From Methylocystis echinoides (GTDB lineage Bacteria > Pseudomonadota > Alphaproteobacteria > Rhizobiales > Beijerinckiaceae), in the NCBI RefSeq assembly GCF_040687965.1, contig NZ_CP156084.1, positions 2,604,501 through 2,668,500 on the forward strand: a DNA stretch of 64,000 nucleotides. The letters are read 5' to 3'. The notes beneath the pieces were generated by a model. It had not been told where the DNA came from. It saw only the letters and a list, made by a program, of their open reading frames with translations, and made no database searches. The translations under genes and the position numbers were made by a program. The stretch's first letter is position 1. Each line of letters opens with the position of its first letter. Of the stretch, positions 1 through 64,000 are shown one piece after another.

Positions 1-2001
1 GTGGCGGCGGGGCTTTTCACGTCCGCTGAGCTGAGCCTGTTCGAGCGCTGCGAGGAATTCCTGTGGCGGGTGCGCTGCCATCTGCATTTCGCGACCGGCC
101 GCGCCGAGGAGCGCCTCTCCTTCGACGTGCAGCCGATGATGGCGAGTCGTCTCGGCTATCACGACCGCGCCGGCCTCTCGCGGGTCGAGCGCTTCATGAA
201 ACATTACTTCCTCGTCGCCAAGGACGTCGGCGATCTGACGGCGATTGTCTGCGCGGCGCTCGAGGAGCGGCAGGCCAAGCCGCGCGCGATCTTCGACCGC
301 TTCCTGCAGCCCTTCCGGCGCCGGCGCGGCAAGGGTCCGCAGGGCGACTTCCTCATCGCGCATGACCGCATCAGCGTCGCCGACGCGAGCGTCTTTCATC
401 GCGATCCTGTCAACATCATTCGTCTCTTCTGGCTCGCCGACCATCACGGCCTGCCGCTGCATCCCGATGCGCTCCGCGCGGTGACGCTGTCCTTGCGCGA
501 GATCGACGCCGACCTTCGCGCCGACAGGGAGGCGAACCGCCTGTTCCTGGAAATCCTGCTGTCGCGGAATATGACCGAAATCATCCTGCGGCGGATGAAC
601 GAGACGGGCGTGCTCGGCCGCTTCATTCCGGACTTCGGCCGCATCGTCGCGATGATGCAGTTCAACATGTATCATCACTATACGGTGGACGAGCACCTGC
701 TGCGGGCGGTCGGCGGGCTCTCCGATCTCGAGGCCGGACGCCTCCCGGAGCATCAGCGACTCGTGGCCGAGATCTTGCCGACGATCGTCAATCGCAAGGT
801 TCTTTATCTCGGGCTCTTTCTCCACGACATCGCCAAGGGCCGCAAGGAGGATCATTCGCTCGCCGGCATGGAGGTGGCGCGCACGCTCTGCCCGCGTCTG
901 GGGTTCACTCCGGGCGAGACGGAGACGGTCGCCTGGCTCGTCGAACATCACCTCACCATGTCGAGCTTCGCGCAGAGCCGCGACCTCTCGGACCGCGTCA
1001 CAATCGAAAGCTTCGCCGCCCTCGTGCAGACGATCGAACGGCTCAAAATGCTGTTCGTCCTCACGGTCTGCGACATCAACGCCGTCGGGCCCGGCGTGCT
1101 CGACGCCTGGAAATCCCAGCTTCTGCGCGTGCTCTATTGGGAGACCGAGGTGGTGCTCGGCGGCGGGCATTCCTCCGCGGACCGCAAGAGCCGGGTCACC
1201 GCGGCCATCGCAGAATTGCGGGCGGCGCTGCCGGATTGGCGCGATGAGGAATTCGACGCTTATGCGCGCCGGCATTATCCGGCCTATTGGCTGAAGGTCG
1301 ACGTCGCCCGCAAGCTTCGCCACGCCCAGATGCTCGCCAAACTCACAGGCGCTGAAACCCCGCTCGCGACGGCCGTGGAGCTCGACCGCACCCGCGGCGC
1401 CGTCGAACTGACGGTCATCGCGCCCGACCATCGCCGCCTGCTCTCGATCATCGCCGGCGGCTGCGCGGCGAGTGGCGCCAATATCGTCGACGCGCATATT
1501 TTCACCACGGCCGACGGGCTCGCGCTCGACACCATCTTCTTCTCGCGCGCCTTCGATTTCGACGAGGACGAGATGCGTCGCGCCCGGCGCATCGCCGATT
1601 TCATCGCCAAGGCGCTTAGGGGCGAGGTCTTCGTCTCAGACGCGGTCAAGGCGCGGGCGAAGCAAAGCGCGGCGAACGCCGCCTTTTCGGTCCCGCCCGA
1701 GGTCGTGGTCGATAACAGCCTGTCGAATGTCTATACGGTCATCGAAGTCTCTGGCCTCGACCGCGAGGGGCTGCTCTTCGACCTGACGAACGCCATCTCG
1801 AAACTCAATCTGAATATCGCCTCCGCCCATATCGTCACCTTCGGCGAGCGGGCGGTCGACACCTTTTACGTCACCGATCTGACGGGGGCGAAAATCCTTT
1901 CGCAACAGCGCCATGCCGCCATCAAACGGCAACTGCTCGACGTCTTCGCGCCCCAGCCGGAAAAGCGTCAGGCGAAGGCGCCGAATGTCGCGGCGACTTG
2001 A
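1..2001 (+). CDS. glnD: Bifunctional uridylyltransferase/uridylyl-removing enzyme GlnD, 5' end cut off by window
   Basis: GlnD senses glutamine and adds or removes UMP on PII proteins, so it sits at the top of nitrogen control. The visible 666 residues lack the N-terminal nucleotidyltransferase core; the family is usually about 930 residues, so the gene starts upstream. The fragment opens in the conserved helical region (TGRAEERLSFD near residue 32) and continues with an HD phosphohydrolase domain carrying the LHDIAKGRKEDHS motif near residue 274. Two ACT domains follow, at roughly 460-540 and 575-650, which bind the effector. Reading is open to a TGA at 1999-2001. The GTG at base 1 is only the window edge, not a real start. 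grpE follows in the same direction. Identification is firm from the HD plus double ACT layout. Confidence 0.95.
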   Translation: MAAGLFTSAELSLFERCEEFLWRVRCHLHFATGRAEERLSFDVQPMMASRLGYHDRAGLSRVERFMKHYFLVAKDVGDLTAIVCAALEERQAKPRAIFDRFLQPFRRRRGKGPQGDFLIAHDRISVADASVFHRDPVNIIRLFWLADHHGLPLHPDALRAVTLSLREIDADLRADREANRLFLEILLSRNMTEIILRRMNETGVLGRFIPDFGRIVAMMQFNMYHHYTVDEHLLRAVGGLSDLEAGRLPEHQRLVAEILPTIVNRKVLYLGLFLHDIAKGRKEDHSLAGMEVARTLCPRLGFTPGETETVAWLVEHHLTMSSFAQSRDLSDRVTIESFAALVQTIERLKMLFVLTVCDINAVGPGVLDAWKSQLLRVLYWETEVVLGGGHSSADRKSRVTAAIAELRAALPDWRDEEFDAYARRHYPAYWLKVDVARKLRHAQMLAKLTGAETPLATAVELDRTRGAVELTVIAPDHRRLLSIIAGGCAASGANIVDAHIFTTADGLALDTIFFSRAFDFDEDEMRRARRIADFIAKALRGEVFVSDAVKARAKQSAANAAFSVPPEVVVDNSLSNVYTVIEVSGLDREGLLFDLTNAISKLNLNIASAHIVTFGERAVDTFYVTDLTGAKILSQQRHAAIKRQLLDVFAPQPEKRQAKAPNVAAT

Positions 2002-2025
2002 TTTTGTGTGCTCAAGCGCTGATAT
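1997..2025 (+). promoter_or_regulatory. Candidate heat-shock (RpoH, sigma-32) promoter for grpE
   Basis: CTTG at 1997-2000 is followed after 18 bases by CTGATAT at 2019-2025. This resembles the alphaproteobacterial sigma-32 pattern (CTTG, spacer of 17-18, then C-Y-T-A-T-N-T) with one mismatch in the -10 part. It overlaps the glnD stop codon and lies 40 bases before the grpE start. grpE is a classical heat-shock gene, which raises the prior. Inference from sequence only. Confidence 0.4.
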
Positions 2026-2064
2026 CGGGCCTTTCACTGAGCGTCCCTTGAACAAAAGACGGAC

Positions 2065-2676
2065 ATGAGCATGAGCGACCAGAGCAACGCCGACAACAAC
2101 GCCCAAACCCCGCCGCCCGGCGCGGAAGGGGCGGCGCAAGCGTCCTCCCTGGCGCAACCCTCGGCGGAATCGAGCGTTAACGAGCCCGAACCCTTCACCG
2201 AACTGGAAAATCTCCACGCTGAAGTCGCCGCCCTGAAGGACCGGCTGCTGCGGACCATGGCCGAGGCGGAAAACACCCGCCGCCGCGCCGAGAAGGAGGT
2301 CGCCGACGCCCGCGTCTATGGCGTGGCCAATTTCGCCCGCGAGATGCTCCCCTTCGCCGACAATCTGCGCCGCGCCGCCGACAGTGTGTCGGCCGAGGCG
2401 CGCGCCAAACTCGACCCTGTCGCCGCGGCGCTGCTCGAGGGGCTGGAGGTCACCGAGCGCGATTTCATGTCGAGACTCGGCCGCTTCGGCGTGAAGCCGA
2501 TCGAGGCGTTGGGCGCCAAATTCGACCCCAATCTCCATGAGGCGCTGTACGAGATTCCCGATGAGTCGAAGCCCGCCGGCACGGTGGCCCAGGTCGTCGA
2601 ACAGGGCTACACGATCGGCGAGCGCGTGCTGCGCCCGGCCAAGGTCGGCGTGACCCGCGGCGGTCCGAAGGCCTGA
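2065..2676 (+). CDS. grpE: GrpE nucleotide exchange factor
   Basis: GrpE releases ADP from DnaK and thereby drives the Hsp70 folding cycle in the cytoplasm. The 203-residue protein has a low-complexity Ala/Gln/Pro N-terminus, then a long dimerising helix from about residue 50 (ELENLHAEVAALKDRLLRTM). The C-terminal beta domain includes the family signature region (GTVAQVVEQGYTIGERVLRP) near residue 172. The length is normal for an alphaproteobacterium. Two ATGs lie close together at 2065 and 2071; the first is taken. It lies between glnD and corA on the same strand. dnaK and dnaJ are not in the window. Confidence 0.95.
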   Translation: MSMSDQSNADNNAQTPPPGAEGAAQASSLAQPSAESSVNEPEPFTELENLHAEVAALKDRLLRTMAEAENTRRRAEKEVADARVYGVANFAREMLPFADNLRRAADSVSAEARAKLDPVAAALLEGLEVTERDFMSRLGRFGVKPIEALGAKFDPNLHEALYEIPDESKPAGTVAQVVEQGYTIGERVLRPAKVGVTRGGPKA

Positions 2677-2685
2677 TCGGCCAGG

Positions 2686-3696
2686 ATGGTCGACGTCGCG
2701 CCCCTCATGAGGCGAGCGGCCGAGTCCGGCGGGCTCGTCGCCGCCGTCGCCTATTGCAAGGGCGTCAAGGTCGCCGACATCGACGTCGAGGCCGCTGGCG
2801 ACTGGGCGAAGCAGCCGGACCATGTGGTCTGGATCGGCCTCTATGAGCCGGACGTGGCGCTGCTCGAGCGGGTGCGACAACAATTCGCGCTGCATCCGCT
2901 CGCCGTCGAGGACGCCGCCAAGGCGCATCAATTTCCCAAGCTCGAGGAGTTCGACGACAGCCTGTTCATCGTCGCGCGCACGGCGCAGATGGTCGACGGC
3001 CGCATCGTTTTCGGCGAGACCCATCTTTTCATCGGCGAGGGCTATGTGGTGAGCGTGCGCCACGGGCCCTCGCGCAGCTATTCGGAAGTGCGCGAGCGTT
3101 GCGAGGCGCGGGCTCATCGCCTGTCCGAGGGCGAAGATTTCATCGTCTACGCCATTCTCGATTTCATTGTCGACAATTACGCCCCGGTTCTCGACAGCAT
3201 CAACGAACAAGTCGAGGAGATCGAGGATCATGTCTTGACGACGACGATGGGACCGGCGGAAATCGAGCAGCTTTATATGCTGCGGCGCGATCTCCTGCGC
3301 CTGCGCAACGCGGTCATGCCGCTCGCCGACGTCTGCCGCCGGCTGGAGCGCACCGACATCGTCTTCATCGATCCGGTCATGCGCCCGCATTTCCGCGACA
3401 TTCGCGATCATCTGCGGCGGGCGGAGGAGCGCATCGACACGCTGCGCGAAACGCTCGCCTTCGCCTTCGAGGCGAGCCTGATGAACGCGCAAATGCAGCA
3501 GACGAATATTTCGCGCCGCCTCGCGGCCTGGGCCGCCATTCTCGCCGTGCCGACCGCGATCGCGGGCATTTACGGCATGAATTTCGAACACATGCCCGAA
3601 CTGAAATGGGCGTATGGTTATTACGTGATACTCGCCTTTACTTTCTCGATTTGCGCTTTTCTCTACTGGCGCTTCCGCAGGGCCGGCTGGCTTTGA
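2686..3696 (+). CDS. corA: CorA-family magnesium/divalent cation transporter
   Basis: This is a pentameric inner-membrane channel for Mg2+ and related cations. The 336-residue protein has the large cytoplasmic N-terminal domain rich in charged helices. Two C-terminal membrane segments follow, one ending in the diagnostic GMN motif (GIYGMNFEHMPE near residue 299). The C-terminus carries the usual basic tail (YWRFRRAGWL). It starts 9 bases after the grpE stop, so it is probably cotranscribed. A second, unrelated magnesium transporter, MgtE, is at the other end of the window. The metal is inferred from the family. Confidence 0.92.
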   Translation: MVDVAPLMRRAAESGGLVAAVAYCKGVKVADIDVEAAGDWAKQPDHVVWIGLYEPDVALLERVRQQFALHPLAVEDAAKAHQFPKLEEFDDSLFIVARTAQMVDGRIVFGETHLFIGEGYVVSVRHGPSRSYSEVRERCEARAHRLSEGEDFIVYAILDFIVDNYAPVLDSINEQVEEIEDHVLTTTMGPAEIEQLYMLRRDLLRLRNAVMPLADVCRRLERTDIVFIDPVMRPHFRDIRDHLRRAEERIDTLRETLAFAFEASLMNAQMQQTNISRRLAAWAAILAVPTAIAGIYGMNFEHMPELKWAYGYYVILAFTFSICAFLYWRFRRAGWL

Positions 3697-3703
3697 GCGG
3701 CGT

Positions 3704-4672
3704 CTAATCGCGCTTGGCCTCGCCTTTTTCGTCGTGAGCGACGGGCGCGAAGGCAAGGCCCTGCATTTTCACCTCCGCCCAGTTTTTCAAGTCTCTGGCG
3801 GTAAAGCTTTTCATAAAGGGATTCCCGGTGACGATTTTTTCGCGCGTGATCCCCGGCCTCGCATCGACATTGGCGATTACCGACGCCGCATCGGCGCCCT
3901 CGGGCGCCGTCAGAATCGCCGCTGCGCCGGCAGGGCCGGCGAAATGCGCCAGATAGAGAGAGCCGGGCGTCACAGGCAGGCCGCGTCGCGCCAGCAGGGA
4001 GGTGTTCTCCTCAGCGTATCGGCCCGCCATGAAGCGGGAAAGCTCGGGGTCTTTGCGCAACTCCAGAATCTGCTTTTCGTTGAGAGAGGACGCAATGTCC
4101 GGGCGGTGTTTCTTGATGAGGCCGAGCCAGGTGGCTTCGACGAACTGCCCGACGCCCATCGCGGAAGAATAAGCGTTCTTGGCCACGGCCTCCCCATGCG
4201 ACTCCACGCTGACGATTTGGTTGATCAGACCCTTCATCCAACCCGCTTCCTGCGGGGGCGTGATCGAGAAATGGATGTCCTTGAGATGCGCCCGCAGCGC
4301 AAAGCCGATCGCCAGCACGGCGAGAAGGGCGAGCGGGGAAATCAGGGATCGGCGAGGGCGGCGTCTTTCCACCCTTGGCGCAGGAGCAAGAGCGTCGTCA
4401 CGGGCCGGGGCGGCCAAATCCAGCTTGTTCGGAAGCGCCGGCGCCGGGAAGCGATGCTGCGGCTCGAGCGCCGCCAGGATTTTTTGGAGCGCGCTATCGT
4501 TGGGGCCGAGCGTAATTCGAATTTCGATCGTCTTCTTCGCATCGGCCTCTTCTGCCGTCGCTGGCGCGGCGTCTGCGATTTTCCGGGGCTCGTCGCTCGC
4601 CGTCGTATCGCGTTGCGGCTCGGCCGCTTCATGCGCCGAGGCGAGAAAAGCTAAGGCGGCGGCCTCGTCCAT
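3704..4672 (-). CDS. Membrane-anchored lytic transglycosylase-like protein
   Basis: The 322-residue protein starts with an acidic, Ala-rich cytoplasmic stretch. One membrane segment follows near residues 110-128 (SLISPLALLAVLAIGFAL), then an extracytoplasmic domain. That domain has the look of an SLT/lysozyme-like fold: the IVSVESHG segment places a Glu where the catalytic acid is expected, and SAMGVGQFVEATW matches the usual G-x-M/V-Q-x-x-P/E-x-T-W region. It may cleave peptidoglycan glycan strands. The start is taken at the ATG (4672), which has GGGAG six bases upstream, rather than the GTG one codon earlier. It converges on corA with 7 bases between stops. Exact substrate and family subclass are unproven. 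Confidence 0.65.
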   Translation of the reverse strand: MDEAAALAFLASAHEAAEPQRDTTASDEPRKIADAAPATAEEADAKKTIEIRITLGPNDSALQKILAALEPQHRFPAPALPNKLDLAAPARDDALAPAPRVERRRPRRSLISPLALLAVLAIGFALRAHLKDIHFSITPPQEAGWMKGLINQIVSVESHGEAVAKNAYSSAMGVGQFVEATWLGLIKKHRPDIASSLNEKQILELRKDPELSRFMAGRYAEENTSLLARRGLPVTPGSLYLAHFAGPAGAAAILTAPEGADAASVIANVDARPGITREKIVTGNPFMKSFTARDLKNWAEVKMQGLAFAPVAHDEKGEAKRD

Positions 4673-4735
4673 CACGCGCTCCCATCAGGCTTGTTGCGCC
4701 GCCGCCGTGGGCGGCTTCTTGTAAAAAGGCTGCAA

Positions 4736-5026
4736 TCAATAGTAGCCGACGCAGACCCAATTTCCGTAGTCGTCCCAGCCCCATTGCGCGCATGGGGGCG
4801 GCGGCGGCGGCGGCGCGGTGGCGGCGCCGATCGCCGCGCCACTCGCCGCGCCGATGGCCGCGCCAGCCAGCGTGCCCGTCGTCGAACCATTGGAAAGCGC
4901 CGCGCCGATCCCCGCGCCGCCAAGGCCGCCGATCGCCCCGCCGCCGATCGCGCGTTCGGTTGGCGAGTAACATCCGGCGAGCGCGCAGGCGAGCGCGGCG
5001 GCCGCCACGACAAGCATCCTCTTCAT
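4736..5026 (-). CDS. Glycine-zipper outer-membrane-type lipoprotein (copy 1)
   Basis: The 96-residue protein has a lipoprotein signal with lipobox LAGC (Cys19). A YSPTERAIGGGAIGG segment leads into a run of G-x3-G repeats (glycine zipper), then a Pro-rich hinge and a short Trp/Tyr/Cys C-terminus (CAQWGWDDYGNWVCVGYY). Proteins of this design usually embed in or line the outer membrane. A close paralog of identical length is at 44540-44830. It lies upstream of, and in the same direction as, the transglycosylase-like gene with a gap of about 60 bases. Function unknown. Confidence 0.8.
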   Translation of the reverse strand: MKRMLVVAAAALACALAGCYSPTERAIGGGAIGGLGGAGIGAALSNGSTTGTLAGAAIGAASGAAIGAATAPPPPPPPCAQWGWDDYGNWVCVGYY

Positions 5027-5192
5027 GATGCGAAACTTTCGACGCGCCCTCGCCCCGAATGGAGGCTAGGCGCGAGAAGATGAACGGATGGTAAAGGACT
5101 CTCCGCCGCGCGGCCGGTGAGGCGTTAGTCTAATTTTAGTGATATTGGACCGAGGCTTGCGTTCCTTGCTCACGCGTCGCGGGCCTTTACGC

Positions 5193-5954
5193 ATGTTGAC
5201 CGAACACGATCACGCCATCGTCCCGCTCGGCGCGGCGCCGGCCATGAGCGCAGCGGCGATTCCCGAAATCAGACTGAGCGCCGCCGACGCGCCGAAAGGC
5301 GGCGCGCGGGTGGAAGAGGCGACGGCGGGCGCCAGCAACGAGCCGCAATCGCATTTCGCCGCCAAGGCCGGCAGAGCCGGGCGCGCCCTCGCCGCTTATG
5401 CGCTCGCTGGGCTCATCGGTTGGCATCTCTATGATATCGCAGCGCCGATCGACTGGCGCGACGTCTTGAGCTTCGGATCGTCGCAGAAAGCGGCCGAGCA
5501 GGCCGAGATGCTGCGCGTGACGCAGAAGATGGCGGCCGACATCGCCTCGCTGCAGGCCAGGCTCGACGCGATTGAGAAGGCGCATGGCGCCGAGGCCAAA
5601 AACGCTGCGTCGGTCGATGCGGCGAACCGGCGTCTCGACGACGTGAAAGCCCAGCTCGACGCTGAACTCGGCGCATTGGCTGGCCAGATCAAGGAGGTTC
5701 AGCGCGAGGCCGAGGCGAAGCGTCAAGCGACCCGCGACGAGAAAGCCGAGGAAACCCGCCCGGCTTCCGAGCCGGCCGATCGGCGCGCCGCCGGTCGCGG
5801 CGACAACGCACATAGGAGCCCCTATGTCGCGGCCCATGTCGAGGCCGGATGGAAGCATGGTCGCCGGCGTGGCGACGCCTTCGATCCCGCTCTGCATCCG
5901 ACTGCCCCCGGCGCGCCCCGGCCCCTGGGCGCGCCGCTCTACCGGCAGAGGTGA
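5193..5954 (+). CDS. Hypothetical membrane protein with coiled coil
   Basis: I do not recognise a family. From the ATG at 5193 (start MLTEHDHAIVPLG) the product is 253 residues; an upstream ATG at 5139 would add 18. A single membrane segment lies near residues 70-85 (ALAAYALAGLIGWHLYDI). A long Ala/Glu/Lys-rich helix follows, with heptad-like spacing (about 105-190) typical of a coiled coil, and then a basic, Pro-rich, probably disordered tail. The stop overlaps the GTG start of the next gene by four bases (GTGA), which implies translational coupling with the deoxyribosyltransferase-like gene. The C-terminal tail is antisense-free and shows the same codon use as neighbours. Confidence 0.6.
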   Translation: MLTEHDHAIVPLGAAPAMSAAAIPEIRLSAADAPKGGARVEEATAGASNEPQSHFAAKAGRAGRALAAYALAGLIGWHLYDIAAPIDWRDVLSFGSSQKAAEQAEMLRVTQKMAADIASLQARLDAIEKAHGAEAKNAASVDAANRRLDDVKAQLDAELGALAGQIKEVQREAEAKRQATRDEKAEETRPASEPADRRAAGRGDNAHRSPYVAAHVEAGWKHGRRRGDAFDPALHPTAPGAPRPLGAPLYRQR

Positions 5955-6523
5955 ATTTGCGCGCGCTCTATCTCGCCGGCCCCGAGGTCTTTCTCGCCGA
6001 GGCCGTCGCGATCGGACAGGAAAAGAAAAAACTCTGCGAAGCCCATGGGTTTCAGGGCCTCTTTCCGCTGGATGCAGAGCTCTCCCTCGCACACGCGCCG
6101 TCGCGGTCGATCTTCGAGGCCAACGCCGCGATGATCCGTCGCTGCGACGCGATCATCGCCAATCTGACGCCCTTCCGCAGCCCCAGCGCCGACGTCGGCG
6201 CGGTGTTCGAAGTCGGCATGGCCTTCGCGCTGGAGAAGCCGATCTTTGCCTATACGAATGTCACGGACGTCTATGCGGCGCGCGTCTGCGGGGCGCAGCG
6301 CGCAGCCGCGCCGCTCGTCGCCGACGACGGGCTGAGCGTCGAGGATTGCGGTCTCTTCGACAATCTCATGATTGCTGAAGCCATTCGCGCGCAGGGCCGC
6401 GACGTCATCTCGACCGATGCGCCTCGTGAACAGCGCTACACCAATCTGTCGGGCTTCGAGCTTTGTCTGCGCCAGGCTGAGGCCTTCTACGCGCGCGGCG
6501 CCGCCGCGTTCCAGATGCGCTGA
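5951..6523 (+). CDS. Nucleoside 2-deoxyribosyltransferase family protein
   Basis: Members of this family cleave or exchange the base of (deoxy)nucleosides or nucleotides. The 190-residue protein begins with the family's LYLAGPEVF strand. An arginine-containing helix follows (MIRRCDAIIANLTPFR), then the motif DVGAVFEVGMAFALEKP, whose Glu is the expected catalytic nucleophile region, and then the strand IFAYTNV. I chose the GTG at 5951 because the homologous core begins there and because it overlaps the upstream stop as GTGA. Reading is open further upstream, but that part is shadow of the preceding gene. The substrate could be a 2'-deoxynucleoside or a 5'-nucleotide. Confidence 0.85.
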   Translation: MNLRALYLAGPEVFLAEAVAIGQEKKKLCEAHGFQGLFPLDAELSLAHAPSRSIFEANAAMIRRCDAIIANLTPFRSPSADVGAVFEVGMAFALEKPIFAYTNVTDVYAARVCGAQRAAAPLVADDGLSVEDCGLFDNLMIAEAIRAQGRDVISTDAPREQRYTNLSGFELCLRQAEAFYARGAAAFQMR

Positions 6524-6666
6524 AGAACGCGCTCCTTACGAAAGTTTCATGCCGCGGCCATTGGACGGCAAGCGAGGCGCCTCCATTTTCCTGTTGCAGC
6601 GGCGACAGGAGCCGATGCGCTCCGGGCCCCCTGGAGCCTTCGCCGCCGGAATGGAGAGTTTTTGAC

Positions 6667-8178
6667 ATGCAGCATCCGATTATCGAGCGCAGCTCACGCA
6701 TCCCGGCGCCGTCGCGCCGGCGCGCCTCGCGCTTCGCGCTGATGGGCGCCGCTGCGGCGCTCGCATTCGGCGCCGTCGTCGCGCCCGTCGGGGGAGCTTT
6801 CGCCGAAGCGCCGGCGACGCTGTCCGCGCCCGCCGGTCCGTCATCCTTTGCGGATGTCGTCGAGCGGGTGAAGGGCGCCGTCGTGGCGATCAAGGTCAAG
6901 GCCTATGAGGAGTCGCACAATCCCTTTGAAGGACAGGAACTGTCTCCCGACGACCCCATGTATCGCTTCTTCAAGCGCTTCGGCGGCGAGATGCCGCAAA
7001 AGCGCATGACGCAGTCTCAGGGCTCGGGCTTCATCATCAGCGCCGACGGCTATGTCGTAACCAACAACCACGTGGTCGAACATGCGAGCGAGGTCGAGGT
7101 CGCGCTGGAGGACGGCCGCTCCCTGTCGGCGAAAGTGATCGGCACGGACAAGCGCACGGACCTCGCCTTGCTCAAGGTGAACGACGGGGCGAAGCTTCCT
7201 TACGTCGAATGGACGGCGACGCCGCCGCGCGTCGGCGACTGGGTCATCGCAGTCGGCAATCCCTTCGGCCTCGGCGGCTCGGTGACGGCGGGCATCGTCT
7301 CGGCGCGCGGGCGCGACATCGGCGCCGGCCCCTATGACGACTTCCTGCAGATCGACGCGCCGGTGAACCGCGGCAACTCGGGCGGCCCGGCCTTCGACGA
7401 GCGCGGCGCCGTCGTCGGCGTGAACACGGCCATCTATTCGCCCTCGGGCGGCTCGATCGGCATCGGCTTCGCTATTCCGGCGGAAGTGGCGAAGGACGTC
7501 ATTGCCGCCCTCAAGGACAAGGGCGTGGTGTCGCGCGGCTGGATCGGTGTGAAGATACAGCCGGTGACGCAAGACATTGCCGACAGTCTCGGACTGAAGT
7601 CGACCAAGGGCGCGCTGATCGCGCAGCCGCAAAAGGGCGCGCCGGCCGAGGCCGCGGGTCTCAAGTCGGGCGACGTGATCGTCGCAGTTAACGGCGAGAA
7701 GATCGACGGGCCGCGCGAGCTCGCCCGCCGCATCGCGGCGATGGGTCCGAACAAGACCGTCGACATCACCTATCTCCGGAATGGGTCTGAGAAATCGGCA
7801 AAGCTGACGCTCGGCAAGCTCCCGGAGGAGCGGGAGGCCCGCGCGGATGAAGAGGATATGGGCGGACCCGGCGGCGGCGGCGGCTCGCATGTCGCAAGCC
7901 TCGGCATCGAGGTGGCGCCCGCGTCTGAAATGCGCGGCGGCGGCGGCGAGGGTCTCTATGTGGTCGACATCGATCCGGGCGGCGCGGCCGCCCAGAAGGG
8001 ACTGCGTCGGGGCGACGTCATCGTCGAGGCCGGCGGCCAGCCCGTGCATACCCGGTCCGATCTCTCGAGCGCCATCGACGGTGCGCGCAAGGAAGGCCGA
8101 CGCTCGGTGCTGCTGCGCGTGAAATCCGCCGACGGGTCCAAATTCATCGCCGTGCCCGTGAAGCAGGGCGCCGGCTAG
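6667..8178 (+). CDS. degP: Do/DegP-family periplasmic serine protease
   Basis: This is a periplasmic protein-quality-control protease/chaperone of 503 residues. A long signal segment ends near residue 46 (GGAFAEAPA). The trypsin-like domain has the full catalytic triad: His135 (TNNHVVEH), Asp165 (DLALLK) and Ser238 (GNSGGP). Two PDZ domains follow, around 280-370 (RGWIGVKIQPV) and 400-495, joined by a Gly-rich linker. It is followed by a strong intrinsic terminator and then a two-component regulator, an arrangement often found near degP genes in this order. The start has GGAGAG about ten bases upstream. DegQ/MucD naming is equally possible. Confidence 0.93.
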   Translation: MQHPIIERSSRIPAPSRRRASRFALMGAAAALAFGAVVAPVGGAFAEAPATLSAPAGPSSFADVVERVKGAVVAIKVKAYEESHNPFEGQELSPDDPMYRFFKRFGGEMPQKRMTQSQGSGFIISADGYVVTNNHVVEHASEVEVALEDGRSLSAKVIGTDKRTDLALLKVNDGAKLPYVEWTATPPRVGDWVIAVGNPFGLGGSVTAGIVSARGRDIGAGPYDDFLQIDAPVNRGNSGGPAFDERGAVVGVNTAIYSPSGGSIGIGFAIPAEVAKDVIAALKDKGVVSRGWIGVKIQPVTQDIADSLGLKSTKGALIAQPQKGAPAEAAGLKSGDVIVAVNGEKIDGPRELARRIAAMGPNKTVDITYLRNGSEKSAKLTLGKLPEEREARADEEDMGGPGGGGGSHVASLGIEVAPASEMRGGGGEGLYVVDIDPGGAAAQKGLRRGDVIVEAGGQPVHTRSDLSSAIDGARKEGRRSVLLRVKSADGSKFIAVPVKQGAG

Positions 8179-8322
8179 GCGAATGGGGGGCCTCGTCATC
8201 TGGAGATGAGGCGGTGAATTGGAAAAAGCTTCTTGCGCCGTGGACCAGCAAACTGCACCCGCCCGCAGACGGTCCCACGCAAAGGAGAGCGACGGAAGCC
8301 AGTCCCCTCCTGGCCCGTCGCG

Positions 8323-8359
8323 GGCAGGCCGGCGCCCCCGCGCCGGCCTGCCGTTTTTT
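8323..8359 (+). terminator. Strong intrinsic terminator after degP
   Basis: A 13-bp GC-rich stem pairs 8323-8335 with 8340-8352 around a four-C loop, and six T residues follow at 8354-8359. It ends 25 bases before the regulator's start at 8385. It therefore either ends degP transcription or acts as an attenuator in the regulator's leader. Confidence 0.88.
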
Positions 8360-8384
8360 CGGAAGGTCGGCTATTATGGGCGCG

Positions 8385-9068
8385 ATGCGCATTCTGATTA
8401 TCGAAGACGACCGGGAAGCAGCCGACTATCTCGTCAAGGCCTTCCGTGAACTGGGCCATGTCGCCGACCATGCGGCGGATGGGCTCGAGGGCTATGCGAA
8501 CGCCCGCGAAGGCGATTACGACGTGATGATCGTCGACCGCATGTTGCCCAAGATGGACGGGCTGTCGCTCATCTCCAGCCTGCGCGAGCAGAAGGTCGAG
8601 ACCCCCGTGCTCATCCTCTCCGCGCTGGGACAGGTCGACGACCGAGTAAAGGGCCTGCGCGCCGGCGGCGACGACTATTTGCCGAAACCTTACGCCTTCT
8701 CCGAGCTGCTTGCGCGCGTCGAAGCGCTGGTTCGCCGCCGCATCGGCCCGCGCGGCGAGGAGACGCATTACCGGGTCGGCGATCTAGAGCTCGATCGGCT
8801 TTCGCACAAGGTGACGGTCGGCGGGCAGGAGGTCATCCTGCAGCCGCGCGAGTTCCGGCTCCTGGAATATCTCATGAAGCACGCGGGGCAGGTCGTGACG
8901 CGGACCATGCTGCTCGAGAATGTCTGGGATTATCACTTCGATCCGCAGACCAACGTCATCGACGTGCACATCTCGCGGCTTCGCGCCAAGATCGACAAGG
9001 GGCGCGAAACTCCGCTGCTGCATACGATCCGCGGCGCGGGCTACATGATCCGCGACGGCATGCGTTAG
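8385..9068 (+). CDS. OmpR/PhoB-type response regulator
   Basis: This is a DNA-binding response regulator of 227 residues. The receiver domain has acidic residues (IIEDD), the phosphorylated Asp51 (MIVDRMLPKMDG), and Lys in PKPYAF. It is followed by a winged-helix Trans_reg_C domain (LQPREFRLLEYL, TNVIDVHISRLRAKID). An in-frame ATG three codons earlier (8376) is possible, but the receiver begins exactly at 8385. Reading upstream of that runs through the terminator hairpin and is not coding. Its probable partner is the HAMP histidine kinase at 9772, separated only by an opposing repeat-protein gene. Confidence 0.93.
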   Translation: MRILIIEDDREAADYLVKAFRELGHVADHAADGLEGYANAREGDYDVMIVDRMLPKMDGLSLISSLREQKVETPVLILSALGQVDDRVKGLRAGGDDYLPKPYAFSELLARVEALVRRRIGPRGEETHYRVGDLELDRLSHKVTVGGQEVILQPREFRLLEYLMKHAGQVVTRTMLLENVWDYHFDPQTNVIDVHISRLRAKIDKGRETPLLHTIRGAGYMIRDGMR

Positions 9069-9102
9069 CCGCACGCCGTCGCGGGATTTAAGGCCTGGCG
9101 AC

Positions 9103-9609
9103 TTACCACCAGCCGCCGCCCCAGCCGCCGCCCCAGCCCCAGCCGCCCCAGCCGGGACCCCAGCCCCAGCCCCAGCGCGGGGCTGTCGCCGCCGCGATGC
9201 CGGCGCCCATCAGGCCCAGCGCGGCGCTCGCGAAGATGGCTCCGGCAGGGTCATATCGATAGCCGTAGTACGGCCGGTAATAGCTCCGATAGTAGGGCCG
9301 ATAGTAGCCCCACGGGCGGTAATAGGGGCGGTAATAGGGGCGATAGAAGCCCCAGTGGCGGTAGTAGGGACGATACCCCCAATGGCGGTAATACGGGCGA
9401 TACCCCCAATGGCGGTAATACGGGCGATAGCCCCAGTGCCGGTAGCCCCGATACGCGCGATAGTGGACATCCTCGATCGGCGCTTTCAGGCCGATCGTCT
9501 CCGGCGAGGCGACGCTCATCGGCCCCGCTAGCGCCTCGGGCGGTAGGGCGCTTAGCGCGGTCGTTGCGCAGAGAAGCCCCAGTAGAGCGGATTTCAGCTT
9601 CTTTTTCAT
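9103..9609 (-). CDS. Secreted Tyr/Trp-rich tandem-repeat protein
   Basis: The 168-residue protein has a signal peptide (MKKKLKSALLGLLCATTALS, with cleavage near ALAG). A spacer is followed by about 60 residues built of repeats of YRHWGYRPY and shorter YRPYYR units (about 58-118). A hydrophobic Ala/Gly segment (AIFASAALGLMGAGIAAATA) follows, and the end is an almost pure Gly/Trp tail. I do not recognise a function. Composition suggests a surface or outer-membrane protein; similar YxPYY-rich proteins are common and unassigned in Hyphomicrobiales. It lies opposite to and between a response regulator and sensor kinase, and its 3' end is 34 bases from the regulator's end. Confidence 0.75.
   Translation of the reverse strand: MKKKLKSALLGLLCATTALSALPPEALAGPMSVASPETIGLKAPIEDVHYRAYRGYRHWGYRPYYRHWGYRPYYRHWGYRPYYRHWGFYRPYYRPYYRPWGYYRPYYRSYYRPYYGYRYDPAGAIFASAALGLMGAGIAAATAPRWGWGWGPGWGGWGWGGGWGGGWW
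9349..9456. repeat. 27-bp tandem repeat inside the Tyr-rich gene
   Basis: Four consecutive 27-bp units begin at 9349, 9376, 9403 and 9430. The second and third are identical or nearly so; the first and last have diverged. Each encodes one nine-residue YRHWGYRPY-type unit on the minus strand. Such units can change in number by slippage or recombination. Confidence 0.85.
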
Positions 9610-9771
9610 GGCTATAGAACCTTGACTGCCCCTCTCGGCGATTCAACGTCGGCCTGCGCGCGGAGTTCCCGCCGCTCGGCGCTCACGCGCAATGTGGGGA
9701 CAAATCGCCAAGGAACGCCCATATCTTGACCGAAAGGCCCGAGGGGCCGGCGATGAGACAGGACAGCGCCC

Positions 9772-11184
9772 GTGTTTACCGGAAAAGTCGGCAAGCTCTT
9801 TCGAACGACCGCCTTCAAATTGTCGCTTGCCTATCTCGTCCTCTTCTCCATCGGCGCCGGCCTGGTGCTGACCCGCGTCGGCGCGCGGGTGAAGGAAGTG
9901 CTCGACGAACAGATCGAACAGACGGTCGACGCGGAGATCCGCGCGCTTTCCGAACAATATTCACAAGGCGGACTGCATCAGCTCACGAGCGCGCTGGAGC
10001 GCCGCGTGCGCGCGCCGGGCGGCTCGCTCTATCTGCTGACCACCCATTCCGGCGAAGTCATCGTCGGGAACATCGAGCCGCCGACGTCGGGTCCGGTCGG
10101 GGGCTCCAAGCTCGTGGAAACGCCCTATCAGCGGCGCGGCGAGCCCGGCCAAACCCATCCGGCGCTCATGCGCCTGTTCCTCATTCCCGGCGGTTTCCGG
10201 CTGCTCATCGGCCACGACATCGAGGACCATGAGGTGCTGCGCGATATCTTGCGCCGCGCGCTGGGGGTGTCGTTGTTCTGGCTCGCCCTCGTCGGCGCGC
10301 TGGGCGGGCTCTTCGTCGCGCAGCGCATGCTGGACCGCGTCGACGTCATGTCGGCGTCGGCGCGCCGCATCATGGCGGGCGATCTGCACGAGCGGCTGGC
10401 GGTCTCCGGGGCGGGCGACGAACTCGACCGTCTCGCTGAAAATTTCAACGCGATGCTGGAACGCATCTCGGAGCTGATGACCGGGCTGCGGGAAGTCTCG
10501 GACAACATCGCCCATGACCTGAAGACGCCGCTGACCCGCCTGCGCAACCGCGCCGAAGCGGCCTTGCGCGGCGCCTCGGGAAATGGGGAGCACCGCGAGG
10601 CGCTCACGACCGTGATCGAAGAGTCGGACAGTCTGATCCGCGTCTTCAACGCGCTGCTGATGATCGCGCGCGCCGAGGCGGGCTATTGTAGCGACAACCC
10701 TACGGCCTTCGACGCCGATGCGGTCGTGGGCGACATCGTCGAAATGTACGAACCCGTCGCCGAAGAGCAGGGCGTGCGGCTCGATGTGAAAACCGAGCCC
10801 GGCCTCGCCGTGACGGGCAGCCGCGAGCTGCTCGGCCAGGCGGTGGTCAATCTCGTCGACAATGCGCTCAAATACGGCGCATCGAGCGAAGACGCCCGCG
10901 TCGACGTCACGGCGCGGCGCGTCGCCGATCGGATTGAAATCACCGTCGCCGATCATGGTCCCGGAATTTCCCCGCAAGATCGCGAGCGGGTCGTCGGGCG
11001 TTTCGTGCGGCTCGAGAATTCGCGGTCCCGGCCGGGTTCAGGCCTTGGCCTGTCGATGGCTTCGGCGGTGGCGCGTCTGCATCACGGCGCGCTGCGAATC
11101 GAGGACAATGCGCCGGGCCTGCGCGTCGTGCTGTCGCTGCCGGCGACCCGCGCGGCGGCGACCGTCTCGCGCGAACGCGCATAG
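9772..11184 (+). CDS. HAMP-domain sensor histidine kinase
   Basis: This is an inner-membrane sensor kinase of 470 residues, with a GTG start. Membrane segments near 12-34 and 163-185 flank a periplasmic domain of about 125 residues. HAMP follows (ARRIMAGDLHERL), then HisKA with the phospho-accepting His in DNIAHDLKTPLTRLRNR, and HATPase_c with NLVDNALKYG and GPGISPQDRERV and GSGLGLSM boxes. The DLKTPLTRLR form is typical of OmpR-partner kinases, so it very likely pairs with the regulator at 8385. Its last 103 bases overlap, antisense, the 3' end of the PleC-like kinase. Confidence 0.92.
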   Translation: MFTGKVGKLFRTTAFKLSLAYLVLFSIGAGLVLTRVGARVKEVLDEQIEQTVDAEIRALSEQYSQGGLHQLTSALERRVRAPGGSLYLLTTHSGEVIVGNIEPPTSGPVGGSKLVETPYQRRGEPGQTHPALMRLFLIPGGFRLLIGHDIEDHEVLRDILRRALGVSLFWLALVGALGGLFVAQRMLDRVDVMSASARRIMAGDLHERLAVSGAGDELDRLAENFNAMLERISELMTGLREVSDNIAHDLKTPLTRLRNRAEAALRGASGNGEHREALTTVIEESDSLIRVFNALLMIARAEAGYCSDNPTAFDADAVVGDIVEMYEPVAEEQGVRLDVKTEPGLAVTGSRELLGQAVVNLVDNALKYGASSEDARVDVTARRVADRIEITVADHGPGISPQDRERVVGRFVRLENSRSRPGSGLGLSMASAVARLHHGALRIEDNAPGLRVVLSLPATRAAATVSRERA

Positions 11185-13520
11185 GCCGGGCCTTTCGCGA
11201 CGGAAGAAGCCGCCTCAGCGGGCCGCGTCACCAGCGGCGTGACGTTGTGGCCCGCGCAATGCGCGCAGGCGAGGCGCATCATCGCAACCGTGCCGAGGCC
11301 AACGCGTGAGCGGATGCGCAGCGCGCCGCCATGCAGATCGATCAGCGCGCGCGCGATGGCGAGGCCGAGGCCCGAGCCTTTCATGCCGTTTTCCATGACG
11401 CCGGCGCTCTGCTCGAACGGACGTCCGAGCTTCGGCAGGACGTGCGGATCGATGCCCCGTCCGGTGTCCTCGACGAAGAAAGCGATGGACTCGCCATGAT
11501 GGCGCGCGCGCAGCCGCACGAAGCCGCCGGCGTCTGTGAATTTGACGCTGTTGGAGAGCAAGACGCTGAGCGCCTTGACGATCGCCGCCTCGTCGCCCAC
11601 GCAGCGCAGCTTCGCGTCCGCCTCGAGGATCAGCGTTATTTTCTTCTCTTCCGCGCGCGGTCGCCAGGCGTCGATCGCGCGGCGCGCGGCGTCGGCGACG
11701 TCGACCTCGCGCTCGGCGAGGCGCACAAGGCCGGCTTCCAGCCGCGACATGTCGAGAATGTCGGAGAGCACTTCGTTGAGATAGGCCCCGCCCTGCCGGA
11801 CATTGTTGCAATATTCGATATATTTCGGCGAGCCGAGCGCGCCGAAGGGCTCGGCCAGCATCATTTCCGAAAAGCCGATGATGGCGTTGAGCGGCGTGCG
11901 CAGCTCATGGCTCATGTTCGCGAGAAATTCGGACTTGGCGAGATAGGCGGCTTCCGCTTCCGCCTTCTGGTGATGATATTGCTCGGCGAGCGTCGCGAGT
12001 TGCTGAGCCTGCATCTCCAAAGTCTGGCGCGAGCGGGTGAGATCGGTCACGCTCGCCGTCAGCCGCCGCTCCGACTCGATGAGCTTTTCCTGATTGCGCT
12101 TGAGCGCCGTGATGTCGGCGCCGACGGACACATAGCCGCCGTCCTTGGTGCGCCGCTCATTGACCTGCAGCCAGCGGCCGTCGGCCAGTCGCGCCTCGTA
12201 AGTGCGCGCGTCCTGCCGGGGCCGTTCGGCAGGCGAGGTCTCCGTCTGAACCGTCGGCGCCGTCGCGCGCATCATGATCTGCGCGTAGCTTTCGCCCGCG
12301 AGCGCGACGTCTTGGGACAATCCGTGGAGATCGAGGAATTTGGAATTGCAGACGACGAGCCGGTTTTGTGCGTCCCACAGGACGAAGGCTTCCGAAATGG
12401 CGTCGATCGCGTCGCGAAGACGCATATTCGCCGCCACCGTTTGTTGGGCAAGCGCCTTTTGTTCCGAAACGTCGACGGCGATGCCGACGAGATGACGGCC
12501 GTCGAGGTCCTGCATGATCTCGGCGCGGGCGCGCAGCCAGATCCAGCGGCCATCGGCGTGACGCGCGCGGAACTCGTGATCGACGCTACGGCTGCGCGCG
12601 GACGACACCATGTCGGCGATAACGGAGAGATCGCCGTCTTCGGGATGCACCAGCCCGTTGAGCTCCCCGAAGGAGAGGCAGCGGCGCTCCGCGGGCAGGC
12701 CGAGCAATTCATACATGGAGTCGGACCAATAGATGCGCCCGCGCGCAATGTCCCAGTCCCACAGGCCGCAGCGGCCGCGCGACAGCGCCGCGTCCAGCCG
12801 GCGGCGAATGACGCTGTTTACCTGTTCGGCGGCTTGCCGCCGGCGCGACTGCCGGACATAGGCGTAGACGATGGCGAGCAGCATCAGCGTGGTGATGGCG
12901 AAGACAATGGCGTAATGCGCGGCGGCGGCGCGCCACTCGCCGAGCACATTGTCGAGCGGATAGATCATCGCCACCTGACCATAGGGCGCGGGCAGTTTTT
13001 GCACCGTGGCGAGCGCGTAGGTTCCGTCGGCGAGCGTAACGCGCATCACGCCGGCCTTGTCGGCGAATTCGGTGAGCACCTGCTCGGCTCCGAGCACGTC
13101 CGTGAGTGTGACGCTCTTCGAGTCGAGCGGCGGAAAGGCCGCCGCCACATGGCCATGGTCGTCGGTGATGACGATGCGCCGCCCGCGCGCCGTGGCGCGG
13201 CCGGGCAGGATTTTGTCCAACGGCTCGCCGAGATGTTTGCGCGCGTCGGCTTCGATCTTGTCGCGCAGATCGTGCCACACCGCGCGCGCAAAGAGCTCGA
13301 AATCGGCGGTCGCCTCCTCGACGACGCGATCCTGCATGGCGTTCGTCAGCGCGAAAGCGAAGGTGGCGAGTGAGACGAGGCAGACGGCGGATACGATGAA
13401 CGCGGCCCGTTTGAGCCACAGACTCTCTTTCGAATCCTTGTCGCCCGGACCGTCGAAACGATAGGCGCCCCAAACCGTTTCCGCGTGACTCATCGCCCGA
13501 GCTGCGGGGTCGCGCGCCAT
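11082..13520 (-). CDS. pleC: PleC-like multi-PAS sensor histidine kinase
   Basis: The 812-residue kinase has two membrane segments (about 33-55 and 196-216) enclosing a periplasmic domain. PAS modules follow (CGLWDWDIARGRIYWSD; FVLWDAQNRLVVCNSKF), then HisKA with the His in NMSHELRTPLNAIIGFSE, and a HATPase_c domain. The stretch FGALGSPKYIEYC behind the H-box is characteristic of PleC, the DivK phosphatase/kinase of the alphaproteobacterial cell cycle. The assignment to PleC rather than another PAS kinase rests on that and on length (Caulobacter PleC is about 840 residues). A second start at 13493 is possible. About 35 residues after the kinase domain are encoded antisense to the neighbouring kinase and look unstructured. 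pepN lies upstream on the same strand. Confidence 0.75.
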   Translation of the reverse strand: MARDPAARAMSHAETVWGAYRFDGPGDKDSKESLWLKRAAFIVSAVCLVSLATFAFALTNAMQDRVVEEATADFELFARAVWHDLRDKIEADARKHLGEPLDKILPGRATARGRRIVITDDHGHVAAAFPPLDSKSVTLTDVLGAEQVLTEFADKAGVMRVTLADGTYALATVQKLPAPYGQVAMIYPLDNVLGEWRAAAAHYAIVFAITTLMLLAIVYAYVRQSRRRQAAEQVNSVIRRRLDAALSRGRCGLWDWDIARGRIYWSDSMYELLGLPAERRCLSFGELNGLVHPEDGDLSVIADMVSSARSRSVDHEFRARHADGRWIWLRARAEIMQDLDGRHLVGIAVDVSEQKALAQQTVAANMRLRDAIDAISEAFVLWDAQNRLVVCNSKFLDLHGLSQDVALAGESYAQIMMRATAPTVQTETSPAERPRQDARTYEARLADGRWLQVNERRTKDGGYVSVGADITALKRNQEKLIESERRLTASVTDLTRSRQTLEMQAQQLATLAEQYHHQKAEAEAAYLAKSEFLANMSHELRTPLNAIIGFSEMMLAEPFGALGSPKYIEYCNNVRQGGAYLNEVLSDILDMSRLEAGLVRLAEREVDVADAARRAIDAWRPRAEEKKITLILEADAKLRCVGDEAAIVKALSVLLSNSVKFTDAGGFVRLRARHHGESIAFFVEDTGRGIDPHVLPKLGRPFEQSAGVMENGMKGSGLGLAIARALIDLHGGALRIRSRVGLGTVAMMRLACAHCAGHNVTPLVTRPAEAASSVAKGPAYARSRETVAAARVAGSDSTTRRPGALSSIRSAP

Positions 13521-13655
13521 CCATTGTCTCCGATATCTGGCGATCCTGGGAATGGGCAGGGACGCGCCCGAATCACCTTCATTCGAATCTTTCAGGCGCG
13601 AATTGTCCAGACCTTAATTGTCGGTTAACGGGGGTTGAAAAATGCGGCGCGGGCC

Positions 13656-16307
13656 TCAGGCCAGCGCCCGCGTCGCAATGTCCCGCGTGTCCGCCGAGAG
13701 GCCCTCCTGCGCCGCAATATGCCGCAGCCGCGGCTCGATCAACGCCCGCCGGCGCGGCTCCAGCGTCCGCCAGGCCCGCAACGACGACAACAGCCGCGCC
13801 GCAAGCTGCGGGTTCTTCGGGTCGAGCTCGAGGACGACGCGGGTCAGGAGGTCGTAGCCCGATGCGTCGAGCGCATGGAAACGCGTGAGATTGGCGTTGG
13901 CGAAGGCGCCAATGAGCGCCCGCACGCGATTGGGGTTGGTCATGGCGAAGTCGGGATGCGACATGAGCCGGATGACCCGCTCGGTGGTCGAGGGCTCCGG
14001 GATCGTCGCCTGAAGCGCAAACCATTTGTCGAGGACGAGGTGGTCGCCGGCGAACTGGCGAAAGAAGGCGTCGAAGGCGTCCTCGCGCGCGTCGCCGCCG
14101 AGCAGCGCGAGCGTCGACAATGCGGACAGGCGGTCTGTCATATTGCCTGCCGCGGCGAACTGACGCTGCGCCAGCGCGCCGCCCTTTTGCGGATCGCCCG
14201 CGGCGATCAGGTCGAGCGCGACGCCCCTCAGCGCCCGGCGTCCGGCCCCTTCGGCGTCCGGCCGATAGGGCCCGCTTTCAAAAAAGCGCCCATAAGCGGC
14301 TTCGGCGTCGGGAAGGAGGGCGCGGCCGATTTCGGCGCGCAAACCCATGCGCGCCGAAAACAGCGCGTCGGGGTCCACGTCCTTGCCGGATTCGCGGGCG
14401 AGGTCAATTTCGGAAGGCAGCGACAGCGCTTGCGCGGCGAAAGCCGGATCCGCGTCGGCGCCGGCGAGCAGCGTGCGCAACGCCGCGACGTAGCCCTGCG
14501 CCTGCGGCGCGGGGGAGTCCGCGCGCGCGGCTTCGACGCGCGCAAAAATGGCGCGCAGCGCAAGGCTCTGCGCCGCCTGCCAGCGGTTGAAGGGATCGTC
14601 GTCGCAAGCGAGCAGCCGCTCGAGGTCGGCCCTTTCCGGCGCCGGCTCGAGGCGCACCGGCGCGGAAAAGCCGCGCAGGAGCGAGACCACCGGGCGCGAG
14701 GGGACGTTCTCGAACACGATCCGGCGCGCGCTCTCGGAAAGTTCGAAGAGGCCGCGCGCCAATTCGTCGGCGCGCGCGTCAGGGCTTGCGAGATCGAGCT
14801 TTTCGCCGTTTTCGCCGAAGAGGGCGAGGGCGACCGGGATGACGACGGGCTTCTTCTCCGGCTGGCCGGGCGTCGGTTTCGTCGCCTGCCGCAGGGTCAG
14901 CGCAAAACTCTTGGCGTCGGGGTCATAGGCGCCTTCGATGGATACGATCGGCGTTCCCGCCTGACTGTACCAGAGCGCGAAATGCGAGAGGTCCCGGCCG
15001 GTCGCATCGGCGAAACAGGAGAGAAAATCCTCGACCGTCGCCGCCGCGCCGTCGAAGCGCTCGAAATAGAGGTCCATGCCGCGGCGGAAATCTTCGTCGC
15101 CGATCAGCGTGCGGAGCATGCGCACGATCTCCGCGCCCTTCTCATAAACGGTCGGCGTGTAGAAATTGTTGATTTCGTGATAGATATCCGGGCGCACGGG
15201 ATGGGCGAGCGGACCCGCGTCCTCGGGGAATTGAGCCAGTCGCAGGCCGCGCACGTCGCTGATGCGCTCCACCGCGCGCGAGCGCATGTCGGCTGAAAAT
15301 TCCTGATCGCGAAAGACCGTCAGACCCTCTTTGAGGCACAGCTGGAACCAGTCGCGGCAGGTGATGCGATTACCGGTCCAGTTGTGGAAATATTCATGCG
15401 CAATCACCCCCTCGACGCCCGCGTAATCGGCGTCCGTCGCCGTCTGCGGCGAGGCGAGCACATATTTGTCGTTGAAGATGTTGAGGCCCTTGTTCTCCAT
15501 CGCGCCCATGTTGAAATCGGAGACGGCGACGATGTTGAACACGTCGAGATCATATTCGCGGCCGAATTTCTCCTCGTCCCAGCGCATGGAGCGTTTCAGC
15601 GCGTCCATGGCGTAGGCGGCGCGTTCTTCCTTGCCGTGTTCGACGTAGATTGCGAGCGCGATCTCGCGCCCCGACATGGTCGTGAAATTGTCGCGCAGCA
15701 CGCCCAGATCGCCGCCGACGAGGGCAAAGAGATAGGACGGCTTGGGGAAGGGATCATGCCAGATGGCGTAGTGGCGGCCCGTGCCGGGAAGATCTCCCGA
15801 TTCGCCGGGGTTGCCATTGGCGAGCAGAACCGGGGCCTCGCTTTTTTCCGCCTCGATCCGCGTCGTGTAGACGCTGAGCACGTCGGGCCGGTCGAGGAAA
15901 TAGGTGATTCGGCGAAACCCCTCCGCCTCGCATTGGGTGCAATAGGCCGAGCCCGAGCGGTAAAGGCCCGAGAGCTGCGTATTGGCGGCGGGATCGACGC
16001 GCGTTTCGATTTCGAGCGTGAAGGCCGCGTCGGGAACCGCCGTCAGCGTCAGCGCGTCGGGGGTCGCCGTATACTCCTGCGGGCCAAGGGCGCGGCCATC
16101 GAGCCTGACGCCGATCAGCGTCAGCTCGTCGCCGTCGAGCGCGAGCGGCGCGCCGGGAACGCCCCGCGGGTTGCGGCGGATCGAAAGCTTCGAGACCACT
16201 CTCGTCGCGCTCCGGTCGAGCGAGACATCGAGCGCGACGGCGTCGATGAGAAAATCGGGGGCGCGGTAATCGACGAGGCGGACGGCGACATTGGCGGGGT
16301 GGCGCAT
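13656..16307 (-). CDS. pepN: Aminopeptidase N (M1 family zinc metallopeptidase)
   Basis: This is a cytoplasmic aminopeptidase that removes N-terminal residues from peptides. The 883-residue product has the M1 exopeptidase signature GAMEN (about 268-272) and the zinc motif HEYFHNWTGNR (His304 and His308), as in the E. coli PepN group. The C-terminal helical repeat domain is present. The start is set at 16307, where the recognisable N-terminus (MRHPANVAVRLVDYRAPDF) begins. Longer reading upstream gives 77 residues with no similarity, overlapping the divergent promoter region. Length equals the family norm. Confidence 0.95.
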   Translation of the reverse strand: MRHPANVAVRLVDYRAPDFLIDAVALDVSLDRSATRVVSKLSIRRNPRGVPGAPLALDGDELTLIGVRLDGRALGPQEYTATPDALTLTAVPDAAFTLEIETRVDPAANTQLSGLYRSGSAYCTQCEAEGFRRITYFLDRPDVLSVYTTRIEAEKSEAPVLLANGNPGESGDLPGTGRHYAIWHDPFPKPSYLFALVGGDLGVLRDNFTTMSGREIALAIYVEHGKEERAAYAMDALKRSMRWDEEKFGREYDLDVFNIVAVSDFNMGAMENKGLNIFNDKYVLASPQTATDADYAGVEGVIAHEYFHNWTGNRITCRDWFQLCLKEGLTVFRDQEFSADMRSRAVERISDVRGLRLAQFPEDAGPLAHPVRPDIYHEINNFYTPTVYEKGAEIVRMLRTLIGDEDFRRGMDLYFERFDGAAATVEDFLSCFADATGRDLSHFALWYSQAGTPIVSIEGAYDPDAKSFALTLRQATKPTPGQPEKKPVVIPVALALFGENGEKLDLASPDARADELARGLFELSESARRIVFENVPSRPVVSLLRGFSAPVRLEPAPERADLERLLACDDDPFNRWQAAQSLALRAIFARVEAARADSPAPQAQGYVAALRTLLAGADADPAFAAQALSLPSEIDLARESGKDVDPDALFSARMGLRAEIGRALLPDAEAAYGRFFESGPYRPDAEGAGRRALRGVALDLIAAGDPQKGGALAQRQFAAAGNMTDRLSALSTLALLGGDAREDAFDAFFRQFAGDHLVLDKWFALQATIPEPSTTERVIRLMSHPDFAMTNPNRVRALIGAFANANLTRFHALDASGYDLLTRVVLELDPKNPQLAARLLSSLRAWRTLEPRRRALIEPRLRHIAAQEGLSADTRDIATRALA

Positions 16308-16555
16308 GAAATCCTCGGGGACGAATCGTTGCTGTGGGCAAATATAGGGAGGCGCGAGGGATTTGCGACCGGCCGCGCTCTCGCCGAGGCGGGGCGGAAC
16401 TATTTTTCGTTGGAAAGGCGTATTAATTGTCCGTTGGGGCTTGAGCCCACCCGCAGGGGCGGCCAAAATCAAGAGACTGGACGCCGACGGGCGTCGTCGC
16501 GGCTCTTCGCGGGCGCTGTCACCCTGGACTGCCGCCACCCGCGCTCCCTGGAGAC

Positions 16556-17722
16556 ATGCCTCCCCTCATGCGGCGAATGATTTTTCTCAGCCTTGTCCTC
16601 GCCTCGAGCGTCGCTGCGCGGGCCCTTGGCGCTGCGCCCGGCGCTGCGCCCGGCGCGCCCGCGCCCAATCCGCTGCCCGTTCCGCCGGAGATCGTTGCGC
16701 CGCTGACGGAGGCGCAGGTTCGCGCGGCCGGCATCGAGACGCAGCCGGTCGAGCCGGAGGCGGGCGTCGGCGAGATCGTCGTGCCGGGCGTCGTCACGGT
16801 CCCGCCACAGCAGTTGCGCATCGTGGCGGCCCCGGCGGCGGGGCTCGTCGAGACTTTGCTCGTGGCACCCGACGAGGATGTAAAGGAGGGCGACCCGATC
16901 GCGACGCTGAAATCCTCGGACCTGGTCGAATCGCAGCGGGCTTTTCTCCACGCGCTGTCGGAGGCCAATCTCGCGTCCGAGAAGCTCAGGCGCGACGAGC
17001 AGCTCTTCAAGGAGAAGATCATCGCCGAGCGCCGGCTGATCGTGACCCGTGCCGAGGCGGCGCAGGCCCGCGCCGCCCTCGACGAGCGCGCCCAGATCCT
17101 CGCCCTCGCCGGCATGACGGACGGCGAGATCTCGGGACTGCGAAAGGAGCGCAAGCTCGCAAGCTCGCTGCTGGTTCGCGCGCCGATCGGCGGGACGATT
17201 CTCCAGCGGCACGGCACGACCGGCGAGCGCGTGCAGGCTTCGGCGCCGCTCGTGACCATCGCGCGGCTCGACCCGATCTGGGTCAATCTCCAGGTGCCGC
17301 TCAGCCGCGCGGTCGCGCTCGACAGCGTCGAAAAAGTGCATTTGCCCTCGGCGGGGCTCGAGGGCCGGCTCATCCGCGTCGGCCATACGGTCGACTCGGC
17401 GACCCAGTCGGTGACGGCTGTCGCGGAATTCCGGCCCGGACGCAGCCCGTTGCGGCCGGGCCAGGCGGTTCAGGCGATTCTGCGGGTCCGGGGCGGGGGC
17501 GCTTCGCAATGGCGCGTGCCGGCCGACGCAGTCGTCAGCCATCGCAACTACAATTGGGTTTTCCTGCGCGTTCCCGAGGGCTTCCGCGCCGTTCCGGTGA
17601 CCCTGGTCTCGGAGACGCCGCAATACGCCTCGGTGCAGGGGGCGCTCAAGGCCGGCGAGAAGGTGGCGACGCGCGGCCTGCTGACGCTTCTCGCCGAACT
17701 CGCCGAGATCGAGAGCAAGTGA
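16556..17722 (+). CDS. Periplasmic adaptor subunit of RND metal efflux pump
   Basis: This is a membrane fusion protein of 388 residues that links the inner-membrane pump to the outer-membrane channel. A signal peptide (MIFLSLVLASSVAARALG) is followed by a Pro-rich linker. The barrel-sandwich halves (AAPAAGLVETLLVAPDEDVKEG; LLVRAPIGGTILQRH) flank a helical hairpin, and a beta-barrel domain follows. No His/Met-rich metal-binding N-terminal extension such as some CusB/CzcB proteins carry is present. ATGs at 16556 and 16568 are both possible. It is the first gene of a three-gene operon. The 248-base gap from divergent pepN should hold the promoter; I see no obvious metal-regulator site. Confidence 0.88.
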   Translation: MPPLMRRMIFLSLVLASSVAARALGAAPGAAPGAPAPNPLPVPPEIVAPLTEAQVRAAGIETQPVEPEAGVGEIVVPGVVTVPPQQLRIVAAPAAGLVETLLVAPDEDVKEGDPIATLKSSDLVESQRAFLHALSEANLASEKLRRDEQLFKEKIIAERRLIVTRAEAAQARAALDERAQILALAGMTDGEISGLRKERKLASSLLVRAPIGGTILQRHGTTGERVQASAPLVTIARLDPIWVNLQVPLSRAVALDSVEKVHLPSAGLEGRLIRVGHTVDSATQSVTAVAEFRPGRSPLRPGQAVQAILRVRGGGASQWRVPADAVVSHRNYNWVFLRVPEGFRAVPVTLVSETPQYASVQGALKAGEKVATRGLLTLLAELAEIESK

Positions 17723-17731
17723 TCCTCCGTC

Positions 17732-20700
17732 ATGCTTGAGCGCCTGATCCACTTCTCGCTTCGTCAGCGGCTGCTCACCTTCCTCGGCGCCCTGTTCGTC
17801 GCCGCCTGGGGCGCGGTGAGCTATCTCAAGCTCCCGATCGACGCCTTCCCCGACGTCGCGCCGGCGCAGGTGCTCGTCGCCATGCGCGCGCCGGGTCTGA
17901 CGCCGGAAGAGCTCGAAAGCCGGGTGACCGCGCCGATAGAGATCGCCGCCAAGGGCATTCCATCGCTCATTCGCATGCGGTCGACGACCCGCTACTCGGT
18001 GGCGCTGCTCACCTTCGAATTTGCGGAAGGGACGGATATTTATTGGGCGCGCGCGCAGGTCAACGAGCGCCTGTCGCAGGTTCAGGACCAGCTGCCGGAC
18101 GGCGTCTCCGGCGGGTTGGCGCCGATCGTCACGCCGCTCGGCGAGATGCTGATGTTCACGCTCGTCGGCGGCGATCTGACTCCAACCGAGCAACGCAGCC
18201 TCATCGACTGGACGATCCGCCCCGCCATACGCGGCCTTCCCGGCGTCGCCGACCTCAACGTTCTCGGCGGCTTCGTGCGCACCTTCGAGGTGGCGCCGTC
18301 GCCCGCCGCCATGGCGGCGCGGGGCGTCACGGTGGCCATGCTCGAAACCGCCCTCTCCAAGAACAACCGCAACGACGGCGCCGGCCGCGTCCGCGACGGC
18401 GAGGAGGCGCTGCTGGTGCGCGCCGAGGGCCGGCTGCGCTCGCTGGAGGATATTCGCTCCGTCGTCATCGATTCGCGCAAGACCGGCGTGGTGCGCGTCG
18501 GCGACGTGGCGGAAGTGCGCAACGGCGCGTTGCCGCGCAACGGCGTCGTGACCCGCAACGGCGAGTCCGAGGCGGTCTGGGCCCTTGTGCTCGGTCTGCG
18601 CGGCGCCGACGCGAGCATGGTCGTCAACGGCGTGAAGGCGCGCCTCGCCGAGATCGAGCCTTTGCTGCCCAAGGGCGCGAAGATCGAGATTTTCTACGAT
18701 CGCAGCGAACTGATCGGCAAAGCCGTCTGGACGGTGCAGAAGGTGCTGATCGAGGCGATCGTCCTCGTCGTCATCCTGCTCGCGTTGTTTCTCGGCAATC
18801 TGCGCGCCGCGCTCGTCGTCTCCGTCATCCTGCCGCTCGCCGCGCTCGCAACCTTCGGGATCATGCGGCTATGGGGCCTGTCGGCCAATATCATGTCGCT
18901 CGGCGGCCTCGCCATCGCGATCGGCCTCCTCGTCGACTGCGCGGTGGTGGTCGTCGAAAATGTCGAGCACCGGCTCGCGCATGCTCACGACGCGACGCTC
19001 GCCGACCGCATCTTCATGACACTCGAGGCGACGAGCGAAGTCGCGACCCCGCTGACCTCGGGCGTGGTGATCATTGTCACGGTCTTCCTGCCGCTGCTGT
19101 CGCTCGAAGGTCTGGAGGGCCGGCTGTTCGCCCCGGTGGCGCTCACCATCGCCTTCGCCCTCGGCTCCGCCCTCATCCTGTCGCTGACGGTCGTGCCGGC
19201 GTTGAGCGCCAGCCTCCTGCGACCGGGCGCCGCCGACGAACCCTGGCTCGTGCGCAAGATCGCCGCGATCTACGAGCCTCTGCTCGAAATGGCGCTGGCG
19301 CGTCCGCTGGCCGTCGGCGGCCTCGCCGTCTGCGGGCTTATCGCGGCGGGGCTCGCCTATTCGCGAATCGGCCAGACCTTCATGCCGGTGATGAACGAAG
19401 GCACGCCCGTGATCACCGTGCGCAAGCATCCGACGATCAGCGTCGCCGTGGCGGCGGAGACCGACAAGCTCATTCAGCGCGAGATCATGGAGAAAGTGCC
19501 GGAGGTAAAGGGCATGATGGCCCGCGCCGGCGCCGATGAATTGGGAATCGACCCGGTTGGACTCAACGAAACGGATAATTTTCTCACGCTCGCGCCGCAA
19601 AACGAATGGCGCGGCCATAACATGGAATGGCTGACCGAAGAGATTCGCCAGGTGCTCGACGCCATCCCGGGCATTTCCTACGCCTTCTCGCAGCCGATCG
19701 ACATGCGCGTGCAGGAGATGATCATCGGCGCGCGCGGCGACGTGGTCGTCAAGATTTTCGGCGACGACATCAACGAGCTCAACCGATTGACGCGCGAAGT
19801 GGCGACAGAACTGAAGAAGATCCCCGGCGCGCGCGACGTCTTCGGCCTGCAAAACGACGGCATGCGCTATCTCACCGCGCGCGTCGACCGGCTGGCTGCC
19901 GGACGCTTCGGCCTCAACGCGGGCGAAATTCAGGACGCGTTGCGCGTCTGGGTCGACGGCCAGCAGGTCGGCATCGTGCTCGAGGGGCCGATCCGCACGC
20001 CGCTCGTCATTCGCGGTTCCGAGACGTCGCGCCGCTCGTCCGTGGATTTCGCGCGCCTGCCGATGGTCTCCAACGACGGGAAGGTCGTCGAACTGTCGCA
20101 GCTTGCCGAGGTGCAGGCCGAGAACGGCCCCATCCAGGTCATCCGCGAGGACGGACGCCGCTTCGCGACCGTTCTCGCCAATGTCGAGGGGCGCGATCTC
20201 GTCGGCTTCGTCGACGAGGCGAAAGCCGCCGTGGCGCATCACGTGAAGACGCCCAAAGGCTACAGCTATCAATGGGGCGGCCAGTTCGAGAACCAGCAGC
20301 GCGCCTCCGCGCGCCTCGCCATCGTCGTCCCCATCGCGCTGGCGCTGATCTTCCTGCTGCTGTATTTCACCTTCAATTCGGCGGTGCAGGCGACGCTCGT
20401 GTTCTGCAACGTCCCTTTCGCGGCGATCGGCGGCATTCTTGGCCTCTGGCTCTCCGGCGAATTTCTCTCGGTGCCCGCCTCGGTCGGCTTCATCGCGCTC
20501 ATCGGCATCGCCGTGCTGAACGGCGTGGTTCTGATTTCCTACATCAACAAGCTTGTTTCAGAAGGAAACCGCACGACCCGCGAGGCGGTCGTCGAGGGCG
20601 CGCGGCGGCGCATGCGTCCCGTCATGCTCACCGCGACGATCGCGGCCTTCGGCCTCATTCCCTTCCTGTTCGCCACGGGCCCCGGCGCCGAAATCCAGCG

Positions 20701-20845
20701 TCCCCTCGCCATCGTGGTGATCGGGGGCCTGATTTCAGCGACAGTGCTGACGCTCGTGCTCCTGCCGATCCTCTACGATCGGGCCACCGGCTGGCGTCTG
20801 CGCTCGAAGCGCGGCAGGCTCGCCAACCGCATGGTTCGCGCATGA
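17732..20845 (+). CDS. HME-type (CusA/CzcA family) RND efflux transporter
   Basis: This is an inner-membrane proton-driven transporter of 1037 residues. It has the standard RND plan: TM1 (LTFLGALFVAAWGAVSYL), a large periplasmic loop, TM2-7, a second loop, and TM8-12. Features of the heavy-metal group are PIDAFPDVAPAQV near the N-terminus, the TM4 motif AIAIGLLVDCAVVVVENVEH, and QPIDMRVQEMIIG in the second loop. The TM4 segment lacks the leading DFG of CzcA. The segments aligning with the CusA methionine triad (NEGTPVITVRKHP, GLNETDN) lack two of the Met residues. The substrate therefore cannot be named. It starts 9 bases after the adaptor and overlaps the channel gene by ATGA. Confidence 0.9.
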   Translation: MLERLIHFSLRQRLLTFLGALFVAAWGAVSYLKLPIDAFPDVAPAQVLVAMRAPGLTPEELESRVTAPIEIAAKGIPSLIRMRSTTRYSVALLTFEFAEGTDIYWARAQVNERLSQVQDQLPDGVSGGLAPIVTPLGEMLMFTLVGGDLTPTEQRSLIDWTIRPAIRGLPGVADLNVLGGFVRTFEVAPSPAAMAARGVTVAMLETALSKNNRNDGAGRVRDGEEALLVRAEGRLRSLEDIRSVVIDSRKTGVVRVGDVAEVRNGALPRNGVVTRNGESEAVWALVLGLRGADASMVVNGVKARLAEIEPLLPKGAKIEIFYDRSELIGKAVWTVQKVLIEAIVLVVILLALFLGNLRAALVVSVILPLAALATFGIMRLWGLSANIMSLGGLAIAIGLLVDCAVVVVENVEHRLAHAHDATLADRIFMTLEATSEVATPLTSGVVIIVTVFLPLLSLEGLEGRLFAPVALTIAFALGSALILSLTVVPALSASLLRPGAADEPWLVRKIAAIYEPLLEMALARPLAVGGLAVCGLIAAGLAYSRIGQTFMPVMNEGTPVITVRKHPTISVAVAAETDKLIQREIMEKVPEVKGMMARAGADELGIDPVGLNETDNFLTLAPQNEWRGHNMEWLTEEIRQVLDAIPGISYAFSQPIDMRVQEMIIGARGDVVVKIFGDDINELNRLTREVATELKKIPGARDVFGLQNDGMRYLTARVDRLAAGRFGLNAGEIQDALRVWVDGQQVGIVLEGPIRTPLVIRGSETSRRSSVDFARLPMVSNDGKVVELSQLAEVQAENGPIQVIREDGRRFATVLANVEGRDLVGFVDEAKAAVAHHVKTPKGYSYQWGGQFENQQRASARLAIVVPIALALIFLLLYFTFNSAVQATLVFCNVPFAAIGGILGLWLSGEFLSVPASVGFIALIGIAVLNGVVLISYINKLVSEGNRTTREAVVEGARRRMRPVMLTATIAAFGLIPFLFATGPGAEIQRPLAIVVIGGLISATVLTLVLLPILYDRATGWRLRSKRGRLANRMVRA

Positions 20846-22143
20846 GACGGCTGGTGCTCGTCATGGCCGCCGCTTTGTTCGCGCCCCCCGCGCCGGCGCT
20901 CGCCGGGCCGAAGGCGCGCGGCGAAGTAACGGTGAAAGGCGATCAGCCGTTAGAGAAGCGCGGCAAGTCGCCGCTCGGCCATGTGCTCGTGCGCCATCTC
21001 GACATGGCGGTGGCGATCGACGCGCAGAGCCAGGGGCTCGGGGCGCAATTCGGCGCGGTGACGTCGCGCTTCGCCACGACGCGGTCGATCACGCCCGGTT
21101 CGCCCTATGTCGGCGGCCTGCAGCGCAACGCGGTCGCTGGCAACTTACGCAATTACAATGAAACGGAGGTGGAGGCGGGCCTGCCGTTGTGGCTGCCTGG
21201 CCAGCGCGACGCCATGGAGACGACCGTCGCCACGGGCGCCATCGAGGTCGAGGAGCGCATTGCGCTCAGGCGCCTCGAGGTCGCGGGCCTCTTGCGCGAC
21301 GCCTGGTGGAACGCCCAGCGCGCGGCGCGCGAGGCGGGCGTGGCGCGTAACCGCGTCGCCACGGCGCGCGAGATCGGCGCCGATATGACGCGGCGCGTCG
21401 AACTCGGCGACGCCGCCCAGGCCGACGCGCTGCTGGCGAGAAACGAATTGCTCGCCGCCGAAACGGAGCTCGCGCAGGCGGAGGGCGCCGTAAAGGTGGC
21501 GCGCGTGAACTATGAGGCGCTCACCGGCGGCGCGCCGCCCGACGGAACGCTCGAAACCCTGAAGCCCGCCTGCCCGATCGAGGACCATCCGGCCTTGCGC
21601 ACGCCGATCGCCGCGCTGCGCCGCGCCGAGGCGCAGCTCCAGCTCGTCGAGGCGACGCCGATCGACAGTCCCGACGTCGCCGTCTTCGGCCGGCAGGAGC
21701 ATAATCGGCAATATTCGACCGATCTTTCGCAGCCGATCACCGACCAGCGGACCGACGCCACGACGGTCGGCGTGCGCGTGCGCATTCCTCTGCCGACGGA
21801 CGGCCGCCAGGAGCCGCGCCGGGCGGAGGCCATCGCGGAGATGACCCGCGCCGCCGCCGATTACGAGAAGGCCAAGCGCGTCGTGCTCGCCGACATCGCG
21901 GCGGCGCGCGCCAATCTCGCCGCCGCGCGCCGCGCCGCGGGCCTCGCCAACCAAAGGCTCGCCGTCGCCAATGAGCAATTCGAGCTGTCGCGCAAAGCCT
22001 TCGCGCTCGGCGAGATCGGCGGCCTCGATTTCTACCGCATCCGTCAGCTTCAGCTCGACGCGCAGCGATCGCAGGCGGCGGCGGCCGTCGCCGTCGGCGC
22101 GGCCATCTCGCGGCTCAATCAGGCGCAGGGATATGCGCCCTGA
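20842..22143 (+). CDS. TolC-family outer-membrane efflux channel
   Basis: This is the outer-membrane channel of the tripartite pump, 433 residues. The signal peptide is LVLVMAAALFAPPAPALAG. Two long Ala/Glu/Arg-rich helical repeats typical of the OEP fold follow (VEERIALRRLEVAGLLRDAWW; KRVVLADIAAARANLAAARR). There is no lipobox cysteine, unlike many CusC proteins. The ATG overlaps the pump's stop codon by four bases. Reading is open far upstream in this frame, but that is a shadow of the pump gene. The stop abuts the stop of the convergent hydrolase with no gap. Confidence 0.88.
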   Translation: MRRLVLVMAAALFAPPAPALAGPKARGEVTVKGDQPLEKRGKSPLGHVLVRHLDMAVAIDAQSQGLGAQFGAVTSRFATTRSITPGSPYVGGLQRNAVAGNLRNYNETEVEAGLPLWLPGQRDAMETTVATGAIEVEERIALRRLEVAGLLRDAWWNAQRAAREAGVARNRVATAREIGADMTRRVELGDAAQADALLARNELLAAETELAQAEGAVKVARVNYEALTGGAPPDGTLETLKPACPIEDHPALRTPIAALRRAEAQLQLVEATPIDSPDVAVFGRQEHNRQYSTDLSQPITDQRTDATTVGVRVRIPLPTDGRQEPRRAEAIAEMTRAAADYEKAKRVVLADIAAARANLAAARRAAGLANQRLAVANEQFELSRKAFALGEIGGLDFYRIRQLQLDAQRSQAAAAVAVGAAISRLNQAQGYAP

Positions 22144-23010
22144 TCAGGGACAGGCGTTGAGGAAGACCTTGATGCGGTCGAGCGTCGGCTGATCGAGGAG
22201 CAGCGGCGCATGGCCCTGTCCGGGGACGGTGTGGCGCTCGAGAAGTGGCGCGCGGCGGGCCATTTCGTCGAAAACCTCGACGGAGAGAATGTCGCTCGTC
22301 TCGCCGCGCAGGGCGAGGATCGGTACGCGGGCGAGCACGGCGAAGGGCTCCCAGAATTCTTCGAATTGCGCGTCGGGCGTGACGACGTCGAGCGTGTGGT
22401 TGAGCGCCGGGTCGTAGCGCAGCTCGACGCCGCTTTCCGTCTCGACAAAGGTCTGACGCGCGTAGGTTTCCCATTCCTCGGCGCTCACGCCGGCAAATTG
22501 CGGCGCTGCGGTCATGCGCATCAGCGCGACCGCCTCGGATAGGCGCGAGAGCGGCGGCAACTTGCCGACATAGCGCTTGATGCGCAAAAGCCCCTCCTTT
22601 TCGACCTTGGGGCCAATGTCGTTGAGGATCGCCGCGCGCACCAGCGCGGGTCGCGCCTTGGCGATGCGCATCGTATGCAGCCCGCCGCGCGAGGTCCCGA
22701 GAAACGCCGCCTCCGTCACGCCCGCGTCGGCGAGAACGGCGAAAATATCCGCCTGCTCGACGTCGAGGTCGTAGTGGCGCCAGTCCGTATCCCACGCCGA
22801 GCGCCCGCGTCCGCGATAGTCGAGGGCGAGCACGCGCCGGTCCGCGGTCGTCTCGGCCACGCGCCAGAAATCGTCCGCCGTGCGCGCCAGGCCGGGAAGG
22901 CAGACGAGCGGCAGACGCATCGCGTCGGGCGCGGGGTAATCGAGATAATGCAGGCGCAGGCCATCGGCGGCGGCGATGAAGCGGCTTTCAGCCGGTCGGG
23001 TCGAGCTCAA
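22144..23010 (-). CDS. Alpha/beta-hydrolase fold enzyme, TTG start
   Basis: This is a soluble hydrolase of 288 residues. It has the nucleophile elbow LGTSRGG (Ser108), an oxyanion region PLVCLPGLARTADDF, and a C-terminal VPGQGHAPLL with the catalytic His. The sequence layout resembles esterase/haloperoxidase-like members; the substrate is unknown. I set the start at the TTG at 23010. It has AAGGAG seven bases upstream, and the fold begins within ten residues. A longer reading to an ATG at 23181 would overlap the divergent accA start and shows no similarity. Confidence 0.82.
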   Translation of the reverse strand: MSSTRPAESRFIAAADGLRLHYLDYPAPDAMRLPLVCLPGLARTADDFWRVAETTADRRVLALDYRGRGRSAWDTDWRHYDLDVEQADIFAVLADAGVTEAAFLGTSRGGLHTMRIAKARPALVRAAILNDIGPKVEKEGLLRIKRYVGKLPPLSRLSEAVALMRMTAAPQFAGVSAEEWETYARQTFVETESGVELRYDPALNHTLDVVTPDAQFEEFWEPFAVLARVPILALRGETSDILSVEVFDEMARRAPLLERHTVPGQGHAPLLLDQPTLDRIKVFLNACP

Positions 23011-23179
23011 GCAGCGGCTCCTTTTCCTTTGGTCTTTTCTACAAGGCGCGGGCCGGCGAGCAAAATTGCGCTTTCCCGCATTAGTCGCCTTCCTTGACTT
23101 CGCCGCCCCGAGCGGCGAGTTTGCGCCCGCCCGAGCCGACAAAAGCGGCCTCGAACGCTTGAAGGAACACCCCTCGTCC

Positions 23180-24145
23180 ATGCGCTCCTATCTCGATTTC
23201 GAAAAGCCCGTCGCCGAACTCGAAACCAAGGTGGAGGAGCTGCGCGCGCTGGCCGAGAAAGGCGAGGGCGTCTCGATCGCCGAGGAATTGACCAAGCTGG
23301 AGGCCAAAGCCGCCAAGGCGCTCGCCGATCTCTACGCCGGCCTGACGCCCTGGCAGAAGATCCAAGTCGCACGCCATCCGCAGCGGCCGCATTTCTCGGA
23401 TTACGTCAAACAGCTCGTCTCCGAATTCACGCCGCTCGCCGGCGACCGGTTTTTCGGCGAGGATTCCGCCATCGTGGGCGGGTTCGGCCGCTTGCGGGGC
23501 GAGCCCGTCTGCATCATTGGTCAGGAAAAGGGCTCGGATACGGCGAGCCGCCTGCATCACAATTTCGGCATGGCGCGGCCCGAGGGCTATCGCAAGGCGG
23601 TGCGCCTCATGGAGCTTGCCGATCGTTTCGGCCTGCCGGTGATTTCGCTCGTGGACACGGCCGGCGCCTTTCCGGGCATTGACGCGGAGGAGCGCGGGCA
23701 GGCCGAGGCGATCGCCCGCTCGACGGACGCCTCGCTCCAGCTCGGCGTTCCCAATGTCGCGGTCGTGGTCGGGGAGGGCGGCTCGGGCGGCGCCATCGCC
23801 ATCGCGGCGGCGAACAAGGTGCTGATGCTCGAGCACGCGGTCTACACCGTCGCGTCTCCCGAGGCGTCGGCCTCGATCCTGTGGCGCGATTCGGCCAAGG
23901 CCCAGGACGCGGCGACGAGCATGAAGATCACGGCGCAGGATCTGCTGAAGTTTGGCATCATCGATCTGATCGTCACCGAGCCGGCCGGCGGCGCCCATCG
24001 CGATCCGCCCGCCGCGATCTCAGCCGTGGGCGACGCTGTCTGGTCGGAGCTTTCCAGGCTGACGAACCTCTCTCGCGAGCAACTGCGCAACGCCCGCGCA
24101 GAGAAGTTTCTCAACATGGGCCGTAAGCTTGACGAGAAGCGTTAA
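23180..24145 (+). CDS. accA: Acetyl-CoA carboxylase carboxyltransferase subunit alpha
   Basis: AccA forms with AccD the carboxyltransferase that moves CO2 from biotin to acetyl-CoA, the committed step of fatty-acid synthesis. The 321-residue product begins MRSYLDFEKPVAELE, the normal N-terminus. It contains the crotonase-like core with IGQEKGSDTASR, the LVDTAGAFPGIDAEERGQ segment and the GEGGSGGAIAI oxyanion region. Open reading upstream of 23180 is not coding. It is divergent from the hydrolase with about 170 bases between starts. accD is not in the window. Confidence 0.96.
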   Translation: MRSYLDFEKPVAELETKVEELRALAEKGEGVSIAEELTKLEAKAAKALADLYAGLTPWQKIQVARHPQRPHFSDYVKQLVSEFTPLAGDRFFGEDSAIVGGFGRLRGEPVCIIGQEKGSDTASRLHHNFGMARPEGYRKAVRLMELADRFGLPVISLVDTAGAFPGIDAEERGQAEAIARSTDASLQLGVPNVAVVVGEGGSGGAIAIAAANKVLMLEHAVYTVASPEASASILWRDSAKAQDAATSMKITAQDLLKFGIIDLIVTEPAGGAHRDPPAAISAVGDAVWSELSRLTNLSREQLRNARAEKFLNMGRKLDEKR

Positions 24146-24170
24146 CCGCGTTCGCTAAAATGCGCGGTTT
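24144..24170 (+). terminator. Weak terminator candidate after accA
   Basis: AACCGCG at 24144-24150 pairs with CGCGGTT at 24163-24169 around a 12-base loop, with only a three-T end. It overlaps the accA stop codon. The short U-tract makes it weak. Confidence 0.3.
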
Positions 24171-24340
24171 CGACCCCCCGCGCTGGCGCCACGGACACCA
24201 TATCGCCCAATGTCGGGACTAAGCAGCACAATGTGTTTCTACGTCCCGAGCCCTTGGTAAGGATTGGCTTACGCTGGATCGGATAGACGTTCCGTTCGGC
24301 GTGACCGGCGGGCCGGGACGCGAGAGGGGAGCTTGAGCGC

Positions 24341-25510
24341 ATGACATTTCGGGTCTTGAAGCCGGCCGCGGCCGTCGCTTTCGCCGCGCTGTCCCTCGCC
24401 GCCTGCAACGACAGCGGCCTGTCGCATCGCTCGCTTGCGCCGGTTCCGCGCGAGACGGTCGCCTTGATGGAGAAGCTCGGCACCAGCAAGGACGCGCCGA
24501 TGCTGATTCGCGCCTATAAGAAAGAGGCTGAGCTCGAGATCTGGAAAATGGGGTCGGACGGCAAATACGTCCACCTCAAAACCTTCCCCATGTGCCGCTG
24601 GTCGGGCCAGCTGGGGCCGAAGACGCGGGAGGGCGATCGTCAGGTGCCGGAGGGCTTCTATTCCATCACCCCGGCGCAGATGAATCCGAACTCCTCCTAT
24701 TACCTGTCCTTCAACGTCGGCTACCCCAACCAGCTCGACAAGGCGCTCGGCCATACGGGCGGCACGATCATGGTGCACGGCGCCTGCTCCTCGGCCGGCT
24801 GCTTCTCCATGACCGACGCGCAAATCGCCGAGATCTACGCCATCGCCCGCGCGTCCTTCGAGGGCGGCCAGCAGTCCATTCAGATGCAGTCCCTTCCCTT
24901 CCGCATGACGGCCGAAAATCTGGCCAAGCACCGCCTCGATTCGAATATCGGCTTTTGGAGGAACCTCAAGGAAGGCAGCGATCACTTCGAGGTGACGAAG
25001 ATGGAGCCGGAGGTCGCCTTCTGCGGCCGCCGCTATGTCTTCAACGCCGCGGCGGACGGCCGCATGGACCCGCTCGCGGCCTGTCCGCCCTTGAAGCAGG
25101 ACCCCGAGATCGTGGCGAGCGTCTCGGCCAAGTCCGCCAAGGACGAGGAGAAAATTGCCGAGCTGTCGCAAAGCGTAAAGCCGGTGCGCGTCGTCTATCA
25201 GGATGGCGGCATGCATCCGAGCTTCCTCTCCAAGGTCGCCGAAACGAGCCGCCCGGAGGCAGTCGCGCCGCCGGAAGAGATTGCGCTCGACGACAAGGCG
25301 GGGCGCGGCAAAGCCGCTCAGATCGCGTCGAAGTCGCCTGTCGTGACCATGGCGGCGGCCAAGGCCGCGGCGCCGACCCGCCCGACGGAGACGACGAGCG
25401 TTGCGCGGGCGCTATCGGCGGACACGCGCCGGGAGATGTCGGCGCTCGCGGCGACGGCCGAGGACGGACCGACGTCATCCATCAAGCGCGCCCTGAAGCT
25501 GAAGAAATAG
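24341..25510 (+). CDS. YafK/DpaA-type L,D-transpeptidase-family lipoprotein
   Basis: The 389-residue protein has a lipoprotein signal with lipobox LAAC (Cys22). The catalytic domain (about 50-210) of the YkuD/YafK fold includes MVHGACSSAGCFSMTD, where the second Cys is the expected nucleophile and the His lies just before. The YafK type either cross-links lipoprotein to peptidoglycan or cleaves that link (DpaA in E. coli), so the direction of the reaction is uncertain. The C-terminal 150 residues are Ala/Lys-rich and probably disordered. Start ATG with GAGGGGAGC upstream. Confidence 0.85.
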   Translation: MTFRVLKPAAAVAFAALSLAACNDSGLSHRSLAPVPRETVALMEKLGTSKDAPMLIRAYKKEAELEIWKMGSDGKYVHLKTFPMCRWSGQLGPKTREGDRQVPEGFYSITPAQMNPNSSYYLSFNVGYPNQLDKALGHTGGTIMVHGACSSAGCFSMTDAQIAEIYAIARASFEGGQQSIQMQSLPFRMTAENLAKHRLDSNIGFWRNLKEGSDHFEVTKMEPEVAFCGRRYVFNAAADGRMDPLAACPPLKQDPEIVASVSAKSAKDEEKIAELSQSVKPVRVVYQDGGMHPSFLSKVAETSRPEAVAPPEEIALDDKAGRGKAAQIASKSPVVTMAAAKAAAPTRPTETTSVARALSADTRREMSALAATAEDGPTSSIKRALKLKK

Positions 25511-25869
25511 TGGGGCGGCCCCGGCGCCCTGCCGTGACAGAAGTCCGCCCGTGACAGCTGTCCGGGCACGGCGCCAGGCGACGCCAGGACGATGGCGCGA
25601 AGGAGCGGGGCGTGCGACGGGGAGGACGAGCACCCCTCCACAAACTTGAAGCGCCTGCCACCCGATTTAGGACCGTCGCTCGTCCAACATAGGCTTTGCC
25701 GGCGGCGCGTTCAAGGAAAGGTCGACGGCTCCGCGCCCCTTCGCCCGCCGAGGCCTCCCCGCCATGCTGGAAAGGACCGCGCCGACGCGATTTACGCGCT
25801 CGGAATTTAGCAAAATCCGCTCCAACAGCGGCGGGGTCTTCGCGCGCTCCTCCCCCATTTGTGCTTGCG
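25511..25869. other. Intergenic stretch without recognised gene
   Basis: About 360 bases lie between the L,D-transpeptidase and the lexA operator. Short open readings on both strands have no start signals or recognisable products. The nine-base string CCGTGACAG occurs twice, 17 bases apart, just after the upstream stop. I see nothing else. Confidence 0.5.
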
Positions 25870-25884
25870 GAACGCAAAGAGAAC
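25870..25884 (+). promoter_or_regulatory. LexA operator (SOS box), perfect GAAC-N7-GAAC
   Basis: GAAC at 25870-25873 and GAAC at 25881-25884 are separated by exactly seven bases. This is the established alphaproteobacterial LexA recognition sequence. It lies 91 bases before the lexA start, which fits autoregulation. Confidence 0.9.
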
Positions 25885-25893
25885 GTCTAAGGT

Positions 25894-25908
25894 GTTCATG
25901 ATTTGTTT
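25894..25908 (+). promoter_or_regulatory. Second, one-mismatch LexA box
   Basis: GTTC at 25894-25897 is followed after seven bases by GTTT at 25905-25908. This is the complement-orientation box with one mismatch, centred 24 bases downstream of the perfect one. Two boxes in front of lexA would tighten autorepression. Confidence 0.55.
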
Positions 25909-25974
25909 GTAGCGCGGGGCCGGGACCTTGATCGGTCGACGCGCGGGCGGTTCTTCCGCGGACAGGGGCGTTTC

Positions 25975-26685
25975 ATGCTGACGAGAAAGCAGAGTGATCT
26001 GCTCCGTTTCATTCACGAGCGGTTGAAAGAAACGGGCGTCCCGCCGTCTTTTGACGAGATGAAGGACGCGCTCGACCTCCGGTCCAAATCCGGCATCCAT
26101 CGGCTCATTCTGGCGCTCGAGGAGCGCGGCTTCATTCGCCGCCTGCCCAACCGCGCCCGCGCGCTCGAGGTGCTGCGCCTGCCGGAGTCCGCGACGCCGC
26201 GGAGCGGGGGCGGCGCCCGCGGAGGCAAATTCGCCCCATCGGTGATTCAAGGCAATCTCGGCCGCGTGCGCCCCCTTGCCGAGCGTGAGGAGGAGGGGAA
26301 TCAGCCGGTCGCCATCCCAGTCATGGGCCGCATTGCCGCGGGCACGCCGATTTCAGCGATCCAGAGCCGCAGCCATACGATCAGCCTTCCGCCTGACATG
26401 CTGTCCAATGGGGAACATTTCGCGCTCGAAGTGCGCGGCGACTCGATGATCGAGGCCGGCATTCTCGACGGCGACACGGTCATCATCAAGAAGCAGGACC
26501 ACGCCGACACCGGCGACATTGTCGTGGCGCTGATCGAGGATGAAGAAGCGACGCTGAAGCGCCTGCGCAAACGCGGCGCCTCCATCGCGCTGGAGGCGGC
26601 CAACCCCGCCTATGAGACCCGGATCTTTGGACCCGACAAGGTGCGAATCCAGGGGAAGCTCGTGAGCCTGCTGCGAAAATATTGA
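25975..26685 (+). CDS. lexA: LexA repressor of the SOS response
   Basis: LexA represses DNA-repair genes and cleaves itself when RecA filaments form. The 236-residue protein starts [10 protein letters not shown], the standard LexA N-terminus, so the ATG at 25975 is chosen over upstream starts. It has a winged-helix DNA-binding domain (residues 1-65), a cleavage site Ala122-Gly123 (GRIAAG), and the Ser157/Lys195 dyad ([17 protein letters not shown]). The linker is longer and more Gly/Arg-rich than in E. coli, as is common in alphaproteobacteria. Two SOS boxes lie upstream, and comEC converges from downstream. Confidence 0.96.
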
Positions 26686-26803
26686 CCGGAGCGGCATCGC
26701 GTGCGCGGGAGCTTGCCATGGGCCGAGGCTTTCCCGGCTCGCACATAACTACGCATCGCAAGCGGCGAGGAGATCGAAAACCGCGCCATAGCCGCGAGTC
26801 GCT

Positions 26804-29059
26804 TCACTCCATCGATTCCGCTAGCTCCGCCTCGTCGCTCTCCTCATCCTCGGGCGCGGCGGCGAGTTTGACCGTTTGCTGCGGGCGAGGAGACCACGGG
26901 CGATCCTCGTCGACGCCGCGCGCCGTCGTCCACAGGGCGCCGCCTTCCTTCGGGAAGCGCAACGAGACCGCGCCTGTATCAGCGAGCCTGATCCGGTCGA
27001 TAATGAGCGGCGCGGCGCAACCTTCCGGCGCCCGCAGCGGCGTGACGACGATCGCCGCCCGAGCGCAATCTTCGAGGAAAGCCGCGCGCGCGGAAACGAG
27101 CGCCACGAAGCGCCCGTCCACGAGACGGCCGACGCAGCCGTAATCGTCGCAGGCGATCCCGCCTCTCGCCTCAACGGCCGCGCGGCCGTCGGCGTCGGCG
27201 CGCAGCCATTGTTCAGCGGCGAAGGCGCCGGGTTTCTTGCCGAGCAGCGCCAGTTCGCCCGAAGGCAGGCGGATCGCTGCGGCGTCTCCCGTCGCCGCCA
27301 CCGCCAGATCGAAGCCTGCGCCGCTCTTTGCGCCGATGAGCCCGATGAGGGCCAAGGGAATGGCGCTCGCACGCAGCGCCCATGTCCGCCACAGCACGGC
27401 GGAGAGGACGGCGAGGGCGAGAAAGACGATCGCCCAGGGCGCAAAAGCCTTCACCTGCAGGCTGGCCCCCGGCGCGCTGGCGATGAGCCCGGCGAGCCAG
27501 GTGACGAGATGAATGCCCATCTCGAGCCAGCGCCAAATGAGGCCGTCGAGGCCAAAAGGGTACAGCGTCGCGCCGAGCAGCGCGCAGGGCACGGCGAAGA
27601 ATTCGATAATGGCCAGAGTCAGCGGATTGCCGATCAGCACATAGGGGCTGAGTTCGTGGAAATCATAGGCCATGAAGGAGGCGGTGGCGGACGTCGCGCA
27701 GAGCGTTGCGACGAGCGGCGCGCCGGGCCCGTGCAGCAGACGATCGAGGAGGGCCTCCCGCCATTCCGAAAAGCGGCCCGGGGTGGAGATAATCCGACGC
27801 TTCGCATGGCTTCGCGCCAGTGCCGCGCCGCGCCATTCATAGACGGCGATGAGCGCCGCGACCGCGGCGAAGGAAAGCTGGAAGCTCGCGCCCAGGATCG
27901 CCTCAGGCTCGAAGGCGACGACAAAGAAGACGGCGAGCGCGAGATTGCGCATCGAAAGCGACGGACGATCGACGAGAACGGCCGCGAGCATGATCAGCGT
28001 CATGACGAGCGCGCGCTCCGTGCCGACGCGCGAGCCCGTGCCGATGTCGTAGAGAACGGCTCCGACCATGGCGAGCGCCGCCGCCCACTTCTTAATGGGG
28101 TAATTGAGCGCGAGCGTCTGCGACGCGGCGAGCAGGCGACGAAAGCCGACGAAGAAGATGCCGGCGACGAGCGTCATCTGCATGCCTGAAATTGTGACGA
28201 TATGAAAAATTCCGGCTCGACGGATCAGGTCCTTGGCGTGCTCGGACAGGAAATCGCGTTTGCCGGTCACCATCGCCGCCGCAATGGCGCCGGCGTCGTC
28301 GCCGATGATCTTATAAATGCGCAGCGCGAGGTCGTTGCGGACACGGTCCACCGCGGCGAAGAAGCGCAGCGACGCTGGCGCGGGGTCGGGAGGCGGCAAG
28401 GTCTCGACGCGGCCGAGCGCGCTGCCGACTCCCCCTAACCGCGCGAAATAGGCGTCGCGGGCGAAATCATACCCGCCGGGCAGCGCCGCGCGGGCGGGCG
28501 GCATCAGGCGCGCCTTGAGGCCCACGAAGTCGCCGGCGGCGAAGCGCGGCGTTCCGCGCGTGGTGAGGCGCACGCGCGCCGGGACGACGTCGCCCGGCAG
28601 GCCTTCGGCGCTGGCGACGCGCAGAACGAAGCGCGCCCCGGTCGGGCGCAGGTCCAGCTCCTCGACGAAGCCCGTCAGTTCCCCCACGCCGATTCGCGGC
28701 ACGACGGGCGCGGCGACGCGCGCCGTGCGCCATGCGCCGGAACCGAACCCCGCGGCGACGCAGGCAAGGGCAAGGAAGAGCGCATGGGCGCGCGCATGGC
28801 GGCGGCGCGTGACGACGGCGAGAAGAGCGAAGACGGCGAGCGCGCCGAAGCAGAGAGCGAGCGAAGGCTCGCGATTAGCGCTGAAATAGAAGACGACGCC
28901 CGCGATGCCCGCGACGGCGCGCCACAGAAACGGCCGTCTGAGCTCCGTCTCTTCGGCATAGGCGTCCCGCAGCGCCGCGGCGAGCCGGTCGAGCCACGGC
29001 GCAAGTGACAGCGCTCGCCCGCCAAGCTCCCGATGTTCAGCCGCCCGCGCCTCGCTCAT
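26804..29059 (-). CDS. comEC: ComEC/Rec2-family DNA-uptake channel protein
   Basis: ComEC forms the inner-membrane pore for single-stranded DNA in natural transformation. The 751-residue protein has N-terminal membrane segments and a DUF4131-type domain. The Competence core follows, with the signature KDLIRRAGIFHIVTISGMQM near 250 and many further membrane segments. The C-terminal 150 residues occupy the place of the metallo-beta-lactamase-like domain but have no HxHxDH metal motif. No other competence genes are in the window, so whether the cell is competent is unknown. It is next to lexA, tail to tail. Confidence 0.88.
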   Translation of the reverse strand: MSEARAAEHRELGGRALSLAPWLDRLAAALRDAYAEETELRRPFLWRAVAGIAGVVFYFSANREPSLALCFGALAVFALLAVVTRRRHARAHALFLALACVAAGFGSGAWRTARVAAPVVPRIGVGELTGFVEELDLRPTGARFVLRVASAEGLPGDVVPARVRLTTRGTPRFAAGDFVGLKARLMPPARAALPGGYDFARDAYFARLGGVGSALGRVETLPPPDPAPASLRFFAAVDRVRNDLALRIYKIIGDDAGAIAAAMVTGKRDFLSEHAKDLIRRAGIFHIVTISGMQMTLVAGIFFVGFRRLLAASQTLALNYPIKKWAAALAMVGAVLYDIGTGSRVGTERALVMTLIMLAAVLVDRPSLSMRNLALAVFFVVAFEPEAILGASFQLSFAAVAALIAVYEWRGAALARSHAKRRIISTPGRFSEWREALLDRLLHGPGAPLVATLCATSATASFMAYDFHELSPYVLIGNPLTLAIIEFFAVPCALLGATLYPFGLDGLIWRWLEMGIHLVTWLAGLIASAPGASLQVKAFAPWAIVFLALAVLSAVLWRTWALRASAIPLALIGLIGAKSGAGFDLAVAATGDAAAIRLPSGELALLGKKPGAFAAEQWLRADADGRAAVEARGGIACDDYGCVGRLVDGRFVALVSARAAFLEDCARAAIVVTPLRAPEGCAAPLIIDRIRLADTGAVSLRFPKEGGALWTTARGVDEDRPWSPRPQQTVKLAAAPEDEESDEAELAESME

Positions 29060-29116
29060 CCCCGCCCCCGCAAGGGCGACTGTAATGCCGATGGCGGGCG
29101 CGCGCCAACGCCAAGA

Positions 29117-29305
29117 TTACGCTCTCGCGCGGCTCTTGCGCTTTCTGCCGCCCCGCGGCCCCTGGTCCGGCGCGTGGGTCGGCAGGTCCTCGGCGCGCAT
29201 GTAGCGCACGCCGAGGAAAAACAGGATTTGCGCGTCGCCAATCGGCGGCTCGCTTGGGCGGCGCGGGCTCCTTTCGCGCATCTGGAAGGCGACGACCTCC
29301 CCCAT
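29117..29305 (-). CDS. Small conserved-type hypothetical protein
   Basis: The product is 62 residues from the ATG at 29305, which has AGAGG four bases upstream. An ATG ten codons earlier has no such site. The sequence begins MGEVVAFQMRERSPRR, contains a hydrophobic strand DAQILFFLGVRYMRAE, and ends in a basic Lys/Arg tail. Small proteins of this form (acidic/basic ends around an ILFFTGVRY-like strand) are familiar from alphaproteobacteria, but I know of no function. It lies between comEC and the divergent DUF2336 gene. Confidence 0.55.
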   Translation of the reverse strand: MGEVVAFQMRERSPRRPSEPPIGDAQILFFLGVRYMRAEDLPTHAPDQGPRGGRKRKSRARA

Positions 29306-29448
29306 ATCGACCTCTTTGCGGCGGCTCTGGCCCAAAATGAATCAGGCGTTAACAGGATTAGGGGTCGGCGAGGGTTAATGTTCCGTCAACGACCGCGGGC
29401 TAGTCTCGATGCTCAAGTCGCGTATGCGTTCGAGCGAGCAGCCCATCC

Positions 29449-30510
29449 ATGCAGCCAGATAAGTCAGAGCGGCGGATCGACCATGCCGCGCTCTTGCGCG
29501 CCATCGTGGATCAGTTCGTAGAGCGGCAGATGCATCCGGTCGGGGACGTCAAGCAATTCGAACAGCTTGCGCTCGGTCTCATCGACATTGTCGACGCCGA
29601 CTCGGCGGCCCCCATCGTCAGGCCGCTCTGCATTCATCCCGAGACGCCGGCGTCAATTTTCGATTGTCTGCTCGCCAAGGGCGGGGCTTGCGCGGAGCTT
29701 GCCCTGCAGTTTGCGCCCGACCTTTCCCACGCTGATTTACGCGCCGTCGCACAAGGAGGCCCTCCGGCGCTCGCCTGCGCGGTCGCGCGGCGCGGCGGTC
29801 TCGAACGCGATATCGTGGAGGCGCTCGTCCAGCGCGGGGAGGCGGAGACGTTGCGCGCCCTTGCCGCAAACTGGCGCTTGCGTTTCGAGCCGGCGGCGCG
29901 GCGCGCGCTGGCGCAGGCGGCCCGCGACGACTTGTCCCTCGCGCGCATCTTGCTCGACCGCGACGATTTCAGCGCCGACAGCGAGGGGCTCTTTCTCGCG
30001 GCGACGCGCCACGAGCGCACCGAGATTATCTTGAACGCTTGCCGGCGCGCGCTTTGCGCCGGGATGGCGGAGCGCGCCGCCGCCGATCCGGCCGTGACGA
30101 CAAAGCTCGAAAGGGCTGCGCTCGACGATGACTCGGGGGCCATGGCCGCGGCCCTCGCCGAAGCGCTCGACTGCCGCAAGACGCGCGCCCTTGCCATTCT
30201 GGGCGACGTCCAGGGGGAAGCCCTCGCCCTGGCGCTGACCGCGCTCGGCGTCGATGCCGACGCGGCCTCGCGCATCTTTCTGGCGCTCCCCGAGCAGGGG
30301 CGCCGGGCGCCGACCCTCGCCGCGCTCGTGCGCGCGATCCCGCAGCGCGCCGCCAGAGAGATCGTCGCGGCGATGACGGGGAACGCGAAGGGCGAGCGCG
30401 AGACGATGCGACGCGCCGGCAAGCGCGACGACCTCCCTTCGCCGCCCGCCCGGCGGCGCGTCACGCCACAGGGCGGCTCCGCGCCGCTGCGCAAAGCCGA
30501 CCGCGCCTGA
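29449..30510 (+). CDS. DUF2336 domain protein
   Basis: This is a soluble, all-helical protein of 353 residues, rich in Ala, Leu and Arg. It has HEAT-like repeats (for example LVQRGEAETLRALAANWRLR and ARDDLSLARILLDRDDFS) characteristic of DUF2336 proteins found almost only in alphaproteobacteria. The last 40 residues are basic and Pro-rich. Function unknown; some relatives are linked to cell-surface or motility regulation. It stands alone, divergent from comEC and convergent with the DUF1491 gene. Confidence 0.75.
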   Translation: MQPDKSERRIDHAALLRAIVDQFVERQMHPVGDVKQFEQLALGLIDIVDADSAAPIVRPLCIHPETPASIFDCLLAKGGACAELALQFAPDLSHADLRAVAQGGPPALACAVARRGGLERDIVEALVQRGEAETLRALAANWRLRFEPAARRALAQAARDDLSLARILLDRDDFSADSEGLFLAATRHERTEIILNACRRALCAGMAERAAADPAVTTKLERAALDDDSGAMAAALAEALDCRKTRALAILGDVQGEALALALTALGVDADAASRIFLALPEQGRRAPTLAALVRAIPQRAAREIVAAMTGNAKGERETMRRAGKRDDLPSPPARRRVTPQGGSAPLRKADRA

Positions 30511-30513
30511 GCG

Positions 30514-30855
30514 TCAGGCGGCCAGATCGACGAAGACGCGGCCGTCTCGGTCTTCGATCTCGATAATCCAAAGGTCCGGGTCGAACATCATTTCGCGCTT
30601 GAGACGCGCCTCGGCCTCTGCGGGATCGACCCAGTCGTTGGCGTGAACCTTGGAGAAGAGACGATCAACGCCCTCCGGCAGGGCCTCGGTCTGCGGCGCG
30701 GGGCCGTAGACCGCGGCCCGGCCGTCGAGCCGGTCGAGCTTGATGAACAGCGCGCCGGCTTCGGCCGAGCCGCGTCGACGCAACATGGCCACGGCGCCTT
30801 GCGCTTCGGCGCGGCGAATAAGGGCGGCGGCGAAAATATCCGATCTAAGACGCAT
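30514..30855 (-). CDS. DUF1491 family protein
   Basis: The 113-residue protein begins MRLRSDIFAAALIRRAEAQG. It contains GALFIKLDRLDGRAAVYGPAP and ends with DLWIIEIEDRDGRVFVDL, which together match the DUF1491 family of alphaproteobacteria. No biochemical role is known. It lies downstream of the peptidoglycan-binding protein gene on the same strand with a 45-base gap, so all three minus-strand genes from 33502 may form one transcript. Confidence 0.85.
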   Translation of the reverse strand: MRLRSDIFAAALIRRAEAQGAVAMLRRRGSAEAGALFIKLDRLDGRAAVYGPAPQTEALPEGVDRLFSKVHANDWVDPAEAEARLKREMMFDPDLWIIEIEDRDGRVFVDLAA

Positions 30856-30900
30856 CGCCCCTAACCTAGTGCGAAATGCGCCGCGGGTCTAAGCCTGTCG

Positions 30901-31671
30901 TCACTGGCGCCCCGCGGCCATCCGTTGCGCGATGGCTTTGCCCACCTTTGGGGTGAGCTCGCCTGTGACCGGCAGGCCATTGTCGCGCTCGAATTTCTCG
31001 ATCGCCTTGCGCAAGCCCGGGCTGGCCACTCCGTCCGGCTTGACCACATAGCCGAGCCTCTGCAGCGCGCGCTGCGCCGAGAGCACGTTACGGTCAGGAA
31101 CCGGGGGCGCGGGCGACGCCGCGTCGGCGGGCGCCGCGACGGGCTTCTTGGGTTCGCCGCCGAGCAGCGCGCCGATCTGGTCGCGGCTCACGACCTCGCG
31201 CTTTTTCTCGGGCTTGGACGCCGGCGCGGCGTCGCTCTTGAGAAGCGCCGCCAGGGGGTCGGTTCTGGCCGGCTCCATCTTGACGGCGACTTTCGGGACG
31301 GGCCGCGACGCGGCGGCGTCGCCCTTGACGCTCTCGGCGTCGCGCGCCGGGGCGTCAATCTTGGCCGGGCGCGCGGGCGGCGTCGGCGTTTGCGCCGTCT
31401 GGAGCTTTTCGGGCGTGACGACGCGCGTCGAGAACAGCGGCGCCGGATGGCGTCCGTCCTGGAAGAACAGCGCATTCATCGGCACGCCAATCAAGGCGAG
31501 CCCGCCAATCGCGACGAGCGTCATGACGCCGAGCCGGCGCCGCTCGAACATCCCGCCGCGCCCGCCCTTTTTCTTCGGCGCGGGAGAGGCGGCGCCGCGG
31601 CGCTTCGGCGTCGCGGCGCGTTCGTCTGGAAAATCGTCGAACCTGGGGTCGCTGAGCGAAACGTCACGCAA
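30901..31671 (-). CDS. Membrane-anchored peptidoglycan-binding domain protein
   Basis: The 256-residue protein has a basic cytoplasmic N-terminus and one membrane segment near 47-68 (LGVMTLVAIGGLALIGVP). A long Ala/Pro/Lys linker follows, and a C-terminal PG_binding_1 domain (about 190-250: AQRALQRLGYVVKPDGVASP, then KFERDNGLPVTGEL). It probably tethers the cell envelope to the wall. Its TTG start at 31671 lies inside the end of the upstream kinase gene (8-base overlap), which suggests translational coupling. The pairing of a wall-binding protein with a cell-cycle-type kinase is notable. Confidence 0.8.
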   Translation of the reverse strand: MRDVSLSDPRFDDFPDERAATPKRRGAASPAPKKKGGRGGMFERRRLGVMTLVAIGGLALIGVPMNALFFQDGRHPAPLFSTRVVTPEKLQTAQTPTPPARPAKIDAPARDAESVKGDAAASRPVPKVAVKMEPARTDPLAALLKSDAAPASKPEKKREVVSRDQIGALLGGEPKKPVAAPADAASPAPPVPDRNVLSAQRALQRLGYVVKPDGVASPGLRKAIEKFERDNGLPVTGELTPKVGKAIAQRMAAGRQ

Positions 31672-33502
31672 TTTTCTTCACCGTCTCTTCGTCGTGGCGA
31701 ATATCCGCGCCAAAAGCGGCGCCATGTCGCGGAATAGTTTCGATCCGGGCGGCGACGTTTCCGACCCCGCCGCGGGCGCGACAGTCGAGCGGCAAACGCA
31801 CCGTCACCGTTGTGCCCTTTCTCGGCGCGCTTTCGACGACGATGCCGCCCCCATGCAATCCGACGAGGCCGCGAACGACCGAGAGGCCCAGGCCTGTGCC
31901 CTCATAGGCGCGGCTGTGGGTGGCGTTGGCCTGGAAGAACGGATCGCCGAGGCGCGAGAGGTCGGCTGCGGCGATGCCGATGCCCGTGTCGGCGACGGTC
32001 AGCGCCAGAAGATTGCCCTCGGGCGCGACTCGCACGCCGACGCGGCCGCCTGCCGGCGTGAATTTCACCGCGTTGGAGAGAAGGTTGAGCATGATTTGCT
32101 TGCAGGCGCGCTTGTCGGCGACAAGCTCCTCCATCTCCCCGCGGTAATCACGCATGAGCTGCACGCCGCCCTCATCGGCTTTCAACTGGACCATGTCGCA
32201 GCACTGGTCGATGAGCTCAGGCAGCGAAAAGTTTTCCGGGTAAAGCTGCATGGCGCCGGCCTCGATCTTCGACATGTCGAGAATGGTGTTGACGATCTGC
32301 AGCAGATGATTGCCGGAGTTGGCGACGATCGCCGCATATTCGCGTTGCTTGACGGGGTCCGCGGGCGCGAGCGCCGGATTGGCCAGCATTTCCGAGAAGC
32401 CAATGATGGCGTTCAGCGGCGTGCGCAGTTCGTGGCTGATGTTGGCGAGGAAGCGCTCCTTCATCGCCGTGGCGCGCTCGCTTTCGGCGCGCGCCGCAGC
32501 GATCGCTTCGTCGGCGTTTTTTTGGGCCGTCACGTCACGCAGCACGCAGACGACCGGAGCGGGATTTTCGGGGGCCGCGTCAGCCGTCTCGAACCCTCGC
32601 CGGCCGCGGCGCATGCGCGCTTCGAAGTCCCTGAAGACCGGTTCGGCGTAAGCGCCCGAAGCCGAGGCCGCCAGACCGACCTGAACGCGCAGAATGGCGG
32701 TGAGCGGCGCCGAGCGCTCGGCGGCGTCGGACACGAGTTTGAGAAAGGTTGGGCGATCGCCGATGTGAACGCGCTGGAACAAGCCTCGCCCGATGAGGTC
32801 GCCCCGGTTGAGCCCATAGGTCATGTGGGTCTCGCCGATCAGCGCCGCGACCGCGCCGCTGCGGTCGAGATGGAGCACGATGTCGCCGAGGGCGTCGGTC
32901 AGCAGGCGCAGGTCGCGCGCGCTCGACATATCCGCCCCGCGGGGTCTGCTTTCGGCGCGAACCGCGCAGAAGGCGAGGAAGGCGACGTAAAGAAACGCCG
33001 CCGTCGCAAGAAGAGCGGCGGAATGTCCAACGGCTGCTCCAGCCGCGAGTGCGACGGCGCCGACGGCCGCCGCCGCCGCCAGGGCGACCAGAGCCAAGTC
33101 GGGCGCAACCGCCGCTTCGACAAGCGCGACGGCAAGCGCGGCGCAGACGGCCAGATCATTCGCGGGCAAGGCGTAGAGCGCCGCGGCGAGGGCGAGCCAG
33201 CCGACGACGGAGACGCGTCGCGCAAGGGACAGCCGGCCCGTGCGCGCCAAGATCGCAACGGAGACCAGCGGCGTCTGCGCAAGGAAGAAGATCAGCGCCT
33301 CTTGCGACGACGGCGCCCCGTAAAGGAAAAGCCAGGCCGGCGCGAGGAGCAGCGCGGCGCCCGCAAAAACAAGGCGCGGCGCCATGAAGAAGCGATGGCG
33401 CGCGCGGTCGAGGCGGCCTTCAGACGCGGTCTCGTGCACAAGCTGGTCGAGAAAACGCGATGGACGATCCAGCGATATTAATTTGGACACAAAACTACGC
33501 AA
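31664..33502 (-). CDS. DivJ/PleC-type sensor histidine kinase
   Basis: The 612-residue kinase has a hydrophobic N-terminal half with about six membrane segments (residues 45-190) and no obvious periplasmic domain. A PAS region follows (LGDIVLHLDRSGAVAALIGE). HisKA has the His in NISHELRTPLNAIIGFSE, and HATPase_c has NLLSNAVKFTPAGG and GTGLGLSVV boxes. The polytopic N-terminus plus this H-box is how DivJ of the DivK pathway is built; the name remains tentative. The TTG start is supported by AGGAG eight bases upstream; a GTG four codons later is the alternative. A 27-bp inverted repeat lies just upstream. Confidence 0.8.
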   Translation of the reverse strand: MRSFVSKLISLDRPSRFLDQLVHETASEGRLDRARHRFFMAPRLVFAGAALLLAPAWLFLYGAPSSQEALIFFLAQTPLVSVAILARTGRLSLARRVSVVGWLALAAALYALPANDLAVCAALAVALVEAAVAPDLALVALAAAAAVGAVALAAGAAVGHSAALLATAAFLYVAFLAFCAVRAESRPRGADMSSARDLRLLTDALGDIVLHLDRSGAVAALIGETHMTYGLNRGDLIGRGLFQRVHIGDRPTFLKLVSDAAERSAPLTAILRVQVGLAASASGAYAEPVFRDFEARMRRGRRGFETADAAPENPAPVVCVLRDVTAQKNADEAIAAARAESERATAMKERFLANISHELRTPLNAIIGFSEMLANPALAPADPVKQREYAAIVANSGNHLLQIVNTILDMSKIEAGAMQLYPENFSLPELIDQCCDMVQLKADEGGVQLMRDYRGEMEELVADKRACKQIMLNLLSNAVKFTPAGGRVGVRVAPEGNLLALTVADTGIGIAAADLSRLGDPFFQANATHSRAYEGTGLGLSVVRGLVGLHGGGIVVESAPRKGTTVTVRLPLDCRARGGVGNVAARIETIPRHGAAFGADIRHDEETVKKIA

Positions 33503-33530
33503 TGGCGCGCTCCTGCTCGAAGGGAGCGTC

Positions 33531-33557
33531 GCTCAGCAGTCTTAATGAGTGCTGAGC
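33531..33557. promoter_or_regulatory. Perfect 8-bp inverted repeat upstream of the DivJ-type kinase
   Basis: GCTCAGCA at 33531-33538 and TGCTGAGC at 33550-33557 are perfect complements separated by 11 bases. The site begins 29 bases upstream of the TTG start at 33502. It has the size and position of an operator for a dimeric regulator. It lacks a U-tract on either strand, so it is not a terminator. Confidence 0.45.
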
Positions 33558-33731
33558 AGGCCAGAGCGCGCCGACGCGCGCAGCTTTACCGGAGGCGCAA
33601 TGGTTTTATTTTGGTTGTTCGCCTCCGCCGCGTGAGACGGGGGGAGCGTTTACTTCTGTTCAATCCCTGCGCGCGACAAACGGGCGTGCGGCCCGCGGGG
33701 CCGGGCGCTCGGTCCTGCGGGAGACTCGCCC

Positions 33732-34007
33732 GTGTTTTTTCTTCTGAAATGCTTCGCCTGCATTGCGCTCGTGCTGTTTGCGCTGGGCTGGCGCGGCGTC
33801 GACGCCCCGTCGAACGTCGCGGACCCGCGGGTCCGCGTCGTGTCGACCAGGTCGTCCCAGCGTCCCGAACTCGAGGCCCGCGCTCGGGAAATGGCGCAAG
33901 CAGCCGCCGATGCGCTCGCCGCCGCCGCCCGCGACAAATGCCTCGCCGCGCCACGCGACTGCGCCGCTCTGCTGCAACATTATCAGGGCGGGGAGCGCAG
34001 GCGTTAA
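33732..34007 (+). CDS. Small membrane-anchored hypothetical protein
   Basis: The 91-residue protein has a GTG start at 33732, with GGGAG eight to twelve bases upstream. An N-terminal hydrophobic helix (FFLLKCFACIALVLFALGW) is followed by a polar stretch. A helical Ala/Arg segment follows, with two Cys (RDKCLAAPRDCAALLQHYQ). No family recognised. It is divergent from the DivJ-type kinase; the 229 bases between them hold the inverted repeat described above. Confidence 0.6.
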   Translation: MFFLLKCFACIALVLFALGWRGVDAPSNVADPRVRVVSTRSSQRPELEARAREMAQAAADALAAAARDKCLAAPRDCAALLQHYQGGERRR

Positions 34008-34191
34008 CCTTTTGAGCCGAGCCGAGGGGCTGACGAAAGCCTGGGCGTTCCGAAAAAAGACGATTTGGCGATAGTCAAAAAATTAACCATATTCGTCGAT
34101 GTCGTTAACGCGCGTTCGCTTCAGCCGAACCACGATCCCCGCCTTTCCGCCGCAACCTCTCGCGTTGCGCAACCGAATCAAGGAGACGGTC

Positions 34192-34785
34192 ATGTCCGAC
34201 GAATCATTGGCGCAGCCCGAAGAGACCGTCACCCGCGCGGAACTGGAGACCCTTCGGGAGCAGCTCAAATCGATCCGGGCGGACCGCGACCGCCAGAATT
34301 TCGAGAGAGCGGAGATCGTGGCCAAGGCCAATGTTTTCGCCAAGGAGCGCGACGAGCTGAAAGAGCGGCTCGCCGCGGCCGTCGGCGAACGCGACCGGCT
34401 GGCCCAGGAGAAGGCCTCCGCCTCGGCGCTGTTGCAAAATCTCACCCGCCGGGCCGACGAGGCGGACCGCCGCGCCGGCGAGGCGGAAGCAGAAGTCGCG
34501 CGGCTGCGCGCGGCGATCGACAATGCGCCGGCGGCGGATCCGCTGGCGCTGCTCGGCGCCGTGGCGACCGAGAAAAGCAAGGCCGGCGTCGCCTGGCTAC
34601 GGTCCAAGATCCCGGCCGACAGCCCTGCGCTGCCTTATTTCGACAAGACGGTCGAGACGGTGACGCGGGCGGGCTGCATGGCCGTCAAATTGACCAAGGA
34701 GTTCATCGCCTGGGCGACCCCGCGGGTCATCGCGCTCTCGAAACAGGGCGCGGCGAAGGTCGAGGAGCTTTTGGCGAAAAAGTAA
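34192..34785 (+). CDS. Hypothetical coiled-coil protein
   Basis: The 197-residue product starts at the ATG at 34192, which has AAGGAG six bases upstream; an earlier ATG (34099) lacks a ribosome site. Residues 10-115 are an almost continuous charged helix with heptad spacing (ELETLREQLKSIRADRDRQN), a clear coiled coil. The C-terminal 70 residues form a separate, more hydrophobic helical part (AVKLTKEFIAWATPRVIAL). No signal peptide or membrane segment is evident. A strong terminator follows, so this is a single-gene unit. Function unknown. Confidence 0.75.
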   Translation: MSDESLAQPEETVTRAELETLREQLKSIRADRDRQNFERAEIVAKANVFAKERDELKERLAAAVGERDRLAQEKASASALLQNLTRRADEADRRAGEAEAEVARLRAAIDNAPAADPLALLGAVATEKSKAGVAWLRSKIPADSPALPYFDKTVETVTRAGCMAVKLTKEFIAWATPRVIALSKQGAAKVEELLAKK

Positions 34786-34808
34786 GCGCCGGGCTTGCGT
34801 CGATGTTA

Positions 34809-34842
34809 GAGCGCGGCTGGCGCACAGCCGCGCTCCTTTTTT
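34809..34842 (+). terminator. Strong intrinsic terminator
   Basis: An 11-bp perfect stem pairs 34809-34819 with 34825-34835 around a five-base loop, followed by C and six T residues (34837-34842). It ends the coiled-coil gene 24 bases after its stop and sits 6 bases before the stop of the convergent HupE-type gene. Confidence 0.92.
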
Positions 34843-34848
34843 GCCCGA

Positions 34849-35958
34849 TCAGGCGCCCGGGATGACGCCGATGCGCTGCAGGAACCAGAAGGCGCCGGCG
34901 AGGCCGATCAAAATCGACAGCGCGTAGACGAGTTTGTCGTGGCGTTTTCCGTCCGTGTGGCGATCGATGTAGAGCAGCACCGGCAACACCGCGACCACGA
35001 TAGCGATCTGGCCGGCCTCAACGCCGATGTTGAACGCCGCCAGCGCCGGCACGACGGCCCCCTGCGGCACGCCCATTTCAGTCAGCGCCGACGCGAAGCC
35101 GAAGCCGTGAATGAAGCCGAACAGGAAGGTGTTGCGCCAGCGCTTGTCGACGTTTTTCGACCAGAAGTTTTCGGCCGCGACGTAGATGATCGACAGGGCG
35201 ATCAGCGCCTCGGTCAGCGTCGAAGGCAGCGTGACGATATTGAGCGCCGCCAGCGACAGGGTGATCGAATGCGAGATGGTGAAGGCGGTGACGATCTTCA
35301 CCACGGGCCACACGCGATGCGCCCAGAGGATCAGCGCGAAGAGGAAGCACAGGTGATCGTAGCCGGTGACGATGTGTTCGACGCCGGCTTCGAAGAACTT
35401 TTTCATCAGTTGCGCCGTCGTCTCCATCGGCTGCGCGAGGTCGAGCGGCGGGTCCTGCGGATAACGCATGGTCTCGCCGGCGTTGGGCGTCCCGGTCAAC
35501 GTGATGAGATGCTTGCCCTTCGAGCCCTGCGCGGCGAGGAGCTTGGTCGGGTCATAGAAGACCTTGCCGCTTGTCCCGGAGCAGTCGAAACGCACGACGA
35601 TGAGCGCGCTGTCCTGATTGGTCGGGTCTTCGCCGGCCTTGTCGACCTTCGCCACGCAGGCGCGGCCTGTCTCGTCGCGCATGGCGACGCGCTTGCCGAC
35701 GAACTTGCCAATTTCCTCCTCCAACGCGCCGGGCGGCGAGAGGTCGACGCCCGCGCGCTCGTCCATCGTCTCCTGGAACATGCGCTCGAGGTCGGTGGCG
35801 AGGAAGCCGACCTCGACGACATAGACCCGCTCGCCCTGCGGGGCGATCTTGGCGGTCGAAATATCGGGCGTATGCGCCAGCGCGGGCGCCGCCAAGCCGA
35901 GGCTCGCCCCCATGCACAATATTACAAAGGCGGCGAGCCTCCTCCAGAACCCCGTCAT
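34849..35958 (-). CDS. HupE/UreJ-family membrane protein (probable nickel permease)
   Basis: The 369-residue protein has a signal peptide (FVILCMGASLGLAAPALAH) and an extracytoplasmic N-terminal domain of about 190 residues. A membrane domain follows with the HupE/UreJ_2 marks HIVTGYDHLCFLFALILWAH, AFTISHSITLSLAAL and HGFGFASAL, whose His and Asp residues are thought to bind metal in this group. HupE proteins carry Ni2+ across the membrane for hydrogenase or urease. The divergent nikR gene makes nickel the likely cargo here. The start at 35958 is set by the signal peptide; longer reading upstream has none. No nickel enzyme is in the window. Confidence 0.82.
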   Translation of the reverse strand: MTGFWRRLAAFVILCMGASLGLAAPALAHTPDISTAKIAPQGERVYVVEVGFLATDLERMFQETMDERAGVDLSPPGALEEEIGKFVGKRVAMRDETGRACVAKVDKAGEDPTNQDSALIVVRFDCSGTSGKVFYDPTKLLAAQGSKGKHLITLTGTPNAGETMRYPQDPPLDLAQPMETTAQLMKKFFEAGVEHIVTGYDHLCFLFALILWAHRVWPVVKIVTAFTISHSITLSLAALNIVTLPSTLTEALIALSIIYVAAENFWSKNVDKRWRNTFLFGFIHGFGFASALTEMGVPQGAVVPALAAFNIGVEAGQIAIVVAVLPVLLYIDRHTDGKRHDKLVYALSILIGLAGAFWFLQRIGVIPGA

Positions 35959-35982
35959 CTTCAGCGTTTCCTTTTGTTTTGG

Positions 35983-36001
35983 TTGGCGCGCACCATGCCA
36001 A
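35983..36001. promoter_or_regulatory. Candidate operator between hupE-like gene and nikR
   Basis: TTGGC at 35983-35987 and GCCAA at 35997-36001 form an inverted repeat with a nine-base spacer, 25 bases upstream of the hupE-like start. It differs from the E. coli NikR half-site GTATGA, so assignment to NikR rests only on position and symmetry. Confidence 0.3.
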
Positions 36002-36113
36002 AGGCGCGGGGCGGGGACAAGATCAGCCTCGCGCGGAGGCTGCATTGCCCGAGGCGGCGCGGGCGGGTAAAAAGCAGGGGTCGGCGGTCTAGGCAAGCCG
36101 GGCGGGGGCGGCG

Positions 36114-36575
36114 ATGCAGCGCGTGACGGTGACGATAGACGACGAGCTCATGAGCGCGCTCGACCGCTATATGGAGGCGGGCGGCCATCAGAACCGCTCA
36201 GAGGCCGTGCGCGATCTGGTGCGGGCGGGGCTGCTCAAGGAGCCCAAGGTCGACGACGGCGCGCGGCCCTGCGTCGCGGCGCTCGTCTATGTCTACGACC
36301 ACGAGACGCGCCAGCTCTCGAAGAAGCTCGTTCACGACCACCACAGCCACGCCGACATGTCGATCGCAACGCTGCATGTGCATCTCGACGTCTCGAGCTG
36401 TCTGGAAGTGTCGCTCCTCAAGGGGCAGAAATCCGAGGTCGAGCATTTCGCCAGCCATCTCATCGGCGAGCGCGGCGTGCGCTATGGGCAATTGGTCGTG
36501 GTCCCGGCCGAGGCGCAAGAGGGAGACGAGACGCCCGGCCAGCTCGCGGCGGGACATCCGCACGCGCATGGGTGA
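36114..36575 (+). CDS. nikR: Nickel-responsive regulator NikR
   Basis: NikR represses nickel uptake when Ni2+ is plentiful. The 153-residue protein has an N-terminal ribbon-helix-helix (QRVTVTIDDELMSALDRYME, NRSEAVRDLVRAGL). The C-terminal ACT-like domain carries the high-affinity nickel ligands at His77, His88, His90 and Cys96, each one position after the E. coli residues 76, 87, 89 and 95. The C-terminus adds a His-rich tail (GHPHAHG). It is divergent from the HupE-type permease, its probable target. A micro-ORF overlaps its stop codon. Confidence 0.95.
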   Translation: MQRVTVTIDDELMSALDRYMEAGGHQNRSEAVRDLVRAGLLKEPKVDDGARPCVAALVYVYDHETRQLSKKLVHDHHSHADMSIATLHVHLDVSSCLEVSLLKGQKSEVEHFASHLIGERGVRYGQLVVVPAEAQEGDETPGQLAAGHPHAHG

Positions 36576-36691
36576 GGCTCCCCGTTTTCTTGCTGGGGCT
36601 CGCCCTGTCTTGCGTTGGCGCCCCGCGTTGCGCTGACCCACTCAAGGGCGCGCCGAGGCCGTTGCCGGGGGGACCCGAGAGGAATGGCTAG
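36572..36691 (+). CDS. Micro-ORF with signal-like N-terminus, coupled to nikR
   Basis: A 39-codon reading frame starts at a GTG that overlaps the nikR stop as GTGA and ends with TAG at 36691. The product begins MRLPVFLLGLALSCVGAPRC, which looks like a signal or lipoprotein leader, and continues with a short Pro/Gly tail. The four-base overlap and the leader composition argue for translation; the small size allows chance. No family recognised. Confidence 0.4.
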   Translation: MRLPVFLLGLALSCVGAPRCADPLKGAPRPLPGGPERNG

Positions 36692-36724
36692 TCGTTCGGC
36701 CGCTTGTCGGTTATCGAAAAGCTC

Positions 36725-38632
36725 ATGCGCTTCTCTCCCTCCTTTCTCGACGAGATCCGGGCGCGCGTGCCCGTGTCCGAGGTCGTGCGCCAGAAGGTGA
36801 AGCTCAAGAAGCAGGGCCGCGAGTGGCGCGGGCTATCGCCCTTCAACGCCGAGAAGACCCCTTCGTTTTATGTGAATGACCAGAAGGGCTTTTTTCACGA
36901 TTTCTCTTCCGGCAAGCATGGCGACGGCTTCGCCTTCCTGATGGAGACGGAAGGGCTTTCCTTTCCCGAGGCGGTGGAGCGGCTCGCGGCGTTGGCGGGT
37001 CTGCCTATGCCGGTCGAGACCTCGGAGCAGCGCGAACAGGACGAGCGGCGCGCGACCTTGAGCGACGCGCTCGAGTGGGCTGCGGAATTCTTCCAAAAGC
37101 AGCTCGCGGGTCCGGCCGGACGCGAGGCGCGGGCCTATCTCGACCGCCGGCAGGTTTCCCTCGCCTCGCGCGAGAAATTCCGCCTGGGCTACGCGCCTCC
37201 GGATCGCCACGCCCTGCGCGATCATCTCGCCGGCAAGGGCGTGACCGTCGAGGTCATGGTCGAGGCCGGGCTGCTCATCCACGGTCCGGACATCGCGGTC
37301 CCCTACGACCGTTTCCGTCATCGGGTGATGTTTCCGATCGCGGACCGCGCTGGCAGGGTCATCGCCTTCGGCGGGCGCGCCCTGGAGGCGGACGCCCAGG
37401 CGAAGTATCTGAACTCACCCGAGACGCCGCTCTTCCACAAAGGCGCGACGCTTTATAATTTGCACAATGCCCGCAAGACCGCCCACGACGCCCGCGCGGT
37501 CATTGCGGTCGAGGGGTATCTGGACGTCATCGCCTTGACGGCGGCGGGCTTTCCGCATGTCGTCGCGCCGCTCGGCACGGCGCTGACGGCGGATCAGTGT
37601 CAGCTCCTGTGGCGCATGGCCGAGGAGCCGATCCTGTGTTTCGACGGCGACAAGGCGGGGCTCAAGGCCGCCTACCGGGCCGTCGACACGGCCCTGCCGC
37701 TCCTCGGCCCCGGCCGGACGCTGCGCTTCGTGCTGCTGCCGGGCGGGCAGGACCCCGACGAGCTTCTCCGCGCCGGCGGGCCGACGGCGTTGGCGCAGGC
37801 GCTGGAGCGACCGCTGCCTCTGGTCGATCTGGTCTGGATGCGCGAAATCGACGGAGCCGCCCTCGATACGCCGGAGCGCCGGGCGGGGCTGGAGCGGCGC
37901 CTGCGGGAGGTCGCCGCGCAGATCGGCGACGGGACACTGCGCCGCTATTACGACCAGGAGTTGAGCGACCGGCTGGCGCGTCTTCTGGGCGGCCCGGCCG
38001 CGACGCCCGGCTGGCGCCGCGACTTTTCGCCTCGCCGCCGCGGCGTCTCACGCCGCGGCGAGCCCGAAGCCGGGCCCGTGCGGATCAGTTCGGCGCTCGC
38101 CAATTCACCGCTCTTTCGCGGCGTCAAGGCGCCGATCGCGCCCCGAGACGCCCTGATATTGCTCATTCTGATCAATCATCCGGAGGTGCTCGCGTCTCAG
38201 GTGGAAGAGGTGGCCGGGCTCGACTTTGCCTCGCCCGAAGCGACGGCGCTGCGCGACGCGCTCCTGCGTTTCGCCGAGGCGGGCGGCGGCGAACGGGCCG
38301 ATTTGTTGCACGCGCTGGAAGAGGCGGGGCTCGGCGTCGTCGCCACGCGCCTCTCGGAGATGGTCGCGCATGCGGCGCTGTGGAGCGTGCGCCCGGACGC
38401 GGCCGCCGCCGACGCGGCGGAGAGCCTGCGTCAGGCTTTGGTCTTGCATCGGCGTTTTTGGGCGCTAAATAAGGAGCTTCGCGCGGTGGAGGCCCGTTTG
38501 GCCGAAAATTCCAGCGAGCAGGATTTGGCGCGACTCAGGGATATTCAAACGCAGCTTACCGCCCTAGATGGCGCCGAAGCGGCGGTGGAGGGTTTTGGCG
38601 CCCCTTCAGGACGGTCGACGCGCGCGCTTTGA
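36725..38632 (+). CDS. dnaG: DNA primase DnaG without zinc ligands
   Basis: DnaG lays RNA primers for replication. The 635-residue protein has the N-terminal zinc-ribbon-like domain (residues 1-100). The catalytic TOPRIM core follows, with VEGYLDVIAL and the acidic FDGDKAGLKAAYRAVD, and then a C-terminal DnaB-binding helical domain. The expected Cys-His-Cys-Cys ligands are Ser38, Asn41, Asp59 and Ser62 (GLSPFNAEKTPSF; GFFHDFSSGKHGD), so the metal site is gone though the fold's other residues are conserved. The ATG at 36725 gives the usual start MRFSPSFLDEIR; a TTG seven codons earlier is possible. rpoD follows, as in the ancestral macromolecular synthesis operon. Confidence 0.95.
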   Translation: MRFSPSFLDEIRARVPVSEVVRQKVKLKKQGREWRGLSPFNAEKTPSFYVNDQKGFFHDFSSGKHGDGFAFLMETEGLSFPEAVERLAALAGLPMPVETSEQREQDERRATLSDALEWAAEFFQKQLAGPAGREARAYLDRRQVSLASREKFRLGYAPPDRHALRDHLAGKGVTVEVMVEAGLLIHGPDIAVPYDRFRHRVMFPIADRAGRVIAFGGRALEADAQAKYLNSPETPLFHKGATLYNLHNARKTAHDARAVIAVEGYLDVIALTAAGFPHVVAPLGTALTADQCQLLWRMAEEPILCFDGDKAGLKAAYRAVDTALPLLGPGRTLRFVLLPGGQDPDELLRAGGPTALAQALERPLPLVDLVWMREIDGAALDTPERRAGLERRLREVAAQIGDGTLRRYYDQELSDRLARLLGGPAATPGWRRDFSPRRRGVSRRGEPEAGPVRISSALANSPLFRGVKAPIAPRDALILLILINHPEVLASQVEEVAGLDFASPEATALRDALLRFAEAGGGERADLLHALEEAGLGVVATRLSEMVAHAALWSVRPDAAAADAAESLRQALVLHRRFWALNKELRAVEARLAENSSEQDLARLRDIQTQLTALDGAEAAVEGFGAPSGRSTRAL

Positions 38633-38831
38633 CTTTCTGGCCCTAGAGCGCGATCTGAATGTGGTTAGCGGGGCGTTAAGACCCCGAGGACAATGTTGGT
38701 GCATCGGCAAGGCGCAGCGCGCCGCCGATGGGAGGGGTCGGAGGCGGCGGCTCCGGGAAATGTCGACGAGATTCGAGGCCCCGCGCGTCGCAATCCCGCA
38801 AGGGCTTGCCGCCGGGGATGTGGAGCTGTGA

Positions 38832-40844
<2,013 letters not shown>

Positions 40845-40883
40845 TGACGCGCCATCGCGCGGGATTTGTTTAGGTTCTGCGCG

Positions 40884-41251
40884 ATGAATTCTCATCTACG
40901 CCCCGACGATCTCCCCCTCGTCACACAGGCGGCCGACGGATTGCCTCGTCGCTGTTTCAGCGTCGCGGAAATCGAAGAGATGGTCCGCGCCGGCATTATC
41001 GACGAGGACGAACGGATTCCAGCCTGAGTTATGACAAAGGGCGAAAGATTGGAGTCTATGCCGCTTATGGGGTGCGGGAAGTCTGGGTGATCGACGCGAA
41101 GCGCGCGACAATCTGGGTTCATCGTCATCTCGGCGCTCAAGGCTATGCGGAAGTTTTCGAACAGGGTGGCGACGAGCGCGTTTCGCCCATGCTCGCGCCC
41201 GAACTGGCGCTCAGCCTGTCTGAGATTGGGGTGAGACCGCTCGCAGGCTAG
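40884..41251 (+). pseudogene. Remnant of a Uma2-family (DUF820) nuclease
   Basis: The first frame from ATG 40884 reads as a Uma2 N-terminus for 47 codons (RRCFSVAEIEEMVRAGII, DEDERI) and hits a stop at the join. Directly after, in another frame, comes a typical Uma2 C-terminal half (LSYDKGRKIGVYAAYGVREV, then WVIDAKRATIWVHR) that ends with TAG at 41251. The central part that carries most of the PD-(D/E)XK catalytic residues, roughly 90-100 codons, is missing. A single internal deletion with frame loss explains all of this. The gene is inactive. Confidence 0.8.
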
Positions 41252-41283
41252 AGGACGCCGGCTTTGCTTTCTAAGAGCCGCCG

Positions 41284-42576
41284 TCAGCTTTTCATCTGCG
41301 CGCTGTTTCGCGTTTCCGGCATGGTCGCATAAACGACAAGCGAAACGAAGATCGCGGCGCTCGCATACCAATAGAACCAGTTCTCATGGCCCTGCGCCTT
41401 CAGCCACAGCGCGACGTATTCCGCGGAGCCGCCGAAGAGGGAGACGGTCGCCGCATAGGGCAAGGCGACTCCGGTCACGCGAATAGCGGCGGGAAAGAGT
41501 TCGGCTTTCACCACCGCGTTGATCGAAGTGTAAAGTCCGACGATCAACCAGGCGAGACAGACGAGCGCGAAGGCCGTCCAGGCGTTGCGCGTCTCTCCGA
41601 TCGCCATCAACAGCGGCGTCGTGAAGAGCGCCCCCAGAACGCCGAAGGCGATGAGCATGGGCCGACGCCCGACGCGATCGGAGAGCGCGCCGTAAAGCGG
41701 TTGCAACAGAAGCGCGAAGAGAAGCGAGCCCGCCGAAATCCAGGTTGTCTCGGCGGCGGAGAGACCGGCGGAGAGCTTCAGGAATTTCTGCATGTAGGTG
41801 GTGTAGACGTAAAAGGCGATGGTGCCGCCGAGCGTGAGTCCGACCACCGTCGCCGTCTCGCGCTTATGCGCCACGAGCGCGGCGAGCGAGCCCTTCTCGG
41901 CCTCCCGCTTGACCGCTTCAAAAGCGGAAGTCTCGGCAAGATCGCGGCGCATCAGCAAGATGACAATAGCGAGCAACGCCCCGATCGCGAAAGGAATGCG
42001 CCAGCCCCAGTCGCGCAGCGCTCTGTCGTCGAGTAGGAGATTTTGCAGCAGGAGCAGCACGAGCAGCGCGAGCAATTGCCCGGCGATCATCGTCACATAT
42101 TGGAAGCTCGAATAGAAGCCGCGTCGCGACGGCGTCGCCGTTTCGGCGAGATAGACGGCGCTCGACCCATATTCGCCGCCGAGACTCGCGCCTTGCAGAA
42201 GTCGCGCGAAGAGCAGCAGGGCCGGCGCGCCGGCGCCGATCGCAGCGTAAGTGGGCGCCAAGGCGATGATGAGCGAGCCGGCGCACATCAGGAAGACGGA
42301 GAGCATCAGCGCCGCGCGTCGCCCGCGGCCATCGCCGATGCGGCCGAAAATATAAGCGCCCAGTGGACGCATGAAGAAGCCGAGCGCAAAGACTCCGGAG
42401 GCCGAAAGCATTTGCGCGACGGGATCGTCGCCTGGAAAAAAAGCGTCGGCAAAATAAAGCGAGAAGGCCGAATAGACGTAGAAGTCGTACCATTCGACCA
42501 GATTGCCGGCGGAGCCGACGAGAATGGCGCCGATCCGCGCCTTCTCGTCGAGCAAGGGTTTTTCCGGCGAGAGCAT
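41284..42576 (-). CDS. MHS-family major facilitator transporter
   Basis: This is a 12-segment proton symporter of 430 residues in the metabolite:H+ symporter group. It has GNLVEWYDFYVYSAFSLYFAD at the first helix, RPLGAYIFGRIGDGRGRR in loop 2-3, and LLQGASLGGEYGSS in helix 4, all typical of KgtP/ProP/ShiA relatives. Members take up organic acids or osmolytes; the substrate cannot be read from the sequence. It starts one base after the stop of the DUF1345 gene, so it is the third gene of an operon with ispA. Confidence 0.88.
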   Translation of the reverse strand: MLSPEKPLLDEKARIGAILVGSAGNLVEWYDFYVYSAFSLYFADAFFPGDDPVAQMLSASGVFALGFFMRPLGAYIFGRIGDGRGRRAALMLSVFLMCAGSLIIALAPTYAAIGAGAPALLLFARLLQGASLGGEYGSSAVYLAETATPSRRGFYSSFQYVTMIAGQLLALLVLLLLQNLLLDDRALRDWGWRIPFAIGALLAIVILLMRRDLAETSAFEAVKREAEKGSLAALVAHKRETATVVGLTLGGTIAFYVYTTYMQKFLKLSAGLSAAETTWISAGSLLFALLLQPLYGALSDRVGRRPMLIAFGVLGALFTTPLLMAIGETRNAWTAFALVCLAWLIVGLYTSINAVVKAELFPAAIRVTGVALPYAATVSLFGGSAEYVALWLKAQGHENWFYWYASAAIFVSLVVYATMPETRNSAQMKS

Positions 42577-42577
42577 G

Positions 42578-43342
42578 TCAGACGAACTGGCTCGAGATAT
42601 TCACCATCAGCGCAAGGATGGTCGTATTGAAAAAGAAGGCCACGACCCCGTGCACCAAGGCGACGGCGCGCATCGAGCGCGAGCAGATCTCGACGTCGGC
42701 CGTCTGGCAGGCGACGCCTATGACGTAAGAGAAATAGAGGAAATCAATATATTGCGGCGTCTGCGTGCTGGGGAAACGCAGGCCCCCGCGGGTCGTCGCC
42801 GCACGCGGCGCGGCGGCCGCGTCGCTGTAAAATTCATGGGCGTAATGGAAGGCGAAGATCAGATGCATGAACGCCCAGGAACTGAAGACCGTGACGATCG
42901 CCAGCCCGATGTGCGCAATTTTTTCATCCTCGAAGATATTTTTCGACTGACCGAGCTCGGCGAGGATGGCGCCGATCGCCACGAAGGTCGCCGTGCCGGT
43001 GAGGAGGAGCACCGCGGTGCGGCCCTCGTCCGACAGAATGGCGCGGCGGCGGATCGACGCATGCGTCGAGCGCATGATGATGCGCGCCGCCGCAAAGAGA
43101 TACATCACCACCGCGGCGTTCCAGCCGATCAGCCCGCGCGTGACGGCGCTGAGCTCCATGGGAATCCATTCGAAGGCGAGCGCCGTCCGGTCGATTGTCG
43201 CCGGCAGCGCCCAGCCGATGACGACGCCGGCGACGCCACAGACCGCCAGTCGGTAATGCGCGCGAAGGACGCGCAAGGGCGCAAGCAGCTGCGATCTGCG
43301 CTTGTCGTCCTTTGCCTGCGTCCCCGACATTGGCCGCCGCAT
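42578..43342 (-). CDS. DUF1345 integral membrane protein
   Basis: This inner-membrane protein is about 254 residues long, with five or six membrane segments. The DUF1345 hallmarks are an N-terminal pair (YRLAVCGVAGVVIGWALP), DEGRTAVLL, HYAHEFYSD and the C-terminal YIDFLYFSYVIGVACQTADV. Function unknown. The ATG at 43342 overlaps the ispA stop (TGATG), which supports this start and coupling to ispA; a TTG one codon earlier and an ATG at 43330 are alternatives. Confidence 0.85.
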   Translation of the reverse strand: MRRPMSGTQAKDDKRRSQLLAPLRVLRAHYRLAVCGVAGVVIGWALPATIDRTALAFEWIPMELSAVTRGLIGWNAAVVMYLFAAARIIMRSTHASIRRRAILSDEGRTAVLLLTGTATFVAIGAILAELGQSKNIFEDEKIAHIGLAIVTVFSSWAFMHLIFAFHYAHEFYSDAAAAPRAATTRGGLRFPSTQTPQYIDFLYFSYVIGVACQTADVEICSRSMRAVALVHGVVAFFFNTTILALMVNISSQFV

Positions 43343-44274
43343 CAATTTCGTCTTGCGGCGACGAAGTGCGCGGCTTCCGCGAGGATTTCAGTTCGGGGGC
43401 CGAGCCCGGTGTCGCCAAGGGCCGTCGTCGCTTCGTCGACGAGGGCGTCGCAACGCGCTTTTGCGGCCTCGAGGCCGAGGAGGCTGACGAGGGTCGCCTT
43501 GCCGCGCTCGGCGTCCTTGCCGGCGCGCTTCCCGAGCGCCGCGGTGTCGCCTTCGGCGTCGAGAATGTCGTCGGCGATCTGGAAGGCGGCGCCCAGCGCC
43601 TTGCCATAGCGGCGCAGCGCCATGGCCTGCTCGGACGCGGCGGCGCCGAGAATGGCGCCGGCGTCCACGGCGAAGCGCAACAGCGCGCCCGTCTTCATCG
43701 CCTGCATTTCCAGAGTTGCGGCCTGATCGAGCGGCGTTGCGGCGGTCTCGGCGGCGAGATCGAGCGCCTGGCCGCCCACCATGCCGCCGAGTCCCGCGGC
43801 GCGGGCGAGCGCCAGCACCAAGTCGGCGCGCAGATTGGCGTCGGCGTGGGTCGCGGGGTCGGCGACGACGTCGAAGGCGTAGGTCAGCAGCCCGTCGCCG
43901 GCGAGAATGGCGGTCGCTTCGTCGAAGGCCTTGTGGGCGGTCGGACGGCCGCGCCGCAAGTCGTCGTCATCCATCGCCGGCAAGTCGTCATGCACCAGCG
44001 AATAGCAATGGATCATCTCCAGCGCGCAGGCGGTGCGCAGCGCGCTCGCGCCCTCGACGCCGAACAGTCGCGCGCTCTCGATCACCAGAAAGGGCCGCAG
44101 CCGCTTGCCGCCGCCGAGCGTCGAATAGCGCATCGCCTCGAGCAAACGCGCCGGCCGCGTGATCTCGCCCGGCAGCGGCGTCGGGGCGAGAAGCGCGTCG
44201 AGCGCGGCTTCCGTCGCCTCGGCGGCCGCGTCAAGGCGGCGGCGGAACTCCTCGGCGCGAGTGGCGGCGTCCAT
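43342..44274 (-). CDS. ispA: Farnesyl/geranylgeranyl diphosphate synthase
   Basis: This is a trans-isoprenyl diphosphate synthase that joins IPP to allylic diphosphates for quinones, hopanoids, carotenoids and lipid carriers. The 310-residue protein has GGGKRLRPFL, the first Asp-rich motif DDLPAMD at 96-102 and the second DDILD near 240. The two small residues before the first motif (CYSLVHDD) fit a farnesyl-diphosphate product, so ispA is preferred. The start at 44274 has AAAGGA nine bases upstream. It is the first gene of a minus-strand operon with the DUF1345 and MHS genes. Confidence 0.92.
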   Translation of the reverse strand: MDAATRAEEFRRRLDAAAEATEAALDALLAPTPLPGEITRPARLLEAMRYSTLGGGKRLRPFLVIESARLFGVEGASALRTACALEMIHCYSLVHDDLPAMDDDDLRRGRPTAHKAFDEATAILAGDGLLTYAFDVVADPATHADANLRADLVLALARAAGLGGMVGGQALDLAAETAATPLDQAATLEMQAMKTGALLRFAVDAGAILGAAASEQAMALRRYGKALGAAFQIADDILDAEGDTAALGKRAGKDAERGKATLVSLLGLEAAKARCDALVDEATTALGDTGLGPRTEILAEAAHFVAARRN

Positions 44275-44539
44275 TTGTCGTCCTTTGGTCAAAACTTCCC
44301 GAGTTCTGCTGCTAGCAAATTTGGCCTCGAAGCCCAAGCCCGACGGCTGCGCCGTGACGGGGCGAAGTTCGCCCCGCAGCGGCGAATTTGCGGCTATTCA
44401 AAGGCTTGAGCTGAAAGGAAAATCCCGGGCTGTTGCATTTCGGCGACAGCAGGAGGCGCTCGCCTTCATTAACCTGACGCCCGCGCTTCGCCGGCCTGCT
44501 TCGGCGGGCCGAAGGTCATCCTCCAACAGGAGACAAGGT

Positions 44540-44830
44540 ATGAAGAAAGTTCTGCTGCTGACGGCGGCGGTCGTCCTGTCGGCGCCGCTGATGGGCTGCA
44601 ATTCGCCGGGCGAGCGCGCTGCGGGCGGCGCCGTGATCGGCGGTCTGGGCGGCGCGGGCATTGGCGCGCTCGCCTCCAATGGCAGCGCGGGCGGCACGCT
44701 CGCCGGCGCGGCGATCGGCGCCGCATCTGGCGCCGTGGTGGGCGCCGCGACGGCTCCGCCCCAGCGTTGCGCGAAGTGGGGCTGGGATTACGAGGGACGC
44801 CGGGTATGCGTCGCCTTTTACAATAACTAA
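44540..44830 (+). CDS. Glycine-zipper outer-membrane-type lipoprotein (copy 2)
   Basis: The 96-residue lipoprotein has a leader MKKVLLLTAAVVLSAPLMGC, with Cys20 as lipidation site. NSPGERAAGGAVIGG leads into G-x3-G repeats, then a short C-terminus CAKWGWDYEGRRVCVAFYNN. It is paralogous to the protein at 4736-5026: same length, same order, same two C-terminal Cys. The start at 44540 has AGGAGACAAGGT upstream. An open reading extending upstream is noise. A hairpin follows its stop. Confidence 0.82.
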   Translation: MKKVLLLTAAVVLSAPLMGCNSPGERAAGGAVIGGLGGAGIGALASNGSAGGTLAGAAIGAASGAVVGAATAPPQRCAKWGWDYEGRRVCVAFYNN

Positions 44831-44844
44831 CGACGAAGACAGGC

Positions 44845-44869
44845 GAAGCCGCGCTCTCGGCGCGGCTTC
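44845..44869. terminator. Hairpin between convergent genes, possible two-way terminator
   Basis: A perfect 10-bp stem pairs 44845-44854 with 44860-44869 around a five-base loop, between two genes that converge here. Neither strand has a good T-run after it, so its terminator role is moderate. Confidence 0.45.
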
Positions 44870-44879
44870 CCAGCCGCGC

Positions 44880-45788
44880 TCAGATCTGGTTGCTTGAGCC
44901 CACTTTGACAATCCCGTTCTCTGCCTGCGCCATCAGCAGGCCCGGAGTGGAATGGGCGGCGCCGCAGCGTCCGGCTCGGTCGACCATGATCAGCCCGCCC
45001 GACCCGTTGATCTTCCGCACCAGATAGACGATCGCCTCGCGCGACGCCTCCTGCGCCGTAAGCCCCTGCGTTTCAACCAGCAGAGCGGCGGTGCGGGCGA
45101 GCGAGACGCGCAGAAAATCTTCGCCCACACCTGTGCAGGAAATGGCGCAAGACGCGTTGTCGGCAAAAACACCCGCGCCCATAATCGGCGAATCTCCGAC
45201 GCGACCGCTCATTTGATTAGTCAGTCCGCCCGTCGAGGTGGCGGCGGCCAGAGCGCCCGCGCTGTCGCGCGCCACGGCTCCGACCGTTCCGAGCTTGCCC
45301 TCATTCGGCTGCGAATGATCGAGCGCCACCGCCCGGCGCGCTTTGAGATTGGCGAATTGCGCCTCCCGCTGCGGCGTCACGAAATAGGCCTGTTCTTCGA
45401 ACGCGACTCCCTCGGCGCGTCCAAAGGCCTCCGCGCCGGCGCCGATCAACAAGACATGCGGGGTCTTCTCCATCACGAGGCGTGCGAGCAGCACGGGATT
45501 GCGCACGCCCCGCACGCCCGCGACGGCGCCCGCCGAAAGGTCGCGGCCGTCCATGACGGACGCATCACAACAGACTTCCCCGTCCGCATTCAGCACCGAG
45601 CCGCGGCCGGCGTTGTAAAGGGGATCGTCTTCGAGCAGGGCGACGCAGCGCGTGACGACGTCGAGGGCGGTGACGCCCTCCTCCAATAGCGCCGCTCCAG
45701 TTCCGACGATGCGTCGAAGCGAAGCGGCGTAGCGCTCGGGCGCGCGAATGGCGCCGGCGCCCCCATGAATCATCAAAGAATAGGCCAT
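44880..45788 (-). CDS. Isoaspartyl peptidase / type-III L-asparaginase
   Basis: This is an Ntn-hydrolase that cleaves itself into two subunits and then removes isoaspartyl residues from damaged peptides or hydrolyses asparagine. The 302-residue precursor starts [14 protein letters not shown], the family's N-terminus, so the ATG at 45788 is chosen over much longer open reading. The autocleavage and catalytic site is GTVGAVARD with Thr168. The substrate pocket [12 protein letters not shown] and the TGVGEDFLR segment are intact. It stands alone, divergent from the chemotaxis cluster. Confidence 0.92.
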
Positions 45789-46148
45789 GAACCAGGATTC
45801 CACGGCGGGCGATGGACAACAACTAGGGCGCCGAATGGCAAAAAACGCGCGATGAATGGCCGCCAGCGCACTGTCGCGAACATGGCGCGCCTGCGAAAAG
45901 GAAGCATAGGAACCTCCCTTCTTCCAACTCGCCCGGGCTCGCCCGGGCGTCCTTTTATCGGGCGCGCGACGCGGCCGGCAGGGAAAGGGGAGAGCCGACG
46001 GAAGGCTGTTTCGGCGAAGCGCGCCATCGGCTCCTTCTCGAACCCCGATGCAGGCGCGATCATTGGCGAGGCGGCGCAACCCTTGCGCAATCCACGTAAC
46101 GTTATTGGTGTCGGACCCCTTTGCACTTTCCTGTCAGAGGAAGACGCC
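45789..46148. other. Intergenic region upstream of the chemotaxis cluster
   Basis: These 360 bases separate the isoaspartyl peptidase and the first receptor gene. Both promoters should lie here. The only clear element is the plus-strand hairpin at 45930-45956. Long open reading in the receptor's frame lacks a plausible product. Confidence 0.5.
45930..45956 (+). terminator. Orphan plus-strand terminator-like hairpin
   Basis: An 8-bp stem pairs 45930-45937 with 45942-45949 around CTCG and is followed by TCC and four T residues. It points toward the receptor gene and has no plus-strand gene before it. It may end a short untranslated RNA or act in the leader of the chemotaxis transcript. Confidence 0.5.
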
Positions 46149-47678
46149 ATGACCGACCTTGATGTGAATGACAGGCTGGCATTTATCGGCCTGAATGACG
46201 CCGCTCGACAGAGTCTCGTGGCGATCCGGCCCATCCTCGAGAAGGAACTTTCGCCGGGCCTGGACGAATTCTATCGCCACGTAACCGCTCATCCCAAAAT
46301 GCGGGGGCTATTTTCCGACGCCTCACGCGCCGAGGCTGCGAAGCAGAAGCAGATTCAGCATTGGCTGGGCATCGCCAGCGGCGACTTTGGTCAACAATTC
46401 GTAGAGGTCGGCGCCGCAGTGGGGCGCGCACATGCGCGAATGGGAATCGCACCACGCTGGTATATCGGCGGCTACGCGCTCATCCTCACCATGCTGGCCG
46501 CGAAGGTCATCGAAGCGCGCTGGCCGAAGGCCGTCTTCGGCGCGCGCGCGACGAACGGCAAGCAGGTCGCCGAAGAGATTAGCGCACTGATCAAGCCCAC
46601 CTTGCTCGACATGGATGTGGGCGTTTCCGTCTATCTCGATGTGTTGGAAGAACGCCGGCTGCAGGCGGACAAAGCGCGCGCCGTATTGGAATCGGATCAG
46701 CGCAGCATGCTACTCGATTTCGGCGACAGCCTCCAGCGCCTTGCGCAGGGCGATCTCATGGCGAAGATCGACAAGGAGTTCTCTGGCAATTACGAGAAGC
46801 TCAGGCTCGATTTCAACAAGGCGCTCGACAGTCTCGACGAGGCGATGTCGTCGATCGCCGCCGCCGCCGACAGTTTTCGCGGCACCTCTCAGGAAATCGC
46901 CGTCGCCTCGGACAATCTCTCCAACCGCACGGAGCAGCAGGCGGCCAGTCTCGAAGAGACGGCGGCGGCCCTCAATCAGATCACCGATGCGGTGAAGCAA
47001 AACGCCCTCGGCGCCAAGAAGGTCGCAACAATCGTCGCCGGCGCGCGCGTTGAAGCGTCCCGCTCGTCGGAAGTCATGCAGGACGCCAATGTCGCCATGG
47101 CCGAAATCAAGCAGAGCTTCGAGAAGATCAGCGGCACATTGAGCATGATTGACGAGATTGCGTTCCAGACAAATCTCCTCGCCCTCAACGCCGGCGTTGA
47201 AGCCGCGCGCGCCGGCGAGGCGGGGCGGGGCTTCGCCGTTGTTGCGCAGGAAGTGCGCGTGCTGGCGCAGCGTTCCGCGGAGGCCGCGAAAGTCATCAAA
47301 AGCTCGTCGTCGCACGTTGACCGGGGCGTAAAGTCGGTCGCCGATACGGGCGAAGCGCTCGCGGGGATCGTTGCAAGAGTGACTGAAGTCGACAAACTCG
47401 TCGGCGCAATCGCGACCTCATCCGAGGATCAGGCTTCGAGCCTCAACGAAATCAACCAGGCCGTCACGCAGATGGATCAGGTGACGCAGCAAAACGCCGC
47501 GATGGTCGAGGAAACGACCGCCGCTGCGGCGAATCTGAAGTCGGAGTCGAGCCAATTGGCGACGAGGGTCGCGCGGTTTCGCGCCGGGCGATCAGCGCGC
47601 GAGACAAAAAACCCTGTCGCGCAGTCGCAGGCGGCGATCGCCGACGCCTTCGGCGCGCGCATGGAGAGCGCCGGCTAG
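46149..47678 (+). CDS. Globin-coupled soluble methyl-accepting chemotaxis receptor
   Basis: This is a cytoplasmic chemoreceptor of 509 residues without membrane segments. Residues 1-170 form a protoglobin/globin-sensor domain of the HemAT type, with proximal haem His95 in [23 protein letters not shown]-like/coiled region follows ([20 protein letters not shown]). The signalling domain has the conserved hairpin tip [20 protein letters not shown]. HemAT-type receptors bind O2 and steer aerotaxis, so this is the likely oxygen input to the operon. The start at 46149 has AGAGGAAGACGCC upstream. Confidence 0.92.
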
Positions 47679-47950
47679 ACGCAGCGACGTGACATGCGGC
47701 GAGCGGGGAACGGCTCGAGCGGTGAAGCCTAAGGTTCGCTTAACCTCCGCCGGTTATAAAGCGTTCTATCGGCATTGGCGCCCGAGCGGCGGCCAAAGGC
47801 ATGAAGCCGCGACCGATAGGCCGGTTCGATCCGGAATTCCCTCATATCAATAGCGCCCCTTCGAACGGCAGGTCTTCTCGACCCCTCTGACCTTCGTCTG
47901 CAGTGGGCGCATGGGAGCGCCGTGCGTCATCGGATCCGAAAGAGGAAGAA

Positions 47951-49408
47951 ATGCGGCTTTTGCGCAGACTGCTTGCGCCGGTCATCGGCCTGTCGATTAC
48001 GCCCTGGCTGCTGCTTGGCATGGGTTATTCCGCCAGCACGCTCCTCGCCTATCCGTGGTTCGCGGCGCTTGTCGGTCTGACGACGGCGTTTTCCATCTAT
48101 GTCCTCGCCTCTGTGGTGCAGGATGAGCGCGCGGGTCAAGACGGCGCCATCGCCGAAGCGCTTCTCGCCTGCGAAGGCGCGGTATATGCGACTCCGATCG
48201 AGCTCGGGTCGATCGCCAGCGACGCTCCGATCGTGGAAGCCATCGAAAGGATGCGGAAGACGCTCAATGGGCGCGCCGAGCAGGCGATAAAGGAGCTTCG
48301 CAGCGAGAAAGAAGCGGCCCAGAAGCGGAAAGCCGAGGAAGAGGAAATATCCCGCGGCTATATCGAGGCTCATGAATTTTTCATGAGAACCTTCATCAAC
48401 GCGCTCGTCGAACTCTCGCATGGAAATCTTGGAATTCGCCTGGAAACGAGCTTCTCCCGTGACTACGAAAAGCTGCGCGAATGCTACAATGAGAGCGTCG
48501 ACAGGCTGAACCAGACCTTCGGCAAGACGCTTGCAAGCATGCACAGGCTCGGTTCGTCGACCGATCAGATCGCCTCCGCCGCCAATACGCTCTCCGAGCG
48601 CACGTCGCAGCAGGCCGCGAGCCTGGAGGAAACGACGGCCGCGCTGCGCCATATCACGACGACCGTCGGCAAGATCTCGGAGAATGCCCAAAGCGCCAGC
48701 GCGCTCGTCTCGGATATTCGCGGCAATGCGGAGGCGAGCAGCGAGGTCGTGCGCGAGGCGATCCGCGCGATGGAACGGATTGAAAGATCCTCAGCCGAAA
48801 TAGAAAAAATTATCGGCGTGATCGACGAGATCGCTTTCCAAACCAATCTGCTCGCATTGAACGCCGGCGTCGAAGCCGCGCGCGCAGGGGAAGCCGGGCG
48901 CGGCTTTGCGGTCGTGGCTTCCGAAGTGCGCGCGCTGGCGCAAAGATCCGCAGAGGCCGCAAAAGGGATCAAGAGTCTCATCGCGGGGTCCACCATTCAG
49001 GTGCGCGACGGCGTTCAGCTCGTTTCACAGACAGGCGATGTCCTCGCGCAGATTGTCGCGCAGGTCGTCGGCGCCAATGACATCGCCGCAGACATCGCCG
49101 GCGGCGCAAAAGAACAGTCGGCCGCGCTGCTCGAAGTCAACGTCGCACTCGGCGAGATGGACAAGTTCACGCAGGAAAACGCCGCCATGGTCGAGGAAAC
49201 GGCTGCGGCGACCCGCAGTCTCGAAGAGGAGATTGGCGGCGTCATCAAGGCTGTCTCGATTTTCACGCTCGCCCGGATGAAAGGCGTCCAACCGTCGCAG
49301 AAGCGGAGGCCCGAGCGCCTCATTCAGCGTGTGTCGTCACAGCAGAGAGGCGGGGCCGCGCTGAAACTCGAGACCGTTCCCGATACGCAAAGCTGGGAGG
49401 AATTCTGA
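47951..49408 (+). CDS. Methyl-accepting chemotaxis protein, membrane type
   Basis: The 485-residue receptor has two closely spaced N-terminal membrane segments ([19 protein letters not shown] and [20 protein letters not shown]) with almost no periplasmic loop. It therefore probably senses membrane or internal cues. A coiled/HAMP-like region ([20 protein letters not shown]) and the signalling domain with [20 protein letters not shown] follow. The ATG at 47951 has AGAGGAAGAA directly upstream and is preferred over the GTG at 47903. It shares its signalling domain closely with the preceding receptor. cheW begins two bases after its stop. Confidence 0.9.
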
Positions 49409-49410
49409 AG

Positions 49411-49884
49411 ATGAGCGGCGCACCCATTCAGGCGGCGCAGGGCGTCGAACCGCAGGAATTTATCGCCTTTCATGTCGGCGAGCAGACATACTGCATCGAT
49501 ATCATCGCGGTGCGCGAGATCAGGGGCTGGACCCCGGCTACGCCGCTCCCCCACGCGCCGCCCTTCGTGCGCGGCGTGATCAATCTGCGCGGCTCGGTGC
49601 TTCCGGTTGTGGACCTCGCGGCGCGGCTGGGCCTGCCGATCAAGGAGCCGACCGCTCGGCACGCCGTCATCGTCGTGCAGAGCAACGGGCAGATCGTGGG
49701 TCTGCTCGTCGAGGCTGTCTCCAACATCATGACCATCAGCGCCGACGCCATCCAGCCGACGCCGGAGGTCGCATCAGATTTGTCGCGATCCTTCATCAAA
49801 GGCATCGTCGCAGCGGACAAGGAGGTCATCAGCGTGCTCATTGTCAAGAATCTGTTGCCCGATTCCATGCCCTTCGCCGCCTGA
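49411..49884 (+). CDS. cheW: CheW adaptor protein
   Basis: CheW links receptors to the CheA kinase. The 157-residue protein is a single CheW/SH3-like domain: FIAFHVGEQTYCIDIIAVRE, PHAPPFVRGVINLRGSVLPV, and VGLLVEAVSNIMTI are the standard strands. The start has GGGAGGAATTCT upstream. It is the third gene of the cluster; the STAS gene follows after 32 bases. Confidence 0.95.
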   Translation: MSGAPIQAAQGVEPQEFIAFHVGEQTYCIDIIAVREIRGWTPATPLPHAPPFVRGVINLRGSVLPVVDLAARLGLPIKEPTARHAVIVVQSNGQIVGLLVEAVSNIMTISADAIQPTPEVASDLSRSFIKGIVAADKEVISVLIVKNLLPDSMPFAA

Positions 49885-49916
49885 TGTGAAAGCTTAACAA
49901 AGTCGGAGAGAAGGGT

Positions 49917-50222
49917 ATGGACGCAGAACACGCACAAGCCTCGCTCTATGAAGTCACTTTGCCCGAAGCCCTCGACCTGAGGGCCGCGCTTCCCCTCGCC
50001 AACTCACTGCTCTCGGCGAGAGGCGGGGCGATCAGGCTGGACGGCTCGCAGGTCAAAACCGTCGGCGCGCAATGCATGCAGGTCATTTTATCCGCGCGCC
50101 ACACGTGGGAACGCGACGGGCTTCCGCTTACCATCATCAATCCCACCGAGGATCTTCTCAACGCATTCGTCGACGCGGGGTTGAGCATCGAAGGCTTGGT
50201 AGAGGGTGAACAAGGCAAATGA
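49917..50222 (+). CDS. cheS: STAS-domain chemotaxis protein, CheS-like
   Basis: The 101-residue protein is a single STAS domain (IRLDGSQVKTVGAQCMQVIL, then LTIINPTEDLLNAFVDAGL). It lacks the serine of classic anti-anti-sigma factors at the usual place, with Val/Gly there instead. In Sinorhizobium meliloti the gene directly before cheY1-cheA encodes such a STAS protein, CheS, which binds CheA and helps drain phosphate from CheY1. Position, size and domain agree, so I use that name by analogy. It overlaps cheY1 by ATGA. Confidence 0.75.
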   Translation: MDAEHAQASLYEVTLPEALDLRAALPLANSLLSARGGAIRLDGSQVKTVGAQCMQVILSARHTWERDGLPLTIINPTEDLLNAFVDAGLSIEGLVEGEQGK

Positions 50223-50584
50223 GCAAGAAAATTCTTACCGTTGATGATTCAAAGACGATGCGTCAGATGCTTGAAGTGGCGCTGACAGCGGCCGGCTTCG
50301 AGGTGGTGCAAGCCGGCGACGGCCTCGAAGGCCTCGAGACGCTAGAGATGACGACTCCGGACGTGATCGTGACCGATATCAACATGCCTCGGATGGATGG
50401 CTTCGGATTCATCGAGGGCGTTCGTACGCATGAGCGGCATCGGGCGATCCCGATCCTCGTCCTGACGACCGAAAGCGACGCGGAAAAGAAGGAGCGCGCA
50501 CGGCGGGCCGGCGCGACGGGGTGGATCGTGAAGCCTTTCGATCCAGCCAAGCTGGTGAGCGCGATCAAGCGCGTGAGCGCCTAG
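50219..50584 (+). CDS. cheY: CheY response regulator (first copy)
   Basis: This is a single receiver domain of 121 residues. The acidic pocket is Asp9/Asp10, the phosphorylation site is Asp53 (VTDINMPRMDG), Thr is in LVLTTESD, and Lys is in GWIVKPFDP. The overlap with the STAS gene and the position before cheA match cheY1 of the rhizobial operon. There it acts as a phosphate sink rather than the motor ligand. That role is inferred for this copy. Confidence 0.93.
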   Translation: MSKKILTVDDSKTMRQMLEVALTAAGFEVVQAGDGLEGLETLEMTTPDVIVTDINMPRMDGFGFIEGVRTHERHRAIPILVLTTESDAEKKERARRAGATGWIVKPFDPAKLVSAIKRVSA

Positions 50585-50599
50585 ACGTCGGAGGCGGCC

Positions 50600-52774
50600 T
50601 TGGACCATTTGGAAGCCATCAAGCAGACGTTCTTCCAGGAATGCGAAGAACAGCTCTCCGAATTGGAGAGCGGTCTTCTCTCGATCGAGGACGGCAATCA
50701 CCACCCCGAAATCATCAATGCGGTGTTTCGCGCTGTTCATTCGATCAAGGGCGGCGCCGCCGCTTTCGGATATGACGAACTCGTGGAGTTCGTCCACGTC
50801 TTCGAGACGACGCTCGATCTGCTCCGCTCCGAAGTGTTGACGCCGACTCCGCAGATCACCAAGGTCTTGCTGCATTCGTCCGACGTTTTGTCCGACTTGA
50901 TCCGCGCCGTCCGGAATGAAACCACCTGGGACGTCGAACAAGTCGCGTCAGCCAAATCCGGACTGGAGGGGGTTTGCGCCGAGCCGAAAAAGCGTCAAGC
51001 GTCTCACAGCGCCGCGACCCCAGACGCCGAAGATGAAATCGACTTCCAACCCGTCGCGATATCGCTCGATGCGATTTTCGGCGAGGAGGGGGAGGACGAG
51101 GAGACGTCCGACGGCCGGTTCACGATCTATTTCCGCCCAAAGCCGACGCTTTACGCGCGAGCGAATGAGGCGCTACGCATCCTGCGCGAGATTAAGGCGA
51201 CTGGCGAGGCCAGTGTTTCCTGCGACTGTTCTGAACTGCCGCTGTTGACCGAACTCGATGCGGAAGGCGCGTATTTTTCCTGGACTGTCGAGCTGAAAAC
51301 GGAGGCGCCCGCTTCCGACATCGAGCAAATCTTCGATTTCGTTTCCGCCGACTGCGACTATTCCGTACATCCAGCGGAGAAGCGGCGCGTGGCGGAAGCG
51401 GCCCCTGAGGATCCACCCGACCCGCCTTGCGTCGAAGCCTCCTGCGCCGAGGAACAACCGTCGCAAACGCCTCCGCCGCCGCCGCAGCCTGAGCCAAAGA
51501 TCATCGCGGAAGCGGCTACAGCGCCGGCGAGCAAGCCGCAGGGCTTCGAGCAGCAGCCGCCGCCGATGCAGGAAACCATTCGCGTCGATCTCGACAAGAT
51601 CGACCGCCTCGTCAATCTCGTTGGCGAGCTTGTGATCAATCAGGCCGTGCTGTCTCAGCGGGTGTCCGAAGCGGGCCTGCCCCGGGGCTCCTCCGTGATG
51701 ATTGGTCTGGAGGAGCTCGAGCAGTTGACCCGCGATATCCAGGACAGCGTCATGGCGATAAGGGCGCAGCCCGTAAAGCCCATCTTTCAACGCATGTCCC
51801 GCATCGTGCGCGAGGTGGCGGCGATCACCAAGAAGTCCGTTCGACTCGTCGTCGACGGGGAAGGCACTGAAGTCGACAAGACTGTCGTCGAGCGTTTGAC
51901 CGATCCGTTGACCCATATGGTGCGCAACGCGGTCGACCATGGAATTGAAAGCCCGGAAGACCGCATTGTGGCGGGAAAGCCGGAGGAAGGCACCTTACGG
52001 CTCTCGGCGACCCATCGATCCGGACGCATCATCATCGAAGTCACCGATGATGGCGCGGGGATCAACCGCGCGCGCGTACGTGAGATCGCGATCCGAAAAG
52101 GTCTGATACCAGAAAACGCGGTTCTCTCCGATGAGGAGACTGATGGGCTGATCTTTCTGCCAGGCTTCTCCACAAACGCCACGGCGTCGAGCATTTCGGG
52201 CCGCGGAGTCGGCATGGACGTCGTGAAGCGGGCGATCCAGGCGCTGGGCGGCCGCATCGCCATCTCGTCGCGCCAGGGCCGCGGCTCGACGTTCTCGATG
52301 AGTCTACCGTTAACCCTGGCGGTTCTCGACGGCATGGTGGTCAATGTCGCGGGACAGATCCTTGTGCTGCCGTTGACTGCTGTCATCGAAACTCTTCAGC
52401 CGAGAACTCAAAACATTCATGCTCTCAGCTCTGGTCTCAGAGTGATCGGCAATCGTAGCAGCTTCATCCCGCTGATCGACGTCGGCATGATCCTGTCCTA
52501 CCGCTTTCAGGAGGTCGACCCGACGACACAGGTCGCCCTTCTCGTGGAGTCGGAAAGCGGCGAGAAATGCGCGCTGCTGGTCGACGCGATACAGGGCCAG
52601 CGCCAAGTCGTCATCAAGAGCCTGGAATCCAACTACGGAAAAGTTCCAGGCATCGCGGCGGCGACGATCCTCGGCGACGGGCGCGTCGCACTGATCGTCG
52701 ACGTGGACGCGGTGCTCGGCCTTTCGCGCGGGGATTATTATCAGGTGAGCGACGCTCCGCTCGAGGCGGTTTAG
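50600..52774 (+). CDS. cheA: CheA chemotaxis histidine kinase
   Basis: CheA phosphorylates CheY and CheB in response to receptors. The 724-residue protein has P1 with phospho-His47 (AVFRAVHSIKGGAAAFG), then a diverged P2-like domain and a Pro-rich linker (PSQTPPPPPQPEPK). P3 dimerisation follows, P4 with HMVRNAVDHGIE and TDDGAGINRARV and FLPGFST boxes, and a C-terminal CheW-like P5. Translation starts at TTG (50600) with GGAGG five bases upstream; no ATG fits. It is separated from cheY1 by 15 bases. A decayed second CheA-type gene lies 3.3 kb downstream. Confidence 0.95.
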   Translation: MDHLEAIKQTFFQECEEQLSELESGLLSIEDGNHHPEIINAVFRAVHSIKGGAAAFGYDELVEFVHVFETTLDLLRSEVLTPTPQITKVLLHSSDVLSDLIRAVRNETTWDVEQVASAKSGLEGVCAEPKKRQASHSAATPDAEDEIDFQPVAISLDAIFGEEGEDEETSDGRFTIYFRPKPTLYARANEALRILREIKATGEASVSCDCSELPLLTELDAEGAYFSWTVELKTEAPASDIEQIFDFVSADCDYSVHPAEKRRVAEAAPEDPPDPPCVEASCAEEQPSQTPPPPPQPEPKIIAEAATAPASKPQGFEQQPPPMQETIRVDLDKIDRLVNLVGELVINQAVLSQRVSEAGLPRGSSVMIGLEELEQLTRDIQDSVMAIRAQPVKPIFQRMSRIVREVAAITKKSVRLVVDGEGTEVDKTVVERLTDPLTHMVRNAVDHGIESPEDRIVAGKPEEGTLRLSATHRSGRIIIEVTDDGAGINRARVREIAIRKGLIPENAVLSDEETDGLIFLPGFSTNATASSISGRGVGMDVVKRAIQALGGRIAISSRQGRGSTFSMSLPLTLAVLDGMVVNVAGQILVLPLTAVIETLQPRTQNIHALSSGLRVIGNRSSFIPLIDVGMILSYRFQEVDPTTQVALLVESESGEKCALLVDAIQGQRQVVIKSLESNYGKVPGIAAATILGDGRVALIVDVDAVLGLSRGDYYQVSDAPLEAV

Positions 52775-52817
52775 CCGGGGCCTCGGTATAAATACAGCTG
52801 ATTGGGAGTTCAGGAGC

Positions 52818-53690
52818 ATGGAGCCGTTGGCGCGGGCAAGCCAACCCGACATCATGACAGCGTTCAAGTTCACCGACGGGGACTTTCGCCAAATCTCGCG
52901 GATCCTCAACTCGGAAGCAGGGATCTATCTGTCGGAGGCAAAGGCGCCCTTCGTCTATTCGCGATTGACGAAGAGGCTTCGCGCGCTTGGCATGGAAAGC
53001 TTCCACGACTATTGCGCGTTGATCGCAAGCGATTCCGGTGAGACCGAGCGCTACCAGATGATCGCCGCTCTGACAACGAACGTCACAAGATTTTTCAGGG
53101 AAGAACATCACTTTGCTGATTTGAGGAGGCATGTCCTGGAGAGGCTCGCTCCAGCCGCAAGAACGGGCCGTCGCATAAGGGTCTGGTCCGCAGCCTGTTC
53201 GAGCGGTCAAGAGCCATATTCGATCGCCATGACCATTTTCTCGGTGTTGCCAGAGGCTGAAAGCCTCAATATTCGCGTGCTCGCCACCGATATCGACTCC
53301 TATATGATCGAGGCGGCGATCGCGGGAGAATATGGCGAGGACGCAGTCGAGTCGGTTCCCGGAGACATGCGGCGCAAGTGGTTTTCTCCAGCAGGAGAAG
53401 GACTGTGGAAGATCAGCGAAAGGCTCGGATCCATCGTTGCCTTCCGCAAGCTCAATCTCGTCCGCCCGTGGCCGATGAAGGGAAAATTCGACGCCATCTT
53501 CTGCAGGAACGTTGCGATCTATTTCGAAGAAAAGACCCAGCAGGAAATCTGGCGCCGCTTCGTGCCGCTGCTCAATCCCGGCGGCGCGCTTTACATCGGC
53601 CATTCGGAACGCGTGACCGGGCCGGCGGCGAGCGTTCTCGTGAGTGACGGCGTGACAACTTATCGCCTTCCCGAAGGAGTCGGCCCGTGA
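52818..53690 (+). CDS. cheR: CheR receptor methyltransferase
   Basis: CheR methylates glutamates on receptors using S-adenosylmethionine, giving adaptation. The 290-residue protein has the N-terminal helical CheR_N domain and the methyltransferase core with [29 protein letters not shown] and [13 protein letters not shown]. The start has AGGAGC directly upstream. The last codons overlap the GTG start of cheB (GTGA). Confidence 0.95.
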
Positions 53691-54718
53691 AAAGTTGCAA
53701 TGTTCTTGTCGTGGACGACTCGCGCACGATGCGATCTTTGATCGCGGCGACGCTTTCCGCCGATCCGGAAATAAACGTTGTCGGGGAGGCTTGCGACGCC
53801 TTCGAAGCGCGAGACGCAATCAAACAACTCAGCCCCGATGTCGTCACGCTCGATATTGAGATGCCGAAGATGAACGGTCTCGATTTTCTCGAGCGCATCA
53901 TGCGGCTGCGTCCGACGCCGGTTATCGTCATCTCCAGTCTGACGGAGCGGGGCACCGACACGAGCATTCGCGCGCTGGAAATCGGCGCGGTCGATTGCAT
54001 CGCGAAGCCATCGCCGGGCAACAAGGATTCACTGGGTGACCTCGGCGCGCGGGTCAAGGCGGCGGCGGGCGCGCAGCTGCGCAAGCCTCGCCTCGGCGAT
54101 GCGGCGCCGGTCAGGAACGCGGCAAGCTATCTTTCTGACGGTCGTGTCGTCGCCATCGGCGCGTCCATGGGGGGCGTCGAGGCGCTGTGCTCCTTGCTGT
54201 CGCGGTTTCCGGAGAACTGCCCGCCGACCGTCGTCACCCAGCACATGCCCGCGATGTTTACGAAGAGCTTCGCCGACAGACTCAACCGCCTGTGCCGCCC
54301 GAAAGTGACGGAGGCCGTAGACGGCGCGATCCTGTCGCCGGGGCAAGTTTATATTGCTCCCGGCGGCGCAAGACATCTCCTCGTCGCGGGCGCAGATCGG
54401 CCGCGATGTCGTTTGCAGGAGGGCGACCTCGTTAGCGGACATCGCCCTTCCGTCGACGCCTTGTTCCAGTCGGTCGCGCGAACGCTCGGGCCAAAGTCCG
54501 TCGGCGTCATTCTGACCGGCATGGGCCGCGACGGCGCGCAGGGGCTCTCCGCCTTGCGTCAAACCGGCGCGGAAACGATCGGGCAGGACGAAGCGACCTC
54601 GCTCGTCTATGGAATGCCGCGGGCGGCCTTCGAGCTTGGCGGCGTTTCTCAGCAGCTTCCACTCAGCGCGATTGCGGATCGCATCCTGACAATGACGAAT
54701 AAGAAGAGGATGAGGTAA
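53687..54718 (+). CDS. cheB: CheB protein-glutamate methylesterase
   Basis: CheB removes receptor methyl groups and is activated by phosphorylation. The 343-residue protein has an N-terminal receiver (Asp10, Asp11, phospho-Asp56 in [11 protein letters not shown]). The C-terminal methylesterase carries the triad Ser160 ([11 protein letters not shown]), His186 (TQHMPAMFT) and Asp282 (GMGRDGAQG). The GTG start overlaps the cheR stop by four bases. It is followed after one base by the second cheY. Confidence 0.95.
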
Positions 54719-54719
54719 G

Positions 54720-55106
54720 ATGAGTGTAGCAGACCAACTCCGCGTGCTGATCGTCGATGACACCAGCACGAGCCGACTCCTGCTGCGAGATGCGCTGGAC
54801 CAGATCGGGGTGAACAAGGTCTTCTTCGCGACCGACGGCGAGAAAGCCTTGAAGTTCATGATGGATACGCCGGCCCATCTCGTCATCTCCGATGTCAACA
54901 TGCCGGTGATGGATGGCATGGGCCTGCTCAAGGCGATCCGAGGCTACAAACCGACGCAGCGGGTTCCGTTCATCGTGCTGACGGGGCAGGCGGACAAGGC
55001 GATCGTAGAGACCGCCGCAAAGCTCGGCGTCAACAATTATCTCGTGAAACCAGTAACCGTCCCGAAGCTCAAGACCGCGATCGAAGCCATTTTCGGAAAG
55101 CTTTAA
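54720..55106 (+). CDS. cheY: CheY response regulator (second copy)
   Basis: The 128-residue receiver has Asp13/Asp14, phospho-Asp58 ([14 protein letters not shown]), Thr in IVLTGQAD and Lys in NYLVKPVTV. Its position after cheB and before cheD matches cheY2 of the rhizobial operon, the copy that binds the flagellar motor there. It differs clearly in sequence from the first copy. Its stop overlaps the cheD ATG by one base. Confidence 0.93.
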
Positions 55107-55648
55107 TGGAGCAGAGTTCTCATCCTATCCGCAAGATTCACGTCATACAGGGCGAATGCCAGGTGGTGACAGAGCCGAATGTCGTCCTCTCGACTGTGCT
55201 CGGGTCCTGCGTCGCCGCCTGTTTGCGAGATCCCGGAGCTGGCGTCGGAGGCATGAATCACTTCCTGCTCCCAGGCGGAGATACGTCCCGAAACCAGGAA
55301 TCCGAGCGATATGGCGCTTATCTGATGGAGTTGTTGATCAATGGGCTGTTGAAGCGCGGCGCGCGGCGCGACCGCATCGAGGCGAAGCTATTCGGCGGCG
55401 CGCGCATGCTCCAGGGACTGTCGGACATTGGCGCGCAGAACGCCGCCTTCGCGAGACAGTTCCTGGCCAATGAGGGCATTCGCATCCTGGCTGAAAACCT
55501 CGGCGGCACGCATGGCAGGAGATTGGAGTTTTTCCCCGTTTCCGGTCGCGCTCGACAGATTCTGCTGCCGCAAAACTCATCGATCGTGGAGCCGTCGCCA
55601 AAGCTCGCGCCGAAGGCCGAGAACCATGGGACGCTGGAGCTATTCTAG
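55106..55648 (+). CDS. cheD: CheD receptor glutamine deamidase
   Basis: CheD turns receptor glutamines into glutamates so that CheR can methylate them. The 180-residue protein has the catalytic Cys35 in [10 protein letters not shown] and His52 in [11 protein letters not shown], and the KLFGGARML segment of the family. The start codon shares its A with the cheY2 stop. Confidence 0.94.
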
Positions 55649-55696
55649 AGCTGCGTATTCACAGATCAGCCATTACGAACGACGTGGGAGTTGGCG

Positions 55697-56056
55697 ATGA
55701 GCGACATGGACGGGAGACCCTTGGGGGAGGTGCTTGTTCGTATCGGCGTGGAACTGTCGGAAGCGGCTGTGTCGGTCGAAGATCTGCACGCCCTCGTCGA
55801 GGCTACGGTGACAAATGGCGGCACGACCGACATTTTCATGCGCCAAGCGCAGACAATCGATATTCTGCAACAGCATCTCGCCGCCCTGGCTGATTTCCTG
55901 TGCCAGCTGTCCGATGCGATCCCGCCTTCGTGGCGCATCGAAAGTGAAGATGCGATGAGCAACGTCAAGCTCTCTCGCCTTCGGGATCGTTTGAGCCAAA
56001 TGTGCGCCGCGGAGACGTCGGATCAGCATGCGTCCGGGGACCTCGATATGTTTTGA
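55697..56056 (+). CDS. cheT: CheT-like candidate CheY phosphatase
   Basis: The 119-residue, mostly helical protein has its start at the ATG at 55697, with GGGAG six bases upstream; a TTG two codons earlier is possible. One helix contains TIDILQQHLAAL with Asp55 and Gln59 in the D-x3-Q spacing that CheZ-type phosphatases use on CheY-P. In S. meliloti the gene directly after cheD encodes CheT, a small phosphatase with that motif. Position, size and motif agree, but overall similarity cannot be judged here. It is the last gene of the operon. Confidence 0.6.
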   Translation: MSDMDGRPLGEVLVRIGVELSEAAVSVEDLHALVEATVTNGGTTDIFMRQAQTIDILQQHLAALADFLCQLSDAIPPSWRIESEDAMSNVKLSRLRDRLSQMCAAETSDQHASGDLDMF

Positions 56057-56670
56057 GATCTTCGTCGCGTTCGAACTCCGATCGAGCGGCTCCTGCAAAT
56101 TGAAGCGCAGCTGGAAAAGCGACTGCGGCAGCTTCAGGAGGACACTGTAGCAGCGCGGACGCGGCCGACCTCGCAACTTCTCCAATATTTCGTCGACTAT
56201 GCAGCGCCGCAGCTCAGCGTCACTCGCGGGCGCTTCGCTTCGCAGCGTCCAACCAGAACGAGGCCATCGACGCGGATCTTTTGGATCGGCTGTCGGAGCC
56301 CATGCGCTCGCTGATCTCGATTTCAATTTCACATAGTGTCGAGCCGCCAAAGGCGCGTAGGCAAGGGGAAGCCCGGACAAGCCGAGATGCGGCTGGGAAT
56401 AGCGCGTTACCTCGACCGCGTGGTCGCGACGATTGAAGACGACGGCGCGGGTCTCGACGCTCGAGGCGCAGGCGCGGCGGTCGACGCTGTGCGCGCGTCA
56501 ATCCGGGACCGCGGCGGCAACGTCGTCTTTGGCGCATCGGCGGCGGGCTCTGGTGATTCAGGCCGATGAAGGGCTATCTCTCCACGATTCGAAACGTCAT
56601 GGGCTGCGCTCTCCTGGCCAATGGCGAAATCGGCATCGTGCTGGATATGGCCACAATCGGCGCCGACTGA
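56057..56670 (+). pseudogene. Decayed second CheA-type histidine kinase
   Basis: Pieces of CheA appear in the right order but in shifting frames. LEKRLRQLQEDTVAARTRP matches the end of P3; EAIDADLLDRLSEPMRSLI matches the start of P4. GKPGQAEMRLG and ATIEDDGAGLDARG match the ATP-lid region, and LSTIRNVMGCALL with GEIGIVLDMATI matches the end of P5. Comparable segments of the intact cheA upstream are LEQLTRDIQDSVMAIRAQP, GTEVDKTVVERLTDPLTHMV, GKPEEGTLRLSA and DDGAGINRAR, so the fragment is homologous but not a recent copy. The N-box and most of P5 are missing, and at least two frameshifts are present. Confidence 0.6.
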
Positions 56671-56736
56671 CGGCGCGTCCAGTCAGAGCGCGAGCTGCAA
56701 CGACGCAGGCCGGCTGTGGCGAGAGCGGCGGTCGCA

Positions 56737-57267
56737 TCATTGCCGCAGGAGCCTGTCGATGAGGTGCAATTGCGAGTGGTGAAGCAGGAGCACCTTGTTG
56801 GAGGCGGCGAGCCGTTCGGCCGCGCGCGTATAGCCGCTGGTCGCGACGACGACGCCCCGCTGCGCGTCTTCATGAGCAATGGCCGCCACAATTTCCTGGA
56901 CGGCGCGGTTACCGACAGGTTTCGAATATTTCTTGCACTGGACAACGATGCGGGCGCCACGCTTCTCCGCGACGATATCCACCCCCTGATCGCCGCTGGC
57001 TTGGGTGACATGCGCGGTCCAGCGCCTCTCTCTCAACACGTCGGCGCAGAAGTGCTCGAATTCCCGGGGCGTCATACGATCGTCGAAGCGGGCCGTGCTG
57101 ATTTCATCGTAAACAACGATCGCCAAGTGTAGGACGCCGAAGAGCGCCAGGGCCATAAAGACGGTCCCCGAGGCATGGGGCCAGTAGGGGCCGGCGACAG
57201 CGGTGAAGAACGCTATCCACACGATCCATCGGGCTATTTTGGCCTTTTGTCCTTTATGGCGCGACAT
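56737..57267 (-). CDS. Membrane-anchored Mrr-like restriction endonuclease
   Basis: The 176-residue protein has two N-terminal membrane segments (IARWIVWIAFFTAVAGPYW; VFMALALFGVLHLAIVVYD). A cytoplasmic Mrr_cat-type PD-(D/E)XK domain follows: MTPREFEHFCADVL, then GDQGVDIVAEKRGARIVVQC with the Asp and the following Q-x-K. The last helix (NRAVQEIVAAIAHEDAQRGV) is also typical. Mrr-like nucleases cut modified or foreign DNA; the membrane-bound small type is widespread and poorly studied. It stands alone and converges on the CheA remnant. Confidence 0.8.
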   Translation of the reverse strand: MSRHKGQKAKIARWIVWIAFFTAVAGPYWPHASGTVFMALALFGVLHLAIVVYDEISTARFDDRMTPREFEHFCADVLRERRWTAHVTQASGDQGVDIVAEKRGARIVVQCKKYSKPVGNRAVQEIVAAIAHEDAQRGVVVATSGYTRAAERLAASNKVLLLHHSQLHLIDRLLRQ

Positions 57268-57638
57268 ACGTCCTTTTGTGCCTGGAGCGGGAAATAAGCA
57301 AACGTCCCCAAAACCTATTTTCTTGATCTCTAATAAACCGTGGTCGAAGCGACTGGCGCCCGCATGGTCGCCTGTGCGTCGCGTCCCGAGCTCGCGGCCG
57401 GGCGACTATACGCCCGCAATAGTAACTCTTCTGCCTAAAGGGATAATTTGTGGGGCCGACGTCAGGTCACAGCGTCTATTTTTGCTCTCTCTAGTTGACA
57501 TTAGTCTCAGGAAAACAATCTAAGGTGATAGGCCAAAGCTAATGTTGAGCCCGTTCTTGGCAAAAAATAAGGAAGGTGTGATTTACAAATTTATAGATCG
57601 GGCCTATTACAACAGCATCGAGACACCAAGAGGATGAA
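57268..57638. other. Gene-free, AT-richer stretch
   Basis: About 370 bases have lower GC than the flanks. It holds a promoter-like pair: TTGACA at 57495-57500 and ATCTAA at 57518-57523 with a 17-base spacer, which could serve the small HTH gene. No coding sequence is recognised. Confidence 0.45.
57495..57523 (+). promoter_or_regulatory. Candidate sigma-70 promoter for the small HTH gene
   Basis: A perfect -35 hexamer TTGACA at 57495-57500 is followed by a 17-base spacer and a moderate -10 (ATCTAA, 57518-57523). This leaves a leader of about 110 bases before the start at 57639. Confidence 0.4.
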
Positions 57639-57896
57639 ATGCAATTGACGTCTGCCGACACCGTCCAACTCAAGAAAATCATTGCGATCGCCGAGACGCT
57701 GCTCAAAAAGGCCGGTGGATCGCAGGAAAAAGGCGGTCGTTCCGATGCCAGTCATGGCGCGAGAATTCGCCGCTCGGGCAAGGAGCTCGCGGCGTTTCGC
57801 AAGATGCTGAAGGCTGAGCGTAAGGCCGGCGTTCCGGTCGCCCAATTGGCGAAAAAGCACGGCATCAGCCCTTCTTACATCTACCAGTTGGGCTGA
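57639..57896 (+). CDS. Small helix-turn-helix protein
   Basis: The 85-residue basic protein has an N-terminal helix (LKKIIAIAETLLKKAGG), a Lys/Arg-rich middle (RIRRSGKELAAFRKMLKAER) and a C-terminal helix-turn-helix (VAQLAKKHGISPSYIYQLG). It likely binds DNA; the middle segment may contact the backbone. Such small proteins recur in Hyphomicrobiales, with unknown role. The start has AAGAGG four bases upstream. It lies alone in the gene-poor stretch behind the chemotaxis island. Confidence 0.65.
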   Translation: MQLTSADTVQLKKIIAIAETLLKKAGGSQEKGGRSDASHGARIRRSGKELAAFRKMLKAERKAGVPVAQLAKKHGISPSYIYQLG

Positions 57897-58333
57897 TATT
57901 AACATTCTGTAAGGGAAATGGCGGGGCTAAGGGGCTCCGCCGTATCAAAGCGGTCGAGGGGTTTTCCCGCTGCAAAGGGCCATTTTGGGCAAGTCGCTCA
58001 TTAAAATCTCTTAATGCAGCATTGGCGCTAAGCCCCTTTGCGCCATTGTCTCTGGCCTGTCCTTATTGAGGAAGGCGCGCACACGTGTGGTCGGCGTGCT
58101 GCATTTTTGCAATAAGTTTTCAGATTGTGATGCGCTACAGCTGGTACTTTGTCGTCGTAGCATGACATCTGCTCAAATTGAGCACTAGTGGAATTACGGA
58201 GTTGAAAGCTCCAGGCGTCTTTTTCGAGAGTGAATAGCAGCGCGGCGCGCAGTCATGTGTCTCGCTCGACGGCCAACAGATAAGCGGCGTCGCACGATGC
58301 GTGAGCTGCCCGGGTGAAGGTAACGGCCCGAAA
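57897..58333. other. Gene-free stretch before lipB
   Basis: About 440 bases with no convincing reading frame. A weak hairpin (TGGCGC...GCGCCA around 58023-58045) has no U-tract. I see nothing else. Confidence 0.45.
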
Positions 58334-59062
58334 TCAGGCGGCGTCGCCAAAAATATCCGCAAATCTCCTGCGCAACGCAGCGTCGACTTCCGTCATGGAC
58401 GCTTGACGCCCCAGATCGGCGAGGCTCGTCACGCCGAGATGCGTCTCGCGGACGCCGCAGGGCGCAATGCCGGAAAAATGCGAAAGGTCGGGCGACACAT
58501 TGAGCGCCACGCCGTGGAAACTCACCCACTGGCGCAGACGCACGCCGATGGCGGCGATCTTGTCCTCCGCCGTCTCGCCCGTAGACGCGAGCGGCTTGTC
58601 CGGCCGCTGCACCCAGACGCCGACGCGCGCCTCGCGCCGCTGGCCGGCGACGCCGAAATCGGAAAGCGTCGCGATCAACCAGGATTCGAGCGCGCAGACA
58701 TAAGCGCGCGCGTCCCGCCGGCGGCGGGTAAGATCCAGCATGATGTAAGCGATCCGCTGGCCGGGGCCGTGATAGGTGAATTGCCCCCCGCGCCCTGTCC
58801 GATAGACTGGAAAACGCGGGTCCAACAAATCCGTGTCCTTGGCCGACGTTCCCGCGGTGTAGATGGGCGGGTGCTCCAGTAGCCAGACGCATTCCGGCGC
58901 GTCGCCGGCGGCAATAAGCGCCGCGCGTCGTTCCATTTTTGAGACGGCCTCGTCATAGTCGACAAGAGTATCGCTTACGCGCCATTCCACGGGCGGCGTG
59001 TCCCGCTCAGGCAGGAACGCTGTGCTGAGCGAATTCCTTGGCAGGGAGCAGGGCGCGCTCAT
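58334..59062 (-). CDS. lipB: Octanoyl-[ACP]:protein N-octanoyltransferase LipB
   Basis: LipB moves octanoate from acyl carrier protein to lipoyl domains, the first step of lipoate assembly. The 242-residue protein has the [21 protein letters not shown] motif region, with catalytic Cys202 ([14 protein letters not shown]) and Lys168 ([11 protein letters not shown]). The N-terminal 25 residues are variable, so an internal start is possible. lipA is not in the window. Confidence 0.95.
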
Positions 59063-59468
59063 TCGATCGCGTCTTTCAGCGTCGCCCGGCCGTCCGCGCT
59101 CGATGGCGCTGTCGATCTCGTTGCGACCGGAAATGAAATTCTTCTCGTCATGGGAGACAACCTTCCTCGGTTCGAGACCTCAAGCGCAATCGAGTTTCGG
59201 CGAACGACTTAAGTTGCTCGCCAGAGCTGCTGACGCCATCCAGCGCCTGCCGCTCGCCTTCGAGGCCGCTCGAATGTCCCACCTCCACATTTAGGAAGCA
59301 AAAGCGATCGCCGACAGCGCTGGCGTCAGTCGCCCAGGCGCGACGGCAAAGCGCTTTTCCGCCGCGCGGGCGGTTTGAGGAAACACTGCGCGCACGCCCT
59401 TGTCAGCGCCCGGCCGATTTGTTACAGGCTGCGCGCCGGCGCTTCGCAGTTTGCGTTCAGCGCCCCGT
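59063..59468. other. Region between lipB and tRNA-Leu, no recognised gene
   Basis: About 400 bases. The plus strand has a short frame reading [20 protein letters not shown] up to a stop near 59212 and an unrelated one after it. These could be remnants of a lost gene, but I cannot assign them. Confidence 0.35.
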
Positions 59469-59553
59469 GCGGCCGTGGCGGAATTGGTAGACGCGCTAGC
59501 TTGAGGTGCTAGTTGGGAGACCAGTGGAGGTTCGAGTCCTCTCGGCCGCACCA
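59469..59553 (+). tRNA. tRNA-Leu, anticodon GAG
   Basis: The 85-nt gene has a seven-pair acceptor stem (GCGGCCG at 59469-59475 with CGGCCGC at 59543-59549), a D-arm with GGCGGAATTGGTAGAC, and an anticodon stem CTAGC/GCTAG around the loop TTGAGGT, so the anticodon is GAG. It also has a long variable arm, a T-arm with GGTTCGAGTCC, and an encoded 3' CCA. The minus-strand open reading through it is a well-known tRNA artefact. Confidence 0.97.
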
Positions 59554-59732
59554 GTTCGAGGCGAAAATCAACGCCCGTCATCTCACTCAAAGGGACAACT
59601 CGCCCCTCACGGGACGCCTGCGATCGGCCGCGTCGCGCCCTGGCTCCGGCCCGCGCCACATGCGCGCCGACCGCTGCTGCTGCTTACGCGCTTAGCGCCA
59701 AGGGCCGCTCCCCGTCGATAGTTGCACACTTG

Positions 59733-59760
59733 TTGACAAAGGCTACTGAGTTTGTATTCT
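59733..59760 (+). promoter_or_regulatory. Strong sigma-70-type promoter in front of a candidate small RNA
   Basis: TTGACA at 59733-59738 is followed by a 16-base spacer and TATTCT at 59755-59760. The -35 is perfect and the -10 has four of six consensus bases. Transcription would begin near 59767. No protein start follows closely. Confidence 0.6.
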
Positions 59761-59766
59761 ATAAAC

Positions 59767-59862
59767 GACCGGTCGACGTTTTATTCCTCTGCTCGTCGGC
59801 TTGTCTGTCCTTGCTTCATCCCCAACGACGGCCCGCCCTCCCTCCGGCGGGCCGTTCCCCTT
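59767..59862 (+). ncRNA. Candidate small RNA with anti-Shine-Dalgarno loop
   Basis: The segment runs from the predicted start near 59767 to the end of a 3' hairpin. The hairpin has a perfect 10-bp stem (59828-59837 with 59846-59855) and the eight-base loop CTCCCTCC at 59838-59845. It is followed by TTCCCCTT, a poor but pyrimidine-rich tail. The 60 bases before it lack a convincing reading frame. CUCC-rich loops that can pair with ribosome-binding sites are a known feature of several alphaproteobacterial trans-acting RNAs, but I cannot match this one to a family. Expression is unproven. Confidence 0.45.
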
Positions 59863-60129
59863 CAGGCGCGATGATTCTGCAAAAACGAGAGGCGAGGGGC
59901 CCGGCAGGCGGGCGCGCGGCCGCCTGGGCAAAATACAGCCACATTTGCGTTTCCTGATGTGTGTCAAACTGGCGCATGGGAGGGCTTAAGCTTGGCCCTG
60001 CCGCCAGGGCTGGGGGCAAATCATCCGGGAGCGTAGGTCCCGGTAGCAGGTCGGTGAGTAGCGGCGCTTCGACGTCGCTGAGCACGCGCGGCGCGCGCGG
60101 TTTCCCGACCGATGCCCGGAGTAGACAGT

Positions 60130-61086
60130 ATGAGCGTATTCTTCGAAAACCACGGCCGCGATCGCGGCTACGAGTCGGACGCCCTGCCGGGCGAATCCAA
60201 AGTGTCGGCGTTTCTGGACAGAGGCGGGCAGGTCCGCCGGGATCGCAAGGAGCGGGACGACCCGCCCTTGTGGGGCTACTCCTACGATCGCGCCGAGGGC
60301 GTCATTCATCTGCTGCTCGCCTTCAGCATTGTCGGCGGGCTGGCGGCGATCCTCAATTCCGGGTTGTTTGCGCCGGACGCGCCACAGATCCGAAAGGTCG
60401 AGTCGCGGCCGGCGGCGTCATCGCCTGCCGCCGCGCCGCAACAGCGGGCGGATGTGAAGCCGATATCGGCGCCCGCCGCTCCGCCCGCGACGGCGACGGC
60501 CGTCGTCGAGCCCGCGGCGCCGTCGCCTGCCGAGGCCCGGCCGCTTGCGCCAATGGAGAAGGCTGAGGCGGCCGCGCCGTCTGCCTCCCTGCTCGATTCG
60601 CGGCCGTTGACCGAGATCGCCGCCGCGTCGGCGAAGGCGCCGGAGCCGCTCGCGCCGCCGCCTGCAACAATGCGGGGCGGCCCCGATCCGAGCGAAGCGC
60701 CGGCGGAGAGCGTCGCAGACGCCGGCCCGCCGTCCGTCGCCGACGCCGCCCCGGCTCCCGCCAACGAAGCGTCGGCGGGCGAAGAGGCGGCGCCCGCCGC
60801 CCCGAGAGCGGCCCAGGCGCCCCGCGTCGAGGCGAAATCGGAAGATCGCGGGCGGATGGCGCGTTGCTATCTGAAACTATCCGGTCGCGTGCAGTCGAGC
60901 GGCTCCTGCCGGGTGCGGCATACGGATGATTCGGTCATTCTCGATTTGCCGGGCAAGCCGCTCGAACTCGCCCATGCGCACGGCAGGACGTGGATCGCCA
61001 CGCTCGGCGGCCGCAATCTCGGCAAGGTCTACCGTAACGGCGCCTGTTGGGGCGCGCATGGCTTCTATGCCTGTGAGAACGGCTAA
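60130..61086 (+). CDS. Membrane protein with Pro/Ala-rich linker and C-terminal Cys domain
   Basis: From the ATG at 60130 (MSVFFENHGRDRGYE) the product is 318 residues; an ATG six codons earlier also fits. A charged cytoplasmic part of about 55 residues is followed by one membrane segment (VIHLLLAFSIVGGLAAIL), a 165-residue Pro/Ala linker, and a folded C-terminal domain of about 75 residues. That domain has four Cys (RCYLK, GSCRV, GACWGAHGFYACENG), presumably disulfide-bonded outside the membrane. No family recognised. The layout suggests a periplasm-spanning envelope protein. It converges on the deacetylase gene. Confidence 0.7.
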   Translation: MSVFFENHGRDRGYESDALPGESKVSAFLDRGGQVRRDRKERDDPPLWGYSYDRAEGVIHLLLAFSIVGGLAAILNSGLFAPDAPQIRKVESRPAASSPAAAPQQRADVKPISAPAAPPATATAVVEPAAPSPAEARPLAPMEKAEAAAPSASLLDSRPLTEIAAASAKAPEPLAPPPATMRGGPDPSEAPAESVADAGPPSVADAAPAPANEASAGEEAAPAAPRAAQAPRVEAKSEDRGRMARCYLKLSGRVQSSGSCRVRHTDDSVILDLPGKPLELAHAHGRTWIATLGGRNLGKVYRNGACWGAHGFYACENG

Positions 61087-61092
61087 AACCGA

Positions 61093-61977
61093 TTAGTCGT
61101 CGCCCGCGGGGTGGCGATGGCCTTCGGCCCCGGGGTCGGCGCCCCGGGGCAGCTTGCTCTTGCCGGCGAGCGTCTTGGCGATGATCGGCTCGGTCGTCGA
61201 GCTCCAGCCTGGCCCGGCTTCGACAATCGGCGTTTCGCCTTCTCCAGGCGCAATGTGAACGAGACGATAGCCGCGCGCTTTCAGGGCGCGCAGGAAATCC
61301 GGAAGCATCTGCGCCGTCTGGGCTTTCGAATCGTGGAAGAGCACGATCCCCTTGCCCGCCTTCTCCAGCCGCGACATCACAAGGTCGAGTTCGCCTTTTG
61401 GCGACATCGGCGACCAGTCCGACGCCCATAGGTCCGAGCCGAAGATCGTATAGCCCTTTCCCTCGAGATAGCTGACGAGGGCGGGCGTGTCGGCGAAGCC
61501 GGGGAAGCGGAAGAAAGGCGCGGTTTTGTCGCCGATTGCGCGCTCGACGGCCTTGATTCCTTTTTCGATGTCGGCTTTTGCGTCGTTGTCCTCGAGCAGC
61601 CGCAGCGTCATGGCGGGGTGGCTGTAGGAGTGGTTGCCGATCGTATGGCCCTCGGCCGCCGCTCGTTTGACCAGCGCAGGCGTTTCCTCGGCGTTGCGGC
61701 CGATGATGAAGAAGGTCGCCCGCGCGCATTCCTTGGCGAGGGCGTCCAGCACGCGCGCCGTCGGCGCCGCTGGTCCGTCGTCGAAGGTGAGAACGACTTC
61801 ACGATCCGCGAGATCGAGCGTGCGCGGATAGCTTTGTAAGCCGAGAGCGGCTCCTTTGGGGCCGATGGCGATGGTGCGGGAGACGCCGAGCGCGTCGGGC
61901 CCGCAGTCTCGGGCGAAAGTGGGGGTTGCGGCGAGGATCGCCACGCAGAGAACGGCGGCGCGGGAAAAGTGGATCAT
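61093..61977 (-). CDS. Secreted polysaccharide deacetylase (carbohydrate esterase 4)
   Basis: This removes acetyl groups from N-acetylglucosamine polymers such as peptidoglycan or capsule. The 294-residue protein has a signal peptide (AAVLCVAILAATPTFA) and the NodB-type domain with LTFDDGPAAP (motif 1), the metal-binding HSYSHPAM (motif 2), FFRFPGFADTP (motif 3) and IVLFHDS near the end. The start at 61977 is set by the signal peptide; open reading upstream is antisense to mgtE. The last 40 residues are basic and probably unstructured. Substrate unknown. Confidence 0.88.
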   Translation of the reverse strand: MIHFSRAAVLCVAILAATPTFARDCGPDALGVSRTIAIGPKGAALGLQSYPRTLDLADREVVLTFDDGPAAPTARVLDALAKECARATFFIIGRNAEETPALVKRAAAEGHTIGNHSYSHPAMTLRLLEDNDAKADIEKGIKAVERAIGDKTAPFFRFPGFADTPALVSYLEGKGYTIFGSDLWASDWSPMSPKGELDLVMSRLEKAGKGIVLFHDSKAQTAQMLPDFLRALKARGYRLVHIAPGEGETPIVEAGPGWSSTTEPIIAKTLAGKSKLPRGADPGAEGHRHPAGDD

Positions 61978-62046
61978 GTCGGTTTTGCCGGTTTGCTTCC
62001 GCGCGCGCGCGGGGTAAGAGCCTGAAGCCTTGTAGCGGGAATCGGC

Positions 62047-63456
62047 ATGCCACTCGACCAAGACGAAACGGCGACGGGCGCCGAGGGTTTTCGCGAAGAA
62101 GGCGGCGGCCTGGACGCCGATTTCGTCTTCGAGGTGGAGGCCGCCATTGCGCTCGGCAACGCCGACCGGGTTCATGAACTCGTCGGCGGGCTGCACGAAG
62201 CCGATGTCGGCGCGCTGCTGGAACGCTTGAGCCATGAGGCGCGTCCGCGCCTTGTCGAGCTGATGGGCGCCGACTTCGACTTTACCGCGCTCATGGAGGT
62301 GGGGGAAGCCACCCGGGAAGATATTCTCGAAGAGCTGCCGGTCGAAACGCTCGTAGAGGGCGTGCGCGAACTCGAAAGCGACGACGCCGTCGCGCTGCTC
62401 GAAACGCTGGAGCCGGCGGAGCAGGCGGAGGTTCTCGACGCGCTGCCCGCGCAAGAGCGGATCGTCCTGCGCCGGTCGCTCGACTATCCGGAAGACTCGG
62501 CCGGCCGTCTGATGCAGACGACGCTGATCGCGGTGCCGCCGTTCTGGACCGCCGGCCGCGTCCTCGATTTCTTCCGCGAGACGGAAGGCGACGAGCTGCC
62601 GGACAGCTTTTTCGAGGTCTTCGTCGTCGATCCCGGCTATCACCTGCTCGGCACGGTCTTTCTCGACGCGCTGGTGCGGGCGAAGCCCAACGCCCGGCTC
62701 GACGAGATCATGCAGGCGGATCGCCGGCGGGTGAAGGCGACCGAGGACGGCGCCGAGGCCGCCCGTCTGTTCGAGCGCTACAATCTCGTGTCGGCGCCCG
62801 TCGTCGACGAATCCGAGCGTCTCGTCGGCGTGCTGACCATCGACGACATCGTCGACGTCATCCAGGAGCAGGCCTCAGAGGAGATCAAGGCGCTCGGCGG
62901 CGTGAACCCCGAGGAGGAGCTCACCGACGATTTCTGGTGGATCGCGCGCAGCCGGTTCGCCTGGCTCTTCGTTAATATGCTCACCGCCTTCATCACCTCG
63001 AGCGTGCTCAAGACCTTCCAGTCGCAGCTCGAGCAAATGGTCGCGCTTGCGGTTCTAGGGCCGATCGTGGCCGGACAGGGCGGCAATTCCGCGACCCAGA
63101 CCATGACCGTGGCCGTGCGGGCCCTCGCCACCCGCGAGCTCAACCGCGCCAACGCCTTGAAAATTATTTTCCGCGAGCTGGCGATCGGCGCGGTCAATGG
63201 CGCGGCGTTCGGAATGGTGACCGGAGTCGTCGCGGCCAACTGGTTCCACAATGTCGGGCTGTTGCCTGTTATGGCTTTGGCGATGTTTACGAATCTCGTC
63301 GCGGGCGCCTTTGGCGGCATTATCGTGCCGCTCGTCTTCGACCGTTTCAAATTCGATCCGGCGGTCTCTTCCGGCCCCTTCGTCACCACCATCACCGACG
63401 TTGTGGGCTACGGGGCTTTCCTTACAATCGCCAGCATCTGGTTTCATCTGGGCTGA
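62047..63456 (+). CDS. mgtE: Magnesium transporter MgtE
   Basis: This is a dimeric Mg2+ channel gated by internal magnesium. The 469-residue protein has the N-terminal MgtE_N helical domain (residues 30-135), two CBS domains (about 135-260, with LVGVLTIDDIVDVIQEQ), a plug helix, and five membrane segments. The pore motif region is GPIVAGQGGNSATQTM, and FGGIIVPLVFDRF is in the last part. It is divergent from the deacetylase. CorA at the other end of the window is an alternative magnesium route. Confidence 0.94.
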   Translation: MPLDQDETATGAEGFREEGGGLDADFVFEVEAAIALGNADRVHELVGGLHEADVGALLERLSHEARPRLVELMGADFDFTALMEVGEATREDILEELPVETLVEGVRELESDDAVALLETLEPAEQAEVLDALPAQERIVLRRSLDYPEDSAGRLMQTTLIAVPPFWTAGRVLDFFRETEGDELPDSFFEVFVVDPGYHLLGTVFLDALVRAKPNARLDEIMQADRRRVKATEDGAEAARLFERYNLVSAPVVDESERLVGVLTIDDIVDVIQEQASEEIKALGGVNPEEELTDDFWWIARSRFAWLFVNMLTAFITSSVLKTFQSQLEQMVALAVLGPIVAGQGGNSATQTMTVAVRALATRELNRANALKIIFRELAIGAVNGAAFGMVTGVVAANWFHNVGLLPVMALAMFTNLVAGAFGGIIVPLVFDRFKFDPAVSSGPFVTTITDVVGYGAFLTIASIWFHLG

Positions 63457-63509
63457 GTCGGCGGCGGCCATTAACGCTTCGTTACCGGCTGAGGGGATAA
63501 TTTGACGAA

Positions 63510-64000
63510 ATGCGCTCGTTGAATTTTTCTGTTTTGCGTTTCACTGCGCTCGCTTGCGTTGCGGCCAGCACGGTGACACTCGCCGCCTGCGGCAGCGCCT
63601 ACGACCCCGGCTACGCCCGGCGCCCGCGCTTCGCCACCAGCGCCCCTCTGGTCAACGCCAAGAAGGACCCGACCTTCCTCGCCTATGCGGTGCCGGAGAC
63701 CGACCTTCACCTCTTCCCCGCGACCCGCAGCGCCGAATTCGCCGTCCACGGCATCGACGTCTCCAAATATCAGGGCGACATCGACTGGGAGCAGGTGCGG
63801 GATTCGGGCGTCGCCTTCGCCTATATCAAGGCGACGGAGGGCGGCGACAAGACCGACTCGAAATTCCAGTATAATTGGGCGGCCTCCAAGGCGGCCGGCG
63901 TGCCGCGCGGCGCCTATCACTTTGTCTACTGGTGCCGCCCGCCACACGAAGAAATCGCCAATTTCGCCTCCGCCGTCCCCAATGACCCGGAAGCCCTGCC
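63510..64000 (+). CDS. GH25 lysozyme-like lipoprotein, 3' end cut by window
   Basis: Visible are 163 codons from the ATG at 63510. A lipoprotein signal has lipobox LAAC (Cys27), followed by a spacer and the start of a glycosyl hydrolase 25 domain: HGIDVSKYQGDIDWEQVR with the first catalytic-site Asp, FAYIKATEGG, and GVPRGAYHFV. GH25 enzymes cut the N-acetylmuramic acid linkage of peptidoglycan. The rest lies beyond the window. Confidence 0.88.
   Translation, partial: MRSLNFSVLRFTALACVAASTVTLAACGSAYDPGYARRPRFATSAPLVNAKKDPTFLAYAVPETDLHLFPATRSAEFAVHGIDVSKYQGDIDWEQVRDSGVAFAYIKATEGGDKTDSKFQYNWAASKAAGVPRGAYHFVYWCRPPHEEIANFASAVPNDPEAL

Follow-up and report, generated by a model that had tools for sequence, protein, structure and literature searches.

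A rhizobial-type chemotaxis operon in Methylocystis echinoides and a C-terminal tail common to its CheD and CheT-like proteins

INTRODUCTION

The closest described relatives of the operon examined here are the che operons of S. meliloti and A. fabrum. The same gene set and order is given for both in PMC12654446, with a STAS-only CheS, a CheT bearing a DxxxQ motif, two CheYs, CheD and a single CheA. Section 3.6 of that paper reports that S. meliloti CheS lets phosphate pass between the CheYs via CheA. The pairing of a phosphatase with a deamidase has a precedent in CheC–CheD of Thermotoga (2f9z). Described species of Methylocystis are non-motile according to PMC7285482, where three strains of the genus are given with complete flagellar gene sets and also with CheA.

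RESULTS

Organization of the operon

The window (the whole 64 kb stretch of DNA analysed, C1:2604501-2668500) from M. echinoides contains a che operon of 11 genes on the same strand, at positions 46149-56056, as seen from the list of open reading frames and Pfam (Table 1). The order read in the first-pass annotation, from two receptors through cheW, a STAS gene, cheY1, cheA, cheR, cheB, cheY2 and cheD to a gene with a DxxxQ motif, agrees with the Pfam and NCBIfam assignments. As a whole the operon is ordinary, of the usual alphaproteobacterial type for the control of swimming.

Table 1. Genes of the Methylocystis che operon, in window positions
Gene	Position	Strand	Evidence
Globin-coupled receptor	46149..47678	+	Pfam PF11563 Protoglobin (E 1.3e-31) and PF00015 MCPsignal (E 7.3e-43)
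Second chemoreceptor	47951..49408	+	Pfam PF00015 MCPsignal (E 2.6e-46); C-terminus SWEEF fits the xWxxF pentapeptide
cheW	49411..49884	+	Pfam PF01584 (E 1.3e-38)
cheS-like, STAS-only	49917..50222	+	Pfam STAS_2 (E 3.5e-10); blastp homologues in 9 Rhizobiaceae loci
cheY1	50219..50584	+	Pfam PF00072 Response_reg; 75-77% identity to the CheY adjoining cheS in 9 Rhizobiaceae loci
cheA	50600..52774	+	Pfam Hpt, H-kinase_dim, HATPase_c and CheW; tree
cheR	52818..53690	+	Pfam CheR_N and CheR, PF01739 (E 3.2e-65)
cheB	53687..54718	+	Pfam Response_reg and CheB_methylest, PF01339 (E 3.7e-62)
cheY2	54720..55106	+	Pfam PF00072 (E 8.9e-25); position matches related operons
cheD	55106..55648	+	Pfam PF03975 (E 2.4e-28); model fold match to 2f9z_C; protein ends GTLELF
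cheT-like, 121 aa, QxxDxxxQ	55691..56056	+	NCBIfam NF047973; profile comparison; alignment A1; protein ends GDLDMF

The first receptor has the architecture of a globin-coupled sensor, in which a Protoglobin domain is combined with an MCP signalling domain, as had been claimed for the head of the operon. It lacks the xWxxF tail of the second receptor. A globin head is not an unusual feature, since a Protoglobin receptor occurs in all four related loci tested with Pfam (Rhizobium, Hoeflea, Pseudohoeflea and Caulobacter; five receptor open reading frames, four with the domain).

CheA and the comparison with related operons

Genome-wide, PF02895 scores above its cut-off only in the cheA of the operon, which is thus the only confident cheA; a second match (E 0.16) falls below threshold. 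In a quick tree, made with no bootstrap, CheA groups with those of Rhizobiaceae and Caulobacteraceae in a single alphaproteobacterial set (38 rows, SH-aLRT 98), and it falls outside the distant classes. In nine Rhizobiaceae loci of the same operon type the order cheS-cheY1-cheA-(cheW)-cheR-cheB-cheY2-cheD-cheT is kept, and blastp homologues of cheS precede cheY1-cheA in all nine. These loci are other than those of S. meliloti and A. fabrum, the likeness to which is taken from the description in PMC12654446. The placement of cheW differs: in Methylocystis cheW and the second receptor lie before cheS, whereas those Rhizobiaceae loci that give a cheW match have it after cheA. The rhizobial parallel drawn in the first-pass annotation holds for the S-Y1-A-R-B-Y2-D-T order, for the homology of CheS and CheT and for the CheA clade, which is not a clearly non-rhizobial one.

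The Caulobacter vibrioides cluster (L026) shares the upstream Protoglobin receptor and the order S-Y-A-W-R-B-Y-D, and its CheA has 50% identity to that of Methylocystis. The protein at its CheT position shares the QxxDxxxQ motif with Methylocystis CheT and has a comparable end (GELDFF), but gives no blastp match with the latter as query.

CheS and CheT

The STAS gene encodes a single STAS domain and adjoins cheY1 (Pfam and locus comparison). The sequence [AGTV]-x-C-x-Q is present in 35 of 40 aligned CheS rows (the exceptions are L020, L029, L030, L060 and L178), at a site that we take to be the position of the phosphorylated serine of SpoIIAA. This would argue against phospho-regulation of CheS, and against the role of sigma-factor antagonist that is suggested for it in PMC12654446.

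All Pfam matches of the last gene have E 0.1 or worse. The NCBIfam CheT model NF047973 matches residues 10-121 (112 of 121 aa, E 1.2e-9) with 38.3 bits, far below the curated equivalog cut-off of 200, which is therefore not reached. Profile comparison by hhalign with the proteins at the CheT position in Rhizobiaceae gives a probability of 98.9 and E 1.9e-17 over 116 columns. The assignment as a CheT homologue rests on these two sequence comparisons, and the similarity to CheT that the first-pass annotation expected of the terminal gene is present in both. The DxxxQ motif it had read there is borne out by alignment A1, where Q54, D57 and Q61 are invariant in 31 of 31 rows, four of which (L026, L030, L041 and L171) were recruited by the tail described below together with the QxxDxxxQ motif. 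A1 takes in 30 of 34 assembled relatives, the other 26 found by blastp; the near copies L021, L038 and L165 are left out, as is L063. Alignment A4 takes in 47 of 52 (L021, L038, L065, L163 and L165 left out). L174 and L178 have no CheT match.

The predicted structure of CheT is a helical hairpin (pLDDT 77.5). Foldseek places hairpins of the EsxA/EsxB type first (E 0.4-0.6) and gives no match that reaches E 0.001; a profile search of the PDB brings up, for the most part, coiled coils and helical proteins of designed origin. CheZ is not among the 50 Foldseek matches listed nor the 26 from the PDB profile search, so that a structural route from CheT to CheZ finds no support in either.

A C-terminal tail common to CheD and CheT

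CheD and CheT both end in a short conserved tail of the approximate form G-x-[LIVFC]-[DE]-[LFM]-F (Table 1). In 100 che loci, 91 of the 92 open reading frames that end in the tail are CheD or carriers of QxxDxxxQ (CheZ-like). In some CheD proteins extra residues follow it. No pattern of covariation between the penultimate tail residues of CheD and CheT from the same locus is seen by eye. A literature search, with subscription journals mostly outside its scope, found no description of a tail common to CheD and phosphatases.

Flagellar genes

The first-pass annotation saw no flagellar gene in the window, of whose genes part were run against Pfam here. A genome-wide profile search is consistent with this: the FliM match and the three flagellin-N matches all lie outside. 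The contig that holds the operon also carries a flagellar cluster, at 818-838 kb, where nine of the ten open reading frames tested match Pfam families (FlgE/F/G-type rod or hook, FlgI, FlhB, FliG, FliN, FliM, MotA, MotB and flagellin). In 16 sampled Methylocystis genomes FliM and FlhA are present in five of five that have the operon CheA and in one of eleven that do not (Fisher p 0.0014, uncorrected for kinship). In a sample of 248 genomes of the family, 49 have this CheA (E <= 1e-190); FlhA is found in 47 of these, FliM in 43 and one or the other in 48. FlhA is found in 143 and FliM in 131 of the other 199. Most flagellate genomes of the family sample thus lack this class of CheA, and flagella do not require it; one (G057) has FliM and FlhA with no CheA match at E 1e-30.

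DISCUSSION

Flagellar output is the best reading of the operon. Very probably it encodes the one chemotaxis system of a Methylocystis that bears a flagellum, has its orthologue in the main che operon of Rhizobiaceae and Caulobacter, and acts on the motor. On the contig the che genes lie far from the flagellar ones; the connection between them is therefore one that we infer. The first-pass annotation had offered a flagellum encoded elsewhere as one possible output, which fits the cluster at 818-838 kb; its other suggestion, taken from the missing motility genes nearby, that the operon governs a cell-surface trait or development, is most improbable, and so is a control of cysts. That suggestion gains something from the description of Methylocystis as non-motile (PMC7285482) and from one family genome (G067) that keeps a che cluster of this class with no match to FliM, FlhA or the rod domain. 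It is rejected as the main reading on the flagellar genes of the same contig, the one CheA over cut-off, the association of CheA with FliM and FlhA in the genus and family samples, and the place of CheA outside the distant classes of the tree. With two CheYs to one CheA, the second CheY might give CheA a further output beside the motor, as proposed for A. fabrum in PMC12654446; this is unlikely, and the CheS-aided transfer of phosphate between CheYs reported in S. meliloti fits a phosphate sink.

By analogy with S. meliloti and from general chemotaxis knowledge, the receptors, including the globin-coupled one that is probably an oxygen sensor, would signal through CheW to CheA, and CheA would phosphorylate CheB and the two CheYs. 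CheY~P would act on the flagellar motor; the choice of CheY is drawn from the same sources. CheR, CheB and CheD would adjust the receptors. CheS may help CheA to take phosphate from one CheY, and CheT may dephosphorylate a CheY.

The shared tail suggests a coupling of phosphatase and deamidase, perhaps like that of CheC–CheD in Thermotoga. Tentatively, and at odds that we put below even, CheD and the DxxxQ CheY phosphatase of the operon would bear one docking peptide, linking receptor deamidation to the removal of CheY~P. The phosphatase in this coupling would, just as tentatively, be CheT in alphaproteobacteria; in beta- and gammaproteobacteria its place would be taken by proteins that resemble CheZ or McpA/CttP. 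A putative specific version has the tail docking as a beta strand on CheD, with the phosphatase tail in competition with CheD's own. The CheD deamidase fold of the Thermotoga complex is matched by the Methylocystis CheD model, and any likeness of CheT to CheC is putative. In Thermotoga the CheD chain has 159 residues and is aligned as far as residue 152, which leaves no room for such a tail. That the tail instead docks on CheR like a receptor pentapeptide is distinctly improbable. The tail lines up with the xWxxF pentapeptide (receptor 2 ends SWEEF), class 34H receptors include x-F-x-x-F types (PMC2577667), and S. meliloti CheT binds CheR (PMC12654446, section 3.6); against this, a valine at position 2 in P. 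aeruginosa McpA prevents binding to any of four CheRs (PMC7184735, section 11), and residues follow the tail in some CheD proteins. Methylocystis CheR also lacks the enteric [RK]-G-x-G stretch, although this is missing too from other alphaproteobacterial CheRs found with xWxxF receptors.

The role of the conserved McpA C-terminus is called important yet unclear in section 11 of PMC7184735. The tail offers a handle on its purpose, and on the retention of CheD beside a CheZ-type phosphatase in many systems. If the coupling of CheD and phosphatase is true, McpA-like 'receptors' would be phosphatase-type proteins and not receptors.

This Methylocystis, from a genus described as non-motile, retains a chemotaxis system of rhizobial type that includes a globin-coupled receptor, a combination that would suit an aerobic methanotroph in oxygen gradients. 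The sister genus Methylosinus is flagellate and has many receptors (PMC7285482); the nearest loci outside Methylocystis (L160-L163) may belong to it.

Organization of the operon

The 11 genes of the che operon all read in the same direction, in the order globin-coupled receptor, receptor, cheW, STAS gene, cheY1, cheA, cheR, cheB, cheY2, cheD and a 121-aa last gene. Pfam backs ten of them but gives nothing usable for the last.

Coordinates of the che operon, flagellar genes and related features
Feature	Sequence	Position
Window	C1	2604501-2668500
che operon, 11 genes	window	46149-56056
CheS-like (STAS) gene	window	49917-50222
CheD tail, GTLELF	window	55628-55645
CheT tail, GDLDMF	window	56036-56053
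Flagellar cluster	C1	818-838 kb
FliM	C1	828 kb
Two flagellins	C1	837-838 kb
Third flagellin-N match (2512 kb)	L016, G000:C1	2510578-2513937
McpA-like protein	L045	16201-17376
McpA-like protein	L049	15757-16950
McpA-like protein	L088	6292-7482
McpA-like proteins	L181-L210	

The first-pass annotation had likened this order to that of the S. meliloti operon, and apart from the placement of cheW and a second receptor the comparison bears this out. The best 80 of 596 CheA relatives in named genomes were taken for locus comparison. Nine loci from Rhizobiaceae share this operon type (L017-L021, L023, L032, L035 and L038) and have the order receptor, cheS, cheY1, cheA, cheR, cheB, cheY2, cheD, cheT; a tenth, L094, is of a distant class and lies outside the nine. 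In eight of the nine cheW comes after cheA, whereas in the window cheW and the second receptor lie ahead of cheS, as they do in L159-L163. L023 gave no blastp match to the window CheW. The nine loci match the window at 29-37% for CheS and 28-34% for CheT (blastp), and among 20 family loci CheS was matched in 18 and CheT in 17. In a quick tree of 101 CheA sequences the window protein groups with other alphaproteobacterial sequences, Rhizobiaceae and Caulobacteraceae among them, in a set of 38 rows (SH-aLRT 98), its nearest neighbour being a genus relative.

Pfam confirms the globin-coupled receptor that had been placed at the head of the operon. This is a known layout, since Protoglobin is found in the head receptors of L017, L032, L023 and L026. 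In the nearer relatives L159 and L164-L166 there was no blastp match to the globin receptor within the 6-9 kb of upstream sequence covered. Of the genome's four MCP signalling domains, two belong to the operon. An xWxxF ending is present in three of these four receptors, as SWEEF, DWMEF and AWEEF, and absent from the globin receptor.

The genome comprises 4.35 Mb in four contigs. For one smaller contig 8 kb match Methylocystis iwaonis plasmids (87% over 72% of the query), and a piece of a second has weaker matches to Methylocystis and Methylosinus plasmids. The AMO/PmoA family has two chromosomal matches of equal score (L179 and L180), as expected of a methanotroph. Together these matches suggest a Methylocystis genome.

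Probable flagellar output

Two outputs had been considered initially, a flagellum encoded elsewhere or another process, and the flagellum is by far the more likely. FliM, MotA and flagellin were all matched by Pfam in one cluster, where nine of ten ORFs tested match flagellar families (FlgE/F/G type, FlgI, FlhB, FliG, FliN, FliM, MotA, MotB and flagellin); the tenth, which by eye resembles FlgB, matched no Pfam family at E 1e-5. The genome also has FlhA, and a single CheA over the Pfam cut-off with one further sub-threshold match (E 0.16). The operon is real and ordinary, a rhizobial-type operon for flagellar chemotaxis. Upstream of the window, at a distance of 92 kb, is the third flagellin-N match; it suggests a second flagellar locus, and by eye its reading frame resembles a hook-associated protein.

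CheA of this class was found in five of 16 genus genomes, our own included (E 2.4e-275 or better). All five have FliM and FlhA, as does only G057 among the other 11 (Fisher p 0.0014, kinship ignored). A distant CheA (E about 1e-64) is present in G089 and G151, and neither genome gave a match when searched for FliM and FlhA. Among the 248 genomes sampled from the family, using manually compiled lists, 49 had a CheA match passing an analyst-set cut of E <= 1e-190, a count that excludes at least 11 more genomes with shorter CheA matches at >=62% identity. FliM is present in 43 of the 49, FlhA in 47 and either in 48, against a high base rate of 131 and 143, respectively, among the other 199 (Fisher p 0.003 and 0.0001, kinship ignored). 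The exception is G067, whose operon (CheA 57% identical) is cut off by a contig end (L246, G067:C130); in this genome, rated 100% complete, a search for FliM, FlhA and the rod domain gave no matches. Recent flagellar loss, another output or a binning error are the three options here. According to PMC7285482, Methylocystis species are described as non-motile, and complete flagellar sets together with CheA occur in strain ATCC 49242 and in two strains of Mc. parvus.

The CheS- and CheT-like proteins

The blastp matches to Rhizobiaceae CheS uphold the assignment of the STAS gene as CheS-like. A [AGTV]-x-C-x-Q sequence occurs in 35 of 40 aligned CheS rows, at what we take to be the place of the phosphorylated serine in classical STAS antagonists.

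The last gene had been called CheT-like, and two profile comparisons agree. The NCBIfam CheT model matches residues 10-121 (E 1.2e-9); with 38.3 bits against an equivalog cut-off of 200, the protein is a distant CheT homologue below NCBI equivalog level. Seven window-side CheT-like proteins compared with eight Rhizobiaceae CheT-position proteins gave E 1.9e-17 over 116 columns, the latter being taken as CheT from their position and a review (PMC12654446). In an alignment of the window CheT with 30 relatives (31 rows) Q54, D57, Q61, L94 and L101 never vary, and R17, E21, L22, G116 and F121 hardly do. AlphaFold predicts a long helical hairpin (pLDDT 77.5) with D57 and Q61 on the second helix. 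The same review states that CheT has a CheZ-like fold; this is unconfirmed here, as CheZ was absent among the Foldseek matches listed and in the PDB profile search. The review also states that in S. meliloti CheS binds CheA and aids phosphate transfer from one CheY to the other via CheA, and that CheT, which carries a DxxxQ motif, binds CheR and accelerates the loss of phosphate from one CheY~P.

A tail shared by CheD and CheT

The part of the finding worth following is a C-terminal tail, roughly G-x-[LIVFC]-[DE]-[LFM]-F, that closes both CheD and CheT, each time after a variable linker. The exact ending [LIVFMC][ED][LIVFM]F was sought in 12,536 stop-to-stop ORFs (>=60 aa) of 100 che loci, 80 from named genomes and 20 from the family. 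It occurs in 92, of which 91 are CheD (44) or carry [LIVMA]QxxDxxxQ (47); the other is a spurious antisense ORF. It is found in none of the CheA (104), CheR (84), CheB (87), CheW (100), CheY1 (106), CheY2 (65) or CheS (38) ORFs of these loci. The two patterns overlap in 47 ORFs against 1.2 expected by chance; the p-value of 8e-67 should not be read at face value, because the second pattern was composed after the hits were seen and the loci are related to one another. QxxDxxxQ proteins that bear the tail were found in 42 of the 66 loci containing CheD and in 7 of the 34 lacking it; four of these seven loci (L061, L074, L080 and L088) end within about 2 kb of cheA. The CheD tail lies <=3 residues from the end in 49 of the 66 and within the last 45 in 52. 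In a second set, the best 30 loci from a search with the CheD family that matched 116 of 299 genomes (one, L211, apparently the same genome as L058), 23 CheDs have it <=3 residues from the end, 14 of them exactly; it is further inward in three and absent in four.

The tighter form [LIVM]Q[FY]xDxxxQ is present in 17 of the 47, which are mostly non-alphaproteobacterial, with L036 and L060 as alphaproteobacterial exceptions. The remaining 30 comprise 29 CheT-position proteins and a single protein from L096. Some of the 17 are short (about 160-200 aa), mostly immediately 5' of cheY, and the five of these tested matched nothing in Pfam at E 0.01. Others are longer, several with an MCP domain, and the long form of L080 has a weak, below-cut-off CheZ match in Pfam (E 0.003).

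An AlphaFold model of the window CheD was built from 48 rows, all chosen beforehand for having the tail, which makes the conserved terminal F in that alignment circular. The core is confident, the linker loose and the last block has pLDDT 69, with residues 176-179 assigned as strand or bridge. A strand or bridge needs something to pair with, which for the tail in this model would be some part of CheD; confidence in this predicted pairing is modest. The fold resembles that of the Thermotoga CheD chain bound to the phosphatase CheC (2f9z_C, E 2e-15), a CheD that, unlike that of the window, has no such tail. On the model and this match we put forward, as a rather doubtful proposal, that the tail might functionally couple CheD with a phosphatase.

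McpA-like proteins combine a CheZ-like LQFxDxxxQ stretch with a CheD-like tail, and Pfam finds an MCP domain in those of L045 and L088. The L045 protein matched 48 of 299 genomes of the phylum, and the tail and [LIVM]Q[FY]xDxxxQ occur together in all of the 30 loci read, as is to be expected of homologues of a query picked for its tail. Judged from these two sequence elements, the McpA-like proteins may be phosphatase-type and not receptors. According to PMC7184735, the C-terminus of McpA-like receptors is highly conserved though its role is unclear, and in P. aeruginosa McpA a valine at pentapeptide position 2 prevents CheR binding. By analogy that valine would speak against CheR as the tail partner, and the V-E-L-F form of the tail fits the description.
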